A stretch of 64,000 bases of DNA, from contig NZ_UCNJ01000018.1 in assembly GCF_900473965.1 (NCBI RefSeq), forward strand, positions 1-64,000. Reading direction: 5' to 3'. Source of the stretch: Synechococcus sp. UW179A. GTDB lineage: Bacteria; Cyanobacteriota; Cyanobacteriia; PCC-6307; Cyanobiaceae. Each line of letters begins with the position of its first letter. Positions within the stretch are counted from its first letter, which is position 1. The position numbers and the translations under genes were made by a program. Below, one piece after another: positions 1 to 64,000 of the stretch. Below the pieces are notes generated by a model that worked only from the letters and a program-made list of their open reading frames with translations, did no database searches and was not told where the DNA came from.

Positions 1-30
1 CGAGACAGCCTGAGGCTGAAGTCTCTAAGA

Positions 31-50
31 GATTCAGCTTGAGCTGAATC
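31..50 (+). other. perfect hairpin upstream of a terminator
   Basis: An 8-bp perfect inverted repeat (GATTCAGC, loop TTGA, GCTGAATC) lies directly before the terminator at 55-80. It is probably the structured 3' end of a transcript that begins left of the window, either the 3' UTR of a gene or a small RNA. No gene can be assigned because the upstream sequence is missing. Confidence 0.4.
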
Positions 51-54
51 GGAA

Positions 55-80
55 AGCCCCCTCTCACGAGGGGGCTTTTT
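55..80 (+). terminator. rho-independent terminator of an upstream transcript
   Basis: A 9-bp GC-rich stem, AGCCCCCTC / GAGGGGGCT with loop TCAC, is followed by a T run. It ends whatever transcript enters from the left. A very similar structure ends the next gene at 2340-2365. Confidence 0.8.
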
Positions 81-258
81 GTTGGCTACTCCTTCCAGGG
101 CGCATGCAAGCCATGCTTGTTCGTTTCTCCAAGTCTGTTGGCTTGTTTGGATTGAGATCCTGAGACTGGATAATTGATTGCAATGTTTAATCATGAAATC
201 TCACAAAAGGTTACTTTGAATATTTTTGGGCTAGCTTGAGTTCAGAGGAAGAAAGTCA

Positions 259-2208
259 GTGCTGAAGGTCCTTGGATTTAAAAAACCGATATCCAATCAA
301 ATCAAGCCTTTGCTTGGCATCAATTCAGGCCCAACTCCGTTTGGTCAAGGAGAACCTAATTTTGCCAATGTCTCCAAGCAGTATCAGCAATTAGGGATTG
401 AAAGCATCCGCATAGAAGACCTGTCGAATGGAACTTTCGATGTGATGTACTTTTTCCCAGATCAACAAGCTAATCCTGACGACCCTTTGTCTTATCAGTG
501 GAGGCAAACTGACGAAAATTTTCGGGATATTATTGATCTAGGAATGGATCCTTTTGTTCGCGGAGGCCTGAGCTGGCGCAACATGGTCAGCTGGGGAGCG
601 TATGGATTGAACGAGCCAACCGGTTACCCCGGATATGGCCCCTTCTGGTCAGGTGAAAGGCCGCTTTCGACAACAATGTTGGACAAAGGCGTCGAAATTT
701 TTGAAAAACTCCTTGAGCGCTACACAGATGAAGACCTGTGGGGATTTAATCCTTTAGAGCATGGTTATTTTGAAATCTGGAATGAGCCGCAGATTATTGG
801 CATTAACACTGAGATGCAGGGGGTTGATTCTCCCACGCCATACAATAAGAGCGAATTTGAATATACAGAAGAGTTCCCAAGTTACTCATGGGATGGAACG
901 CCAGAGGAGTTTTATGAATTCTTTGCTGACACAGCGATAAGACTCAAGGAATTACACCCGGAAATTAAAATAGGTGGTCCTGGTATTCACAATGTCGGCT
1001 TGGGTCTTCCTTGGACGACGGATTCAGAATATATGAATACGATCGGTGTTGAGTGGACTGAAAATTTTCTACAGTATCTAAAGGAAAGAGAAGTTGAACT
1101 GGACTTCTTTAGTTGGCATTACTACGGCACAGACCCGCAAGATTATATTGCGATGCACGACAAAGCTCATCAACTTTTGGTTGAGTATGGATATAGCGAT
1201 ACTGAACAGATTTTGTCTGAATGGAACACATCATTTGACTCTGGCAATGCCTCAACGCCCTTGGGGGCTGCTCAGGCCAGTGCCATTTGGATGGCCCTTC
1301 AAAATGATGCACCGTCTATCGCCAATGCCCATTTTTACCGTGGCGCTGATGGTCCGTTTGTTCCTGACGGCAACGGATTCCCGATTTGGATTGACAGCGA
1401 AGGGGCTTCTCCATATCAAAATAATTTTGGTGATTATGGCGTCGGCCTCATGACGTCGGATGCGTCTTTCAAGGCCAGCGCCTATGCCTACCAATCTTGG
1501 GCTGATTTGGCACGGCGTGAGAATGTTGATCTTGATTCGTTCTACTCGTCACAGCCTGGTGAGAATGGACTTTATGTGTTGGGTGGATTGCAATCAGGTG
1601 AAAAGGGTTCAGATCTACGTGTGTTGTCCACTTACTTACCCGTCGATTCTGATGACCCTCAGGAAATTATCGTTGATACAAAGGCAATGGCCAAGAAGTT
1701 TGGTCTTGCTCCTTCGTCAGTTCAGATTCTCACGCTTCCCGATGCTTTTGGTGGTTTTTCGGAAGTCGATCCGGATGATGATGGAAAGTATGTATTGCCA
1801 TCTAATGAGCTCGTGTCTATTCAATTTGAAAGCCAAGACTTTGAGGCTGATATGTTGACAAATTGGGCTCCAGAGCCTGGCTCGTTTGATGATGAGAACC
1901 TATATGTCTCTGTTCTGGAGGGGGATCAGCTTGTGGGTGATTTAGCAGCCAATCAATATGCAACATGGATGCTCATTGAAGGAGATGATTCCGATAACTT
2001 CAGCTTGGATTCGCATAGCGGCCGTCTGCTGTTTGAATCTGCGCCTGACTTTGATCGACCTAGTGACGCCGACAAAAACAATATCTATAAGCTTGCTGTT
2101 AAAGCTTTGTCGGATCAAGAAACGATTTTCCAGAATATTTATGTTCAAGTCGTCGACAACATGAAGCAGGATGGGTCTGAACTACTCCTCGATAACAGTT
2201 TTTTCTGA
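259..2208 (+). CDS. GH39-like glycoside hydrolase with C-terminal cadherin-like domain
   Basis: A 649-residue protein from a GTG start. Residues about 15-450 look like a clan-A TIM-barrel glycosidase. The acid/base motif is EIWNEP (Glu176) and the likely nucleophile is in ILSEWN (Glu321), with DFFSWHYYG between them; this is the beta-xylosidase/iduronidase-like GH39 arrangement. The last 80 residues carry the GRLLFESAPDFDRPSD signature of cadherin-like repeats common in exported marine proteins. No N-terminal signal peptide is visible, so any secretion would need another signal. Base composition is AT-richer than the neighbours and terminators flank the gene on both sides, which suggests acquisition. 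The substrate is unknown. Confidence 0.6.
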   Translation: MLKVLGFKKPISNQIKPLLGINSGPTPFGQGEPNFANVSKQYQQLGIESIRIEDLSNGTFDVMYFFPDQQANPDDPLSYQWRQTDENFRDIIDLGMDPFVRGGLSWRNMVSWGAYGLNEPTGYPGYGPFWSGERPLSTTMLDKGVEIFEKLLERYTDEDLWGFNPLEHGYFEIWNEPQIIGINTEMQGVDSPTPYNKSEFEYTEEFPSYSWDGTPEEFYEFFADTAIRLKELHPEIKIGGPGIHNVGLGLPWTTDSEYMNTIGVEWTENFLQYLKEREVELDFFSWHYYGTDPQDYIAMHDKAHQLLVEYGYSDTEQILSEWNTSFDSGNASTPLGAAQASAIWMALQNDAPSIANAHFYRGADGPFVPDGNGFPIWIDSEGASPYQNNFGDYGVGLMTSDASFKASAYAYQSWADLARRENVDLDSFYSSQPGENGLYVLGGLQSGEKGSDLRVLSTYLPVDSDDPQEIIVDTKAMAKKFGLAPSSVQILTLPDAFGGFSEVDPDDDGKYVLPSNELVSIQFESQDFEADMLTNWAPEPGSFDDENLYVSVLEGDQLVGDLAANQYATWMLIEGDDSDNFSLDSHSGRLLFESAPDFDRPSDADKNNIYKLAVKALSDQETIFQNIYVQVVDNMKQDGSELLLDNSFF

Positions 2209-2339
2209 CAAGCCTATGTTTTGACTCGATTATTGACCGCTTACTTCAGGGTTGCCTATCCCCCTTGTTGATATTTTTTTGCTCAATGTTGATGATCGCC
2301 TGGTCTCAGGCCTGACGCTTCGCTGCGATTTCTTGTAAC

Positions 2340-2365
2340 GCCCCCTCTAAGAAGGGGCTTTTTGT
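2340..2365 (+). terminator. rho-independent terminator after the GH39-like gene
   Basis: The stem GCCCCCTC / GAAGGGGC has a TAA loop and one mismatch, and is followed by TTTTTG. It closely resembles the terminator at 55-80, including the trailing GGGGCTTTTTGTTG. A TTG codon at 2362 lies inside its T run and is not a credible start for the next gene. Confidence 0.75.
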
Positions 2366-2475
2366 TGCCTTCTGCTCAGTTCAGCAACACGTTGCGTCGC
2401 CAGGAGAAGCCACCAGGTGATGTGGGGCGACAACCCAAACGTGCCTATCAAGAAACCAGACCCATTGAGCCATTC

Positions 2476-4059
2476 ATGGACATCAACCAGGTGGCGCCGC
2501 AGCTGATCGGCCAATCGCTCTGGAGCGGATGGCTCATGTTTTGGGCAACGCTGTGGCCTCTGGTGCTCGGCTTCTGCCTCTCGGGCTTGGTGCAGGCCAG
2601 TGCAAGCCGCAAGGCCATGGAACGCGTGATGGGATCACACAAGCCGGGAGCGATTCTGCGCGCCTCAGGGCTGGGCATGGTGTCGTCGTCATGCTCTTAC
2701 GCCGCCTCGGCCATGAGCAAAAACCTCTTCGCCAGAGGTGCCGACTTCATCACGGCCCAGGTGTTCATGGTGGCCTCCACCAATCTGGTGCTTGAGCTCG
2801 GACTCGTGCTGATCGTGCTGCTGGGCTGGCAGTTTGCCGCAGCTGAGTTCATCGGCGGTCCACTGATGATCATTCTGCTGACGTGGTGGGGAACCCATCT
2901 GTTCCCTGTTCGCCTCACGCGTCCGGCCCAGGAGAGGCTTCGAGAAAGCGCCATCGCCAATGCCGCGGACGACGGGTTGTCCAAACCGGAGCGTCTTGGC
3001 AGCAGGCTTCGCTCACCAGCGACCTGGGCCAACGCCGCCAGTTATGCGCTGGCCGATCTGACCATGCTGCGCAAAGAGCTGCTGATCGGCTTTGTCGTCG
3101 CCGGCATGCTGAGCGCCCTGGTGCCGGACACTCTCTGGCGGATTGTGTTCATGCAGAACCAGGGGGTCTGGACGTCAGTCCAGAACGCCTTGATTGCCCC
3201 TCTAATCGCCATCATCAGCTTCGTCTGCTCGGTCGGCAACGTCGCCATGGCTGCAGCTTTATGGACGGGTGGCGTGTCCTTCGGTGGTGTGATCGCGTTC
3301 ATCTTTGCGGATCTGATTACGTTGCCGCTGCTGTTGATCTACAGGAAGTACTACGGACCGCGGCTGGCTCTGCGCATGCTGCTCGGTCTTTGGCTCTTGA
3401 TGTCCATCAGCGGCCTGGTCGTTGAGGGTCTGTTCCGGGTCACAGGACTGATTCCCTTGACACGAATCAATGCTGGGCAAACCCTCTCGATCGGCTGGAA
3501 CAGCACCACATGGCTCAATCTGGTCGCCCTCAGCATTCTGGCGATGGCATGGTGGCTGGCTCACAACAAGGAACGCTTCGGAGGCGGTGCCGGATATGCC
3601 CTCGATCCCATCTGCGGAATGCAGGTGGAAAAAGCCAATGCACCCGCGACGCGACAACGCGACGGCAAGCAATTCTGGTTCTGCTCCGATCACTGCGCTG
3701 AGCACTTCGATCAGCAAGGCGAGCCAGAACCGAAAACCACCTCTGAGGTCGGCCAGGACAACTCTAAAAACGCTTCCAAGCCATACAGAGATCCGATCTG
3801 CGGTATGGCTGTTAACCCTGAGAAGCCGGGGAGCCGGCGTGAACACGCCAAGGAGACGATTCTGTTCTGTAGCTCACGCTGCGCGCAGCATTTCGACGCA
3901 GAGCCCGCGAAGTACGTGGAGGAGACAATAGATCCGATCTGCGGGATGCAGGTCCACATCAAGCCCTCCACGCCACATCGACAAAGAGGTCAAGTGCATG
4001 CATGGTTCTGCAGCAGCCATTGCGCCGAAACCTTTGATTCCCGAGAGGCATCAGCCTGA
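2476..4059 (+). CDS. ArsP/DUF318-like permease fused to three YHS metal-binding domains
   Basis: The ATG at 2476 starts a 527-residue protein. An in-frame TTG 114 bases upstream falls in the preceding terminator and is rejected. Residues 1-370 form about eight to ten membrane helices of the UPF0718/DUF318 permease type, with a Cys-containing SSSCSYAA segment in the place where ArsP has its Cys site. Three YHS domains follow, beginning DPICGM at residues about 377, 439 and 486. Each has a later Cys pair in an FCS.xCA.xFD pattern. YHS domains bind soft or heavy metals in copper ATPases and mercury/arsenic systems, so metal or metalloid efflux is the best inference. The substrate is not determined. 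Confidence 0.65.
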   Translation: MDINQVAPQLIGQSLWSGWLMFWATLWPLVLGFCLSGLVQASASRKAMERVMGSHKPGAILRASGLGMVSSSCSYAASAMSKNLFARGADFITAQVFMVASTNLVLELGLVLIVLLGWQFAAAEFIGGPLMIILLTWWGTHLFPVRLTRPAQERLRESAIANAADDGLSKPERLGSRLRSPATWANAASYALADLTMLRKELLIGFVVAGMLSALVPDTLWRIVFMQNQGVWTSVQNALIAPLIAIISFVCSVGNVAMAAALWTGGVSFGGVIAFIFADLITLPLLLIYRKYYGPRLALRMLLGLWLLMSISGLVVEGLFRVTGLIPLTRINAGQTLSIGWNSTTWLNLVALSILAMAWWLAHNKERFGGGAGYALDPICGMQVEKANAPATRQRDGKQFWFCSDHCAEHFDQQGEPEPKTTSEVGQDNSKNASKPYRDPICGMAVNPEKPGSRREHAKETILFCSSRCAQHFDAEPAKYVEETIDPICGMQVHIKPSTPHRQRGQVHAWFCSSHCAETFDSREASA

Positions 4060-5030
4060 GGCGATCTCGCCGGTGCTCCAGTAACGAACACGCGCCGGAT
4101 GCGATGTGATGTAGTCGTCAACAGCGGCCTCGGCCGTCTGCTCATTGGCCTGCAGCAGCAGGTCCGACATCTCCTGATCAGGCAGATGGAAACGCGTGAG
4201 GAAACCGGCCACATCCTGCATCTCCAGATCCAGCTCAGGACGACCAAGCGCATGAATCCACTCGATACCGCCGAACACGCGTTGCGGATCCTGCAGAAAA
4301 CGCAACTTGTAACGAGCGAACATCCAGTGGGGTGTCCAGCTGGTGACCACGACCCAGCGTTGCTGACGCATGGCCTGATCCAGCACCGCCGTCATTGCAA
4401 CACTGCTGGACGCCACCAGCTCCAGATCATTGAGGCGATAACTCTTGAGTGCTTCGACCGAGGCCTGATTCAGACCCGAACCGGGATCGATCCCCTGCAC
4501 GCGATTGTCGAAGCGGGCCGCCAGGGAACGATCGCGTAAATCAGCAATGGAGGTGAGATCCGCAGCAGGCACATAATCCGGAACCACCCAGCCCAGACGG
4601 CCTGAATACATCGAGCCAAAGTCGACGACCCGATCACGCACCCGCCTGTAATAGTCACGATGCGTCAACGGCAACCACGCCATCAGCATCAGATCCAGAT
4701 CACCACGGGCCAGTGAGGCGTACTGAATGCCGATATCGGCAAGAACACGCTCGACCCTCACGTCGTAAGCCTGCTGGATCACGGTCTGAGCGATGAGGCT
4801 CACCACCTCAGCATCAGCCCAGGGTGACCAACCAAGGCGCAGTGTGGGTCGTGCGGATGCCGAACCGGGCAGTGAACGGCGAGGGGCCTCCACACCTTCC
4901 TCCCCCGAGGAGGCTGAAGAACTCAGCGGGGGGAAGGAGCACTGAGCTTGACCAGACTTGCAGCGGAGATCCCCGCGACCCCAAGGCCTCCGAGCAGAAA
5001 AGCTCGTCGTCGGATCTGTCGAGCGCTCAT
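4051..5030 (-). pseudogene. frameshifted glycine/proline betaine ABC substrate-binding protein (ProX/OpuAC type)
   Basis: The natural start is the ATG at 5030. It overlaps the permease stop as ATGA and has a strong ribosome site (5035-5040). This frame encodes a twin-arginine signal (MSARQIRRRAFLLGGLGVAG) but stops at TGA 4923-4925. The rest of the binding protein (LRLGWSPWADAEVV, then GDLDLMLMAWLPLTH, typical OpuAC) continues in another frame to 4051. One extra base in the six-G run at 4928-4933 would join the two into about 326 residues. It is either a frameshift mutation, a homopolymer sequencing error, or slippage. The 3' end overlaps the convergent permease gene by 9 bases. Confidence 0.75.
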
Positions 5031-5926
5031 GAAGCCCTCCACAGAGACATCCAGGCGCGCAATCGCTCTTGAAGTGATGATCCACGACGACCGGCAAAGC
5101 TCTGACTGAGACGGTCGAGGATCACCGCCAAAATCACCACGGCGATCCCTCCTTCAAAGCCCATCCCCACATCAAGCTGCTGAATTCCACGCAACACGAC
5201 ATCACCGAGACCGCCACCCCCGATCATCGAAGCGATCACGACCATGGAAAGTGACAACATGATGGTTTGGTTGACCCCAGTCATCACGGTGGGAACGGCA
5301 TTGGGCATCTGCACCTTCCAGAGCAACTGGCGATCACTACAACCAAAGGAGCGACCGGCTTCGATGAGGTCATCAGGAACCTGAACGATTCCCAGGTGCG
5401 TCAGACGGACCACCGGCGGCATGGCAAAAATCAGGGTGGCCAGGATCGAAGGAACCGCACCCGTGCTGAACAACATCACAGCTGGAATCAGATAGACAAA
5501 AGCCGGCATGGTCTGCATCAGATCCAGGCAAGGACGCACCAGCCTCCAGACCAGTCGGAAGCGTGCCGAAAGAATGCCCAGAGGGAGGCCGATCAGCAGA
5601 GCAAGGCCTGACGCAGTCAGCACAAGCGAGAGGGTGGTGATCATCTCGCTCCACAACGCCATCGAGAGCACAAGGTTGAAACCGAGCAAAACAAACAGAG
5701 CAAAACCCCCATTGACTCGCCAGAGCCCAAGCGCCGCGGTGATCAGAGCGAACAACCAGGCTGGCGGCCACTCCAGCAACCACTGGGTGACGGAGACCAG
5801 GGCCAAGACCGAAGCCTTGATCACATCAAACAATCCCTGGGCATTGGCCAACAGCCACTCAACAAAGAAATCAATCGCCTGACCAAGCCAACCGGCTTGA
5901 TGGGCAGCAGCCAGGATCAGCGTCAC
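5027..5926 (-). CDS. proW: betaine ABC transporter permease (ProW/OpuAB type)
   Basis: A 299-residue inner-membrane permease with about six helices. The binding-protein-dependent transport signature is around GRSFGCSDRQLLWKVQMP, and a C-terminal IGGGGLGDVVLRGIQ segment is typical of the glycine/proline betaine family. The GTG start at 5926 overlaps the ProV stop (GTGA), and its own stop overlaps the ProX-like start, so the three genes are translationally coupled. The reading frame is intact, although the partner binding protein is frameshifted. The symbol is by family resemblance and substrate is inferred from the betaine-synthesis genes alongside. Confidence 0.8.
   Translation of the reverse strand: MTLILAAAHQAGWLGQAIDFFVEWLLANAQGLFDVIKASVLALVSVTQWLLEWPPAWLFALITAALGLWRVNGGFALFVLLGFNLVLSMALWSEMITTLSLVLTASGLALLIGLPLGILSARFRLVWRLVRPCLDLMQTMPAFVYLIPAVMLFSTGAVPSILATLIFAMPPVVRLTHLGIVQVPDDLIEAGRSFGCSDRQLLWKVQMPNAVPTVMTGVNQTIMLSLSMVVIASMIGGGGLGDVVLRGIQQLDVGMGFEGGIAVVILAVILDRLSQSFAGRRGSSLQERLRAWMSLWRAS
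5035..5040 (-). promoter_or_regulatory. ribosome binding site fixing the ProX-like start
   Basis: GGAGGG lies four bases upstream of the ATG at 5030 on the minus strand. It supports translation of the Tat-signal frame rather than the longer frame that could begin at 5097 and would lack a signal peptide. Confidence 0.7.
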
Positions 5927-7074
5927 GCGCTTGCCTCCATTGCGAGCAGCAATTGACGCGGGCTGATCACGCCCAGCAGCCGCTTCTCGTCATCCAGCAC
6001 TGGCACTGGCTCAGAACTGTTCGCCACCACATCAATGGCTTCTTTCACAGATGTTCCGGCTGACAACGTCTTGATGGCTGATATGTCGAACCAGCCGCGG
6101 CCTGCTCGCAAAACACCACGCAAATGCTGCTGACGATCGGTCACATACACGGTGATGTCTCCTTGGTCAGGCAGGAGTTCGTCCAGATCACACACCCGCT
6201 GATGGAGAGGAGGCTGCGCAATCGACTCCACTGTCAGAACCGACGCCACATCGACGTCGCGAAAAAAGCGTTTGACCTCATCATTGGCTGGGTGATGCAG
6301 CAACCGCTGCGCGGTATCGCACTGCAGAAGTCGCCCGTCCTGCATCAAGGCGATCCGGTCACCGATCCTGATCGCCTCATCGAGATCATGGGAAATGAAT
6401 ACCACCGTGCGACGCTGCTCTGCCTGTAGCTCCAGCAACAGATCCTGCATGTCTTTACGGATCAAGGGGTCCAGTGCGGAGAAGGCCTCATCCATCAGCA
6501 AAATCGGCGGGTCAAGGGCCAGGGCTCTGGCCAGACCAACCCTCTGCTGCATTCCCCCAGACAACTCGCGTGGGCGTTTTCGGGCCTCTGCGGCCAGCCC
6601 TACACGCTCAAGCGCCTTCATGGCACGATCGATCCTCGGCTTGCGGGGCATGCCCGCAACCTCGAGTCCAAAAGCAGCATTTTCAAGCACGCTGCGATGG
6701 GGGAAGAGCGCGAACGACTGAAAAACCATCGCCATCTGATGACGGCGCAGCTCCGCCAGCTGCTGTGTCGTCATCGCGCTCAGCGAAAAGCCCTGGACAG
6801 TCACCTCTCCCTCGCAGGGAGAGATCAGACCATTCAACATTCTCAGCAGAGTGGATTTACCTGAACCGGAAAGACCCATCACCACAAAGATCTCGCCGGC
6901 GAGAATCTCCATCGAGACATCCTGGACAGCAGCCCGCACGCCACGACTGGCATAGAGATGCTCAGGATCCACGCCTGAACGCAGCTGCTTAATCAACTCA
7001 GAGGAAGATCTGCCAAAAAGCTTCCAAACCGACTCGATAGAGATCTCTGATTGCACTTCAGAGCCTCCCTCCAA
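5923..7074 (-). CDS. proV: betaine ABC transporter ATP-binding protein with CBS domains (ProV/OpuAA type)
   Basis: A 383-residue ATPase and first gene of the importer operon. The Walker A motif GLSGSGKST is at residues 67-75, followed by the Q loop (MVFQSFALFPHRSV), signature ELSGGMQQR and Walker B PILLMDEAFSALD. The longer N-terminus before the ABC core is characteristic of ProV. The C-terminal 110 residues form a CBS pair, which in OpuA senses ionic strength and gates osmotic uptake. It is divergently arranged from the betaine-synthesis remnants at 7300-8594. The gene is intact. Confidence 0.85.
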   Translation of the reverse strand: MEGGSEVQSEISIESVWKLFGRSSSELIKQLRSGVDPEHLYASRGVRAAVQDVSMEILAGEIFVVMGLSGSGKSTLLRMLNGLISPCEGEVTVQGFSLSAMTTQQLAELRRHQMAMVFQSFALFPHRSVLENAAFGLEVAGMPRKPRIDRAMKALERVGLAAEARKRPRELSGGMQQRVGLARALALDPPILLMDEAFSALDPLIRKDMQDLLLELQAEQRRTVVFISHDLDEAIRIGDRIALMQDGRLLQCDTAQRLLHHPANDEVKRFFRDVDVASVLTVESIAQPPLHQRVCDLDELLPDQGDITVYVTDRQQHLRGVLRAGRGWFDISAIKTLSAGTSVKEAIDVVANSSEPVPVLDDEKRLLGVISPRQLLLAMEASA

Positions 7075-7299
7075 GCCTGAGCTGCTTATAGCAGTGGCCT
7101 GATCTCTGATCAGCGGTCAGGAGCCATCCGTTTGCCACAAAGGCTTCGTCCGCGTAGCTGACGGCTCTAAACGCCGAGATTAGGTTGCCAATTGAGCCCA
7201 TTTCGTAACGTCGACGTAGCTCAGAGAGTCGGTGACGAGCTGCCAGACAGCGCCGCTGCTGTCTTTCGCACGTACCCGCGCATTGACGATCTGAGCGGC

Positions 7300-7733
7300 A
7301 TGACCACACTCAGAAACCACCCGTTAGCGGAATCCGGTGATGCGCAACGCTTCGGGCAGCGACCCGAACGCGTTAAAGAAACAGGTCATTATCAACAGGA
7401 ATCCATCGAACAGTTTGCGGACCGCTGGGATCGCCTGATTGATTGGGATGCCAGAGAAGAAGCTGAGGGCAACTTCTTTGTTCGGCTACTGCACAAACAT
7501 GGCGCCCGCTCGGTGCTGGATGTGGCCAGAAGAACAGGATTCCATTCCGTCAGACTTCTGCGCGAGGGGTTCAACGCCGTGATTTGCCTGGGCAACTCAT
7601 TCACCCATCTCTTCCGCGAGCGAGATCGTCGCAAGGCTTTGGCCGAGTACTACGCGGCCACGATGATCCCGACTTCTACATGCATGTGGCTGAGGAGGAC
7701 TATCTGTTCGACACGGAAATCACAGCGATCTGA
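7300..7733 (+). pseudogene. degenerate glycine/sarcosine N-methyltransferase (GSMT)
   Basis: It begins MTTLRNHPLAESGDAQ and contains recognisable GSMT blocks: QFADRWDRLIDWDAR, VLDVA..TGFHSVRLL and AVICLGNSFTHLF. The family makes sarcosine and dimethylglycine from glycine using SAM. At about 7572 LLREGF jumps straight to AVICLGN, so the stretch that normally completes the SAM site is missing. At about 7655-7662 the frame changes, and the tail DDPDFYMHVAEEDYLF ends at TGA 7731-7733. About half of a normal roughly 270-residue enzyme remains. The usual Gly-rich SAM loop also reads VARRTGF. It cannot be active. The original stop lies three bases before the next gene. Confidence 0.8.
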
Positions 7734-7736
7734 GCG

Positions 7737-8594
7737 ATGACGAGCACCTATTCCGCAGCAGCCAGCACTGCAGCGCACTACGACGACAGTGACGATGCCA
7801 ATCGGTTTTACGCAGGCATCTGGGGCGGCAAGGACATTCATATCGGCCTCTATGAGAGCCCAGAGGAGCCGATCGCAACTGCAAGCCGTCGCACTGTCGA
7901 CGCGCTGATCGCACTGATGGGGCAGCCTCTACCCTCAAACGAAGCAACCACACTGCAGGTTGTGGACTTCGGGTCCGGTTGCGGAGGTGCAGCCAAACGA
8001 CTCCGTGGCAGCCCTGGGATCCGGGTGGACGCCATCAACACCTCCGCGGTTGAGAACAACCGACATCGGCTGCTCAATCAAGAGGCCGGCCTCTCTGAGC
8101 GGATCACTGTTCATGACGCATCCTTCGAGGCGGTGCCTCTCGCCGATGGCTGCGCCGATGTGGTCTGGAGTCAGGACGCGATTCTCAACTCCGATGAGCG
8201 TCGAATGGTGATGAGGGAAGCAGCCCGTTTGCTGAAACCAGGCGGTGTGATGGTGATGACCGACCCCATGGCAGCCGATGGCGTACAGACTGAGTAACTC
8301 ACGGCAATTCTCGATCGCATTCACCTTGCTGATCTCGGATCACCCGAGCGTTATCACCGCTGGGCAAGCAAAGTGGGACTAACAAGGACTGCTTGGCATG
8401 ACCACACACCAATGCTGATCGAGCACTACGGCAAAGTGCGCCTGGAATTGCGACGACGTCGGCAGGATCTGGAATGCAGCATCACTCCCGTTTCTCTGGA
8501 GCGAATGGACGCCGAGCGTGGCCATTGGGTTGATGGTGGACAGTCAGGAAAGCTCAGTTGGGGCTTGATGCGTTTCAACAAACCCCTGAACTGA
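7737..8594 (+). pseudogene. sarcosine/dimethylglycine N-methyltransferase (SDMT) interrupted by an in-frame TAA
   Basis: The frame is open from ATG 7737, breaks at TAA 8295-8297, then continues in the same frame to TGA 8592-8594, giving 285 codons, the usual SDMT size. The first 186 residues include the SAM motif VVDFGSGCGG and the SDMT-type VWSQDAILNSDERR. The part after the stop still reads as SDMT (YHRWASKVGLTRTAW, HWVDGGQSGKLSWGLMRF). A single C-to-T change, CAA to TAA, would explain the stop. The product normally makes glycine betaine from dimethylglycine. The truncated protein loses its C-terminal third. The downstream cupin gene starts on the SDMT stop (TGATG). Confidence 0.85.
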
Positions 8595-9097
8595 TGGAGC
8601 CAATGCCAGAGGAATCCCCATCATCAAATCGCTCGCCGATGGAGGTCGTGAATCAATTGATTCGGGAATGGAGCCTCGAACCACATCCAGAGGGTGGTTG
8701 GTTCCGTGAGCTGTATCGAAGCTCATCGTGGGTCACCCGTGCCGATGGCCAGCAACGGGCCGCAATCACCAGCATCCTCTATCTGCTCGATGCAGGGTCC
8801 AGAAGCCGCTGGCATGCAGTTCATCAAGCCGATGAGGTCTGGACCCATCTGCAAGGAACACCACTGAGTCTCTGGACGCTTGAACCGCAGGGAGGCCAGG
8901 CCGTGCAGCACGTGCTCTCGATGCACAATCCTGTTCACGTCGTGCCCGCAGGCCACTGGATGGCAGCACGCTCGGAGGGGCAGTACTCCTTGGTGAGCTG
9001 CTGTGTCGGACCAGGTTTTGACTTTGCAGACTTCGAGATGCTTCGAGACCGGCCGGCGCCTGAACATCCGCCAGGGGCACTGAGCGAGCTGATCTGA
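8594..9097 (+). CDS. cupin-5 (DUF985) superfamily protein
   Basis: A 167-residue small soluble protein from an ATG overlapping the preceding stop. The characteristic DUF985 blocks are [41 protein letters not shown] and [11 protein letters not shown], followed by [15 protein letters not shown]. The family folds as a beta-barrel cupin and has no firmly established reaction, though some members resemble sugar epimerases. Coupling to the dead SDMT frame may reduce its translation if it depended on ribosomes from upstream. Confidence 0.75.
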
Positions 9098-9131
9098 GCT
9101 CTCTTACGCTCGGACGAGAGAAGGCATTCCA

Positions 9132-10220
9132 TTGGGCAGCAGTTTCGGCACCCTGTTCCGCATCAGCACCTTCGGCGAATCCCATGGCGGCGGTGTCGGC
9201 GTGGTCCTAGAGGGTTGCCCGCCGCGAATGGAACTCGATTTGCCAGCGATTCAGGCCGAACTGGACCGGCGCAAGCCAGGTCAAAGCAGGATCACCACAC
9301 CGCGCAAGGAGGCCGATCAGGTGGAGATCCTGAGCGGTGTCATGGATGGCATAACCCTGGGCACACCGATCGCCATGGTGGTGCGCAACAAAGATCAGCG
9401 GCCTCAGGATTATCGAGAGATGGAGGTTGCCTTTCGACCCTCCCACGCCGATGCCACCTATCAAGCGAAGTACGGCATTCAAGCCCGCAGCGGCGGAGGC
9501 AGAGCATCGGCCCGAGAAACGATCGGCAGGGTGGCGGCTGGTGCTATCGCCCGACAGTTGCTGAGCAAAGCCCATGGCACCGAGGTGATGGCCTGGGTCC
9601 GACGCATTCATGACCTCGAAGCCACGGTGGACATCAACGCCGTGAACCGCGAGTCCGTAGAAGCCAACATCGTGCGATGTCCCGATGCTGCAATGGCCGA
9701 TCGGATGATCGAACGGATTGAGGCCATCGGCCGTGACGGAGACTCCTGTGGAGGACTAATCGAATGCGTTGTACGCAGACCTCCCGTGGGTCTGGGAATG
9801 CCTGTGTTCGACAAGCTCGAAGCGGATCTGGCCAAGGCGGTGATGTCACTACCCGCCACTAAAGGCTTCGAAATTGGCTCAGGTTTTGCCGGCACACGGC
9901 TGAAAGGGAGCGAGCACAATGATGCTTTTCTTCCAAGCGAAGAAGGCCGATTGCGTACAGCCACCAACAACTCTGGCGGAATTCAAGGAGGCATCAGCAA
10001 CGGCGAGCCGATTGTGATCCGGGTGGCATTCAAGCCAACAGCAACAATCCGAAAAGAGCAAACAACGATCAACGACCGCGGGCAAGCCACCACCCTCGCC
10101 GCCAAAGGCCGGCATGACCCATGTGTGCTGCCTAGGGCCGTGCCGATGGTGGAGGCCATGGTGAATCTGGTTCTGGCCGATCACCTACTCAGGCAGCAGG
10201 GTCAGTGCAGCCTCTGGTGA
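9132..10220 (+). CDS. aroC: chorismate synthase
   Basis: A 362-residue enzyme that converts EPSP to chorismate, the last common step toward aromatic amino acids, using reduced FMN. All three family signatures are present: [10 protein letters not shown] near the N-terminus, [18 protein letters not shown] in the middle, and [17 protein letters not shown] near the end. TTG at 9132 gives the expected beginning [17 protein letters not shown]; no better ATG is available. It is convergent with the histone-like gene. Confidence 0.95.
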
Positions 10221-10248
10221 GACCGCACTGTGTGGATCAGCTTGGTGG

Positions 10249-10920
10249 TCAGCTGCGAGCCGGAGAGGTGATGCCGCTGCCGCTTCCCAGCTGAGCTGCA
10301 GCCTTGGCCATACGTCCGGCCACCGAGCCAGCAGGCGATGAGTTGGTGGCCTTGCGGGCACGTCGAGCTGCGCGTGGCTTGCTCGCAGTGCTCACGGTCG
10401 TCGAGGTTGTCGTCGTCTTTTTGGCGGCTCTGGTCGTGGTTGGCTTACGGGAAGCGGGTTTCTTCACGGAAGCCTTGACGACTGACGCTTTCGCTGCAGG
10501 TGTCTTTGCAGTGGCAGCCTTGACTGCAGCACGCTTTTTGGCAGCTGGCTTTTTGGCAGCTGGCTTTTTGGCAGCTGATTTTTTGGCAGCTGATTTTTTG
10601 GCAGTCGACTGGCGAACCGTCTTCCCGGTGGACTGACGGTTGCGATGGCTCAAGACCATCACCCACTCTTCATCACTCAGTGAAGAGGGCTTGCTGCCAT
10701 GGGCATTGGCCAGCTTGGCGGCCTTTTCGATGTCCTGAATCAGATTGACCCAGGAGGTTGAAAAACGCTTGTCCGACTGCGAGCGAGCCCCGCTTTCTAC
10801 CAGGGTCTCTACAACCCCGGAGGCGCTGACCTTCTTGCGACGTCGATTGAAAATTTCCTTCTGCAACTGAGCGATCAAAGCATCAGCTTTGTCGCTCAAC
10901 TTGATGGATAGCTGAGACAT
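10249..10920 (-). CDS. histone H1-like Lys/Ala-rich protein
   Basis: A 223-residue protein in two parts. Residues 1-105 form a helical domain starting MSQLSIKLSDKADALIAQLQ, not assigned to a named family here. The C-terminal half is a basic, low-complexity tail of AAKKS/AAKKP repeats followed by Thr/Arg/Lys-rich sequence, like the tails of histone H1 and bacterial HC1-type nucleoid proteins. DNA binding is inferred from charge alone. The tail includes an in-frame 15-bp tandem repeat (10534-10608), so copy number may vary between strains. Confidence 0.6.
   Translation of the reverse strand: MSQLSIKLSDKADALIAQLQKEIFNRRRKKVSASGVVETLVESGARSQSDKRFSTSWVNLIQDIEKAAKLANAHGSKPSSLSDEEWVMVLSHRNRQSTGKTVRQSTAKKSAAKKSAAKKPAAKKPAAKKRAAVKAATAKTPAAKASVVKASVKKPASRKPTTTRAAKKTTTTSTTVSTASKPRAARRARKATNSSPAGSVAGRMAKAAAQLGSGSGITSPARS
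10534..10608. repeat. 15-bp tandem repeat inside the histone-like gene
   Basis: Five successive 15-bp units built around TTTTTGGCAGCTG on the plus strand, with one or two substitutions in the later units. On the coding strand each unit encodes AAKK plus Ser or Pro and Ala. The period is divisible by three, so copy changes keep the frame. Confidence 0.85.
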
Positions 10921-10972
10921 CGTTACCGAAACATCTCTCTTATCTGTAGCAGATGGGTCTCATCGCTACCAC

Positions 10973-11626
10973 TCATGCGCCAATCCAGGCGGCCAGGCAT
11001 GGATCAAAACCATCGTTTTCGAACACCGTCCGACCAAGAGCGATGGCGTCATATCCAGCTTCCAGCCAGGAGTAGAGGTCACCGGCTCGCAAGCCTCCAG
11101 CAGCAATCATGAAAGGGAGATTGCCCATTGGCGCAGCGATCTGTCGATAGAAACCGCGACCCAGCACATTGGCCGGGAACAACTTCACTAAACGACAATC
11201 CAAATCGCAAGCCTGCCTGATCTCAGAAGGTGTCATCACCCCTGGCACCAATAAAAAGTCGCGCTGCTTTGCCCTTTGCTGTAACCGTTTGTCCAAGAGC
11301 GGTGACATGGCATAGCTGAATCCAAGCTCAGCCACCTGCCGCAAAGCCGACAGCTGCGTGATCGATGCCGCACCCAGAGATAAACGTGGATGACGAGACA
11401 TCGCTGCCATCACAAGGTCAGGCCAGCGCGGATGATCAATCCAAGCGATTTCAACGTGCTGAACACCTGCCTCAACCAGCTGATCAAGCTGACGACTAAG
11501 ACATGTAATTGAAAAGGGCGCCTCCAAGTCAGTGCTCTGTGGGCGCAAAACAACCAGAAGGGGCTGGATCCGCAAGGAGCGGATCAAGCCCTCCTCAAGA
11601 TCAGACGTATTCAGCAATACGGACAT
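10973..11626 (-). CDS. KDPG/KHG aldolase family protein (Eda-like)
   Basis: A 217-residue class I aldolase of the 2-keto-3-deoxy-6-phosphogluconate/4-hydroxy-2-oxoglutarate family. The Schiff-base lysine is in RLVKLFPANVLG (Lys148). The phosphate-binding end IAAGGL and the N-terminal PLLVVLRP are also seen. The usual Glu of the family is in the VEIAW segment. The start is inside the 3' end of ftsH (26-base overlap), suggesting cotranscription. Whether it acts in the Entner-Doudoroff pathway or on another keto acid cannot be told from sequence. Confidence 0.8.
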   Translation of the reverse strand: MSVLLNTSDLEEGLIRSLRIQPLLVVLRPQSTDLEAPFSITCLSRQLDQLVEAGVQHVEIAWIDHPRWPDLVMAAMSRHPRLSLGAASITQLSALRQVAELGFSYAMSPLLDKRLQQRAKQRDFLLVPGVMTPSEIRQACDLDCRLVKLFPANVLGRGFYRQIAAPMGNLPFMIAAGGLRAGDLYSWLEAGYDAIALGRTVFENDGFDPCLAAWIGA

Positions 11627-13454
11627 CACTGCGGATCAGCAGTTCTTGGAACTCTTCGGCATCCACAGTTTCTTGGTCCACGAGCATGTCAGCGAGCTCG
11701 TCGAGGACAGGTCGATTGTCGACAAGAACCTTCGTGGCACGCCTGTAGGCGAGAGCCACAAGATCAGAGACTTCTTCGTCGATGGTGGCCGCGGTGTCTT
11801 CCGAGAAGTCGCGTTCAGCAGCGATATCTCGGCCAAGGAACATGCCTCCCTGAGAACGACCAAGAGCCACTGGGCCGAGTTTGTCGCTCATGCCGAAGCG
11901 GGTGATCATTTGTCTTGCTGTCGAAGCCACCTGCTGGAGGTCGTTGGATGCGCCTGTTGTGACTTCATCCTCTCCGTAGACGATCTCTTCGGCGACACGG
12001 CCGCCAAGCGCAACGGCCATCTGGTTCTGGAGATAAGTGCGGGAATAAAGGCCCGACTCCATCCGCTCTTCGCTGGGAGTAAAGAAGGTCAGTCCACCAG
12101 CATTTCCACGCGGAATGATCGAAATTTTCTGAACCGGGTCGTAATCAGGCATCAGAGCGCCGACCAGAGCATGGCCAGCTTCGTGGTAGGCGACGAGACG
12201 CTTACGGCGATCACTCATCACACTGTCTTTTTTCTCAGGACCTGCCATGACGCGTTCGATGGCATCGCTGATCTCGTCGTTGCTGACTTCGCTCAAGTCG
12301 CGACGGGCGGCAAGAATTGCCGCTTCGTTGAGCAGGTTGGACAGATCAGCCCCCGTATAGCCGGGGGTGCGTCGTGCCACCTTGTCGAGATCAACATCCT
12401 TAGAGAGCGTCTTGCCACGGGCATGCACTCCGAGGATCTGTAGACGACCTGCGTAGTCGGGACGATCCACCGTGACCTGACGGTCGAAACGGCCCGGTCT
12501 CATCAGCGCTGAGTCAAGAACATCCGGACGGTTAGTGGCCGCGACAATGATGATGCCGGTGTTGCCCTCAAAACCATCCATCTCGGTGAGCAGCTGATTA
12601 AGCGTCTGTTCACGCTCATCATTTCCACCACCCATGCCAGCCCCGCGCTGACGACCAACCGCATCAATCTCATCGATGAACACGATGCAGGGTGCGTTTT
12701 TCTTGGCCTGCTCAAACAAATCGCGAACACGACTTGCACCAACGCCCACGAACATCTCGACAAACTCGGAACCGGAGATCGAGAAGAAGGGAACGTTGGC
12801 CTCGCCAGCAACAGCTTTAGCCAGAAGGGTTTTGCCAGTACCTGGAGGGCCTACAAGCAGAACACCCTTGGGAATTTTGGCTCCAACAGCGGTGAAGCGA
12901 TCAGGGTTCTTGAGGAAATCGACCACCTCGGTGAGTTCAAGTTTGGCCCCCTCAATCCCAGCTACATCACCAAAGGTGATTTGCGTGGAAGGCTCCATCT
13001 GGACACGCGCCTTGCTCTTACCGAAATTCATGGCGGGATTGCCACCACCGCCGCCGGACTGGGCACGACGGAAAAGGAAGAACAGCCCGCCGAGCAGCAA
13101 CAAGGGAAAGATCAGACTTGATGCGGCCTGCTGCCAGGCGCCGGGCTGGCGGGAGGGCTGAACCGCAATGTCAACGTTGTGATCGGTGAGCAGCTTGAGC
13201 AGGTCTTTGTCGGGAGCGAGATTGACCTCGGCACGACGGCCATCGGTCTCGACGACCTGAGCCGTACCACGATCGGGAGAGAGAAGCACACGGCTGACCT
13301 GATCTTCCTGGACTCTCTCAACAAAATCGCTGTAACGAAGAGAGCGTGCCTCGGGCTGAGGGCCACCGGCGCCTCCAAAGAAAGCCGGTGCGATCACTAC
13401 GATCGCGAGCACTAGGAGGGCCCCAAGCCCGATGTTTCGCCAACGTTTGTTCAA
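11601..13454 (-). CDS. ftsH: FtsH ATP-dependent zinc metalloprotease
   Basis: 617 residues. There are two membrane helices, about 8-28 and 112-130, with a lumenal loop between them. The AAA domain has Walker A GPPGTGKT at 202-209 and Walker B IVFIDEID, and the pore motif is in [10 protein letters not shown]. The arginine-finger region is MRPGRFDRQ. The zinc site is HEAGH at 424-428. Cyanobacterial FtsH proteins degrade damaged thylakoid proteins such as D1 and control membrane protein quality. Which of the four cyanobacterial paralogues this is cannot be settled here. Confidence 0.95.
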
Positions 13455-13500
13455 GGGTCTTCCGCCTCTGATGAAGGAATGTTAATAGGAAGCTGAGAGC

Positions 13501-14667
13501 TCAGGTGGACCGAAGTACATCCACGACGCTTTTGAAAGCGAACCACTCGGGGATCTCTTCACCGCTGCGCAGCATCTTGCGGAACTGAGTGCCGCTCAGC
13601 TTCTTCACGTGCAGACCTCTGGCCTCTGCATGTTCAGCAGTGACGTAACCCTCTTCTTCCGTGTAAACGAGGTTCAGAGAGGGCACGGTTTCCATGGTGA
13701 GCTCAGGAGCGCATTCCTTGGCAAAGTTCTGAGCGTCGTAGGGACCATAAAAGTCGTCACCGCTCAAGGACGACTTACAGCCGGCCATATCGCGTCCGAT
13801 AATGAAATGGGTGCATCCATAGTTACGGCGAATGATCATGTGCTGAAGGGCCTCACGGGGGCCTGCCATGTGCATTGCGTAGGGCAGATAGGCCCAACGG
13901 ATCCGAGCGTTATCCACCTCAGCGGCAAGTCGCTCGTAGGTCTGAAATCTCACGGCTCCAGGAATGTCATCCTGCTGGGTAGGACCGCAGGTGGGATGCA
14001 CTAGCACCACAGCGTTCTCACTGACATTGCTGGCATGCAAGGCTCGGGTGAACAACTCGTAGTGAGCTCTGTGAATGGGATTGCGGCACTGGAAAGCCAC
14101 AACGTCTTCCCCTTCAGGTAAGCCTGCGCGAACCTCCAGTGGGGTTTTGCAGGGGAACACGCGAGACGGCAGCTCTAAGCCCTGAATCAGACCACCGAGA
14201 TAGAAACGGCGGCGCTCGGTGGCGATCATGCGCACAGCGGGATGTTCCAGCGACGTGGTGCCGTAGCAGCCCTTGGCCTCGACGACCTTGTTGGGCTCCC
14301 ACTTGTCCTCAACGGTGAGCACCGCGAGATCCTGACCCTTGTAGGTGAGCAGAATCTTCTGCCCCACCGTGATGTCCTCACGGTCGGTGTCCATCACGAT
14401 CGGCAGTCCGAACAGATAACCCGTTGTGGTGCGATTGCCTGCCACCACGGCGTCGTAATCGGCCTGGAGCATGAAGCCCCTTTCAGGGGAGAAGCCACCG
14501 ACCACCAGCAGCTCAACATCACAGGCATTGCGGTCGGAGCACTCGATGCTGCTCACGGCTGAGGCCTTCACAGCGGCTTTGTCACCCTCAGGCACCATCA
14601 AATCCACAAGGGTGCCGCCGTAGGGAGCGATCACACCGGTCTGAGAGGAAGGGGAGCTGGCGGTCAT
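13501..14667 (-). CDS. sat: sulfate adenylyltransferase (ATP sulfurylase)
   Basis: A 388-residue single-domain enzyme making APS from sulfate and ATP, the entry step of sulfate assimilation. The ATP-binding motif FQCRNPIHRAH is present, followed by VLVHPTCGPTQ, and the later GRDMAGCKS segment is typical. The C-terminus ends with the RKMLRSGEEIPEWF block. No APS-kinase domain is attached. It sits between ftsH and psbO on the same strand, separated from psbO by a terminator. Confidence 0.95.
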   Translation of the reverse strand: MTASSPSSQTGVIAPYGGTLVDLMVPEGDKAAVKASAVSSIECSDRNACDVELLVVGGFSPERGFMLQADYDAVVAGNRTTTGYLFGLPIVMDTDREDITVGQKILLTYKGQDLAVLTVEDKWEPNKVVEAKGCYGTTSLEHPAVRMIATERRRFYLGGLIQGLELPSRVFPCKTPLEVRAGLPEGEDVVAFQCRNPIHRAHYELFTRALHASNVSENAVVLVHPTCGPTQQDDIPGAVRFQTYERLAAEVDNARIRWAYLPYAMHMAGPREALQHMIIRRNYGCTHFIIGRDMAGCKSSLSGDDFYGPYDAQNFAKECAPELTMETVPSLNLVYTEEEGYVTAEHAEARGLHVKKLSGTQFRKMLRSGEEIPEWFAFKSVVDVLRST

Positions 14668-14746
14668 GACAGGCCGGAGTGGATTGGGAAGACGGCGCGA
14701 TTCTCCCAGACGACAGCCGGCGGCTTCAGCGAAAAGGGTTCACAAC

Positions 14747-14768
14747 AAAAAAGGGGCCGAAGCCCCTT
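14747..14768 (-). terminator. rho-independent terminator of psbO
   Basis: On the minus strand AAGGGGC, loop TTCG, GCCCCTT is followed by a T run. A UUCG tetraloop closes the stem. It lies 28 bases past the psbO stop and before sat. Confidence 0.85.
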
Positions 14769-14796
14769 GTTGCTGATCGAAGTGTGTTGAAGGAAT

Positions 14797-15618
14797 TCAG
14801 GCTTCCTCAAGCTGGCCGTAGAGCTCCCCAGTGATCTTGACGTCCACAGTTTGTCGACTGCCCATATCAGAGTCTGAGGGCTGGATAGCGGTGAAAACTC
14901 CTGCGAATTCACCCGTGGAAGGATCAACACGAGTGATCGACAGGCTCATCACACCCTGTCCGTCGATGTACTGCTTCTTGTTCTCTTGCTCGAGCTCCTG
15001 GTAATCACCACCCAGACCGATCAGACCCTGCGGGTAGTCCACACCGGTTGTGAGTGAACGTCCTTTGGGGTCAATGAAGTTGCTGGTGCGGTAGCTGGGA
15101 GTGCGGTACTCGCCTTCAAAGTCTGTGCTGGTGGTGATGGCTGCACCTTCAGCCTCGGCCTTCAGGTTTTTGCTGGAGAACGTGAAAGGGAACTCCTCAC
15201 CGCCTGGAACCAGAACGGTGATGGCCTGGAAGTCAATGCCACCCTCCTCAGTGAAGGAAAGGCCTTTCTCACCCACAACGAGGTCTCCGTAGACCTGGTC
15301 AAGACTGGAGGTGTAACGGGTGAGGATCTTGCCCTCAATGAACTGGGCTTCCTGACGCTTGTTGGCAGGCTCACCCTTCACGAAGACCTGGCTGGGGTGC
15401 ATGCAGATGGCACTCAGCTGATAGTCATTACCGGGGGTGAGCGGAATCGAGCCTCGGGCGGATTCAGGGAGCGTGGGGCAATCATTCGCCTTGCCGGTGT
15501 TACGGATGTCGTCGTACGTGATGTTCGAACGATCAACAGCCTGAGCATCTCCGCTGCAGGCAGTGACGAAGGTCAGACAGAAAGCCAGCACAAGGGCCAG
15601 CAGAGGACGGATGCGCAT
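14797..15618 (-). CDS. psbO: photosystem II manganese-stabilizing protein PsbO
   Basis: The start ATG at 15618 gives a 273-residue precursor. The signal peptide is MRIRPLLALVLAFCLTFVTA followed by CSGDAQA, and the mature protein begins near VDRSNITYDDI. PsbO caps the lumenal face of photosystem II and stabilises the oxygen-evolving cluster. Family signatures include the CPTL...Cys pair (disulfide) and GDYQELEQENKKQYIDGQG. The start was chosen over an in-frame one 31 codons upstream because only this one gives a clean signal peptide. The Cys right at the cleavage region could also act as a lipobox. Confidence 0.95.
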   Translation of the reverse strand: MRIRPLLALVLAFCLTFVTACSGDAQAVDRSNITYDDIRNTGKANDCPTLPESARGSIPLTPGNDYQLSAICMHPSQVFVKGEPANKRQEAQFIEGKILTRYTSSLDQVYGDLVVGEKGLSFTEEGGIDFQAITVLVPGGEEFPFTFSSKNLKAEAEGAAITTSTDFEGEYRTPSYRTSNFIDPKGRSLTTGVDYPQGLIGLGGDYQELEQENKKQYIDGQGVMSLSITRVDPSTGEFAGVFTAIQPSDSDMGSRQTVDVKITGELYGQLEEA

Positions 15619-15736
15619 GGAGGAGAAGCCGAAACGCCGGCTGTTGACGATGTCCACCGGACAGGCGGATCCTACAGGTGTCAAACGGTCGCACCGGCTA
15701 GCCTTTTGCACGTCTCAACAAGGTGAAGTGTTCTCG

Positions 15737-16042
15737 ATGCAGCACGACGGCCGAGAAACCATCCAGGAGAAGCTGAAGCCGGCGCTAAAAACACTCCGAG
15801 AACTATCGGAACTGCATCGAGACGATCCGGCGTCTCTGCTGGTGCTCCTGCGTGATCTGGAAGCCCTGCACAGAGACATTCAGGAAGATGCCTTTCGCGA
15901 AAGCCTTCCCGAAGACCGCCAAAAGCTGTTCGCTCTGCTCAAAACGATGGAAAGCAGCGGCGGCTGGCCCTACATCCCCCGCCTGCAACTGCGCACCTTC
16001 ATCGACCTATTTGAGCAGGATCCTGCTGATATGGCTGCTTAA
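15737..16042 (+). CDS. conserved hypothetical protein, about 100 residues
   Basis: The start ATG at 15737 is preceded by AAGGTGAAG. The 101-residue protein is acidic and helical, starting MQHDGRETIQEKLKPALKTL and ending WPYIPRLQLRTFIDLFEQDPADMAA. There is no signal peptide, membrane segment or cysteine. It is divergent from psbO with about 120 bases between starts and convergent with coaBC. The function is not recognised; it resembles a small protein kept beside psbO in marine picocyanobacteria, but I cannot confirm this. Confidence 0.6.
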   Translation: MQHDGRETIQEKLKPALKTLRELSELHRDDPASLLVLLRDLEALHRDIQEDAFRESLPEDRQKLFALLKTMESSGGWPYIPRLQLRTFIDLFEQDPADMAA

Positions 16043-16060
16043 TCAACACGGCTGAATGAT

Positions 16061-17323
16061 TCAAGTCATCCGATTGATCTCCAACAATCGATCCAGCAAC
16101 CAGTGAGACAACACGAGCTTGTCCTCGAGGGGACAGATCTGATGATGATCGCCTGGACCCAGAAGCCAGCCGCCGTTCTGATCACTGTCCAGCCCCTGAC
16201 CAGGACGGTCGACGGGATTGACCATCAACAGGTCACAGCCCTTGGCCTGGAGCTTTCGGCGGCCGTGCTCAAGAAGTTGCTCTTCGGAGCCTGTGAGGGC
16301 GGCAAATCCCAGAACAGACTGCCCCAGAGGACGTCTCCTCACCAGCGCCTGAAGCAGATCAGGCACCAGTTCCCAACCAGCCTCAATCGAGCCAATCAGC
16401 TGGTCTTTCGGCAGCTTCTCAACATCAGCAGAACTGGTTCGGCGTAAATCGGCCACAGCCGCGCACATCAACACCGCATGCGCTTGCGGCTGAAGTTGTT
16501 CGAGCGTGTTGTCCATAGCAGCACTTCCGACCACGGGATGACAGCGCAAACCTTCCAGCCAGGACGGCGGAACCTGCAGCGGGCCATGCACCAAATCAAC
16601 GGTGGCACCTCGCAGATGAGCGGCCTGGGCCAGCAGAACACCCATGCGGCCGCTGCTGCGGTTGGAGAGAACGCGGACACAATCCAGAGCTTCCAGGGTT
16701 GGACCGGCGCTGACCAGCACATGCCTCCCGCGCCAGTCGGATTTGATCAGACCGTCCGCATCGGCCTGCAACAGGGCACTGGCTGCAGCCAGTTCAATCC
16801 TGACGGGGTCTGCCATGCGTCCGGTGCCGAGTCGGTCACAGGCGAGCAGACCGCCCTGAGGCGCCAGCGGCAGCACTCGAGGGTCGTCAACCAGCAAACC
16901 CCAGTTGCGCTGCACGGCTGGATGGTTCCACATGGCTGTATTCATCGCTGGCGCCGCCAGGATTGGGCACTCACAAGCCAGCAAAAGACTGGCCAATAGC
17001 CCTTCGCCATCACCCTGAACCCAGCGGGAGAGCGATGTTGCACTGAGCGGGGCCACCACCACGAGATCTGCCCATTCGGCCAGCTCGATATGCAGTGGTC
17101 GCGGACGCGCAGGATCCCACTGGTCAGCATCCTGCAAGCAAGGTTCGCGACTGAGCGTTGCCAACGCCACTGGGCTCACCAAGCGGGCAGCGCTTGCGGT
17201 GAGCACACAGCGAACCTGAGCCCCTGCCTGTACAAGAGCACTGACCAGCAGCGGAGTCTTGACTGCCGCAATGCTTCCCGAGGCAGCCACCAGCACCCGT
17301 CTTCCCTTCAGCAGCCCCGGCAT
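16061..17323 (-). CDS. coaBC: bifunctional phosphopantothenoylcysteine decarboxylase/phosphopantothenate-cysteine ligase
   Basis: 420 residues covering two consecutive steps of coenzyme A synthesis. The N-terminal CoaC flavoprotein half begins GRRVLVAASGSIAAVK and has the PAMNTAMW substrate-binding motif. The C-terminal CoaB half starts near GRHVLVSAGPT with the NRSSGRMG motif and a conserved Lys in AEVEKLPKDQ-like VEKLPKDQL. Both active halves look complete. It is preceded, in the same direction, by the DUF2555 gene. Confidence 0.93.
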   Translation of the reverse strand: MPGLLKGRRVLVAASGSIAAVKTPLLVSALVQAGAQVRCVLTASAARLVSPVALATLSREPCLQDADQWDPARPRPLHIELAEWADLVVVAPLSATSLSRWVQGDGEGLLASLLLACECPILAAPAMNTAMWNHPAVQRNWGLLVDDPRVLPLAPQGGLLACDRLGTGRMADPVRIELAAASALLQADADGLIKSDWRGRHVLVSAGPTLEALDCVRVLSNRSSGRMGVLLAQAAHLRGATVDLVHGPLQVPPSWLEGLRCHPVVGSAAMDNTLEQLQPQAHAVLMCAAVADLRRTSSADVEKLPKDQLIGSIEAGWELVPDLLQALVRRRPLGQSVLGFAALTGSEEQLLEHGRRKLQAKGCDLLMVNPVDRPGQGLDSDQNGGWLLGPGDHHQICPLEDKLVLSHWLLDRLLEINRMT

Positions 17324-17327
17324 TGGC

Positions 17328-17531
17328 TCAGTCCTCGTCGAAGGGTTCCTGATCGATCAGATGGGCGTAAGGAGCGGTGAGTTCCGGTCGATGAATGGCA
17401 AGGGCTCTTAAGAGATGCCAGTCACTCAAGCCTTCAAAGGGAGTTGGGTAGTCGTCGTACTCCAAACGGCGCGCCAGCGTCGCAACGGATGCCTCATCAA
17501 AAGAAGCCAGTCGCTCCGGAGTGATCAGCAT
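17328..17531 (-). CDS. DUF2555-like small cyanobacterial protein
   Basis: 67 residues from the ATG at 17531 (MLITPERLASFDEASVATLA...). The pattern RRLEYDDYPTPFEGLSDWHLLRALA resembles the cyanobacteria-specific DUF2555 family of unknown role. An in-frame ATG five codons earlier is possible. The stop is four bases before the coaBC start, so the two genes are probably cotranscribed. Confidence 0.65.
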   Translation of the reverse strand: MLITPERLASFDEASVATLARRLEYDDYPTPFEGLSDWHLLRALAIHRPELTAPYAHLIDQEPFDED

Positions 17532-17602
17532 GCAGGCACGAAGCACTGATATTCATTTTGCCTTCGAGTGCGTTTGAAAACCGGCGCTAAGTTGCTCAGC
17601 CC

Positions 17603-17675
17603 GGGGAATTAGCTCAGCTGGTAGAGCGCTGCGATCGCACCGCAGAGGTCAGGGGTTCGAATCCCCTATTCTCCA
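17603..17675 (+). tRNA. tRNA-Ala (CGC)
   Basis: The cloverleaf folds by eye. The acceptor GGGGAAT pairs with ATTCTCC, the D arm is GCTC/GAGC, the anticodon stem CTGCG/CGCAG closes loop ATCGCAC giving anticodon CGC, and the T arm is AGGGG TTCGAAT CCCCT. The discriminator is A. CCA is not encoded. It reads the Ala codon GCG. Confidence 0.93.
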
Positions 17676-17697
17676 TCGAGGTCTTAAGAGATCAAGG

Positions 17698-17859
17698 TTG
17701 AACTGGAGTGCTGAAGCAGAACAGTCGCTCAAGGAAGTTCCTTTCTTTGTGCGACCGGCCGTTCGCCGCAGAATTGAATCGATGGCCCAGGAGTGCCAGC
17801 TTGAAAGCATCGATTCAACGTTTTACGCCGAAGCCAGGGCGAAGTTTGCGAAGCGCTGA
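17698..17859 (+). CDS. PCP_red-domain small protein (protochlorophyllide reductase subunit-like tail)
   Basis: A 53-residue frame read directly from sequence. TTG at 17698 follows AAGG and gives MNWSAEAEQSLKEVPFFVRP, then VRRRIESMAQECQLESID and a YAEARAKF end. This is the PCP_red domain found at the C-terminus of the BchB/ChlB subunit and as free small proteins in cyanobacteria. The free form has no established role. It starts 23 bases after the tRNA, so it may use the tRNA promoter. The TTG start is inferred. Confidence 0.65.
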   Translation: MNWSAEAEQSLKEVPFFVRPAVRRRIESMAQECQLESIDSTFYAEARAKFAKR

Positions 17860-17862
17860 ACC

Positions 17863-18015
17863 ATGATCAGACCCACTCTTGGCGACCGGCACGCGATCAG
17901 GGCATCGCTGCTAATCGCCCTTAGCGTTACGACCTATCTATCAGTGCTGGTCAGACCTTCCGCTGTTTTGACCTACGGTCTGATTCTTCTGGCAGGTGGC
18001 CTTTGCCGGCGCTGA
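17863..18015 (+). CDS. small membrane protein, 50 residues
   Basis: ATG 17863 to TGA 18013-18015, three bases after the preceding small gene. It begins MIRPTLGDRHAIRASLLIAL and has two short hydrophobic segments (ASLLIALSVTTYLSVLV and AVLTYGLILLAGGL) followed by a basic CRR end. A two-helix hairpin in the membrane is likely. No family is recognised. Tight spacing suggests cotranslation with the PCP_red gene. Confidence 0.45.
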   Translation: MIRPTLGDRHAIRASLLIALSVTTYLSVLVRPSAVLTYGLILLAGGLCRR

Positions 18016-18081
18016 TTCACGCTAATAGGAGCGTTTCATTCAGGCCATGCGGTAAAAGAGAGGCTGAGAAAGCCACGATTG

Positions 18082-18282
18082 ATGTCTCAGTCGAAACGGG
18101 AACAGGTAGTGAGCCATCTGCGCTACATCCGCCAGGAATTACGGGAAATGCATCAGGGCGTCATGGAAGACGGTCTACTTCCAGAAGCTGGTGAAGTGCG
18201 GGGAGTGATGGCCCAAATGGAAGCGCTACTAGAACTTCTCGAAGGCAAAAGCTCTCGCAAAGCAAAAGCTGAATCCGACTAA
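18082..18282 (+). CDS. small conserved hypothetical protein
   Basis: 66 residues beginning MSQSKREQVVSHLRYIRQEL and mostly helical, probably a two-helix hairpin with a basic Lys/Arg-rich end. ATG at 18082 is preferred over the TTG one codon before it. No domain is recognised. It lies in a run of short plus-strand genes after tRNA-Ala. Confidence 0.55.
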   Translation: MSQSKREQVVSHLRYIRQELREMHQGVMEDGLLPEAGEVRGVMAQMEALLELLEGKSSRKAKAESD

Positions 18283-18508
18283 TCCAGAAGCCAGCTCTTG
18301 CCAAGCAGCCTTGTTCAGGCTTTTCTTTGGAAGTAATTCAGTCTCTGGACCTGACAATTTCAGGCTTTTTGCATCAAAAGCCGCAATATGTAGCGGTTGA
18401 TAGAGGCAATCACCCCACAAATGGTGTATACATTAGATGGCAGGGTTCGGGCCGGGTGATGGGGATCATCGGTTGTTGCCCCTGCCTCTCTTTTAAGAGG
18501 TCGCCAAG

Positions 18509-18850
18509 TTGACAGCGCGTCTCCAAACAACACGCCTGCAGCGAACGATTGGAGAAGCAACGGCCAGGCTTGACTTGTGGGCCACCAATCCTTGGAGACG
18601 TTTTTCACTCCTGCTGATCGCTCTGACAGGAAGTTTCATGATCGGGAACGGCGTTGCTTCCGTCTCCGGTGCTCTCAATCTGATGGATCCTGTGGCGGCA
18701 ATGCTCAGCGTGGGATTGATGGAAGTGATGGTCCGGGTGAGAAGGCACTGGGCCAAAGATCGCGATAGTCACTTAGGCCGACAGTTGCTCGACATGACGC
18801 GGTTTGGGCTGCTTTACGGCCTGCTCCTGGAGGGATTCAAGTTGCTTTAA
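18509..18850 (+). CDS. ycf20: Ycf20-like (DUF565) membrane protein
   Basis: 113 residues starting MTARLQTTRLQRTIGEATAR. The block LDLWATNPWRRFSLLLIALTGSFMIGN followed by two more hydrophobic segments and a terminal LLYGLLLEGFKLL is the DUF565/Ycf20 pattern shared by cyanobacteria and plastids, where it has been linked to thermal dissipation of light energy. A TTG start is used. The 220 bases before it hold no other gene. Confidence 0.75.
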   Translation: MTARLQTTRLQRTIGEATARLDLWATNPWRRFSLLLIALTGSFMIGNGVASVSGALNLMDPVAAMLSVGLMEVMVRVRRHWAKDRDSHLGRQLLDMTRFGLLYGLLLEGFKLL

Positions 18851-18928
18851 CCGGCTTCATGTTATTGAAAGCGCAGACAAAACCCTTCGGCATCCATACG
18901 CTGAATTGAGATTGTCAACCTTGCATCC

Positions 18929-20434
18929 ATGGCTGGAGAGCATTACTACCTCGAGCTGGATCCACCTGAAGAGCGTCTGCGACACGCTCCCCACGTCGTG
19001 ATTGTGGGCGGAGGATTTGCAGGTGTGCGTGCCTGCAAGGCACTTGCCAAGGCAGATGTTCGCATCACCCTGATCGACAAACGCAACTTCAACCTGTTCC
19101 AGCCTCTGCTTTATCAGGTTGCAACAGGGCTCGTTTCCAGTGGTGATGTGGCCACTCCGCTGCGACAACTGGTTGGACGCCAAAGCAATGTGCAAGTCCT
19201 GCTTGGTGAAGTCACCGAGATCAGGGCGAAAGACAAGCAGATCATCTTCAGCGGCAAGGCTTACAGCTACGACCACCTAGTTCTGGCGACAGGGTCCGGC
19301 AGCACCTTCTTCGGCCACGAAGAATGGCGGACCTTTGCTCCGCCAATGAAGATCCTGGAGCACGCCGAAGAGATTCGGAGGCGGCTGCTGATGGCCATGG
19401 AACAGGCCGAACAGACCCCTGATCCTGAGGCACGCCGCTTTCTGCAGACCGTGGTGATTGTGGGAGGAGGGCCCTCAGGATGCGAAATGGCAGGGGCCGC
19501 CTCCGAACTGATGCGCAATGCCATGCGCAAGGAATTCCGCCAGCTGAATCCGGAGGAGACCAGGATCGTGCTGGTCGACCCAGGTGACCGCGTCCTCAGA
19601 GCCATGCCGGAGGAGCTTTCTGAGGCTGCTCAGAAATCCCTTTCGGCTCTCGGCGTGGAGTTTCTGTTCAAGGGACGTGTACAGAGCATGCAACCCGGTG
19701 AAGTGATTGTGGGAACCCCTGATGGTGAGCGCCGGCTGCAGGCAGCCACCGTGATCTGGACCGCTGGCGTGCGCCCCTCTCATCTGGGCCGCAAGCTGGC
19801 GGATACTGTCAACTGCGAAACAGACCGCGGCGGCCGCGTGATTGTGGAGCCTGACTTCTCGGTCAAGGGGCATCCCGAAATTCGGGTGGTGGGCGACCTC
19901 TGCTGCTACAAACACACTCGAGACGGAAACCAGCTGCCCGGCATGGCAGGGCCGGCCACCCAGGCCGGGGGGTTTGTAGGCAAAGACATTGCTGCGATTG
20001 TGGCCGGCGGATCGCGTCCAAACTTCAGCTGGTTTGATTTCGGCAGCATGGCCGTACTGGATCGCGTCGACGCGGTCGCAGACTTACGAGGCTTCAAGTT
20101 CAAAGGCGGTCTTGGCTGGCTGCTGTGGGCCGCTGCACACCTCGCCTTCATGCCCAATGATGAGAATCGCTTCTCTTTGCTGGTGAAGTGGATCTTTGCC
20201 GTGGTCTCTCAGGCCAGAGCATCGATGCTCCTAACAGGCATGCCAAGTCAGCACATGGGATTGGATTCGCCTGATGCGGCCTTTCCGATGGCACCAGGGG
20301 CAGGTCCCTCCATCTCCGAACCTGGTGCAGCGCTGCGAGCAGCAATGGACTACTACTCCAATCAGGTTTCCGGTCTTGTGCCTCAACCCAAAGGAGGTGA
20401 GTCCACAGAGGATTCAGCTGCTGCCATCAAATAA
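18929..20434 (+). CDS. ndh: type II NADH dehydrogenase (NDH-2)
   Basis: A 501-residue FAD enzyme that passes electrons from NAD(P)H to quinone without proton pumping. The first dinucleotide fold is [17 protein letters not shown] (FAD) and the second [16 protein letters not shown] (NADH). [15 protein letters not shown] is the NDH-2 quinone-side motif, and [20 protein letters not shown] covers the second FAD site. The C-terminus has a weak amphipathic/hydrophobic stretch for membrane attachment. The last 52 bases overlap the convergent pyrB gene. Confidence 0.9.
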
Positions 20435-21423
20435 AGCAAGGCCATCCTGATCGGGATGCCATTGCTCACCTGACTCTCCACCAGGTTGGAGCCCAGGTCA
20501 TCGAGCAAAGCGCCACTCATCTCAATCCCCCGGTTCACCGGGCCAGGGTGCAGCACCGGTATCGAGGCTCCAGATCGAGCCAAGCGCTCGTGACTGATAC
20601 CGTAATCACGGTGGTAGCGGTCCAGATCGCTGAGCAAGTGCTGGCGCATGCGTTCCTTCTGCAGTCGAAGGGTCATCACAGCATCAGCCCCCTTGAGCGC
20701 AGCATCAAGATCGCGGTAGATGGTCAGCGAACCGCGTTGCGCCACAGGGTCCATGGTCTGGCCCGGAGGGGGCGCAGCTAAAAAGTCGGCGAAAGCATCC
20801 GGAACCAAAGTGGGCGGACCACACAGCACGACATCTGCGCCACAGGCGGTCAGGGCCCAGAGATTGGAGCGGGCCACACGTGAATGCAGGATGTCACCCA
20901 CGATCACGACACGCCGCCCCTGCAAAGCCTCTGGCAGAGGATTAGAGGCATCAAAGTGATAGGCCAGGGTGTAGAGATCGAGCAGTCCCTGGCTGGGATG
21001 GCTGTGCAGGCCATCACCGGCATTGAGAATCACGGTGCGTTCACCCGTACGTTCCAAGGCATCTGCCAACTGGCGAGGCACACCGGTACAGCGGTGACGC
21101 ACCACCAGCATGTCGGCTCCCATCGCCACATAGGTGCGTGCGGTATCCAGCAGTGACTCCCCCTTGCTGAGCGAACTGCTGGAAGGCGAAAAAGTGGACA
21201 CGTCTGCAGAAAGACGCTTGGCCGCCAGCTCGAAACTGCTACGGGTGCGTGTGCTGGGCTCGAAAAACAGGGTGGCCACCAAGCGGCCCTGCAACGCCGG
21301 CAGACGACGGGCACCGGTGGCCGGCATCGACCGGAAACGATGAGCCAACTCCAACACAGTCGCGAAGTCTTCCCGGGAAAAAGCCGCGAGATCAAGAATG
21401 TGTCGGTGTGTCCAGGTGCTCAA
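20383..21423 (-). CDS. pyrB: aspartate carbamoyltransferase catalytic subunit
   Basis: A 346-residue enzyme catalysing the first committed step of pyrimidine synthesis. The carbamoyl-phosphate motif [19 protein letters not shown] is intact, as are [11 protein letters not shown] (loop Ser/Lys), LVVRH and the C-terminal [11 protein letters not shown]. No regulatory subunit gene is adjacent. It overlaps the 3' end of ndh. Confidence 0.95.
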
Positions 21424-21465
21424 CTGAACGTCAGCTCACCTGGTTGGATCGTAGATCCGCAGTGT

Positions 21466-22131
21466 TCAGCTGCACAGCAAACCAGCGCAGAAAGCTTCTG
21501 CGGGCTTCGGGGAGCGATCCCCACGAGCGCGTTTGCTGACGCTGCGACTGCTCTGCAGATACCAGCGCAGAGGCAGATCTTCGCCCTGATTGATCCCGAT
21601 CCGGGTGGTGGTGACCAAAGCAGGGTGGATCAGCTCGACCGGGCGGGGTGCAATCCAGAGGTCAGCGTCAGCGCAGACCGACAGGCCATCACAACGGCGA
21701 TCGATCCCGAACCGACGGGCCAGCAAACCCGGTCCAGCAGCCACCCGTTCGGGTTCATCCGGGAGCGCCACAGCACGCAGCAACACGCCATTGGCCCATT
21801 CAGGGCGATCGGTCACCACATTCACGCAGTGGTGGATGCCATAGCTCACATACACATAAAACCGCCCTGGTTCTCCAAACAGGGTTTCGTTCTGCGGAGA
21901 CCGACGCCGGTAGCCGTGGCAGGCAGGTTCATCCTGCGAATACGCCTCTGTTTCCACAATCACGCCCCACAGCAAACTTCCATCCGCTTGGCGTTTCACC
22001 AACCTGCAGCCCACCAGCTCAGGTCCCACCACCTCTGCAGGACGGCAGAAGAAGGATTGAGGTAGAGCGGGGAAATCCTTGGCGATGGAAGTGGTGGCTA
22101 TGGGCGTGGCTGGAGCAACAACCTTCTTCAC
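21466..22131 (-). CDS. mpg: 3-methyladenine DNA glycosylase (AAG/MPG family)
   Basis: 221 residues, an alkyladenine glycosylase that removes damaged purines. Key blocks: [34 protein letters not shown] with the catalytic Glu, [29 protein letters not shown] and [11 protein letters not shown]. The start ATG at 22131 gives [16 protein letters not shown] shortened, damaged copy of its 5' half, including this leader, lies 3.5 kb away at 25611-25946 in the same orientation, on the far side of an accessory island. Confidence 0.9.
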
Positions 22132-22137
22132 CCAAGT

Positions 22138-22166
22138 CTGACAACGCTGCTTTCAGAAGAGATAAT
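22138..22166 (+). promoter_or_regulatory. likely sigma70-type promoter of the Nif11-leader precursor gene
   Basis: CTGACA at 22138-22143 and GATAAT at 22161-22166 are 17 bases apart, and the start codon is 23 bases past the -10 box. The elements lie between the divergent mpg and precursor genes. This is pattern matching only. Confidence 0.45.
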
Positions 22167-22189
22167 GAAATAAACGAAGCCCTTGTCCT

Positions 22190-22462
22190 ATGTCAGAAGA
22201 ACAACTCAAAGCCTTCTTGGAAAAAGTCAAAGCAGACACCAGCCTGCAGGAGAAGCTCAAAGCAGCTGCTGATGCTGATGCAGTTCTTGCGATTGCGAAA
22301 GAGGCTGGGTTTAGTGTTTCTGTTGACGACTTGAAGAACGCTCAATCAGAGATTTCTAACGGGGAGCTGGAAGGCGCGGCTGGTGGCACGACCGGGTCAT
22401 GGGCCTGTACTGACTGCGGCTGGAAAACGACTATCGGTATTGACTGGGTCTGTGCATCATAA
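22190..22462 (+). CDS. Nif11-leader RiPP precursor peptide (prochlorosin-like)
   Basis: 90 residues. The leader, residues 1-66, begins MSEEQLKAFLEKVKADTSLQ and continues with AVLAIAKEAGFSVSVDDL, the Nif11-type leader found on picocyanobacterial prochlorosins. It ends GELEGAAGG, a double-Gly site for a protease-exporter. The predicted core is residues 67-90, with Cys73, Cys76 and Cys88, seven Ser/Thr and three Trp, so one to three thioether rings are possible. No lanthionine synthetase or peptidase-exporter is in the window; a genome-encoded ProcM-like enzyme would have to act in trans. It could also be a Nif11 peptide modified another way, or a CxxC metal-binding peptide. Confidence 0.8.
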   Translation: MSEEQLKAFLEKVKADTSLQEKLKAAADADAVLAIAKEAGFSVSVDDLKNAQSEISNGELEGAAGGTTGSWACTDCGWKTTIGIDWVCAS

Positions 22463-22473
22463 CTATCCGGCTA

Positions 22474-22491
22474 CAGGGGCAAAAGCCCCTG
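22474..22491 (+). other. hairpin alternative to the precursor-gene terminator
   Basis: CAGGGGC, loop AAAA, GCCCCTG forms a perfect 7-bp stem 11 bases after the precursor stop. Its right arm (22485-22491) is also the left arm of the terminator stem that follows, so the two structures exclude each other. Confidence 0.6.
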
Positions 22492-22508
22492 CCGCCGCAG
22501 GGGTTTTT
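22486..22508 (+). terminator. rho-independent terminator of the precursor gene
   Basis: CCCCTGC, loop CGCC, GCAGGGG followed by TTTTT. It is a strong stem that competes with the hairpin at 22474-22491 for CCCCTG. Confidence 0.8.
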
Positions 22509-22690
22509 ATTTCTTCAATCACCCCATACCCACCATCAATCAGACCCAAATAGCATCCGATACCTGGCACCACTGACAACAAAACAGTCAAAGCTTTCAC
22601 ACGCCCAACCGCCTAATCCATCCACAAAAAATACAAGGCAGAGCAAATAAAGCCTCAGCTTTCTTTAGTCCTACATCTACCCTTATTCCC

Positions 22691-23014
22691 TCAACGCAAC
22701 TGCCAAAACCTTCGCTCCCTATCACCATCACGGATGCCATTCGCCTTGCGAAATCTCGCCGCAACTTGATACCACTCCTCTGGGATTTGATTGAGCCGAA
22801 CATCAAAAGCAAAAGGGAGTTGCTGCTGTCCTGGTGAGACCCGTTTCTTCTTGCTTCTACTGCTCCCAACCAATCGCCTCAGCATCCTTGAGCCCCAATG
22901 GCACTTCGCTCCTCCCTTGGCGTGATGGCGATACTTCTGGCAGAACCGCTCATATCGCCTGGAGCATCCCTTCAGGCTTGATGCCAGTTGCAGAAAGCTT
23001 GGATGCCACGCCGA
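22691..23014 (-). pseudogene. C-terminal remnant of a Y1/REP-associated tyrosine transposase
   Basis: An open frame with the sequence AWHPSFLQLASSLKGCSRRY then FCQKYRHH and KCHWGSRML, ending with a Lys/Arg-rich segment and FDVRLNQIPEEWYQVAARF. From memory this matches the C-terminal part of Y1-type (RAYT-like) transposases in picocyanobacteria. The N-terminal catalytic half with HUH and Tyr is absent. Sequence upstream in the same frame (to 23170) does not look related. The identification is by recall and should be treated as tentative. Confidence 0.45.
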
Positions 23015-23465
23015 CATTGAGCTGAATCGTAGAGCCCTGTACAAGTTGTTTTCCCAGTTAAAAGACCCAACCAAATGCTGAAAAGAAACAACAATGCTGT
23101 GGCAGCTCTTCAAGCAGATCAAAAAAATTTTGAATGCAGGTCTACTCCTGAAACAACTTTTAGGTCCCAATTACTTGAAATTAGTAGCAAAATCCTCAGT
23201 GCGGTTTGGCACAGCACAGATTTCATTGGATCAGAGAAGACTCACAGATTTAGCAGTGCTCGAATATATCGCAAAGCGGCTCTTACGACAGGCTTTTTCG
23301 TTGGCGTACTGGAAGAAAATTTCGAGCTGCTATTTGCGGGGTTGCACCTCTGAATTTGCCCATTTATTTATAGACGCTGGGTTCACTTTGATGATCTATT
23401 TTATGGGCGATACCGGATTTGCACAATGAGAGAATGGCTCATCAATTAATTACAAGAGAGATTGA

Positions 23466-23657
23466 ATGAGCCGAGACGATAAACAACAATCCAATATCCA
23501 GCAGCATATCGTGCGGGTGGTCGCGGGGCTAATCATCATTAAATACTCCTTCAAAGCTTCGCCGAAGGATGACATCGTTGACGGAATATCCGACACAAGA
23601 CAAGATTATACTTTCACGAAACACATCAAGGAGTTATTGCAATTTAATCATTATTAA
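23466..23657 (+). CDS. short hypothetical frame in the island
   Basis: 63 residues, MSRDDKQQSNIQQHIVRVVA..., with AGAGAG about five bases upstream of the ATG. One modest hydrophobic patch (VVAGLIIIKY). No homology is recognised and the surroundings are gene-poor, so it may be a chance frame. Confidence 0.25.
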   Translation: MSRDDKQQSNIQQHIVRVVAGLIIIKYSFKASPKDDIVDGISDTRQDYTFTKHIKELLQFNHY

Positions 23658-23769
23658 CACCGCCCTTAAGGATGATCCAACAACCGCATCATGCATAAAC
23701 AAAAATATAACAAAAAGGATTCAGAGGAAGGGCAAGGAAAATAATTTGAGCAAGAGAGATACTATTTTT

Positions 23770-24948
23770 TCAAGACAAATTCGCAGTCGGCTGGTCGGTA
23801 TAGCCGATAGAGTGATCTTGATGGTGTCTAAGATCTTTTGGATAGTATTCGGTGGGTTGCATTGGATTGGCTAGTGGCAAGCCATTCCGAATCCTCTCTA
23901 CGAAATCAGGGTTGCTGAGACTGACTCTGCCATAGGCTACGGCTTCGGCAAGACCTTCAAGTACACGCCTTCCTCCTGTTTCAGCTGTATATCCTGAGTT
24001 TGCAACTAAATTTCCGTTGTAATATTTGCGCAGGTCGTCAAGACCTTGGACTGGGCATTTGCCGTGATAACCCATCCTTTCATTGACTTGATCCATGATC
24101 TGAATGTAGGCAAGATCATATTGATTCAATTCAGACAGCACATAACGGAATAATTCATTGTTATCTGGGCTGCCCATGCCTCCATAGGCGTTATTTGGCG
24201 AAATCTTGATTCCTATTCGACGGCTAGAAAACTCTTTTGATACTCTCTCCAGAATCTCTTTGAGGAACCGAAAGCGATTGGCAAAAGTGCCGCCATATTC
24301 ATCTGTTCTCTGGTTTGAGCAAGACTCAAGAAAGGTTGATATTAAATAACCGTTGGCTGCATGAATTTCAATGCCATCAAACCCAGCTAATTTACAATTC
24401 GCTGCCGCCACCCCCCAATCTTCGACAATCGTAGCGATTTCACTTTTGCTCAGCTCTCGAGGAACCTCATAATCTGCAACCTCTCCAGAGGCCAAGGTCA
24501 CACCGGGTCTCACTCCTGGTGAGCCGGGAATAATTGAAATAGCACTGGGTGCCACCACACGCTCACCAGCCGGCAAAAAAGAACTATGACTTCCTCTTCC
24601 CACAAACCAAAGCTGACAAATGATTTTCCCGCCTTGTTGATGAACCAGATCCGTGACTTGTTTCCAGCCATCGATCTGAGCGTTTGTGTAGATTCCTGGC
24701 GCTCCAAACCATCCTTCGGCCATTGGACTGATTGCGGTCGCTTCACTAATGATCAGTCCGAAACTTGAGCGTTGGCGATAATATTCGGCGTTGATCTGAT
24801 CAGGCACGCCGTTTTGCCCGCAGCGTCCACGTGTTAAGGATGCCATCACAAATCTGTTGGACAAATCAAGATCACCTAAGCAAACAGGTTCCAGCATTAT
24901 TTTGATGGCGTCAGAATATAAAGTTTCTGTTTCCGAAGTGAAAGCCAT
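23770..24948 (-). CDS. Old Yellow Enzyme family NAD(P)H:flavin oxidoreductase
   Basis: 392 residues with a TIM-barrel OYE fold that binds FMN and reduces activated C=C bonds of enones. The catalytic pair is in EIHAANGYL (His, Asn, with Tyr after). Other blocks: NRFVMASLTRGRCG at the N-terminus, VVAPSAI, QRTDEYGGTFANRFRFLKEI and the phosphate-binding VANSGYTAETG and AVAYGRVSLSNPDFVERI. The usual LWHVGR segment reads LWFVGR. An internal ATG at 24897 would remove a non-conserved 17-residue leader; neither start has a clear ribosome site. It is isolated in the accessory island. Confidence 0.85.
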   Translation of the reverse strand: MAFTSETETLYSDAIKIMLEPVCLGDLDLSNRFVMASLTRGRCGQNGVPDQINAEYYRQRSSFGLIISEATAISPMAEGWFGAPGIYTNAQIDGWKQVTDLVHQQGGKIICQLWFVGRGSHSSFLPAGERVVAPSAISIIPGSPGVRPGVTLASGEVADYEVPRELSKSEIATIVEDWGVAAANCKLAGFDGIEIHAANGYLISTFLESCSNQRTDEYGGTFANRFRFLKEILERVSKEFSSRRIGIKISPNNAYGGMGSPDNNELFRYVLSELNQYDLAYIQIMDQVNERMGYHGKCPVQGLDDLRKYYNGNLVANSGYTAETGGRRVLEGLAEAVAYGRVSLSNPDFVERIRNGLPLANPMQPTEYYPKDLRHHQDHSIGYTDQPTANLS

Positions 24949-25610
24949 TCGCTTAGTGAGTCGCTATTCTTTCTTTCTATAAATGATCTACTCCGTTGTC
25001 AAGCGAGCCGGTACGCGATTAAAAATCAATACTTTTTCTCAACGCATATATTACAGCCGCCGCGATGTCTCTAACGTGGTGCTTATTGAAGCCGTATAAG
25101 AGTATTTCATCATCTCAGTGATAATATTCTCACCATCAAAATTCAGAGCCAGGCGTGGTTCGGATGCTTGAGATTATTTTTTTGACTGATGGTGATGTCG
25201 AACCAAGCAGTAAATACCCAGTCAGCGCTCTGAAAATCTCTTCTACGACTGAGCTGAAATTGCCTTCTCGGCAGTCGGTTGTTAAGCCGCTCCATATGTA
25301 AGCGACGATGGCATCAGCAACTGCCACTGGAACAATCCAACGACCCAAACAGTTGATGAACGCAGCTCTCCCACCAACACAAACACGCAACTGGAGAGTG
25401 CCATTGTGGTTCGGAGCGATGGCGGCTTGAGCAAGGAGCTGGATTGCTGCTGCCACCAGGGCTGCGACTCCACCGCTGCCTTAGCCAACTGTGACGTCCA
25501 AGGTCATCGCCCTCCTTAGCCTACGAGCATCTGCAAGCAAGAAACTCTCAAGTAAATCGCCTTCGCAGGCCTCAACCTTGGCTGGCTCCTTTGCTGCCAA
25601 CCCTCAAACT
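24949..25610. other. gene-poor stretch between the OYE gene and the mpg remnant
   Basis: No convincing intact gene. On the minus strand a hydrophobic frame starting at ATG 25507 meets TAA at codon 9 (25481-25483) and otherwise stays open to 25136, with segments such as AALVAAAIQLLAQAAIA and WIVPVAVADAIVAYIW. It looks like a broken small membrane protein, but I do not recognise it. 24960-25130 is AT-rich and shows nothing. Confidence 0.4.
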
Positions 25611-25946
25611 TCAAGACCAGCCTGAGCTCTTCTGCGTCACGGCATCTTTCACGCAATGGTGAATGCGATAGCTCTCATCAACATAAAACCGCCCTGGCTC
25701 GCAAAACAGAGTTTCATTTTGCGGCGAGCGGCGGCGATAGCTGCAGCAAGCCGGGTCATCCTGAAAAACCCCCTCTATGTCCACAATCACGGCCAAGAGC
25801 ACACTCCCATTTCCATACGATTGACGTCTCACAAACCTGCAGCCCGCCAGCTCAGGCTCCAACACCTCTAAAAAGCGAAAGCAGAAGCTCCTTGGCAGAG
25901 CATGAGAATCCATGGTGATGGGCTTGGTAGCTATGGATGTGGCTTA
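25611..25946 (-). pseudogene. degenerate partial copy of mpg (3-methyladenine DNA glycosylase)
   Basis: The open frame translates as [20 protein letters not shown], then [17 protein letters not shown] and RIHHCV, clearly related to the intact glycosylase at 21466-22131. Upstream bases also match the intact copy's start region ([10 protein letters not shown] versus [10 protein letters not shown]), although the original ATG is gone. The catalytic VETEAY segment reads VDIEGV, the C-terminal half is missing, and the end is unrelated (TQKSSGWS). This is a dead paralogue left by duplication or by homologous exchange around the island. Confidence 0.85.
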
Positions 25947-25985
25947 AAAACGTCCCTAGCCTTGACTGAACCCTCCTGATCAATC

Positions 25986-28004
25986 GTGAGTAAGCCCAGA
26001 AGAAAGAGCTCTGGATTCTCCAACACCCCCAAAAGCGAATCGAAAAAAATCAGTTCTGCTAGAAGAAGATTTGCAGATCACACCCACAAAGAGCAGCAAG
26101 CCATCGAGCTAATTAATCAGGGGAAACCACAAGAAGCAGAGCGTATTTATAGAGACTTAATTAAATCAGGAACAACAAATCACATTGTCTATGGAAACCT
26201 GGCTGCAATCTTGGGAATGCAGGGCAAATTTGATGAACTTATAGATCTTCTCAGAAAAACAATTGAGTTAGAGCCCAATTACCCAGACGCTCACAACAAC
26301 CTGGGTAATGCCCTCAAGAAGCAGGGCGACCTCACAGCCGCCATCACCTCCTACAACACTGCTCTCCAACTCCAACCCAACTATCCAGACGCCCACTACA
26401 ACCTGGGCAATGCTCTCCAACAGCAAGGCGAGCTCACAGCAGCCATCAGCTCTTACAACACTGCTCTCCAACTCCAGCCCAACTACCCAGACGCTCATAA
26501 CAACCTGGGAGTTGCGCTCCAGGAGCAGGGCGACCTCACATCAGCCATAGCCTCCTTCAACACTGCTCTCCAACTCCAGCCCAACTACCCAGACGCCCAC
26601 TACAACCTTGGTGATGCTTTACAGGAGCAAGGCAAGCTCACAGCTGCCATAGCCTCCTACAACACTGCTCTTCAACTCCAGCCCAACTACCCAGGGGCTC
26701 ATTTCAGCCTGGGCAATGCTCTCCAGCAGCAAGGCCAGCTCACCGCTGCCATTGCCTCTTACAACACCGCACTCCAACTCCAGCCTGAAGACCCAAGCAT
26801 TTATTACAACCTGGGCAATGCGCTCCAGGAGCAGGGCCAACTCACAGATGCCATTGAGAACTATCAAAAAGCAATTGAGATTGACCCGGCAAACTCAGAT
26901 GTTTTGTACGCCATTGGTCGAGCCCAACAGAAAAGAGGAGATATCAAAGAAGGCGTTCTCTACTTCCATCAAGTTATAAACATCAACCCTCAACATACGA
27001 AAGCACTTTTCCAGCTGAGCAAAAGCATCACAACCAACCAGGAAGCCATCGGATTAGCTGAAGATTTAAGCAAGCTAGACAAAAGCGAATTCAACGACAG
27101 AGAGGCTTCATTTTTAGAGTTTGCATTGGCGAACTGTTTTCATAAAACACTTGACTACGCAAAAGCCGCTCAACACCTAGCCAACGCAAACAGGCGGAAG
27201 CTAATTCACATGAATTCAGATCTTGACCTGCAGATACAAGAGACGATGCGGATTTTATCGCTGTCCGAACAAATTCAGCCTGGCCACCCATGCGACGGAA
27301 CGGGAAGAATTTTTATCATTGGAGCGCCTCGCTGTGGCTCAACATTACTGGAGTCAGTTTTAGCAACGAATCCCAACATCAAAGATCTAGGGGAGTCAAA
27401 AGCAATCGCCCAAGCCTTTGCTCACATTAAGCCAGGGAATGGGATGGGAATAGAACGATCTGAATTAGCCAAAGCCTATGCAAAGGCATCAAAAGAAGCT
27501 TTAACAAACTTTACTCATAGCGTAGACAAAAACCTGTACAACTTTAGATTTGCTGACGCAATAAAATGCTCTATGCCTGCCGCAAAGATTATTCACTGCC
27601 GCAGGAACCCACTTGACAATATCTTGTCGATGCTCAGAAGCAATCTGCGAGCCGGGAACAACTACACCGCGGATCCCTTGGACTCAGCGAAATTTCTAAT
27701 TCATCAAGAGCAGATACTATCCCCACTGAAAAAGAAATATGACAGTCAAATCTTCACATTTGACTATGACAATTTCACAAATAAGCCGGAAAGGCATGCC
27801 AGAGAATTAATTGAATGGATAGGCCTACAGTGGAACGAAGATTACCTACACCCAGAGCAGAGCAAAAGAATTATCAAGACCGCAAGTGTCATACAAGCCC
27901 GTCAGCCCATCAGCAACAAATCTGTAGGGGGTTGGAACAATTACAAAGATCTTTTGAAGCCTGCAGAAGCCGTTTTACGAGACAGCGGGCTTTTCAACAT
28001 TTAA
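25986..28004 (+). CDS. TPR-repeat protein with C-terminal sulfotransferase domain
   Basis: 672 residues from a GTG start. After a basic, Ser/Lys-rich N-terminus there are about nine TPR units (residues about 35-345); six central units are almost identical, each ending ALQLQPNYPDAH. Residues about 435-670 are a sulfotransferase domain: IFIIGAPRCGSTLLESVLAT is the PAPS 5'-phosphosulfate loop (Cys/Ser variants of the common PRSGTT), and CRRNPLDNILSML is the 3'-phosphate motif. The combination resembles TPR-sulfotransferases of marine cyanobacteria that may modify proteins or glycans. The acceptor is unknown. The ribosome site is weak. Confidence 0.8.
   Translation: MSKPRRKSSGFSNTPKSESKKISSARRRFADHTHKEQQAIELINQGKPQEAERIYRDLIKSGTTNHIVYGNLAAILGMQGKFDELIDLLRKTIELEPNYPDAHNNLGNALKKQGDLTAAITSYNTALQLQPNYPDAHYNLGNALQQQGELTAAISSYNTALQLQPNYPDAHNNLGVALQEQGDLTSAIASFNTALQLQPNYPDAHYNLGDALQEQGKLTAAIASYNTALQLQPNYPGAHFSLGNALQQQGQLTAAIASYNTALQLQPEDPSIYYNLGNALQEQGQLTDAIENYQKAIEIDPANSDVLYAIGRAQQKRGDIKEGVLYFHQVININPQHTKALFQLSKSITTNQEAIGLAEDLSKLDKSEFNDREASFLEFALANCFHKTLDYAKAAQHLANANRRKLIHMNSDLDLQIQETMRILSLSEQIQPGHPCDGTGRIFIIGAPRCGSTLLESVLATNPNIKDLGESKAIAQAFAHIKPGNGMGIERSELAKAYAKASKEALTNFTHSVDKNLYNFRFADAIKCSMPAAKIIHCRRNPLDNILSMLRSNLRAGNNYTADPLDSAKFLIHQEQILSPLKKKYDSQIFTFDYDNFTNKPERHARELIEWIGLQWNEDYLHPEQSKRIIKTASVIQARQPISNKSVGGWNNYKDLLKPAEAVLRDSGLFNI
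26274..26885 (+). repeat. six tandem 102-bp repeats encoding TPR units
   Basis: Units of 102 bp (34 codons) begin with CCCAA.TA.CCAGACGC and recur at about 26274, 26376, 26478, 26580, 26682 and 26784. The first to fifth are highly similar at DNA level, with silent and a few coding differences; the sixth is more divergent. The period matches one TPR exactly, so unequal crossing-over would change repeat number in frame. Confidence 0.9.
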
Positions 28005-28062
28005 AAAAAACAGCACTCGCGATGAATAACCGCCAGTCTGAAACTATTGCCAGCCGTTAAAG

Positions 28063-28839
28063 ATGAATCCAGCGCTGCAGCAACGGCGAGAATTCTGCTT
28101 TCTGGTGCTGGCCGGGCTATTTCTAGGGACCCTGGGCATGCTCAACATCTTGGGCCTGACCCGTTTTCTCGAACTAGGCCACATCGGCTCCTGGCCGATT
28201 GTGGTGGCCGTTGGCGCCCTGCCCTACCCGATCACCTTTCTCTGCACAGACCTGATCAGCGAACTGTGGGGAGAGCAGAGAGCGGCCCAGGTTGTATGGG
28301 TTGGCCTGCTGCTCAATGGTTGGGTGGTGCTGATCCTCTGGCTTGGAGGAATCTTGCCTGGAGTGGAGGGTGCACCTGACAACACCTTCTTCGAAATCCA
28401 ACGCCTGGCCTTCGGATCAGTGATCGCCTCTATGGCCGCCTATCTCGCGGCCCAGTTTGTGGATGTGCGCATGTTCCATTTCTGGAAAAGGGTGAGCAAT
28501 GGCAAGGCACTCTGGCTGCGCAACAACGGCTCCACGCTGGTGAGCCAGCTGGTGGACACAAGCGCTGTTGTGCTGATCAGCCATTACGCCTCTGGAGTAT
28601 TGCCTGTGCGACCCGCTGAACCCGTGGCTCCGCAACTGATCTCGTTCATCGCCAGTGGCTATCTGTTCAAATCCTTCGCTGCACTGGCGGACACCCTTCC
28701 CTTCATCTGGATCACGGGTTGGCTGAGACATTGGCTGGAGATCCCAAGCAGCGGTAGTGAGATCGGAGGCGATGACGATCCCTGCATGCAAGTGATGACA
28801 AGCACCAATCCGCTGCCAGGCTTGGAGCAGCAGAATTAG
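28063..28839 (+). CDS. queuosine precursor transporter (YhhQ/VUT family)
   Basis: 258 residues with about six membrane helices. The family block is LPYPITFLCTDLISELWGEQRA near residue 50, followed by a hydrophobic segment and AAQFVDVRMFHFWK. The region LRNNGSTLVSQLVDTSAVVL is also typical of DUF165/YhhQ. Members import queuosine precursors such as preQ0/preQ1 for tRNA modification. No other queuosine gene is seen nearby. Confidence 0.8.
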   Translation: MNPALQQRREFCFLVLAGLFLGTLGMLNILGLTRFLELGHIGSWPIVVAVGALPYPITFLCTDLISELWGEQRAAQVVWVGLLLNGWVVLILWLGGILPGVEGAPDNTFFEIQRLAFGSVIASMAAYLAAQFVDVRMFHFWKRVSNGKALWLRNNGSTLVSQLVDTSAVVLISHYASGVLPVRPAEPVAPQLISFIASGYLFKSFAALADTLPFIWITGWLRHWLEIPSSGSEIGGDDDPCMQVMTSTNPLPGLEQQN

Positions 28840-28843
28840 CGCC

Positions 28844-28987
28844 ATGGATGCTGCTCTCTCCGGCTTCAACCTGGGCACCGTGCTGTTGTTCAGCTGCGGT
28901 CTGTTTGTGACCGCCACCCTGTTCTTCGGAACTCTCGGCGGCTACTACAACACCGATCAGTACGACGGCAACGGCACAGCTCACTAA
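28844..28987 (+). CDS. small single-helix membrane protein, 47 residues
   Basis: The ATG at 28844 is four bases after the transporter stop. The sequence begins MDAALSGFNLGTVLLFSCGL and continues FVTATLFFGTLGGYYNTD, then a short polar end. One transmembrane helix is clear and the shape resembles the small subunits of thylakoid complexes, but no specific subunit is recognised. The fit between neighbours and the open codon pattern support a real gene. Confidence 0.55.
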   Translation: MDAALSGFNLGTVLLFSCGLFVTATLFFGTLGGYYNTDQYDGNGTAH

Positions 28988-29031
28988 AGCCAGCTCGCAA
29001 GATCAATCCTCAAGCCCACGCCACGCTCGGC

Positions 29032-29820
29032 ATGCCTTCCATCCTCCCCGGCCCGGCGGCCAGCAAAGACGCCATTCGCCTGGCTCTGCAGAGCTGGCCC
29101 GACGTTGATCGGTACCTGCAGAGTTGCAAGGGAATCATCGTGCCCCTTGGATCCACTGAACAACATGGCCCAACAGGCGCTATCGGCACCGATGCCCTGA
29201 CCGCCGAAGCCGTGGCACTCGAGCTGGGACAGCTGAGCGGTGTATTGGTCACACCTGTGCAGGCCTTCGGCATGGCCGAACACCATCTTGGATTTGCGGG
29301 CACCATGAGCCTGCAGCCCGCGACCTTACTGGCTGTGATGCATGACCTCGTGATGTCACTGGCCACCCACGGCTTCGAGCGAATCCTGGTGGTCAATGGC
29401 CACGGCGGCAACATCGCGACAACCAAGGCAGCCTTTGCTCAGGCCTATGGCACCGCCGCAAGCCGCGGCCTGGAAGTCGCCCCACGTTTGCGCTGCAGGC
29501 TTGCGAACTGGTTTATGGCCGGTCCCGTGATGAGGCGCGCACGTGAGCTCTATGGCGACCGTGAGGGACAGCACGCCACCCCCAGCGAGATTGCTGTCAC
29601 CCTGCATCTCCATGACAGCTTGATCAACAAGCAGAGATCACTACCGGAGCCAGCTCCCTGCGGATCAATTCATGGACCAGCAGACTTCCGGCGCCGCTAC
29701 CCGGACGGACGCATGGGATCAGACCCCTTTCTGGCCAGACCGGAACATGGCCATGAGCTGTTAAACACAGCCGCTAAGGCATTGCGCGAGGATCTTGAAA
29801 ATTTTCTCGCCGCTTCATGA
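29032..29820 (+). CDS. creatininase-family amidohydrolase
   Basis: 262 residues. The metal-binding features of the creatininase/MftE superfamily are present: [12 protein letters not shown] (Glu, His), [11 protein letters not shown] (Asp), and [17 protein letters not shown]. Cyanobacterial members have no proven substrate; roles in hydrolysing cyclic amides have been suggested. The stop overlaps the gatC start (ATGA), so the two are translationally coupled. Confidence 0.8.
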
Positions 29821-30110
29821 GCAAGATCACTGCCGACGACGTGCGCAAGGTGGCCCATCTAGCCCGCCTCGATCTGCCCGAAGAGAAAATCACGACCTAC
29901 ACAGGTCAGCTCGAGCGAATTCTCGATTATGTGGATCAGCTCCAGGGCGTGAGCACCGAAGGCGTTCCTCCTACCACCCGTGCGGTGGAAGTGGTGAATG
30001 CCACCAGAGATGACAGGGTGGAAGCTACCCAGGTGCGGGAGGAACTGCTGGAACAGGCACCTCAAAGAGAGGGAGACTTCTTCCGCGTACCCAAAATTCT
30101 GGCTGAATAA
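29817..30110 (+). CDS. gatC: Asp-tRNA(Asn)/Glu-tRNA(Gln) amidotransferase subunit C
   Basis: 97 residues beginning [20 protein letters not shown], the standard GatC opening, followed by [20 protein letters not shown] and a C-terminal [10 protein letters not shown] block. The subunit wraps around GatA and holds the GatA-GatB complex together. The partner subunits are not in this window. Confidence 0.93.
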
Positions 30111-30111
30111 T

Positions 30112-31140
30112 TCAGCGAGAAGAGTGTCTCTTTTGCTCGGTTTTGATCGTAATTTGGTTGACGAACCCAAGCCATGAACGTCTCAATCGACGCACTGGCA
30201 TGAACCTGGCCACGCGACGCATTTTTCCCCTACGGCGTTTATGGCTGCGAACACCGACAAGAATGTCGTAAAGGAAGTTATATCCATCACGCTGTGTTTC
30301 AAAAATCCCCAGGCGCTGAGGTGAGCCTTTCGAGTCAAGCAAAGGCTTTGTAGCTTCATAAGCAGGTTTGTAATCAAACCAGGGAATTGATGGCCAGAGA
30401 TGATGAATCAGGTGATAATTCTGCCCCATGATCAACCAATTCATCAGCCTGCCTGGGTAGATTCTGGAGTTTTTCCAGCGATTGCGAGATGTAAAAGGTC
30501 GGTGAGGGAGGTAATCAAAAAAGAGTCCCAGAGTTACCCCCACCATCAGTGCTGGAGCAAACCAGCAGTTGAAGATGAAAGGCAGAAATTGAAACTTGGC
30601 AGCAGCAAGAACAATCACCAGAAACACACTGCGCTCGAGCCCCCACTGCATCAATTCCCAGCGCTTCCACAACCTTCGCTGAAAGAAAAACCACTCGTGA
30701 TAGAAAAATCTTGGAGCGATCAGCCAAAGAGGTCCAAAGGTGCTCACGATGTGATCCGGATCATTTTTCGGATCGTTCACATGGGCGTGATGCTCAAGAT
30801 GAACCCTCGTGAACACTGGGAAACTGAAACCGAGCAGCAGGGCTGAGCCATGACCCATGGCCTGATTGATCCAGGGGACCGGATGCGCCGATTTATGGCA
30901 AGCGTCATGGATGACGGTGCCTTCCAGGTGCAGAGCCAGAAAACCTGTGCTCAAGAGCACTGGCAGAGGCCACCCCGCTGAAAACCAGCCCCAGATCGTG
31001 AGTGCGGCCAGCACATAACCACCGATGAATAACCCCACAGTGAGGTTCAAAGCTGCAGGTGGTGCAAGGAATTCCCTCGGAACAGAGCGCAAGCGCGTCT
31101 CGGAACCTTGCGTTGCAGGTTTGGTGATGGCCTGTGTCAT
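30112..31140 (-). CDS. crtR: beta-carotene hydroxylase (CrtR-type fatty acid desaturase superfamily)
   Basis: The ATG at 31140 gives 342 residues (MTQAITKPATQGSETRLRSV...); an in-frame start 31 codons upstream lies in the tRNA region and is rejected. Histidine boxes HDACH, HLEHHAH and HLIHHLWP bind the di-iron site. At least four membrane helices surround them. PLWLIAPRFFYHEWFFFQRRLW and NYHLIHHLWPSIPWFDYKPA are typical of CrtR, which makes zeaxanthin from beta-carotene, the main photoprotective carotenoid in these organisms. It is convergent with gatC with one base between. Confidence 0.88.
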   Translation of the reverse strand: MTQAITKPATQGSETRLRSVPREFLAPPAALNLTVGLFIGGYVLAALTIWGWFSAGWPLPVLLSTGFLALHLEGTVIHDACHKSAHPVPWINQAMGHGSALLLGFSFPVFTRVHLEHHAHVNDPKNDPDHIVSTFGPLWLIAPRFFYHEWFFFQRRLWKRWELMQWGLERSVFLVIVLAAAKFQFLPFIFNCWFAPALMVGVTLGLFFDYLPHRPFTSRNRWKNSRIYPGRLMNWLIMGQNYHLIHHLWPSIPWFDYKPAYEATKPLLDSKGSPQRLGIFETQRDGYNFLYDILVGVRSHKRRRGKMRRVARFMPVRRLRRSWLGFVNQITIKTEQKRHSSR

Positions 31141-31194
31141 CAGCGAGGGGAGATTGGCTGATCGCAGAGAGTTGAACCAAATTAGGGAAATGGA

Positions 31195-31276
31195 TGCCCA
31201 CCGGGGGACTTGAACCCCCACGACCGAAGCCACTGGTACCTAAAACCAGCGCGTCTACCAATTCCGCCAGATGGGC
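31195..31276 (-). tRNA. tRNA-Leu (TAG)
   Basis: On the minus strand the acceptor GCCCATC pairs with GGTGGGC, with discriminator A. The D arm GGCGGAATTGGTAGACGC is class II, and the anticodon loop TTTAGGT in a CTGGT/ACCAG stem gives anticodon TAG. There is a long variable arm and T loop TTCAAGT. CCA is not encoded. Confidence 0.93.
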
Positions 31277-31327
31277 AAGTTGCAACTTTAGGCAGAGAAC
31301 CAGAATGCACTCAGACACGCGGACGCC

Positions 31328-31867
31328 TTGATGCTGGCCACAATCGCCGGAGACCTCTGTCTGCTGATGGGCCTGGCGGTACTGCTGCTGCCCTTGCTCG
31401 CCACTGAGCTGAGCCGGCCCAGGGATGGGGTTTGGGGAGGCGTTGTGCTGTTACTCGGCCTGGTTTTGGTTACCAGCAGTGACCGCCTTCGCGGCGCACC
31501 GATGCTGGCCGTCATTTGCAGTGCATTGCTCATCAGTCGACTGGGCGCAGAAGTGGCCCAATCACGCTGGCAACATCTCAGCCAGGACGAGCAACAGCGC
31601 CTGCAATCCAAAGAACGTTGGGCGACGAGCGTGCAACAACTCGGAACTTCCGTCACCACCCTTCTAGGCAATATCGGTGCTGCTGTCGGCAACCTGAAAC
31701 CTGAGCCACCCGCTGCCAATCGTGAAGAAGGCAGTAACCGCAGCGGCAAACGCTGGGTTCGCCCAGAGAACTCCAACCAGCAAGGCAGCCCGGAGCAAGC
31801 TCTTAAAACAGCCCTGGAGAAGCCCAAGGAGGCAAAGGCACCCAAGTCGGCCAGCGAAGACGGATAA
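31328..31867 (+). CDS. membrane protein, possibly Ycf66-like
   Basis: 179 residues (ATG at 31331 is also possible). The N-terminal 75 residues contain two or three hydrophobic helices ([44 protein letters not shown]), like the Ycf66 N-terminal domain. The rest is polar and probably disordered, ending in a Pro/Lys/Glu-rich tail. It overlaps nothing but ends just before ileS. The Ycf66 assignment is weak. Confidence 0.5.
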
Positions 31868-31889
31868 TTCCGTCTGCAGCTGCCCAACC

Positions 31890-34814
31890 GTGAGCAAGGA
31901 GACGCGCGACGCCAACGCCGAAGGACGCCCCTCCTACAAGGACACGCTCAACCTGCTGCAAACCGGCTTCGGCATGCGCGCCAATGCTGTGAAGCGAGAA
32001 CCGGAGCTGCAGGCGTTCTGGGCCGAACAAGGAATCGACCTGAAGCTCGGCCTCAACAATCCTGGGGGAGTCTTCACGCTGCACGACGGACCGCCCTACG
32101 CCAACGGCCCCCTGCACATGGGCCACGCCTTGAACAAGGTTCTCAAGGATGTGATCAACAAGTATCAAATCCTGCGGGGACGCAAGGTTCGGTACATCCC
32201 TGGATGGGACTGCCATGGCCTGCCGATCGAGCTGAAGGTGCTGCAGTCGATGGATCAGGAACAGCGCCAAGCACTCACTCCCATCAAGCTGCGCAAAAAG
32301 GCTGCCGCCTACGCCAGCAAGCAGGTCGACAGCCAAATGAAGGGGTTTCAACGCTGGGGCATCTGGGCCGACTGGCAGCAGCCCTACCTCACTCTTCAGA
32401 AGGACTATGAAGCAGCCCAGATCAGGGTTTTCGGCGACATGGTTCTCAAAGGGCACATCTACCGGGGCCTCAAACCAGTGCATTGGAGCCCCAGTTCGCA
32501 AACAGCGCTGGCTGAGGCTGAGCTCGAATATCCCGATGACCACACCAGCCCCAGCGTTTACGTGGCCTTCCCAGCCGTTGAATTGCCCCCGGTCCTGCGT
32601 GACGCCCTGACAGCAGCGGGAATCGCCTTGCCAAGCGATGCCGATGCCCTCGGCCAGGCTTTTCAGGTGGCGATCTGGACCACAACTCCCTGGACGCTTC
32701 CGGCCAACCTGGCGGTCTCGGTCAACGAACGGCTGGACTACGCCCTGGCCGACGATGGCAAGGGGCGATTGCTTTTGGTTGCCGCTGACCTGATCGACTC
32801 CCTCGCCACAACACTCGAGTTACCACTCGTCCGCAAAGCAACAGTCAAAGGAGCTCTGCTCGCTGGACTGACGTATCGCCATCCCCTACTGGATCGCACC
32901 AGTCCCGTTGTGATTGGCGGTGAATACATCACCACGGAATCAGGCACAGGCCTGGTGCATACCGCTCCCGGACACGGTGTTGATGACTTTCACACGGGAC
33001 AGAAAAACGGACTGCCGGTTCTCTGCCCTGTCGATGCAGCAGGAAACCTCACGGAGGAGGCGGGACCCTTCGCCGGCCTCAACGTCCTGAAGGACGCCAA
33101 CCCAGCAATCATCGAGGCGCTTGAGACGGCGAGAGCGCTGCTCAAGCAGGAGGCCTACGGGCACCGCTACCCCTATGACTGGCGCACGAAAAAGCCCACG
33201 ATTTTCCGCGCTACTGAACAATGGTTCGCCTCCGTGGACGGCTTCCGCCAGCAGGCCCTCGATGCCATTGATCAAGTCGAGTGGACTCCCACTTCAGGGC
33301 GCAACCGCATCGAAGCGATGGTGAAGGAACGGGGCGACTGGTGCATCTCACGTCAGCGCACCTGGGGTGTGCCGATCCCAGTCTTCTACAACCGCAGTGG
33401 AGGCGACGTTCTGCTCAACGCCGACACGCTTGCTCACATCGAAGCGCTGATCGGCGAACACGGTGCAGACGTGTGGTGGGAAAAGGACGAGGCCGATCTA
33501 CTGCCGCCCGCCTATGCCGATCAAGCGGATCAGTGGCGCAAGGGCACCGACACGATGGACGTCTGGTTCGACTCCGGCTCCAGCTGGGCAGCAGTCTCCA
33601 GCCAGAAAGAGACCCTCAGCTACCCCGCCGATCTCTACCTAGAGGGCTCCGACCAACATCGCGGCTGGTTCCAGAGCTCACTGCTCACATCGGTAGCAGT
33701 CAATGGCCATGCCCCTTACCAACGGGTGCTCACCCACGGTTTCGCCCTCGATGAGAAGGGTCGCAAGATGAGCAAATCGCTGGGCAACGTTGTTGACCCG
33801 ATGGTGATCATCGAGGGCGGCAAGAATCAGAAGCAGGAGCCTGCCTACGGCGCAGATGTGCTGCGCCTGTGGGTGAGCTCGGTTGACTACTCCGCTGATG
33901 TGCCGATTGGTGCCGGGATCTTGCGTCAGCTCGCGGATGTTTACCGCAAGGTTCGCAACACCAGCCGCTACCTGCTTGGCAACCTCCACGACTTCAATCC
34001 TGCCGGCGACGCGGTTCCTGTGGCTGAGCTGCCACTGCTGGACCGCTGGATGCTGCAGCGCACTGCGGAGGTGATGGATGAAATCACGGAAGCGTTCGAG
34101 AGCTATGAGTTCTTCCGCTTCTTTCAGTTGCTGCAGAACTTTTGCGTCACCGATCTGTCGAACTTCTATCTCGACATCGCCAAAGACAGGCTCTATGTGA
34201 GTGCCCCTTGCGACCATCGACGGCGGAGCTGCCAGACCGTGATGTCTTTGATCATCGAACGCCTGGCCGGCCTGATTGCTCCAGTGCTTTGCCACATGGC
34301 CGAGGACATCTGGCAGAACCTGCCCTACGAGGTCGAGGAGAGATCAATTTTCAACCGCGGCTGGCCGACAGTTCCGCCCGAGTGGCGCGATCCCAGCCTT
34401 AGCGAACCCATTCAGCGATTGCGCGAGCTGCGTGCTGCGGTGAACAGAGTTCTTGAAGACTGCCGCAGCCGACAGGAACTAGGGGCATCGCTGGAGGCAG
34501 CCGTCAGAATCGAAACCCGCAAGCCCGAGCTGGAATCAGCCCTTAACTGGTTAAACGAGAACGGCAACGCGGAAGCCGATGGCCTGCGCGACTGGCTACT
34601 GGTCTCACAACTGCAACTAGGAGGAGAGCCCTGGGCCGAACTCTTGGCCAACCAGACCGACGACACCGCGATCATTGAGGTGAGCAGAGCGCGTGGAATC
34701 AAATGCGAACGCTGCTGGCACTACGAAAGCGATGTCGGACAGCACAGCCAGCATCCGGCACTCTGCGGACGCTGCTGCAGTGTTCTAAATCGACGTGATC
34801 ACCAGCTGGCCTGA
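31890..34814 (+). CDS. ileS: isoleucyl-tRNA synthetase
   Basis: A 974-residue class I synthetase. The GTG start at 31890 gives [20 protein letters not shown]; longer in-frame extensions run into the upstream gene. The HIGH-type motif is [10 protein letters not shown], the KMSKS motif is [10 protein letters not shown], and the editing domain carries the [12 protein letters not shown] segment. The C-terminal zinc finger is [10 protein letters not shown] with a second CGRC. It is the bacterial-type enzyme. Confidence 0.95.
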
Positions 34815-35092
34815 GCCAGCAGGTCGTCCGGTTTCAGAGGACCGACAAGACGTGTTTCGCCGGCAGGATCCAGAGGGCCCTGAAGCAGTTCCGCCCAGTC
34901 CAGGCGCGTTCCCTCGGGGATCACCGAGGCGTCTGGATCGAAGGCTGTTGGATGGGTTGTGCTGCTGCTGAAGCCACGAAAAATCAACAGTTCAAACGGC
35001 TCATCCAGTACAAATCCGTGCAACCTCACCACCCGATCAGGGCTCAGACGCGTGCGCTCTTCCAGACCCTGAACCAGAGCGATGGAGTCCAT
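34799..35092 (-). CDS. conserved hypothetical cyanobacterial protein
   Basis: 97 residues, [20 protein letters not shown]..., with a central [18 protein letters not shown] block and the ending [13 protein letters not shown]. Small and soluble; possibly the DUF7734 type, but function is unknown. It overlaps the 3' end of ileS by 16 bases and its start is two bases after the DUF3177 stop, indicating an operon. Confidence 0.65.
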
Positions 35093-35094
35093 GA

Positions 35095-35706
35095 TCAGAA
35101 ATCCCCTGCGACCCTTCCCTGCTTAGGAAGACGCACCAGAGCCCACTGCAACAGACCCACGACATAAGCCACCAGCGCCACGTATCCAATGAACGCGGCA
35201 ACGGCCATCGTCCACTCACCGCCGAAGACGAAGTCAAACACCCGCTCAGCGACCCGATGCAGCCCCTGGGGTGCCTCCAGCCACACCCGACAGGCATCAG
35301 TCCCAAGCTGACGGGTGCAGCCCAGTGCCGAACCGGACATCACGGCAGCGAACACAGCGAAAACTGTGAGGGACCATCGCCAGACCCGCACCGTGAACGG
35401 CAGCGCACGACCAGGAGGGCTGTCGGCCAGCTCCTCATTAAGGTCAACCCAGAACCACAGAGACGCAGCCATCAGCAGAGGAGCGAGGAATGCCGTGAGA
35501 TAACCGATCGGCCGTTGATCAGTAAGCAACAGCACGCTGATGGCCAGCAGGCTCGCCACTTTCCAGTAGATCCCGAGCAACCTCACTAGGGCAGGGTCAC
35601 GTCGCAGCCCCGACCAGATCAGAAGCACCAGCGGAATCCCGAGAGCAATCGTTGCCCCCAGGCGATAGGTCAGCCACACCAGGGTGCGTGTTGTGAAATC
35701 GGACAC
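35095..35706 (-). CDS. DUF3177-like membrane protein
   Basis: 203 residues with five or six hydrophobic helices. The first is IALGIPLVLLIWSGLRRDPALVRL, then LLAISVLLLTDQRPIGYLTAFLAP and WFWVDLNEEL, typical of the cyanobacteria-specific DUF3177 family. The Cys pair GCTRQLGTDACRVW may form a disulfide. Role unknown. It is divergent from the FIST gene, whose ATG lies 71 bases away. Confidence 0.7.
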   Translation of the reverse strand: MSDFTTRTLVWLTYRLGATIALGIPLVLLIWSGLRRDPALVRLLGIYWKVASLLAISVLLLTDQRPIGYLTAFLAPLLMAASLWFWVDLNEELADSPPGRALPFTVRVWRWSLTVFAVFAAVMSGSALGCTRQLGTDACRVWLEAPQGLHRVAERVFDFVFGGEWTMAVAAFIGYVALVAYVVGLLQWALVRLPKQGRVAGDF

Positions 35707-35776
35707 CGGCCAGGGACATCAGAGGGCCATTATCACGGTCATCCAGCAGGTCGAAAGGATTGGTAAGGTCCAATCC

Positions 35777-37087
35777 ATGGTTCCGTTTAATCCTCTCGAC
35801 TGGTTCCGGAGCCGCGGGCTGCAGGCCCGATGCCGACATGCCCTTTCCAGCAAGCCTTCTCTTGAGGACGCTGCACGGGACGTGACCACTGCTCTGGGCT
35901 CAAATGAGGCCGATCTAGCGTTGGTCTTTATCTCGAGTCACTTCGCGAGCGATCTGACCCGCCTTCTACCCCTGCTGCAACAACGCCTCAACGCCAAACA
36001 CTGGCTGGGTTGTCTGGGAGGTGGGGTCGTTGGCACCACAACCGCAGGGGAAGCCCATGAGCTGGAACGCACTCCAGCACTCAGCATCACTCTCCTCAAC
36101 CTTCCAGGGGCTGAACTGAGCAGCTTCAGTCTCGACAGCACCCAACTGCCCGATCTTGATGGAGCCGCCAAGAACTGGCAGGACTGGGTGGGGGTGAACC
36201 CTGCCCACAGTCGTTCGATGTTGCTGCTGCTCGATCCGGGATGTAATTCCATCAACGATCTGGTCAGCGGACTGGATTACGCCTACCCCGGTATCGCCAA
36301 AGTCGGAGGCATCGCTGTCCCTCACAACGCTGATCATGGCTCACTGCTCTACGACAATCAGGTTGTCGGGGGAGCAATTGGGCTCAGCATCGGCGGAACC
36401 TGGAGCCTGGATCCAGTGGTCGCCCAGGGATGCCGACCGATCGGACCGGTCTTCGCCATCGAACAGGCTCAACGCAACGTTCTGCTCGAACTGAGTGACG
36501 GCGACCGCCGCGCCAGTCCGGTGGCCTGCCTGCAGCGTGTGCTCGCCGATCTCAGCGCCGAGGACAGGGAGCTGGTACAGCACTCACTGTTCCTGGGTGT
36601 GGAGCGGGAGGAATTGGTTGCGGACGCCATGCTGGCTGGGCTGAATCAGGGCGGCGTATCAGCCGATCGCCCCGAAAGAGCCTTTCTGGTGCGCAATCTG
36701 ATCGGCGTTGATCCCCGCAACGGCGCTGTTGCAGTTGCCGATCGCGTCCGTGCTGGACAAAACGTGCAGTTCCAGCTGCGTGAAGCGCAGGCATCCAGAC
36801 TGGAAGCCCGACAGCTGTTGCAGAGCCGGCGGGATCAAAGCAGCGAGTCAGCACCACTGATGGGAGTCCTATTCGCCTGTATGGGCCGGGGCAAAGGCCT
36901 GTTCGGCAACCCTGATGGCGATGTGACCATCGCTCGCGAGGTCTTTCCGCAACTTCCGGTTGCTGGCAGCTTCTGCAATGGCGAGATCGGACCTCTTGGG
37001 GGTGCCACACATCTGCACGGTTACACCGCCTGCTGGGGTCTGTTGCGCTGCGATCCGCCCGAATCTGAGGCTGTACCGCGGTCCTGA
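35777..37087 (+). CDS. FIST-domain signal-sensing protein
   Basis: 436 residues from ATG 35777 ([20 protein letters not shown]). FIST_N covers about residues 45-200 ([33 protein letters not shown]) and FIST_C the rest ([38 protein letters not shown]). FIST domains are thought to sense small ligands, perhaps amino acids, and often accompany signalling domains; here it stands alone. The stop overlaps the trmB start (TGATG). Confidence 0.8.
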
Positions 37088-37794
37088 TGCGGCAGCACGT
37101 CAATCCCCTCAGCCGCTTCTTTCAACTGCCCTTAGAGCTGCCCGGGCCCGATCAGCTGTTCGACTCAGCACATCGCCCCCTTCATCTGGATATCGGCTGC
37201 GCCCGAGGCGTCTGTCTTTTAGAACTGTCAGCACTGAAACCCGATTGGAATCATTTAGGAGTGGAAATCAGACGTCCGCTCGTGCTGGCAGCCCAGCGTG
37301 ACCGCGACCGACTGGAGCGACATAACCTCCATTACCTCTTTTGCAACGCCAACATCAGCCTGGAAGGCTGGCTTGCGGAGCTGTCCAGAGATCAGTTGCA
37401 GCTGGTGAGCATCCAATTCCCAGATCCCTGGTTCAAGCGTCGCCACCGCAAACGCCGGGTGATGCAGCCCTCTCTGCTGCTAGCAATCGCGGCAGCGCTC
37501 AGCCCCAATCGCGAACTGTTTTTGCAAAGCGATGTCTTGGAGGTGGTGGAACCCATGGTGACCCTTGTGGAACTGAGCGGTTGCTTTGAGCGTCCCAGCG
37601 AAGACAGCCGTCCCTGGCGAGCCGACAATCCCCTGCCGGTGCCGACGGAACGCGAGCGCTACGCGGAGGAGCAGGGGCTGCCCGCCTACAGGGTGCTATA
37701 CCGCCGCAACAAACAGCCACTACCGGAGCGGGAAGAACTGGAGATCGCCTGGCAACGGGTCGATAATCCTGCTGATGTTCCTCTCAATCACTGA
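37087..37794 (+). CDS. trmB: tRNA (guanine-N7-)-methyltransferase
   Basis: 235 residues. The SAM motif is [15 protein letters not shown]. The family-defining [19 protein letters not shown] pattern is present as [19 protein letters not shown]. It makes m7G46 in the variable loop of tRNAs. The start overlaps the FIST gene stop and its stop overlaps the ictB start, indicating a coupled operon. Confidence 0.93.
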
Positions 37795-39092
37795 TGGCTG
37801 AGGCTTCGGCCCCGACCCCCTGGCTGCTGCGCTGGCAAGGACTCCTGCCAGGTTCCGCGGCACAGCAGAAGCGCATTAGCGACCTGGCGGGGATTGTGCT
37901 GATCCTGCTGATGGCCGGACTGCCAGTGCTTACGCGTACAGGCCTGGGGTTGATCATGCTGGCCTGCGGAGCCCTCTGGCTGCTCTGGTCACTTACTCGG
38001 ACTCCCGCTCGCATTGGCACGATCAGTGGCTGGCTGCTGCTATTCCTGGCAGTGGCGTTACTGGCCAGCGGTTTTTCACCCGTACCGAGCGCCGCCGCCA
38101 AAGGGCTCCTGAAATTGGTCAGCTACCTCGGCGTGTATGCACTGATGCGCCAGCTGCTGAGTGTGAAGCCTGAATGGTGGGACCGTTTAGTCGCGGCCTT
38201 GCTGGGAGGATCTCTGCTCAGCAGCTTGCTGGCATTACGTCAGCTTTATGCCCCCACAGAGGAGCTCGCTCGCTGGGCCGATCCCAACTCGGTGGCGGAG
38301 GGCACCATCCGCATTTACGGGCCACTGGGCAACCCCAACCTGCTGGCGGGGTACCTCGTTCCCATCCTGCCCATCGCCATGGTGGCCATGATCCGATGGC
38401 GTGGCTGGGGATCCAGGCTCTACGCCGCTACAGCACTGACTCTTGGCTGTGCTTCAACACTGTTCAGCTATAGCCGCGGAGGCTGGCTCGGCATGGTGGC
38501 CTCAGTGGGTGCACTGCTGCTACTGCTGCTGCTCCGCTACATCCGCCACTGGCCAGCGTTCTGGCGACGGCTTCTGCCCCTGGCGCTGCTTGTGGTCACG
38601 GGGGTGGTGCTCGCCATTGCTGCCACTCAGCTGGAACCGATCCGCACCAGAGTCGCCAGCCTGCTGGCAGGTCGAGGCGACAGTTCCAACAATTTCCGCA
38701 TCAACGTCTGGCTGGCAGCCATCGACATGATCCAGGACCGTCCCTGGCTGGGCATCGGCCCAGGGAATGCAGCCTTCAACAGCGTTTACCCTCTCTACCA
38801 GCAACCGAAGTTCAACGCCCTCAGCGCCTATTCAGTACCGCTTGAAATCCTCGTTGAAACGGGCATCCCTGGCCTAATCGCCTGCCTGGGGCTCGGGGTT
38901 GCCAGCATCCGCAATGGCTTACGAGCACTCACCGCAAACTCAGAACTTGCTCTTCCCTGCCTGGGCTGCCTGGCGGCCATTGCCGGATTGCTCATCCAGG
39001 GCGCAGCCGACACGATCTTCTTCCGCCCGGAAGTGCAAATCAGCGGATGGTTCTGCCTCGCCACCCTGAGCCAGATGCCCCGGAACTCTTGA
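37794..39092 (+). CDS. ictB: IctB-like bicarbonate-related / O-antigen ligase-family membrane protein
   Basis: 432 residues with 10-12 hydrophobic helices. The Wzy/O-antigen ligase domain includes GPLGNPNLLAGYLVPILPI, TLFSYSRGGWLGMV and RINVWLAAIDMIQDRPWLGIGPGN. In Synechococcus IctB was first linked to inorganic carbon accumulation; later work questions direct transport. The neighbouring TTG start of the kinase overlaps its stop. Confidence 0.85.
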   Translation: MAEASAPTPWLLRWQGLLPGSAAQQKRISDLAGIVLILLMAGLPVLTRTGLGLIMLACGALWLLWSLTRTPARIGTISGWLLLFLAVALLASGFSPVPSAAAKGLLKLVSYLGVYALMRQLLSVKPEWWDRLVAALLGGSLLSSLLALRQLYAPTEELARWADPNSVAEGTIRIYGPLGNPNLLAGYLVPILPIAMVAMIRWRGWGSRLYAATALTLGCASTLFSYSRGGWLGMVASVGALLLLLLLRYIRHWPAFWRRLLPLALLVVTGVVLAIAATQLEPIRTRVASLLAGRGDSSNNFRINVWLAAIDMIQDRPWLGIGPGNAAFNSVYPLYQQPKFNALSAYSVPLEILVETGIPGLIACLGLGVASIRNGLRALTANSELALPCLGCLAAIAGLLIQGAADTIFFRPEVQISGWFCLATLSQMPRNS

Positions 39093-40072
39093 ACAAGCCC
39101 TTGCCCATCCTGGCTGGTTTTGATGCCGGTCAAACCAATTGCCGCTGCCGGCTCAGTGTCTGGGAGAACGGGAAGCTGAAGAGAGTCGCTGACGGTTCAG
39201 GGCCTGGAGTGAGTCATCTGGATGCCGATGACGGCGAAGAGCGCTTTCGCTCTGCCATCCGCGCCAGCCTCAACAGTGCCCGACTCGACTGGACCCAGCG
39301 ATTGGGACTCAATCCCGATGAGGCAGAACCGATCAGTGCTGCTGCAATCGGAGCGAGCGGCATTGAGGTTGGGACTCCCGTGCAGGCGAGGGGCGGAGCG
39401 CTTCTCGCTTCAGAGCTACAGCTACCCGAAGCTCGCTGTCTGGCAACCGGCGACGAACGCACCGCCTTGCGGGGCGCATTCCCCGACCAGGCGGGCATCG
39501 TGCTGATCAGTGGTACCGGAATGATTGTGGTTGGTCGGGATTCCAATGGCCGCGAGCATCGTTGCGGGGGCTGGGGCTGGCGTCTGGATGGCGCGGGATC
39601 TGCCTTTGACATTGGCCATCATGCACTTCAACTGAGCGTGAAGATGGCCGACGGCCGTGCTGCTGATGGGCCCCTGCGCCATCGGCTCTGGGATGCACTG
39701 AACTGTCGCAGCGCCGCCGAACTCAAATCTCTCGTGGTGAGCCCCTTCCATGAAGTCGCCGATCAGGCAAAGTTAGCGCCGCTGGTCGACGCTGCAGCCG
39801 CAGAAGGAGATGCAGCCGCTCGGGCAATCCTCCAGCAGTCGGCCTCAGCGCTCGCTCTGGCAGTAGGTGCCACTGCTCAGGCACTCGATCTGAAGACGCA
39901 ATCACTAGGCGCCCGCGGGGGAGCACTGGAGCATTTGTCAGAGTTCCGTCAACTCGTCAACAAAGCAATCTTCGAGCTGCTGCCGGAGAGCACTTGGCAG
40001 TCAGCGTCGGGGGATGCCTGTGATGGTGCGCTGGCCTGCGCCCTGGAACGATCTGCCCTCAAGCCACATTGA
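39089..40072 (+). CDS. BadF/BadG-family sugar kinase (N-acetylglucosamine kinase-like)
   Basis: 327 residues from TTG 39089 (MNKPLPILAGFDAGQTNCRC), overlapping the ictB stop as TTGA. The ASKHA phosphate-1 loop GFDAGQTNC and phosphate-2 region GIVLISGTGMIVVGRD are clear, followed by CGGWGWRLDGAGSAFDIG, typical of NagK-type GlcNAc kinases. GlmM lies next to it on the other strand, so recycling of amino sugars is a reasonable idea. Substrate not proven. It overlaps glmM by 14 bases at the 3' end. Confidence 0.75.
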   Translation: MNKPLPILAGFDAGQTNCRCRLSVWENGKLKRVADGSGPGVSHLDADDGEERFRSAIRASLNSARLDWTQRLGLNPDEAEPISAAAIGASGIEVGTPVQARGGALLASELQLPEARCLATGDERTALRGAFPDQAGIVLISGTGMIVVGRDSNGREHRCGGWGWRLDGAGSAFDIGHHALQLSVKMADGRAADGPLRHRLWDALNCRSAAELKSLVVSPFHEVADQAKLAPLVDAAAAEGDAAARAILQQSASALALAVGATAQALDLKTQSLGARGGALEHLSEFRQLVNKAIFELLPESTWQSASGDACDGALACALERSALKPH

Positions 40073-41447
40073 GATGGCGGTCTGCGGCCTCAGCCAGGCG
40101 ACCGGTCCAGAGTTCCACCACATCCGCTTCAGCCGCTTCCACCATCACCCGCAACAGAGGTTCGGTGCCGCTTGCGCGCACCAAAACCCTGCCGTCGTCG
40201 GCCATCGAACGTTTTGCTTCGTCGACCAGCTCTCGCAGCGGGGCGCACTCGGCCCAACCCTTGCGACGGGCTAAGTCTGTGACTCGTACATTCACCAGCT
40301 TCTGGGGATAGGCCTGGAAGCTGCGGTCAAGCCAATCCTCGAGAGTCATCTGCTGGCCATGGCAGAGAGTGGCGAGCTGAAGGGCAGTAAGAACCCCATC
40401 CCCGGCGAGTCCATGGGCTGAAGAAAGGATGTGTCCGGACTGTTCACCTCCAAGAGCTGCACCACTACTCACCATGGCCGCGTGCACATGCTGGTCTCCC
40501 ACCGGAGTCCGCTCCAGCTGCCCACCTCTCGCCTGCCAGGCCCGCTCAAATCCAAGGTTGGACATCACCGTGGCGACCAGGCGCTGATCAGGCAGAGCAC
40601 CGCTGTCTTGAAGCACAGATCCCCAGAGATAGAGGACGTGGTCACCATCAACCACGCGGCCACGACCGTCGACTGCAAGCATCCGATCGGCATCACCATC
40701 GAAAGCGAAGCCCATGGCCGCGCCACGTTCGATCACCGCCTTACGCAGAGGGCCAAGATGGGTGGATCCACAACCCACGTTGATGCGTTCGCCGTCAGCG
40801 ACTGCATGCAGCAGGGTGAGGTCGGCCCCAAGTGAGCGGAAGACCTCTGCACCGCAGGCGGTGGCAGAACCCCAACACAGATCGAGCACGATCGGTACGC
40901 CATCCAGACGCTGATGCTGAACGCTGCTCAGCAGACTGTCGCGATAGTGCTCCAGCAATTCAGCGCGGTGGCTTGCAGCTCCACAGGCGCTCACCGGCCC
41001 AGCAGCATCAGTTTCTCCACGCAGACCGGATTCGATGCGGCTTTGCAACGCAGAACCCAGCTTGCTGCCGTCAGGCCCGAACACTTTGATGCCATTGTCT
41101 TCAGGCGGGTTGTGACTTGCAGAAACCATCAGCCCACCCGATGCCTGAAAGCGACGGATGAGGCCTGGAACCGCCGGTGTGGGACAAAGGCCAAGAGTCC
41201 AGACCTCGCGACCTGCAGCAGTTAGGCCTGCGGTCAGTGCTGCCACAACCATCGAACCGCTGCAGCGGGAATCCATCCCGATCAGGACGGGACCATCCGG
41301 TGGCAAGACTCGCCCGCACCAGAAACCCACCTGCAATGCCAGAGCAGGAGTGATCGCCGAACCGACGCGCCCCCGCAAACCATCTGTCCCGAAACTGACC
41401 TCGGGGGACTGGAGTGAGCCAAGCGGATGGGCAGCAGGAGAGGCCAT
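40059..41447 (-). CDS. glmM: phosphoglucosamine mutase
   Basis: 462 residues of the alpha-D-phosphohexomutase family. The active serine loop is MVSASHNPPEDNGIKVFG, the metal loop is FDGDADRMLAVD, the sugar loop GGEQSGHIL, and the phosphate loop RASGTEPLLRVMVE. It converts glucosamine-6-P to glucosamine-1-P for UDP-GlcNAc and cell wall synthesis. The GEQSGHI form supports glucosamine rather than mannose as substrate. Confidence 0.93.
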   Translation of the reverse strand: MASPAAHPLGSLQSPEVSFGTDGLRGRVGSAITPALALQVGFWCGRVLPPDGPVLIGMDSRCSGSMVVAALTAGLTAAGREVWTLGLCPTPAVPGLIRRFQASGGLMVSASHNPPEDNGIKVFGPDGSKLGSALQSRIESGLRGETDAAGPVSACGAASHRAELLEHYRDSLLSSVQHQRLDGVPIVLDLCWGSATACGAEVFRSLGADLTLLHAVADGERINVGCGSTHLGPLRKAVIERGAAMGFAFDGDADRMLAVDGRGRVVDGDHVLYLWGSVLQDSGALPDQRLVATVMSNLGFERAWQARGGQLERTPVGDQHVHAAMVSSGAALGGEQSGHILSSAHGLAGDGVLTALQLATLCHGQQMTLEDWLDRSFQAYPQKLVNVRVTDLARRKGWAECAPLRELVDEAKRSMADDGRVLVRASGTEPLLRVMVEAAEADVVELWTGRLAEAADRHLNVA

Positions 41448-41533
41448 ATGGTCTCATTTGTGGACTGAACCTTAAGAGCCTTGAGACAACCGATCCCTGA
41501 ACCAGTGACAGGCCCTCAGCCGCACGATGCCAA

Positions 41534-41737
41534 TCAATTCCATCGCTGAGGCACAAGCAGCAGTGCTGCCAGCTCGAGCAGAGCCCATAAACCCACCAGC
41601 AGCACGACCCAGCCAGGCAGCCACTGCAACGGCCACAGCCAGCGCAGGCCCCAAACCAAAAAAGCCAGCCCTAAAGCCATAACCAGACGCAAGCGTTGGC
41701 GCTGGCCAGGCCTGGGTTGCCGACGCTGAGCAACCAT
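41534..41737 (-). CDS. small membrane protein upstream of glmM
   Basis: 67 residues from ATG 41737: a basic start (MVAQRRQPRPGQRQRLRLVM), then two hydrophobic helices (ALGLAFLVWGLRWLWPLQWL and GWVVLLVGLWALLELAALLL), ending VPQRWN. It is divergent from slt (start at 41763) and precedes glmM. Longer upstream extensions of this frame run antisense through slt and are rejected. No family recognised. Confidence 0.55.
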   Translation of the reverse strand: MVAQRRQPRPGQRQRLRLVMALGLAFLVWGLRWLWPLQWLPGWVVLLVGLWALLELAALLLVPQRWN

Positions 41738-41762
41738 CCAGTTCGATCCTGCTGGGCACAGA

Positions 41763-43844
41763 ATGCCAGCAGTTTCCAGCCATGGCTTGAACACTCGAGA
41801 GACCCGCGGACCGCTGCTTCTCGGTGGCACCACGCTTCTGACTGTTCTGGCGATCCTGGGGGGTCGCGCCATGTTGCGCAGTCAGCACACTCCGATCACG
41901 CCAGAGTTGAGTGATGCCCAGCTCTGGAGGCACTACCGCTGGTCCGCGAACCCTGAGCAGCGGCGAGAAGCGGCCTTGATGCTGGGCGGCCGTAGCGGCG
42001 ATTCTCCGCAAAGACGCAGGCACCTGCTCAGCGGACAGGGCTGGGGGCCAGACCCACTGGCCGCAGTCGCCCTCAAACAACAAGCTCTGGCGGCAAAGTC
42101 GCTGGGCCGCAATGAGGAGGAGCGACAGCACTGGAGCGATCTGCTCCGACGTTTTCCCACTTCCGTGGCCAGTGCCGATGCCCGCTATCACCTTGCTGAT
42201 CGCCAGCAGCAACTGAAGGAGGAGTTGCTCAGACTTCAACCTGCCCATCCCGCTGCTCTAGCGGCTGCCGCCGAATTACCGGACGACGCCGATCAGGCTT
42301 TGGTCCAAACCAATGCCCTTCATCTGGCCCGTTGGGGAGCCAGCTGGCCAGGAGCGCAGCGTCTGCTTCGCCAGGCCTGTGGCGACGTAACAGGCCAAGG
42401 ACTTGAGCAGCAACAGCGTCTGCAACTCGCCGCCGCCCTGGCAGAGCTTGGTGATGGCCGATCCGCTGAACTTTGTCTGCAAGGAACACCGCTGGCGCCG
42501 TCGCAGGCGCTGACGATCGGGCGCACATTGCTTCGAGGCAACAAGGATCAACAGCAGCGCGGTGAAGCGATGTTGTTGCAGCTGGCCAAGGATCATCCAG
42601 ACAGCGAAGAGGCACTGGAGTCAGCAGCGCTGCTGAGCGAGCCCTTGCGTCCGAAACAGGCCCTCATCGACGCTTTGCCTGAATCCCTACAGAAACGATC
42701 AGCCGATGTGGCCGCAGCCCGGGTCCGTCTGTCAGGGGGCGATGGAGGGCTGGTCGTGCTGAAACGATGGCCAGGCCATCCAGCAAGCTGGCAACTGCAA
42801 TGGGACCTGGCTCGTGACGCGCTACTGACCGGTCAATGGGACCTGGCACGGTCATGGTTGGCTGCGATCCCAGCTGAACGTCTGCCTGACCCCCTGCGTG
42901 CTCGCCAGCAGTTCTGGCTGGGGATGAGCCTGGACAAACTCGGAGACAACAACGGTGCCAAAAAGATTTGGCAGACACTGACGCGTGAGCAGCCACCCGG
43001 CTATTACACCTGGCGAGCTCAGGCCAGGCTTGGATCTGGCAACTTGCCTGAGCTCTCAGGAGACAAGGTCATCAATGCCACAGAGACTGACCGCCTGAAC
43101 TCTGTCCAGACCTGGAGCCCTCTCAATAGCGGCAATCCCTTGATTGACCAGCTCTGGCGCCTTGGCATGAATCAGGAGGCCTGGGAGACCTGGCGCAGCG
43201 ATGCAGGCAACGCCGAACCATCGCCGCAACAGCTCCTAGTGGAAGGGCGACTTCGGCTGGGGATGAATGACCACTGGACCGGTCTAAGTCGGCTGTGGCG
43301 AGCCAGCCTGCGCCTGGTGTCACCAACCTGCAACACCCGTCAGCTGCTGCACAACAGCCTTCACCCCCAACCATTGCTGCCCCTGTTCCTGAAAGCTTCA
43401 GCGCAGGAAAAGGTGCGATTGGAGTTACTTCTGGCTGTTGCCCGCCAAGAATCCCGATTTTCCCCCAGTGTGTCTTCACCAGTTGGTGCAGTGGGGCTCT
43501 TGCAACTGATGCCGACCACTGCCGCCGAAGTTGCGGGAGAACAGCTCAATGCCGATGACCTGCGCGAACCAGAACGGAATGCCATTCTCGGAGCCCGCTA
43601 CCTAGAAGGTCTCCTGGAGCTTTGGCAAGGCAACCCATGGCTGACAGTGGCCAGCTACAACGCTGGGCCGGGCGCAGCAGGATCGTGGGTGAGCCCTGAA
43701 CTCGATCAAGACCCTGAGTTGTGGGTCGAACGCATTCCATACCCTGAAACCCGTCTTTACACCAAGAAAGTGCTCGGCAATCTCTGGGCTTATCTGAACA
43801 ACAGCTCAGGCAACGATCTCAGCACTGATGGCTGCACCGAGTGA
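41763..43844 (+). CDS. slt: soluble lytic murein transglycosylase (Slt70-like)
   Basis: 693 residues. A single N-terminal hydrophobic segment (LLLGGTTLLTVLAILGG) exports or anchors it. A long alpha-helical solenoid (residues about 50-530) is followed by the SLT catalytic domain: LAVARQESRFSPSVSSPVGAV with the catalytic Glu, then LLQLMPTTA and LTVASYNAGPGA. It cleaves peptidoglycan to anhydro-sugar products, with GlcNAc recycling genes close by. It overlaps the next minus-strand gene by 39 bases. Confidence 0.9.
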   Translation: MPAVSSHGLNTRETRGPLLLGGTTLLTVLAILGGRAMLRSQHTPITPELSDAQLWRHYRWSANPEQRREAALMLGGRSGDSPQRRRHLLSGQGWGPDPLAAVALKQQALAAKSLGRNEEERQHWSDLLRRFPTSVASADARYHLADRQQQLKEELLRLQPAHPAALAAAAELPDDADQALVQTNALHLARWGASWPGAQRLLRQACGDVTGQGLEQQQRLQLAAALAELGDGRSAELCLQGTPLAPSQALTIGRTLLRGNKDQQQRGEAMLLQLAKDHPDSEEALESAALLSEPLRPKQALIDALPESLQKRSADVAAARVRLSGGDGGLVVLKRWPGHPASWQLQWDLARDALLTGQWDLARSWLAAIPAERLPDPLRARQQFWLGMSLDKLGDNNGAKKIWQTLTREQPPGYYTWRAQARLGSGNLPELSGDKVINATETDRLNSVQTWSPLNSGNPLIDQLWRLGMNQEAWETWRSDAGNAEPSPQQLLVEGRLRLGMNDHWTGLSRLWRASLRLVSPTCNTRQLLHNSLHPQPLLPLFLKASAQEKVRLELLLAVARQESRFSPSVSSPVGAVGLLQLMPTTAAEVAGEQLNADDLREPERNAILGARYLEGLLELWQGNPWLTVASYNAGPGAAGSWVSPELDQDPELWVERIPYPETRLYTKKVLGNLWAYLNNSSGNDLSTDGCTE

Positions 43845-44315
43845 AGTCGGGGGGTTGGGCAGGTCATGCCCGATCCAGATGCCGGCGATCACGATTACCG
43901 CAAGCCAGAACGCCATCAACTGCGGAGGGGGAACCACTTTGATGCGGCTCAGGTCAAGGCGTGCCAGCAGGGTGGCGGACCCCAGAATCAGCACATCCGA
44001 CAACAGACTCAGACTGAGAACGTAGAGGCCAACAGTGATCAACAGTGTGAGAGTGACCACCAAACTGAGCACTCGACTGGACGCCATCAGCATTGAAAGC
44101 TGACGGAGCAGTAGATCGGGCATGGTGCAAATCACAACCACCACCACCGCCTGGATCAGCTCGAGAGCCCAGAACGTGCTCACCGAAATCGAATGGGCCT
44201 CGGCCAGCCAGGCCTCCTGGATCGCCCAGTGATGGCCGAGGAACAGCGACACCACGAACAGAACGATCAGCAGCGGGGCCCGAAGCGGTAGCAAGAGAAA
44301 ACGCAAGACGGGCAT
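43806..44315 (-). CDS. membrane protein with four helices, unknown function
   Basis: 169 residues from ATG 44315 (MPVLRFLLLPLRAPLLIVLF). It has four hydrophobic helices, including IQAVVVVVICTMPDLLLRQLS and LMAFWLAVIVIAGIWIG. A longer version starting at 44366 is possible but its 17-residue extension is rich in Cys/Pro and less likely. It resembles uncharacterised cyanobacterial YqhA-like membrane proteins, but this is not firm. Divergent from the thioredoxin-like gene. Confidence 0.6.
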   Translation of the reverse strand: MPVLRFLLLPLRAPLLIVLFVVSLFLGHHWAIQEAWLAEAHSISVSTFWALELIQAVVVVVICTMPDLLLRQLSMLMASSRVLSLVVTLTLLITVGLYVLSLSLLSDVLILGSATLLARLDLSRIKVVPPPQLMAFWLAVIVIAGIWIGHDLPNPPTSLGAAISAEIVA

Positions 44316-44435
44316 CGGCTTGGGGCAGATTCGCGGCGGACAAACGTCGATTAACGACGCGATCATCTGCGGTCAGACGCTAGCAACAGCAAGCGGTTTG
44401 TCCTGTCAGAGTGGTGTCATTGATGTCAGTCCAGG

Positions 44436-44981
44436 ATGACCGACAGCGCTTCAAACTCCAGCCTCACCACACTTCAGAAAATTCTGTTGCTGGTTTCAGC
44501 CCTGGTGTTGGCTGTCGGCCTTTTCCTGGTGCGCAACGGCGGTTCGATCGAATCGCCGCTTGATCAGCTCGCCCGACGTTCACTGTCTCCGGAAGTGGCT
44601 CTCAGCAACGGTCGACCCACGATCCTCGAGTTCTATGCCGACTGGTGCGAGGTCTGCCGGGAGATGGCTCCAGCGATGCTGGAGGTTGAGCAACGCCACA
44701 GTGCCGATCTGGACGTGGTTCTCGTCAACATCGACAATCCGCGCTGGCTTGACCTGACGGCTCGCTACGACGTGACTGGAATTCCTCAGCTCAACCTGTT
44801 CTCTTCAGACGGCACAATGCGAGGCCGCTCGCTCGGAGGGCGTAGTGAAGCCGAGCTGGATTCGATCGCCAATGCCTTGTTGGACGGCGGCCCACTTCCA
44901 GCTCTGTCCGGCGTAGGCAGCACAAGTCCTCTTCCGGAGGCTGCCTCGGTGGATTCCGCCGGTCCACGAAGCCACTCATAA
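44436..44981 (+). CDS. txlA: membrane-anchored thioredoxin-like protein (TxlA/HCF164 type)
   Basis: 181 residues. One N-terminal helix (KILLLVSALVLAVGLFLV) anchors it in the membrane. The thioredoxin fold has FYADWCEVC (Cys71, Cys74) and the cis-Pro segment VTGIPQLNLF. TxlA/HCF164 proteins carry reducing power across the thylakoid for cytochrome and photosystem assembly. A polar 25-residue tail follows. It lies just before thyX. Confidence 0.85.
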   Translation: MTDSASNSSLTTLQKILLLVSALVLAVGLFLVRNGGSIESPLDQLARRSLSPEVALSNGRPTILEFYADWCEVCREMAPAMLEVEQRHSADLDVVLVNIDNPRWLDLTARYDVTGIPQLNLFSSDGTMRGRSLGGRSEAELDSIANALLDGGPLPALSGVGSTSPLPEAASVDSAGPRSHS

Positions 44982-45048
44982 CTCCGGTCAATACTGACTG
45001 GGGAGGCGATGATCGACCGACACCCCGTACCCGAAACCTCAAAACCTC

Positions 45049-45774
45049 ATGGATTCCCGCTTCCGGGTCGAACTGATCGCCGCCACGCCCAATCCCCAGC
45101 AGAGCGTGTATGCCGGCATGCACCAGGACTACAGCGAGGGATTCGTGGTGATGGAACGCGATCAGTGGCCGAACGAAACGAGAGCTGGGGAAATTTGCAT
45201 CAAACGATTGCTGGGTGGCATGAAAGGACATTACGGACCACTGGAACATGCCCAGATCGTGCTGAACGTGGGCTGGTTTCCTCACTCGGTGATGCAGCAA
45301 GCCAGAACGCACCGGGTGGGCGTGAGCTTCGATGTGCAATCGATGCGTTATACCGGCGAGCGCATCTGCCGAGCTGCTGATGGGGAACTGGATCTTGAGG
45401 AAGTGTTCTATCTGCGTCCGGTGGGGGAGTATCGAGACCGGCTTGGCAAGAAATACACCTATGCATTCGAACACAGATTGATCGATCTGAAACTCTGCCA
45501 ACAGGCAGCGGAGCGCTATCGCGATCTGTTACGCGAAGGCTTTTCTGAAGAGCATGCCCGAGGCATCCTGCCGTTTGACTACCGACAGCACTTTGTTGTC
45601 AGTTTCAGTCTGCGAGCCTTCCTTCACTTCCTGGATCTGCGTTCCAAACTTGATGCGCAACAGGAAATCAGAGAGCTCTGTGACCTGATGTGGCCGCATC
45701 TCCAGAGCTGGGCACCTGAGTTTGCTGACTGGTACGAAAAAAACCGCCTACACAAGGCGCGATTGGCGCCCTGA
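45049..45774 (+). CDS. thyX: flavin-dependent thymidylate synthase
   Basis: 241 residues. The ThyX signature appears as ARTHRVGVSFDVQSMRYTG, an RTHR variant of the RHR(x7)S motif. Other blocks: GPLEHAQIVLNVGWF and RGILPFDYRQHFVVSFSLRA. It makes dTMP using FAD and replaces ThyA. The downstream minus-strand dcd feeds the same deoxynucleotide pool. ATG at 45049 gives MDSRFRVELIA. Confidence 0.92.
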   Translation: MDSRFRVELIAATPNPQQSVYAGMHQDYSEGFVVMERDQWPNETRAGEICIKRLLGGMKGHYGPLEHAQIVLNVGWFPHSVMQQARTHRVGVSFDVQSMRYTGERICRAADGELDLEEVFYLRPVGEYRDRLGKKYTYAFEHRLIDLKLCQQAAERYRDLLREGFSEEHARGILPFDYRQHFVVSFSLRAFLHFLDLRSKLDAQQEIRELCDLMWPHLQSWAPEFADWYEKNRLHKARLAP

Positions 45775-45804
45775 CGAAGAGGCGATATCCATATCTTGTC
45801 GGCC

Positions 45805-46398
45805 TTAAACCTTGGCTAATGTCACTTGTTCAGGTTGATGCTGATATTTGCCCTGGCGATCGCTGTAGGTGGTGTCACAAGGATCACCTTCAAAGAACAG
45901 CAGCTGGCAGATGCCTTCATTGGCATAGATGCGGCAGTCAGCTCCTGAGCTATTGCTGAATTCAAGCGTGAGATGCCCCTCCCAGCTGGCCTCAGCAGGT
46001 GTGGTGTTCACGATGATCCCTAGTCGTGCATAAGTGCTCTTGCCGAGACAGATCACAGTGATGTTCGGCGGTACCTTCATCTTTTCTAGAGCCACGCCCA
46101 AGCCATAGGAATGGGCCGGAAGGATGAAGTAGTCACCATCGTCATCATGGTGAAGCTCTGTGGGTTCAAGGTTTCCAGGATTGAACCGTTTGGGGTTCAT
46201 CACTGTTCCAGGAACATGCTTAAAAATCAGAAATTCCCGAGGCGATAAACGCAGGTCATAGCCGTAGGAGGAACATCCAAAGCTGAGAACAGGTGCAAGC
46301 TTCTGTTCAGGGTCCAGATGACGAATCAAGCCCCTCTGAAAGGGTTCAAGCATGCCGGCTGCAGCCTGTTCAGTGATCCAACGATCGTTCTTAAGCAT
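45805..46398 (-). CDS. dcd: dCTP deaminase
   Basis: 197 residues ([20 protein letters not shown]). Conserved segments: FGCSSYGYDLRLSPREFLIFK, GVALEKMKVPPNITVICLGKSTYARLGI, TPAEASWEGHLTLEFSN (catalytic Glu) and a C-terminal YQHQPEQVTLAKV. It supplies dUTP for thymidylate synthesis and faces thyX in convergent arrangement. The start overlaps the stop of the corrinoid gene (ATGA-type). Confidence 0.93.
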   Translation of the reverse strand: MLKNDRWITEQAAAGMLEPFQRGLIRHLDPEQKLAPVLSFGCSSYGYDLRLSPREFLIFKHVPGTVMNPKRFNPGNLEPTELHHDDDGDYFILPAHSYGLGVALEKMKVPPNITVICLGKSTYARLGIIVNTTPAEASWEGHLTLEFSNSSGADCRIYANEGICQLLFFEGDPCDTTYSDRQGKYQHQPEQVTLAKV

Positions 46399-47036
46399 CA
46401 GAAACCCCTACGCAGTTCCGTCACTTGATCTGCCAGGCCCATAAGAGATTCCGGAATCGACGGTCCTGTGATGATCACATCCATAGAACCAGGGCGTGCA
46501 TCAAGGCTGTCACGCACGTCAGCTTCGTTCAGATAGCCGAGTGCAATGGCCAAACCGAGTTCATCTAGAACCAACTGATCGAGATCCCCACTAGCCAGGT
46601 GGCGGCGACAGATCTGCCAGACCGCCTGAACAGCATCCACTGTCGTGGATTCAGATGAGCTGGCCGGGTCCGAAAGACAACCCATCACCGCCGGCCTCAT
46701 CCAGACCATGCGATCACAGAGGGTAATTGCCGCATCAGGCCCCTGAGCAACTCCACCCTTGAGAAACTGCATCACTGCAACACGGCTGCCAAGCCCAGCG
46801 GAACGCAGGGCCTGACTAAGCACCGTGCCAAAACTGCCTCGATAGGGGGCTGTATGCACCTGCAACTGCCCTTCAGGGGCCACCAGATGCAGGGGCTGAT
46901 GAGGCTGGAGCGAGGGCAAGGGATGCAAGCCTGCACGATTGAGAGCCCGTTGATCGGCATCGCTCTGTTCGCTGGAGCGATGGCTGGGGCTCAGGCTGGC
47001 TGTCATCTCAGTCGCTTCCGTCGTAACTGAATCCAA
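46398..47036 (-). CDS. CobO/BtuR-like corrinoid adenosyltransferase with altered P-loop
   Basis: 212 residues (ATG at 47006 is an alternative). The C-terminal two-thirds match the CobO family: [61 protein letters not shown]. The place of the usual Walker A GDGKGKT reads [20 protein letters not shown], so the nucleotide loop is lost or altered. The enzyme family adenosylates cobalamin. It may work differently or have another role. It sits just before dcd. Confidence 0.75.
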
Positions 47037-47149
47037 TCGACCCAGCGGAATTCGAATCTAGCGGCGAAAATGCAAATCACAATCCCTTTGACACCATCCC
47101 TGGTGTCTCTACGCCAACTGGCAGGCTCAAGATCCCGATCCTTTGCCCC

Positions 47150-47875
47150 ATGAGCGAGACCCAGCGCAACGATGGTCGCCAACCCGCCGATCTCAGGACC
47201 TTCTCCGTCGACTGGGATCCCATGGGCTTCGCTCTGAGCTCCGTCATCGTTCGCACCGGACGCACCACCGTGCTTTGCAGCATCTGCCAGGAAGATGGCG
47301 TCCCACGCTGGCGACGTGATCAGGGCCTGGGCTGGCTCAGTGCTGAATACCGTCTTCTGCCGGGATCCACCCCTGATCGTCAGCGCAGGGAACTCATGAA
47401 ATTGTCAGGACGAACCCAGGAGATCCAACGCCTGATCGGCCGCAGCCTGCGAGCCGCAATCGACATGGAGGCTCTGGGAGAAAACACACTGCTAATCGAC
47501 TGCGATGTGATTCAAGCGGATGCTGGAACTCGGACTGCGGCAATCACTGGTGCATGGCTCGCCCTGCAGAAGGCCTGCGAACGGCTGCTTGCACAAGGCC
47601 GCATCAGCAGCAATCCTGTTGTCAACCAAGTGGCAGCGGTCTCTGTGGGCCTGATCGAGGGGCATCCCCTGCTCGATCTGGACTACAGCGAAGACAGTCG
47701 GGCCGATGTGGATCTCAATGTGGTGATGAACAACGCTGGCGATCTGCTGGAGCTGCAAGGCACTGCGGAGGGTGCGCCATTCAGTCGCCAGCAGCTCAAC
47801 AGCCTTCTGGACCTTGCCGAACCAGGGCTCAAGCAACTCATGGCTGCACAGCTGAATGCACTCCATAAAGACTGA
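47150..47875 (+). CDS. rph: ribonuclease PH
   Basis: 241 residues from ATG 47150. RNase PH hallmarks: [19 protein letters not shown] at the start, [14 protein letters not shown]-like [38 protein letters not shown] and the C-terminal [23 protein letters not shown]. It trims tRNA 3' ends by phosphorolysis. Confidence 0.95.
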
Positions 47876-47887
47876 GCCAGGAGAACC

Positions 47888-47929
47888 GTGTGCGTTGCTA
47901 CAGGGTGACAACGCATCGCTCCGTAACTT
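47888..47929 (+). promoter_or_regulatory. NtcA-type promoter upstream of ntcA
   Basis: GTG-N8-TAC at 47888-47901 is a one-mismatch NtcA site (consensus GTA-N8-TAC). It is followed 22 bases later by TAACTT (47924-47929), fitting the TAN3T -10 box of NtcA-activated promoters. The ATG of ntcA is 21 bases further on. ntcA autoregulation is known in other cyanobacteria. Confidence 0.5.
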
Positions 47930-47950
47930 CCCGGAATTGATGCGTTGGTC

Positions 47951-48685
47951 ATGGCCGAAGTAATGCGCGGCTTCAGTCGGACTGCTCCCCAACCTGGGCG
48001 ATCCACAGAGACAAGCCTGACCAATGCGCCCAACCCCGCCAGCCGAACCCTGCTGGAAGTGATCCGTGATCTGGATGGCGCCAGCACCGAAATGGTGGAG
48101 CGGAACAAGACGATCTTTTTCCCTGGCGACCCCGCCGAGCGCGTTTATCTGATCCGACGAGGGGCCGTGCGTCTGTCGAGGGTGTACGAGTCGGGAGAAG
48201 AGATCACCGTTGCCCTGCTGAGAGAGAACAGCCTGTTCGGCGTGCTCTCACTACTCACCGGGCATCGCTCCGATCGCTTTTATCACTCCGTGGCATTCAC
48301 CAGAGTCGAGATGGTGACAGCACCGGCGAGCTCAGTGCGCCAGGCAATCGAAGCGGACACCAGCGTGGGACTGCTTCTACTGCAGGGTCTCTCCAGCCGA
48401 ATTCTGCAGACCGAGACCATGATCGAAACCCTCACACACCGGGATATGTCCTCCCGGTTGGTGAGCTTTCTGCTTGTCCTCTGCAGAGACTTCGGCATGC
48501 CTGGGGCCCAGGGCATCACCATTGACCTGCGTTTGTCTCACCAGGCCATCGCTGAAGCGATCGGATCCACGCGTGTCACGATCACGCGACTGCTTGGCGA
48601 TTTGCGCAATTCAGGTCTGGTCGAAATTGACCGCAAGAAAATCACCGTTCTGGATCCGATTGCGCTGGCCAAACGTTTCAGTTAA
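47951..48685 (+). CDS. ntcA: global nitrogen regulator NtcA (CRP/FNR family)
   Basis: The ATG at 47951 gives 244 residues. The cNMP-like domain (residues about 45-140: [32 protein letters not shown]) binds 2-oxoglutarate in NtcA. The helix-turn-helix is [24 protein letters not shown] with the strictly conserved recognition helix of NtcA. It controls ammonium-repressed nitrogen genes. A TTG two codons upstream was set aside in favour of this ATG. Confidence 0.95.
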
Positions 48686-48743
48686 TTCCTCGACAGGTGA
48701 AGATGGGCAGCACCTCAGCGGCCTGCCGCATGTTTGAACGTCC

Positions 48744-49955
48744 GTGACCGGGTGGCTTCTGCTGCTGTCCCTGTTGATCCTTGGGGGAGTGCTCTCGACC
48801 CTTGGTGATCGACTGGGCTCAAGGGTCGGCAAGGCTCGGCTGAGCCTTTTTGGGCTTCGCCCACGTCAAACCGCTGTGGTGATCACAGTGCTAACGGGGA
48901 GCCTGATCAGTGCCCTATCGCTGGGTCTGATGCTGCTGGTGAGCCGTCAGCTGCGCGTTGGCCTCTTTGAACTCAACGACTTGGAAGCACGACTGCGCAG
49001 CAGCCGCTCCGATCTGAAAGGAAGCCGCAGGGCTCAACAAAAGGCCCGTCAACAACTCGAGCAGGCTCGCGCCGATGAAATCAAAGCCAGGAAGATCCTG
49101 GCTGATGCCCAGGCACGGGCCGGTGAGCTGCGCAGCACACTTCAACCGCTGCAGGAACAGACGCGCCGACTTGAGGCGGAACGACAGAGACTCAGCCAAG
49201 ACGTGCGCAACCGCGATGCGGAAATCCAGCGCACGGACGATGAACTTCGGGCGGTGCGCGAACGCATCAGCTCCGGCGAAGCGGAGCTCCAGCAACTAGA
49301 GGAAAACCTGCTGGCACTACGGCGTGGCGATGTGGCCATCAGCAGTGGCCAGCCACTGGCCACCGTCACGCTCAAGCTGGATCGTCCTGATCAAGCCCGC
49401 CAAGTGATTGACCAGGTGCTGCGGGAAGCCAATCTGCAGGCCTATCAGAAAGTTCTGCCTGGACAGGCGCCTGATCGCCAGATCATCCTCGTGCCCCGCC
49501 AGGACATTGAAAGGCTGGAAACAGCCATCCGAAAACCAGGCACCTGGGTGGTGCTGCTGCGCTCAGCGGCCAATGTGCTGCGTGGTGAGCGCGTGGTTTA
49601 CGCCTTCCCGGATGTTCGACCCAATGTGGCCATCACCATTGAGGGAGAAGTTCTGGCCAAAACCACTCTTGCCAGCCAGGACACCAGTCCTGAAGCGGTG
49701 CGAAACCGCATCAACCTGCTGCTGGCGTCCACCCTTGCAGAGGTACGCCGACGGGGATCGCTCAGCCAAGGACTTCAATTCAATGCCAATGGCGTCAACT
49801 CGCTTGCCCGGGAGCTGACCGAACGCAGTGGTGGACGGGTTGAACTCGAAGCGGTGGCCGTGCGGCGCAGTGAAACCGCCGATCCCATTGCCATCGAGCT
49901 GCGTCCGAGCCGCCGGCTGCGCCCAACATCGACGCGCCAGGACGTCACCCCATGA
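48744..49955 (+). CDS. DUF3084 membrane-anchored coiled-coil protein
   Basis: 403 residues from GTG 48744. Two N-terminal helices (LLLLSLLILGGVLSTLGDRL and VVITVLTGSLISALSLGLML) are followed by a long coiled coil (residues about 75-195, Arg/Glu/Gln-rich), then a globular DUF3084 domain with GQAPDRQIILVPRQDIERLE and VVYAFPDVRPNVAITIEGEV. Cyanobacterial family, role unknown. The stop overlaps the next start (ATGA). Confidence 0.8.
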   Translation: MTGWLLLLSLLILGGVLSTLGDRLGSRVGKARLSLFGLRPRQTAVVITVLTGSLISALSLGLMLLVSRQLRVGLFELNDLEARLRSSRSDLKGSRRAQQKARQQLEQARADEIKARKILADAQARAGELRSTLQPLQEQTRRLEAERQRLSQDVRNRDAEIQRTDDELRAVRERISSGEAELQQLEENLLALRRGDVAISSGQPLATVTLKLDRPDQARQVIDQVLREANLQAYQKVLPGQAPDRQIILVPRQDIERLETAIRKPGTWVVLLRSAANVLRGERVVYAFPDVRPNVAITIEGEVLAKTTLASQDTSPEAVRNRINLLLASTLAEVRRRGSLSQGLQFNANGVNSLARELTERSGGRVELEAVAVRRSETADPIAIELRPSRRLRPTSTRQDVTP

Positions 49956-50389
49956 GCCGGATCGTCTCGGTTGACCCTGGACGCAACAAATGCGGCCTGG
50001 TCTTGGTTGATTGCGACAGGGACTGCGTCATCGAAGGGCGAGTGGTGGCAACAGAGGATGTGCTGGACACCCTTCAGTGCTGGAAGCAGATCGCACCTAT
50101 TGAAGGCATGGTGCTGGGGAATGGCACAGCCAGCGACGGCTTGAGAGAACAGCTTCCTCAAGATCTTCCCGTGAAGCTGGTGGATGAGCGCGGCACCACA
50201 CTTCGGGCACGCAAGCGGTACTGGCAGCTCTGGCCTCCAAAGGGATGGCGGCGATTGATCCCCCAAGGCCTGCTGCTACCGCCCACCGAACTGGATGCTC
50301 TGGCAGCCCTGGTGATTCTTGAATCCGAGCTCGGTCGCGAGATCCTTTGGCCTGGACCAGCACCACTTAGAAACGAGCTCTCACGGTAA
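49952..50389 (+). CDS. RuvC/YqgF-fold nuclease-like protein
   Basis: 145 residues beginning MSRIVSVDPGRNKCGLVLVD, an RNase H-like strand with the catalytic-type Asp of RuvC/YqgF folds; VKLVDERGTTLRARKRYW carries the second acidic position and PPTELDALAALVILESELG the last one. It resembles cyanobacterial Holliday-junction resolvase-like proteins rather than canonical RuvX. Translational coupling to the DUF3084 gene suggests a shared unit. It overlaps the convergent DUF3146 gene by 23 bases. Confidence 0.7.
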   Translation: MSRIVSVDPGRNKCGLVLVDCDRDCVIEGRVVATEDVLDTLQCWKQIAPIEGMVLGNGTASDGLREQLPQDLPVKLVDERGTTLRARKRYWQLWPPKGWRRLIPQGLLLPPTELDALAALVILESELGREILWPGPAPLRNELSR

Positions 50390-50624
50390 AGCTGTAGTCG
50401 CCGCCGGCTTCCAGCCTGTAGTCGGATTTCACAAGGAAACGAAGCAACGCGTCCTGAATCAGCGCTCTGCCCAGGGAAGGCTCCACGCTCAGCTCACCCC
50501 GGTCAAACAACCAGTGAAATGTCCAAGTAAAACCGCCGGCCTGAACCTCTCCCTGCAGACATTTGTCTCGGAAGCTGTGCTGGTGCACCCGGAGATGAGC
50601 TGTGGTGACAGGCAGGCGCGCCAT
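50367..50624 (-). CDS. DUF3146 family protein
   Basis: 85 residues (MARLPVTTAHLRVHQHSFRD). The ending RLEAGGDYSFTVRARF and the FHWLFDRGELSVEPSLGRAL block are characteristic of this cyanobacteria-restricted family of unknown function. Its ATG overlaps the pth stop, so it is translated with pth. Confidence 0.75.
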   Translation of the reverse strand: MARLPVTTAHLRVHQHSFRDKCLQGEVQAGGFTWTFHWLFDRGELSVEPSLGRALIQDALLRFLVKSDYRLEAGGDYSFTVRARF

Positions 50625-51256
50625 CAGGCCGGTTCGCCATCAGCAGCAGGCGCCAGATTCACTGCATTGATGGCGTTTCCAGCCCGATCCAGGCCTTGTC
50701 GCTGAATGTGATCGAGGCCGGACAACACTTCCCGAAGCACGTCCTGGAGCAGAGGTTCCTCAGCACGGTTGAACTGACCGAGAACATGGGAGACCGTGCG
50801 AGCACGACGTTCCTCTGGATTACGACCGGGAGCGCCGATACCAATGCGAAGTCGGGCGAATTCCTGTGTGCCGAGGTGCTGAATGGTGCTCTTCAAACCG
50901 TTATGTCCACCTGCACCACCCCGCGCGCGCAGACGCAACCGTCCGAGCGGCAGGTCCATGTCATCGACGAGCACGATCAACTGGTGAATCCCTAGATCAA
51001 ACCAATCCAGCGCTGCACGGATCGAACGCCCACTGTCGTTCATGTAAGTCTGTGGCATCAGCAGCCTGAGTCGAGCGCAACCTGAACCCACATCAGCGAG
51101 ATCACCCTGAAGCTTTGACATTGGCTTAAAACGCCCACCTTCACGGTTTGTGAGCAGCTCAAGAGCCATGAACCCAACATTGTGGCGGGTCGATGCATAT
51201 TTTTCGCCGGGATTGCCCAGTCCGACCACCAGACGGAGGTCACCACGCTTGATCAC
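50624..51256 (-). CDS. pth: peptidyl-tRNA hydrolase
   Basis: 210 residues. Motifs: VVGLGNPGEKYASTRHNVGF with the catalytic His, the MPQTYMNDSGRSI Asn and Asp region, and LIVLVDDMDLPLGRLRLRARGG with GGHNGLKS. It recycles peptidyl-tRNAs released by ribosome drop-off. Three bases separate it from the tatA stop, so tatA-pth-DUF3146 forms one transcription unit. Confidence 0.95.
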   Translation of the reverse strand: MIKRGDLRLVVGLGNPGEKYASTRHNVGFMALELLTNREGGRFKPMSKLQGDLADVGSGCARLRLLMPQTYMNDSGRSIRAALDWFDLGIHQLIVLVDDMDLPLGRLRLRARGGAGGHNGLKSTIQHLGTQEFARLRIGIGAPGRNPEERRARTVSHVLGQFNRAEEPLLQDVLREVLSGLDHIQRQGLDRAGNAINAVNLAPAADGEPA

Positions 51257-51259
51257 CGA

Positions 51260-51499
51260 TCAGTCCTCAGAACCCTTGGGTGATGACGCTGAATCCGTTG
51301 GGGAGGAATGTGGAAGTTCCTCTGGATCTGCCATAGCCTTACTGATTTCCCGCTCGAACTCCTTCGAAGCAGTCTGAAAACCTTTCAAAGTTTTGCCAAG
51401 CGTCCGGCCGAATTCAGGTAGCCGCTTTGGGCCGAACACCAGGAGCGCCACAGCTCCGATGACGGCCATTTCAGGGAGTCCGATGCCGAAGATGTTCAT
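51260..51499 (-). CDS. tatA: Sec-independent protein translocase TatA/TatE-type subunit
   Basis: 79 residues: MNIFGIGLPEMAVIGAVALL is a short helix, then VFGPKRLPEFGRTLGKTLKG is the canonical hinge and amphipathic helix, followed by an acidic tail. It forms the pore of the Tat pathway for folded proteins such as the Tat-type signal seen on the frameshifted binding protein. It could also be the TatB-like partner. Confidence 0.9.
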   Translation of the reverse strand: MNIFGIGLPEMAVIGAVALLVFGPKRLPEFGRTLGKTLKGFQTASKEFEREISKAMADPEELPHSSPTDSASSPKGSED

Positions 51500-51521
51500 G
51501 GAAGGGGATGAACGGGCCGAA

Positions 51522-51722
51522 TCAGGCGCCGCCGTTCCAGTTCACGTTGATTCCCTCGAGGATCAGAGACTGGTTGTAGAGCTGAAGGATCACCAGCAGG
51601 AAAACCAGAAACAGCACCATAAAGATGCCCATGACAGGAGTTGTTCCCCAACCAGGGACAACCTTGCCGTACTCGGAGTTGAGTGGACGGAGCAGATCGC
51701 CCAAACGAGTGCGTTGTGCCAT
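51522..51722 (-). CDS. psbH: photosystem II protein PsbH
   Basis: 66 residues, [20 protein letters not shown], one helix ([20 protein letters not shown]) and the conserved C-terminal end [10 protein letters not shown]. PsbH stabilises the photosystem II core and bicarbonate binding. It is divergent from psbN with 86 bases between starts. Confidence 0.95.
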
Positions 51723-51808
51723 AGCGGCCCTGAGGTCTCGGGTGAAGTTCAGTTCCGATACTGTAAGGGTCCCGACCCGTAACAGGGTCGATCCTGTCGA
51801 GAGATGTG

Positions 51809-51949
51809 ATGGAAAGCTCCTCCCCGGCGCTGTCGGTGTCGATTGCCGTGCTTACTGCCCTCTTTGGGCTCACCGGTTTTGGCGTTTACACAGCCTTCGG
51901 ACCACCGTCGAAGCGCCTGGACGATCCCTTTGACGATCATGACGACTGA
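51809..51949 (+). CDS. psbN: PsbN protein
   Basis: 46 residues read directly: one helix ([20 protein letters not shown]) and the typical [19 protein letters not shown] end. PsbN is an assembly factor for photosystem II repair and is usually found opposite psbH, as here. The last 13 bases overlap the convergent GH38 gene. Confidence 0.93.
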
Positions 51950-54939
51950 GGGGTCAAGCGAAGCTCTTGGAGTGCTCCAGGGGAGATCACCACTGAGTGC
52001 TGTTGATCCTGAATCCACCAGCCCTCATCTCCAGGCGACCAGTTCACCCTTGCGCTGCCTGGGTTCAGCAGCTGGATGAGAACAGCGCCTCTCACAGCGT
52101 CAGGGGATTGATCAGCTCGAATCGAAACCGGCACCAATGTGTTGGGTAGTGCAGGTAGCCCCTGCCAACGCTTAAAGAGTTCGATCGGACCCATCCAACC
52201 GGGTTCGCGGAATTGAATGGCTGCCTGTGTGAGGCCATCCCGATACCACCCCCGAGGAACAGGCATCAGGGCCAGTCGATGACGATGCAATCGCTGGTCA
52301 GCTGATGGATCAGGCCAGGTCGGCCCGCGCAACAAGGACACACCCAGATGATGCGGGCCTGCATCAACGCCCTGAGGACCGTCGAGTAAAACGCCAAGCC
52401 CACCACCGGAGGCAGCTTCCTCACTCGCCAACCAGGAGATCACAGGAAGCTCCCAACGGGCTTGTTCCCAGGGTGTCAAGGCAACAGCGGGTCGTTCGAT
52501 CACACCGCCACTGGTGTCCGCCGCCCAGCGAACAGCTGGTCTGACCAAGGGACAGACCATGCGAAGCAGTTCATGGGTCTGACGCCAGTCGATGGTCACT
52601 TGCAGTTCAACGGCAGGACTATCAGCTCGCAGCAACACATCCATACGCATCGCACTGCTCTCGATTGAGCTGCGCAGCACGATCCTGGCCACCAGAGGGC
52701 CCTGCTCCACTAGTTCCACCTGCCATTCAGCAGCCATCGGCAGTTGGTGCTGCGGATAATCCGCCGCCAGGTCCCAGGCATCCCAGAACTCACCCTGGTC
52801 GCGGTAGCGCCTGAAATGCAGTGGCTCTGAAAGCTGATCAACACCCTGCTGATCCTGCAGTCGGGTCAATCCTCTGTGGTCCAGCTCAAGCGTCAGTAGA
52901 CCGTTGCAAAGGCGCCAGCTCTGCTCAGCAATGAGCTGGACACGCACCGGATTCCGCACAGCAGAAGCAGCTGTGGCAACCGCTGGGGGGTCTGAATAAC
53001 ACTCCAGAGGCAAGGCCGTAATCCCCTTTGCCTCCGGCAACTGCACCCACAAATCCCCGCCCGGAGCCGCCTGTGATGGGAGGTTCTTGCCCTCACAACA
53101 CCAGCCACCGCGCGGCAGACGAACCAGGGGAGTCCAGCGCTGCAGAGGCTGAAGGCCGCACCAGGCCCAGCGTTGACAGCTTTGCTTAGGCCTTGAGTCA
53201 TCGGACGATGCACGACTGAGCAACTGATGGAGACCGGCAGTCCGCGCCATTGCTGCACGACGGCGGGCCCCTCGCCATTGATGCTCCGCCTGATCAAACA
53301 CCTCAGGAATGGATGTTCCAGGGAGGATGTCGTGAAACTGCTGGAACAGAAGCACCTGCCAGTCTTGCCGCTGCTTGGATTCAGCCCCAAGAGCCTCGAC
53401 CAGATCAGCCTCTCGCAACAATCTCTCCAAGGTGCGGTTGTGTCGTTTCTGATCGGGGCGTGATGTGGCACAGCCCCGATGCAGTTCCAAGTACAGCTCA
53501 TCCCTCCACACAGGTAACGAAGAGCTGAGCGGCTCAAGCTGGCCTAGGTACTCACGCACCGTGCCTGCTCTGCGTGGGGAGCTCTTTGGATGATCTTGCC
53601 AGAGCTGCATTTCTTCCAGCATTTCTCTGGTCGGTCCACCGCCGTGATCACCAACCCCGGGCAACCACAACGCCTGATCCACTCCTGTCTTGAGCTGGAA
53701 GCGCTGCTGTTCCTGCTGCATGGCCAGAGGATCGGCATCGGTGCCGATGCCTGGCAGCATCAAGGCCAGCAACTCAGCGCCGCCGCGGCTTTGCCAGCGA
53801 AACAGACGGTGCGGGAAAACGTTGGTGGCATTCCACGCCAGTTTGTGCGTGCAGAACCAGCGAACGCCGGTGGCGCGTGCAACGGCCGGCAGCCCGGACG
53901 CAAATCCGAAACTGTCCGGCAACCAAGCCAGATCATGTGTCCACTCAGGGAACTGTCTCTGACTGGTCTCCTGACCCATTGCAAATTGCCGCCAGAGAGA
54001 AGCCGTGCTCACAAGAACACAGTCGGTCTCAACCCAGGGACCGTTAATGGGCTCCCAACGTCCCAGGCGACTGGCCTGCTGGATGCGTGTAAACAGCGCA
54101 GGGCGGTGCCGTTCCATCCACTCGTATAGGGCCGGAGTGGAGTGGGCGAAATGCAGCTCCGGGAAGAGCTCCATCAGCTGCAAAGCAGAGCGAAAGGTGC
54201 GTTCCGCCGCCTGCCAGGTGTCAGCAACTGGCCACAACCAGGCCAGATCAAGATGGGCATGACCCACCCAGTGCAGTCCACCGGTGGCACGAGCCTGCTT
54301 TGCGAGGTGTTGATCAACCTGGGCTGCCGCCTTGTTGGAGAGCGGATCGCAGTCGAGCCATGAGTCAGGCAGAGAGTCTGCGTTGGTACCGGCAAGTTCA
54401 AGGGCCTGGGGAAGCAAACACCCCTGGGGATCAACAGCGGGCAACGCGGGCTCCCGGACCAGATCACTGCTAATCAGTGCTCCATCGTCATGACAAGGAC
54501 TGCGCAGCTCAAGAAGCAACCTCAGCCCTGCCCCATGCCTCCAGTGAACAGGCAGCTTCCAACGGCAACGGGTGTCGAACAAGTCGCCTTCATGCACAAG
54601 AACCCCATCCACCCAGAGCCGCACCTGGTCTGCCCACCAACTGAGCACGAGCCGTTCAAGGCTGTTTTCACTGTGTTGCCAGTGCTCTGGCCAGGTCATG
54701 GTCTGCTCAATTCGCAACCAAACGCCCCCTCTTGGCCAGATCAACAGTCCTCGCTTCGCCCAGTCAGGTCGATGCTGCGCCCCCCAGGGCTCTTCAAGGA
54801 CGGAATTCCTGTGGAAATCGGCGCAACGATGCCAAAAAGGCAGCAGATCGAGGCGGCTGCGACTTCGAAACGTTTCAATCCACGCCAATCGCCGGGTCTG
54901 TAGAGGGGGCTGCATCGTGATCTCACAACCTTGAGCCAT
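51937..54939 (-). CDS. alpha-mannosidase, glycoside hydrolase family 38
   Basis: 1000 residues. The GH38 catalytic region includes WVGHAHLDLAWLWPVADTW (zinc-binding His and Asp), AWLPDSFGFASGLPAVA (nucleophile Asp), and GVGDHGGGPTREML. The preceding 220 residues form an accessory beta domain and the C-terminal half the large beta-sandwich domains. There is no signal peptide, so it probably acts in the cytoplasm on mannose-containing glycans. It is placed between psbN and psbI, divergent from psbI, an unusual setting. Confidence 0.9.
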   Translation of the reverse strand: MAQGCEITMQPPLQTRRLAWIETFRSRSRLDLLPFWHRCADFHRNSVLEEPWGAQHRPDWAKRGLLIWPRGGVWLRIEQTMTWPEHWQHSENSLERLVLSWWADQVRLWVDGVLVHEGDLFDTRCRWKLPVHWRHGAGLRLLLELRSPCHDDGALISSDLVREPALPAVDPQGCLLPQALELAGTNADSLPDSWLDCDPLSNKAAAQVDQHLAKQARATGGLHWVGHAHLDLAWLWPVADTWQAAERTFRSALQLMELFPELHFAHSTPALYEWMERHRPALFTRIQQASRLGRWEPINGPWVETDCVLVSTASLWRQFAMGQETSQRQFPEWTHDLAWLPDSFGFASGLPAVARATGVRWFCTHKLAWNATNVFPHRLFRWQSRGGAELLALMLPGIGTDADPLAMQQEQQRFQLKTGVDQALWLPGVGDHGGGPTREMLEEMQLWQDHPKSSPRRAGTVREYLGQLEPLSSSLPVWRDELYLELHRGCATSRPDQKRHNRTLERLLREADLVEALGAESKQRQDWQVLLFQQFHDILPGTSIPEVFDQAEHQWRGARRRAAMARTAGLHQLLSRASSDDSRPKQSCQRWAWCGLQPLQRWTPLVRLPRGGWCCEGKNLPSQAAPGGDLWVQLPEAKGITALPLECYSDPPAVATAASAVRNPVRVQLIAEQSWRLCNGLLTLELDHRGLTRLQDQQGVDQLSEPLHFRRYRDQGEFWDAWDLAADYPQHQLPMAAEWQVELVEQGPLVARIVLRSSIESSAMRMDVLLRADSPAVELQVTIDWRQTHELLRMVCPLVRPAVRWAADTSGGVIERPAVALTPWEQARWELPVISWLASEEAASGGGLGVLLDGPQGVDAGPHHLGVSLLRGPTWPDPSADQRLHRHRLALMPVPRGWYRDGLTQAAIQFREPGWMGPIELFKRWQGLPALPNTLVPVSIRADQSPDAVRGAVLIQLLNPGSARVNWSPGDEGWWIQDQQHSVVISPGALQELRLTPQSS

Positions 54940-54976
54940 AAGATGATGGCGCTATCCCAGACGCCGGTCGGTCTCC

Positions 54977-55096
54977 ATGCTCGCCCTCAAGATTTCCGTT
55001 TACTCGGTCGTCTTCTTTTTTATCGGGATCTTCGTCTTTGGATTTTTGGCGAGTGATCCCAGCCGCACCCCGAGTCGTAAGGACCTGGAAGATTGA
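54977..55096 (+). CDS. psbI: photosystem II protein PsbI
   Basis: 39 residues read directly: [20 protein letters not shown] is one helix, then [19 protein letters not shown] matches the highly conserved PsbI end. It is a core photosystem II subunit near D1. It is divergent from the GH38 gene with 37 bases between starts, so their promoters must overlap. Confidence 0.95.
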
Positions 55097-55208
55097 GTGC
55101 TGACGTGATCTGAGCGAACACCGTTCAGGGGTCACGACGAACACTGGTCATTCCAGGACCAATGCTGAGGATGATCGTGTGAGGATCACCGGCCACTCCT
55201 AAGCGGAT

Positions 55209-58200
55209 TTGCCAGCTTCCCGATCTCCTATCACGATCACGGGACTTCTGGCTGTGGCTGCAGTCCTAGGCAGTCCAGCGCGATCCGAAGGTATTGAAGA
55301 CCTGATCGACTTCGGAGTGATTCCACCCGCGCGGGTGGAATCATCCGTCGATACAGATGGCGATATTGAAGCGTTGACAACCGAGGCAAAGGCAGCGGCA
55401 GAGGCAGCCGAGGTTGAAGAGCCTGGTTCAGTCGTACAGCCTCCACCTGAATTACGCCTCAGGGCCGACCGCCAGACCTACGACGCCAGGCGTCAGCTTT
55501 TCGTAGCCGAAGGCAACGTGACTGCTGTGCTCAATGGAGGAGAGCTGCAAGCGGATCGCTTGGAGTTCGACACGAATTTCAACAGCCTGTTCGCTCGCGG
55601 CAGTGTTCGTTACCGCAAGGGTGCTCAGTATTTTCAGGCCAGCAGCCTGCGATTCAGCTTGATCCAGGGCAGCGGTTCGATGGAGGACGTCTATGGCGTT
55701 CTCGATCTGGATACCGCTGCTGTTGAGTTCAACCCAATGGCAAGCAACCCAAAAGCCCCGCCTGCCAACGCTCCGCCATCAGGTCAAGTCCCTGCAGAGG
55801 ATCCAGGCCAAACCAGGCTGCTGCCTGTCATTGAAAGCACTGGCCTGGGATTCCCATCAGCCATCGACATTGAGCTGGAATCATCCACTGCCAATCGCGT
55901 TAGCCCTCAGGGAGATGATGAGAGCTTCTGGACCGTTGAGCAGCCGCTCCCCAGCGAAGAATGGCTGGTTCCGATGCCCAGTGGTCCAGAAAGAGAGGCC
56001 GACGAGGGAATGGCTTGCCCGCCAGCCATCCCACCGATTCCCAACTGGCACCCCCACCCCTGGGCTGTAACAGCCTGGGGCGGACAAATGATTGATTCCA
56101 ACTTCGGCGATACATTCCTGTTCAACGGTCGGATGCGTCCTGAGTATCTGCTTGGCGTCAGCATGCAGAAGCGCATCTGGCGAGCAGGTCCGCTGCAACT
56201 GGAGCTAGAGGCTGATCTGTTTGCCCACCAGGCCTATGAACAGCAAGGGGGCCCGTTCAATCAGACCATTCCCAACGCGAATACCCCGGCCCAGACCTTC
56301 GGCGAGGGCATCCTCGGCATTGGTGCTCGCCTGTGGGTGCAACCCTGGCTCAGCTTCGGCTTCGTCGAAGGCATCAGCTACAACTCTGCGGTCAGCAATT
56401 ACGAGCGCACTTACCGCGAGAATTACGCCAATCTGCTCAACTACCTCGCTTTCGAACTGGAAGCAGCTGTGTCTCCGGAGCTTTCCATGGTGGGACGGAT
56501 CCACCACCGCTCCGGAGCCTTCGGGACTTTCAGCGGCGTGAAGGAAGGCAGCAACGCTTACTTGATCGGCCTGCGCTACCGCTGGGGGCAGGATGAACCT
56601 GAGCCACTGGCTCCCGAAGCCCCCCCACCGCTGGGTTGCCCTGATTCCGAGCGCGCAGCAAGAGCCCAATCAGAAAGCCTGAGCGCACAACTCGAAAACA
56701 TCACCCTAGGGAATCCTTTGCGTGAAGCAGAGGCCAACTCTGCCGCTGCAGATGTGGCACAACTTTCTGCGAAGCCTGAAAACTCGAATCTCTCGCTAAA
56801 GGAACAAGAGAAGCTTCGCAGCGCGGCCATCGCTGCTATCGACCAACGGATCAGCAGTATCCAGCTGCAGCAGCGGTTGGTGATCGAACGAAACGAGGGC
56901 GTCAGTGACAACGTGCGCAACAGCGAAGTGCTGTCCGCCAATCGCTACGGCGGAGTGAAACCTTCGCAGCTCAAAACTCGCGGAAAGTCGAAGTTACTCA
57001 CGGGAGAAATTAGTCGCTGGCGAATTCAGGCAGCCCAGGTGCGCCTCACCCCCGAGGGATGGACAGCCAACCGAATGAGCTTCACCAATGACCCCTATAC
57101 ACCGGCTCAGACCCGTATCGATGCTGAGGATGTGGTGGCCACGGAAGAGGAAAACGGAGACATCTTGATCAAGAGCCAACGCAACCGCCTGATTGTTGAA
57201 GAACGGCTCCCCATTCCTGTCTCCAGAACACAGAGAATTCAGAAAGAAGAGGAGGTTGTGAACCGGTGGGTACTGGGCATCGACAACGAAGATCGCAGTG
57301 GTTTCTTCATTGGCCGTGAGCTTCAGTCCATCGAACTGACAGACAACATCAGCCTCGATCTGCAACCTCAGTTCCTGGCTCAGCGAGCCATTGACGGAAA
57401 AAACAACAGCTACGTCGCTCCAGGGACATCCATCGACAGCTCCAAGGTCACACAGGACAACACCATCGGTGACCTGTTTGGCCTGGAGGCCGAACTCAGG
57501 GCTGAAGTACTGGGCTGGGACGCCACAGCAGAAGCGGATATCAGCACGTTGAATCCAAGCAATTTCATGAACGGCAGCCGTTTCTGGGGGGACATCAATC
57601 GCTTCATCAAGCTGCCCTTGCTTGGCGAAGTGGAGACCCGCTTGTTCGGCGCCTATCGATACCGAACCTGGAACGGCTCACTTGGTGAGACCGACGTCTA
57701 CAGCGCCTACGGCGCCTTCGCGGAGCAGAAGGGCGACTGGACATGGGGCAAGCTCTCCAATAACTACATCTGGCGTTTTGGCCTCGGCAATTACCAAGCG
57801 GAGAGCTTCACGAGCACCAACCTCATCGATACCACTCGCGCCAATTTCTATGGGTCGCTGAACAGCAGCTATCCACTCTGGCGCGGCAAACCTGCTGCGC
57901 TCACCCCAGAAGCGGCTTATCGCTACTCACCAGTAGCCATCGTGCCCGGTCTCACACTGCGCACCAATATCAACACTTCTCTTGCTGCTTTCGGTAATGG
58001 GAAGAATCAGAGCACGCTCAGCCTTACCGGCGGACCAACGCTCACGCTGGGCACATTCAGCAAGCCTTTTCTTGACTACACCCAACTGTCCATCGCCGGT
58101 GGCGGCACCCTTAAAAACGGAGACAGTCCGTTTGAATTTGACCAAGCGGTAGACCTCGCAACTCTCGGCATCGGCATCACTCAGCAGATTGCTGGGCCGC

Positions 58201-58451
58201 TGCTTCTGAATGCCGGAGTCGGCGTGAACATTGATCCCAATTCCCCCTTCTACGGCAGTGTGATCAATTCCAACATTGAGCTGCGCTGGCAGCGGCGCAG
58301 TTATGACCTTGGTTTTTACTTCAACCCCTATGAAGGCATCGGCGGGTTCCGCTTCCGTCTGAATGACTTCAACTTCACAGGGACCGGCCTGCCCTTCATC
58401 CCTTACACACCACGCAATCTGCCTAACGAACTTGAAAGGCGACCATTCTGA
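55209..58451 (+). CDS. LptD-like outer membrane protein with OstA/LptA domain and DUF3769
   Basis: 1080 residues from TTG 55209. The signal peptide is ITITGLLAVAAVLGSPARS. Residues about 80-165 form an OstA/LptA-like jellyroll (RADRQTYDARRQLFVAEGNV, LQADRLEFDTNFNSLFARGS). A low-complexity Pro-rich linker follows, with a helical segment near 490-560. The C-terminal half (about 590-1080) is the cyanobacterial DUF3769 beta-barrel, ending YDLGFYFNPYEGIGGFRF and RRPF. By analogy it inserts lipopolysaccharide into the outer membrane. The start is the best in-frame option with a signal peptide. Confidence 0.85.
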   Translation: MPASRSPITITGLLAVAAVLGSPARSEGIEDLIDFGVIPPARVESSVDTDGDIEALTTEAKAAAEAAEVEEPGSVVQPPPELRLRADRQTYDARRQLFVAEGNVTAVLNGGELQADRLEFDTNFNSLFARGSVRYRKGAQYFQASSLRFSLIQGSGSMEDVYGVLDLDTAAVEFNPMASNPKAPPANAPPSGQVPAEDPGQTRLLPVIESTGLGFPSAIDIELESSTANRVSPQGDDESFWTVEQPLPSEEWLVPMPSGPEREADEGMACPPAIPPIPNWHPHPWAVTAWGGQMIDSNFGDTFLFNGRMRPEYLLGVSMQKRIWRAGPLQLELEADLFAHQAYEQQGGPFNQTIPNANTPAQTFGEGILGIGARLWVQPWLSFGFVEGISYNSAVSNYERTYRENYANLLNYLAFELEAAVSPELSMVGRIHHRSGAFGTFSGVKEGSNAYLIGLRYRWGQDEPEPLAPEAPPPLGCPDSERAARAQSESLSAQLENITLGNPLREAEANSAAADVAQLSAKPENSNLSLKEQEKLRSAAIAAIDQRISSIQLQQRLVIERNEGVSDNVRNSEVLSANRYGGVKPSQLKTRGKSKLLTGEISRWRIQAAQVRLTPEGWTANRMSFTNDPYTPAQTRIDAEDVVATEEENGDILIKSQRNRLIVEERLPIPVSRTQRIQKEEEVVNRWVLGIDNEDRSGFFIGRELQSIELTDNISLDLQPQFLAQRAIDGKNNSYVAPGTSIDSSKVTQDNTIGDLFGLEAELRAEVLGWDATAEADISTLNPSNFMNGSRFWGDINRFIKLPLLGEVETRLFGAYRYRTWNGSLGETDVYSAYGAFAEQKGDWTWGKLSNNYIWRFGLGNYQAESFTSTNLIDTTRANFYGSLNSSYPLWRGKPAALTPEAAYRYSPVAIVPGLTLRTNINTSLAAFGNGKNQSTLSLTGGPTLTLGTFSKPFLDYTQLSIAGGGTLKNGDSPFEFDQAVDLATLGIGITQQIAGPLLLNAGVGVNIDPNSPFYGSVINSNIELRWQRRSYDLGFYFNPYEGIGGFRFRLNDFNFTGTGLPFIPYTPRNLPNELERRPF

Positions 58452-58463
58452 GCAGAACCCGCT

Positions 58464-58934
58464 TTAGTTCGGTCCACCCCCATAAATCAGATGGCTGCCG
58501 GTTAGGTCTGCGCCTGCAAAACGCATTCCATCGGTGAGTACATCCGGCGCATAGGCATTGATCACCACAGCTCCACGGAGATCAGCACGGCGTAGATCAG
58601 TTCCCGAGAGATCCGCATTACTGAGTTGCGCTCCCTGCAGATCGGCACCATCGAGACGGGCTCCACTCAGGTCAGCACCCTCAAGGTTGGCTTCACGCAG
58701 ATCGGCGTTGCGGAGGTCGGCATCACGAAGGTCAGCGCCGATCAGGTGGGCACCCTGCAAACGAGCCGAGCGCAGATCACAGCCGAAACAGGCCCCACTA
58801 TTCAGCAATCGCTCCCTGGCAGATCCATGAGGCTGCACAAGCAATGACTGAACAGGTTGAGCCTTCGCAACGACGGGGGTCAGTGCGCTGACCAGAAGGA
58901 CAGCAGCTAGCGGAACAGGTCGGAACTGATTCAT
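58464..58934 (-). CDS. exported pentapeptide-repeat protein
   Basis: 156 residues. The signal peptide is VPLAAVLLVSALTPVVAKAQ. From about residue 55 there are about 15 A(D/N)Lxx pentapeptide units (LIGADLRDADLRNADLREAN...), forming a right-handed quadrilateral helix in the periplasm or thylakoid lumen. A preceding GACFGCDL Cys pair may form a disulfide. Role unknown; similar lumenal proteins exist in cyanobacteria and plastids. Confidence 0.85.
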   Translation of the reverse strand: MNQFRPVPLAAVLLVSALTPVVAKAQPVQSLLVQPHGSARERLLNSGACFGCDLRSARLQGAHLIGADLRDADLRNADLREANLEGADLSGARLDGADLQGAQLSNADLSGTDLRRADLRGAVVINAYAPDVLTDGMRFAGADLTGSHLIYGGGPN

Positions 58935-59014
58935 GGCAGCAGTGCCTCTGTCTCAGTCTTAGACAATCTGGTCGCTGTTTGCCGTGGGCCGTTTATGTGA
59001 ATAGCCCGCCAAAC

Positions 59015-59662
59015 TCAGAAACCGTGCAAATAGGGCAGTGCCGCCATCGTGCGGGTCAGCTCCGCATCTCTCGCCACGAGCTGCCCTGTGGCATCCCACT
59101 GGCCGGTGCGAAGCATGTCCAGAGCACCTGAAGCCAGAGAAATGGTCTGAGACGTTGATCCATCACTGAAGGTGAGCGCCTGAAGATCGAGCGTCCATTC
59201 AGCAGAGGGATCCGCCGCTACAGCATCCTGAAGAGCCTGGATCTGATCAACTGTGCCCGTGGCACAAGGAATTCCCAGGGCGAGGCAATTGCCATGAAAG
59301 ATCTCGGCATAACTAACGCCCAGAACGGCACGGATTCCCCAGCGCATCAGTGCCTGCGGCGCATGTTCACGACTTGAACCACAGCCGAAATTGTCATTAA
59401 CGACCAGGATCGATGCCCCCTGATGATCCGCCTGGTCAAACGGGTGTGCACCCGCCAATTCCTTGCGGTCATCGGCAAAGGCCTGTTCCCCCAGAGCTTC
59501 AAAGCTCACACATTTGAGAAACCTTGCTGGAATGATCCGGTCGGTATCGATGTCATCACCCCGCAGCACCAGTCCACGCCCCGACACACGGTCGATCGGG
59601 CCCTGAGGGAACGCGATGGTCTCAGTCATCACAGAACAATCAGTGTGGGGATAAGTGGTCAA
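59015..59662 (-). CDS. leuD: 3-isopropylmalate dehydratase small subunit
   Basis: 215 residues. The leuD swivelling domain has GDDIDTDRIIPARFLK and the FGCGSSREHAPQAL motif, with GISYAEIF-like GVSYAEIFHGNCLALG. It pairs with LeuC in leucine synthesis. It follows leuC at 30 bases. ATG at 59629 (MTETIAF) is an alternative start that drops 11 residues. Confidence 0.93.
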   Translation of the reverse strand: MTTYPHTDCSVMTETIAFPQGPIDRVSGRGLVLRGDDIDTDRIIPARFLKCVSFEALGEQAFADDRKELAGAHPFDQADHQGASILVVNDNFGCGSSREHAPQALMRWGIRAVLGVSYAEIFHGNCLALGIPCATGTVDQIQALQDAVAADPSAEWTLDLQALTFSDGSTSQTISLASGALDMLRTGQWDATGQLVARDAELTRTMAALPYLHGF

Positions 59663-59692
59663 AAGCTGAATGGGACGGCATGCAGTGCGTTC

Positions 59693-61096
59693 TCAGCGCA
59701 ACTGACGCACATCGCTCACCCGTCCGGCGATGGCAGCTGCTGCAACCATGGCCGGACTCATCAACAACGTCCGCCCACTGGCGGAACCCTGACGTCCCTT
59801 GAAATTGCGGTTGCTTGAACTCGCACTGATCTGGCTGCCTTCAAGACGGTCAGGGTTCATGGCTAGACACATCGAACAGCCAGGCTCACGCCACTCAAAA
59901 CCTGCGTCGCGAAACACCTGATCAAGTCCTTCTTTGATCGCGGCACGAGCCACCTGTTCCGAACCTGGCACCACAAAAGCCTTGATGCCGTCGGCAACAT
60001 GCCGACCACGAGCTACAGCAGCGGCGGCCTGAAGATCACTGAGGCGACCATTGGTACAACTGCCGATGAAACAGACATCAACAGGCACTCCTTCAATGGG
60101 CTGACCAGGAGCCAGATCCATGTAGCGATAGGCCTCTTCGGCAATCGGACGGTCGGCCGGGTCAAGCTGCTCGGAAATCGGTACGCGCTCATCGACCCCG
60201 ATGCCCTGTCCAGGTGTGATGCCCCAGGTCACCGTGGGAGCGATAGCAGCAGCATCGAAGCGAATTTCATCATCGAAACTCGCATCATCATTGGACGCAA
60301 GTGAAAGCCACCAGGCGACAGCACGGTCCCAACTCTCCGGGGCTGGAGCCTCGGCGCGACCCTTCAGATAATCAAAGGTGATCTGATCTGGATTGACATA
60401 CCCGCAGCGTGCACCTCCCTCAATTGCCATGTTGCAGAGAGTCATCCGCTCTTCCATCGACAAAACCTCAATCGCAGGCCCTGCGAATTCATAGGCGTAA
60501 CCAACACCAGCCTTCACACCCAGGGTGCGAATCACATGCAGGATCAGGTCCTTGGCGAAAACTCCATCACTGAGGCGGTTCTCCACCCAAATGCGACGCA
60601 CCTTGAGCTTGCTCATGGCAAGGCTCTGACTGGCGAGCACATCGCGCACCTGGCTCGTGCCGATACCGAAGGCAATCGCGCCAAAAGCTCCATGAGTGGA
60701 GGTATGGGAATCACCGCAGGCAACCGTCATGCCCGGCTGGGTGAGACCTAATTCAGGTGCAATCACATGCACGATTCCCTGACGACCGCTCCCAAGCCCA
60801 TTCAGGGTGATGCCATGACGCGCGCAATTACGCTCAAGGGTGCTGAGCATCTCCTCAGCCAGCGGATCAGAAAACGGTCGCTCCTGGCTGATGGTCGGAA
60901 CGATGTGATCCACAGTGGCCACTGTGCGCTCAGGGCAGCGCACTGCAAGGCCCTTGTCATCCAGAGCGGCAAAGGCCTGAGGACTGGTGACCTCGTGAAT
61001 CAGATGCAGACCGATGAACAGCTGTGTAGCACCTCCAGGAAGATCCGCGACGCAATGCAGATCCCAAACCTTGTCGTAGAGGGTTCCGCTGCTCAT
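59693..61096 (-). CDS. leuC: 3-isopropylmalate dehydratase large subunit
   Basis: 467 residues. Substrate and cluster motifs: [34 protein letters not shown] and [11 protein letters not shown] supply the three cysteines for the 4Fe-4S cluster. It isomerises 2- to 3-isopropylmalate with LeuD. The leuC-leuD pair is complete. Confidence 0.96.
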
Positions 61097-61139
61097 TCGA
61101 TGCCAGCCGTCAACTGTTAACCCTAACGGCCGACATCCA

Positions 61140-62438
61140 TCACACCATCGGCATCAGACGCAACCGCAATCGATTGAGTGCCTCACCAACGCTCACGGTG
61201 CGGATCCAGTCCCGGCCACGACTTTCGCCCAAACGGATGGGCTGACTGGCACAACCATCGGGGCCGGCAACGGCGATGTAGACCAACCCGACTGGCTTCT
61301 CTGTTGAACCACCGCCGGGGCCGGCGACACCCGTGATTGCCATCGACCAGTCGCTCCCTGTGACACGTCGTGCACCCTCCGCCATAGCTTGAGCCACAGG
61401 ATCACTGACCGCTCCGAACTGCTCAAGCAGCTCGGCTGAAACACCGAGCAAATGCTGTTTCACAGCATTCGAGTAAGCGATCACTCCTCCCAGCAGAACA
61501 TCTGAGGATCCTGGGATCGCGGTGAGTTCAGCCCCCAGCCCACCGCCGGTGCAAGATTCGGCGACCGCAAGCGTTTGCTTCCGCTGGCGTAGCTGTTCGA
61601 GGACCACGCAAGCCAGCGACTGCTCATCACAGCCAAAACAGAGCTTGCCGGTGCGCTGTCGCAGCTCAGATTCTGTGGTGTCCAGCAGCCGCAAAGCCTC
61701 AACTTCGGCTGGGGCATGGGCCGTGATTCGCAGCTTGACCTCACCACCACCGGCATAGGGAGCCACCGTGGGATTGGTCTGATCAAGCAGATCATGCAGC
61801 TGCTCAGCCAAGGTGGACTCACCGATACCCCAGAACCGCATCAATCGACTGCTGAACACTCCTTTGGACAGCCCAGATTGTTGAAACCAGGGCACAGCAG
61901 TGTGCTGCCACATCGCCCGCATCTCGCTGGGCACCCCAGGGAACGTGAGCACCGTGAATCCTTGTATCGGGGACCAAATCATTCCTGGAGCCGTTCCAGT
62001 GGTGTTGGGAAGAAGAGCCGCACCGAGCGGCAATAAAGCCTGGCGGCGTGTCTCGGGTCCTGCCTCCCTGCCGCGACTGCGTGCTTTGGCGGTGATGTCG
62101 TCCCAGACCTCAGGGCGTTCTTCCAACGGTGTGGAGAATGCAGCTGCAATTGCTTCGGTGGTGAGGTCATCGGGCGTCGGACCCAGACCACCGGTGGTGA
62201 TCAGCACCCGTGAACGACGGGAGATGGCCTGCACCTCAGCGATCAAACGTTCACGGTTGTCCCCCACAACGGTTTGGCGGTAATGAGGCAACCCAAGAGT
62301 TGCCAATTGCTCTGCAAGCCAGCGTGCATTGCCGTTAAGAATGTTGCCGAGCAGCAGCTCGGTTCCGATGCACAGAATCTCCACCCCAGAGGGAGGTGGT
62401 GCTTCAGCCACGGGAATCCGAACAGCACGACTGGGCAC
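61140..62438 (-). CDS. cinA: CinA-like protein (NMN deamidase/ADP-ribose pyrophosphatase family)
   Basis: The GTG at 62438 gives about 432 residues; a longer start at 62483 is possible but overlaps more of the upstream gene. The N-terminal MoCF domain ([33 protein letters not shown]) is followed by the CinA deamidase domain with [20 protein letters not shown] and [20 protein letters not shown]. It hydrolyses NMN in the pyridine nucleotide cycle and, in some bacteria, is linked to competence. Confidence 0.9.
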
Positions 62439-63549
62439 ACTTTTCTTGAGGTTCCTGCTCAGACTCCTCAAGCGCAATATCACTTTGGCGATGGCGCTGC
62501 ATCACCATCACGGTTCCCACCAGAATCGCTGTGGCCAAAGCCAGCCAAAGGAACCGCATCTCCACATTGGCCACCACCATGGCGATGGACGCCAACCACT
62601 GCGTGAACACGTAAATCAGTAGAACAGTTCTGCGATGACTGAATCCTGCACGTAGTAAACGGTGGTGAAGATGACGACGATCGGGATAAAAAGGTGAACG
62701 GCCGGAGCGCAAGCGCCCCATGATCACCGCTGACATGTCTGCCAGAGGAAGGGAAAGGATCAGCAGCGGCAAAAGCAAGCTGACCGTGGTGAGTCCCTTA
62801 GCAGGCCCAACGATGCTGATCGCCGCGAGGCTGAATCCCAGGAAATAGGAACCTCCATCGCCCATGAAGATACGGGCGGGGTTGAAGTTATGTCTGAGAA
62901 ATCCAAGACAACATCCAGCAAGAGATGCTGCCAAGAAAGCGGCTGCCACCTGATGCAGGGAAAAACTGACTGACACCAGACCGATCGCAGCGATCCCGGC
63001 GACGCCGGCAGCCAACCCGTCAAGCCCATCCAGCCAGTTGATCGCATTGGTGATGCCGACAAGCCAAATCACGGTGGCCAGAAGACTGATCACATCCGGC
63101 AGAATGACGGCTTCGGCGCTGCTGGAGAGCCAAGGGAGGTCAATCGCACCAATTTGAACTCCCTGTGACCAGACCACCACAGCCACTGCCACCTGACCAG
63201 CCAATCTCGGCCAGGGGGAGAGGGAGAAGAGATCATCAGCCAGGCCGATCACAAAAAAGCAAAGTGATCCCGCCAGGGTTGTCCAGATGAGTTGATCGCG
63301 TGCAGCGCTCAACAGGCCAAACCCGCCCAGTAACCACGTCAAGCCGAGCGCAAAACAAAACCCGAGCACCATCGCGACGCCGCCGAGACGGACCATCGGA
63401 ATACTGTGCTGCTTGCGATCGTCGGGGGTGTCGGTGAAGCCGTGCCTGAGTCCGAGTCTCCTCACCAAAGGCGCAATCGCTGTGGTGATCAACGTCGACG
63501 TGACGAAGATCCCGACAGCAACTGCGAGGGGAGAACTCGCGAGAGTCAA
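62404..63549 (-). CDS. undecaprenyl-phosphate glycosylphosphotransferase (WecA/MraY superfamily)
   Basis: 381 residues with about ten membrane helices. Motifs: [33 protein letters not shown] with the Mg-binding Asp pair, [33 protein letters not shown] and [13 protein letters not shown]. It probably transfers a sugar-1-phosphate, such as GlcNAc-1-P, to undecaprenyl phosphate to start polysaccharide synthesis. The TTG start at 63549 follows GGAG with a T-rich spacer. The C-terminal 45 residues are polar and Cys-rich. Confidence 0.88.
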
Positions 63550-63639
63550 AAAAAACTCCGGAGGTGGCGACCCTAAAGAGGGAGAAACAAGATAATCCTA
63601 GGCAGACCTCTGTGCAGGATCCAGTGGACCTTGGTCCAG

Positions 63640-64000
63640 TCAGGCAAGCGCCGGCTCCGCGGCGGTGGCGTAGAGGGGAAAACGCCTGCAAAGGCTGGCA
63701 ACCCTCTCTAGGCAGCGACCCTGAATGGTGTCGTCTTCAGGATTGAGCAAGCGGTCAGCAATCACATCCGCCACTTCACGGAAGGCTGCAGCATCAAACC
63801 CACGCGTGGTGAGAGCAGCGGTGCCGAGACGCAGGCCGCTGGTCACAAAGGGAGATTCAGGGTCAAAGGGAACGGTGTTTTTGTTGGCCGTGATGTGAAC
63901 ATCACTCACGAGCAGATCTGCGACCTTTCCGGTCATGCCGATCCCCCTGAGATCGAGTAGCACCACATGGTTCTCGGTGCCACCGCTCACCACATCAATG
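63640..64000 (-). CDS. glyA: serine hydroxymethyltransferase, C-terminal part (cut by window end)
   Basis: A partial gene entering from the right edge. The visible 120 residues are the small C-terminal domain: [36 protein letters not shown] with [14 protein letters not shown], then [11 protein letters not shown]. It interconverts serine and glycine with tetrahydrofolate. The PLP lysine is outside the window. Confidence 0.95.

Follow-up and report, generated by a model that had tools for sequence, protein, structure and literature searches.

The betaine locus and its conservation in the genus

The window analysed here is a 64,000-nucleotide stretch (G000:C18:1-64000) of a draft genome, G000, which comprises 3.06 Mb in 35 contigs and is 99.97% complete. 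A glycine betaine locus sits in this window, within a 283,750-bp contig. The importer genes proX, proW and proV are encoded on the minus strand, adjacent to and divergent from the synthesis genes GSMT (gbmt1) and SDMT (gbmt2) on the plus strand, and thus form the five-gene betaine module. A cupin gene and aroC follow. Neither a promoter nor a terminator was found when the intergenic region from which the two gene sets diverge was scanned. Next to proX, on the plus strand, lie genes for a GH39-like protein and an ArsP_1 permease with YHS domains (259-4059). Among the fetched stretches, the permease occurs only in G008 and, more distantly, in G011, so that this flank is variable too.

The locus DNA was searched against 30 further genomes of the genus, one per species, and the corresponding stretches were taken from 20 carriers. 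G008 is the sister of G000, with ∼92% DNA identity across the region; the next relatives (G009, G014, G017, G018 and G026) share 86-88%. Between G000 and these six close relatives the locus itself is 86-93% identical and occupies the same site upstream of aroC, which identifies it as orthologous and syntenic. The syntenic locus is intact in all six, among others, and wherever the genus has a complete copy, G008 included, the five genes are intact and in the same order. A search of a phage collection returned no match.

Lesions in the synthesis genes and in proX

GSMT is reduced to a pseudogene remnant (7300..7740, plus strand) of about half of the 280-residue enzyme. Alignment with six relatives revealed a net in-frame deletion of 132 bp, with its junction at 7567..7574 (plus strand), and an out-of-frame deletion of 277 bp, with its junction at 7651..7652 (plus strand) and the short repeat ACGCGG at both ends. 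The family model NF051855 matches the remnant only in fragments, covering positions 1-79 and 120-149 of 259 with 99.7 and 48.4 bits. A functional GSMT would give a full-length match above the curated cut-off of 350 bits, as do the full-length genes of all 20 relatives examined (433-446 bits). What is retained has also diverged: 12 residues that are invariant in six relatives are altered in G000 (2 in G008), and the SAM-binding motif carries the substitutions T77R and G78R.

The SDMT pseudogene (7737..8594, plus strand) gives an NF041675 match that runs through one TAA codon (8295..8297, plus strand), which replaces Ser187 by a single-base change from TCA and leaves G000 without the uninterrupted frame of a functional SDMT. 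In the relatives codon 187 encodes serine, mostly as TCA, and SDMT is free of stops in 21 of them. At positions that do not vary among seven relatives, SDMT has 23 changes in G000, or 22 if the stop is left out, compared with 5 in G008; those in G000 fall on both sides of the stop. The earlier note on this DNA had described the sequence beyond each small lesion as well preserved, a description that does not hold for SDMT.

The third affected gene, a proX-like gene for a glycine betaine binding protein (4051..5030, minus strand; PF04069, 199.9 bits), is split by the loss of one base. When G008 and another 11 relatives are aligned with it, the gap falls in a G6 homopolymer that reads C6 in coding orientation (4928..4933, minus strand). 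Relative to G008, the deletion lies in a variable linker between the signal peptide and the OpuAC domain (4105-4845, minus strand; PF04069). As a result, the RRR-type signal peptide, whose frame starts at 5030, is separated from the domain, and the mechanically called ORF (4051-5097) opens with ∼60 residues in the wrong frame. In all 19 relatives' copies examined, signal peptide and domain share a single frame; with the base call as sequenced, G000 lacks this arrangement, which a functional ProX would have. The G000 domain nevertheless conserves each of the seven residues that are predicted to bind the ligand in marine ProX (PMC10087775).

The remaining two genes are open and constrained. proW (5027..5926, minus strand) encodes a permease with matches to NCBIfam models of the ChoW/ProW type and is 97% identical to its G008 counterpart. 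proV (5923..7074, minus strand) encodes an ATPase with a CBS domain and scores 351.7 bits with TIGR01186, over the cut-off. The alignments therefore bear out the earlier note in its reading of three lesioned genes out of five (a frameshift in proX, two deletions in GSMT and a nonsense codon in SDMT) beside open proV and proW. The comparison with close relatives that it proposed places each lesion in the G000 lineage specifically: every one is private to G000 and absent from all complete copies. Since one genome per species was compared, the lesions could be confined to a single strain. An intact second copy of the pathway, which the note named as grounds for abandoning its claim, was also looked for; no further GSMT, SDMT or OpuAC protein was found in the 99.97%-complete genome.

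Selection on synthesis and import genes

We compared selection on the two halves of the locus using a codon model of the GY94 type, written for this analysis, which assumes one fixed tree of seven taxa and one ω per branch class. For GSMT and SDMT together, ω is 0.331 on the G000 branch and 0.094 elsewhere (p=7.6e-6). Applied to the G008 branch, the test was not significant (p=0.31), so that ω is raised only in the affected lineage, as for a pseudogene pair. A loss common to the sister is thereby ruled out, as G008 is both intact and unrelaxed. By parsimony, nonsynonymous and synonymous changes (N:S) on the G000 branch number 9:7 in GSMT and, stop aside, 13:15 in SDMT; the other genes of the window have 122:707, with N=2 and S=7 for the cupin gene. 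Together with the 35 changes at invariant residues in the two genes, these data indicate a synthesis pair that, judging by its sequence, is dead and drifting.

The importer genes behave differently. Across the 953 codons of proVWX, ω is 0.117 on the G000 branch and 0.106 elsewhere (p=0.72), with an approximate 95% profile interval of 0.07-0.185 for the G000 branch; values of 0.30-0.35, similar to those of the synthesis genes, are rejected (2ΔlnL 15.4-20.8). The earlier note had called for dN/dS on proV and proW as a check, and the outcome goes against it: neither gene is relaxed, with ω on the G000 branch and elsewhere of 0.087 and 0.071 for proW and 0.112 and 0.156 for proV. Its picture of a whole synthesis and import locus being lost hence stands for the synthesis pair and falls for the importer. 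proX by itself is too short for separate dating: its ω interval, about 0.06-0.40, overlaps with the one for the synthesis genes.

On the simplifying view that ω jumps to 1 once selection is lost, these values convert into rough times since release: around one quarter of the branch (range roughly 12-50%) for the synthesis genes and at most ∼9% of the branch for the importer. As proVWX is constrained and does not fit the ω of the synthesis genes, we infer that synthesis died first and that import was selected for a time thereafter.

Proposed staged loss of a variable module

Taken together, we consider it very probable that this gbmt1-gbmt2/proVWX module of marine Synechococcus has been caught after a staged loss, with synthesis going first and import later. 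In this sequence of events, glycine betaine synthesis was lost first, when a nonsense mutation and deletions, one of the latter between the short repeats in GSMT, turned both synthesis genes into pseudogenes. The pair then gathered amino-acid changes under relaxed selection, while purifying selection, as the codon models show, acted on the ABC importer for some time longer. The last step depends on the proX indel, the sole lesion of the importer, which may be either very recent or a sequencing error. The importer would now be functional if the indel reflects a base-calling or assembly error; alternatively, it may have been broken very recently, when a C homopolymer that had only just formed lost a base.

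The present state of the importer thus hinges on that one homopolymer. It is conceivable, if doubtful, that the indel is a homopolymer error and that the organism is now a betaine scavenger without synthesis of its own. Apart from the single missing base in a C6 tract, within a variable linker, the importer has no lesion, the binding pocket of ProX is conserved and proVWX is constrained, all of which would fit. Six-base tracts are rarely miscalled in modern short-read data, however, and every carrier in the genus has both halves of the module, which would make a salvage-only genotype unusual. We regard it as rather unlikely that a marine Synechococcus has here turned from betaine producer into scavenger, with an importer that is functional and selected and a proX indel that is an error. 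If true, this would break the strict co-occurrence reported for ProX and Gbmt1/2, and it would argue against recovery of leaked betaine as the sole role of the importer.

Alternatively, all five genes may have lost their function at once and be decaying as one unit, with proV and proW still open for lack of time. In line with this, proX does carry a frameshift, importer and synthesis genes are either both present or both absent in the literature (PMC10087775), and the block is gone as a whole in G001 and G012. The codon data argue otherwise: proVWX shows no relaxation over its 953 codons and does not fit the synthesis-gene ω, and on one and the same branch N:S is 22:22 for synthesis and 10:40 for import (p=0.004). 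Decay as a single unit is accordingly improbable. That sequencing or assembly artefacts lie behind all the lesions has next to no likelihood, even for a 35-contig draft, since the two synthesis genes alone hold two deletions, a premature stop and 35 private changes of invariant residues, too many for random error to be their source, whereas the rest of the 64-kb region is normal and the locus lies inside a long contig. An artefact is refuted for the GSMT and SDMT lesions; among all lesions, only the proX homopolymer indel could be a sequencing error.

The staged loss we propose is ordinary in kind, being another loss of a module already known to vary, and the order of events is what it adds. 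Dore et al. 2020 (PMC7522525) reported the gbmt1-2/proVWX island (Syn_GI022) as variably present, in many SC 5.1 strains and not in clade II. This island holds the same five genes as the G000 locus. Their study gives presence and absence, and a term search of its text did not find the word 'pseudogene', whereas G000 displays the inactivation itself, with lesions of different apparent ages. Absence of the module from a marine Synechococcus does not by itself reveal the order of loss; the G000 locus does so, with synthesis followed by import.

Loss of the module is known and recurrent in the genus. GSMT and the OpuAC protein are lacking from 7 of 24 near-complete genomes, which fall in five places on a two-protein tree, with low support inside the group of G001 and G012. 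Neither of these two genomes (L167, G001:C1:361000-375000, and L166, G012:C1:357000-371000) has the block between gpgS and the cupin gene; what remains there is a decayed piece of some 60 bases that resembles the 3' end of SDMT. On the SDMT side the match of both remnants starts at the same base of G025. By this resemblance the remnants are likely an SDMT scar, and absence in G001 and G012 therefore looks like loss rather than failure to gain. The same locus has thus been lost as in G000, but there by a single block deletion and in G000 by stepwise decay.

Ford et al. 2022 (PMC10087775) found ProX to be missing in precisely those cases that lack Gbmt1 and Gbmt2, and took this co-occurrence, together with the affinity of the protein, as consistent with recovery of leaked betaine. 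The G000 protein resembles their marine Synechococcus ProX (CK_1944) in its predicted ligand residues and its context beside gbmt1/gbmt2. CK_1944 occurs strictly with Gbmt1/2, whereas in G000 the importer genes outlasted the synthesis genes under selection, with an indel in proX. The leakage-recovery idea can thus be put to the test: if the importer did no more than retrieve betaine leaked by the cell, it would be expected to decay along with synthesis, which it did not. As sisters, G000 and G008 provide a natural pair of strains for asking what betaine does in these cells.

The remaining osmolyte genes do not bear out the change of compatible solute that the earlier note had linked to the loss. 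ggpS is intact in G000, genes for sucrose-phosphate synthase and one BCCT carrier are present and open, and a GpgS-like gene is open (best match NF040724, 367 bits, below the cut-off). With synthesis genes for glucosylglycerol, sucrose and probably glucosylglycerate remaining, betaine is probably dispensable as an osmolyte. The note's further suggestion of a link to lower salinity finds no support either, and nor does a shift to fresh water: each of the 24 near-complete genomes in the genus has ggpS, whether or not it carries the betaine locus. As ggpSP occurs in just two of 67 freshwater picocyanobacteria (PMC9361551), the gene content of G000 is marine in type. Taken with the matching literature, ggpS, the betaine module and the Nif11-type leader peptides point to a likely marine Synechococcus of subcluster 5.1.

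Elsewhere in the window, a plus-strand ORF (50319-50705) has changes private to G000, 7 of them nonsynonymous and 1 synonymous; this frame overlaps others and may be no gene. A full-length DNA-3-methyladenine glycosylase gene (21466-22131) lies a few kb from a truncated and diverged second piece of such a gene (25611-25913, minus strand). Between the same neighbours, positions 22131-28063 form a variable insertion site of ∼5.9 kb in G000, ∼8 kb in G008 and 0.2 kb in G009 and G026. In G000 the site contains an old-yellow-enzyme-type reductase (23770-24948), a TPR protein (25986-28004) and a 90-residue RiPP precursor of the Nif11-leader type (22190-22462, plus strand; TIGR03798, 88 bits). Like prochlorosins, the precursor has a GG site and a short core containing Cys and Thr, and two DUF4135 (LanM-type) matches are found on other contigs of the G000 genome.
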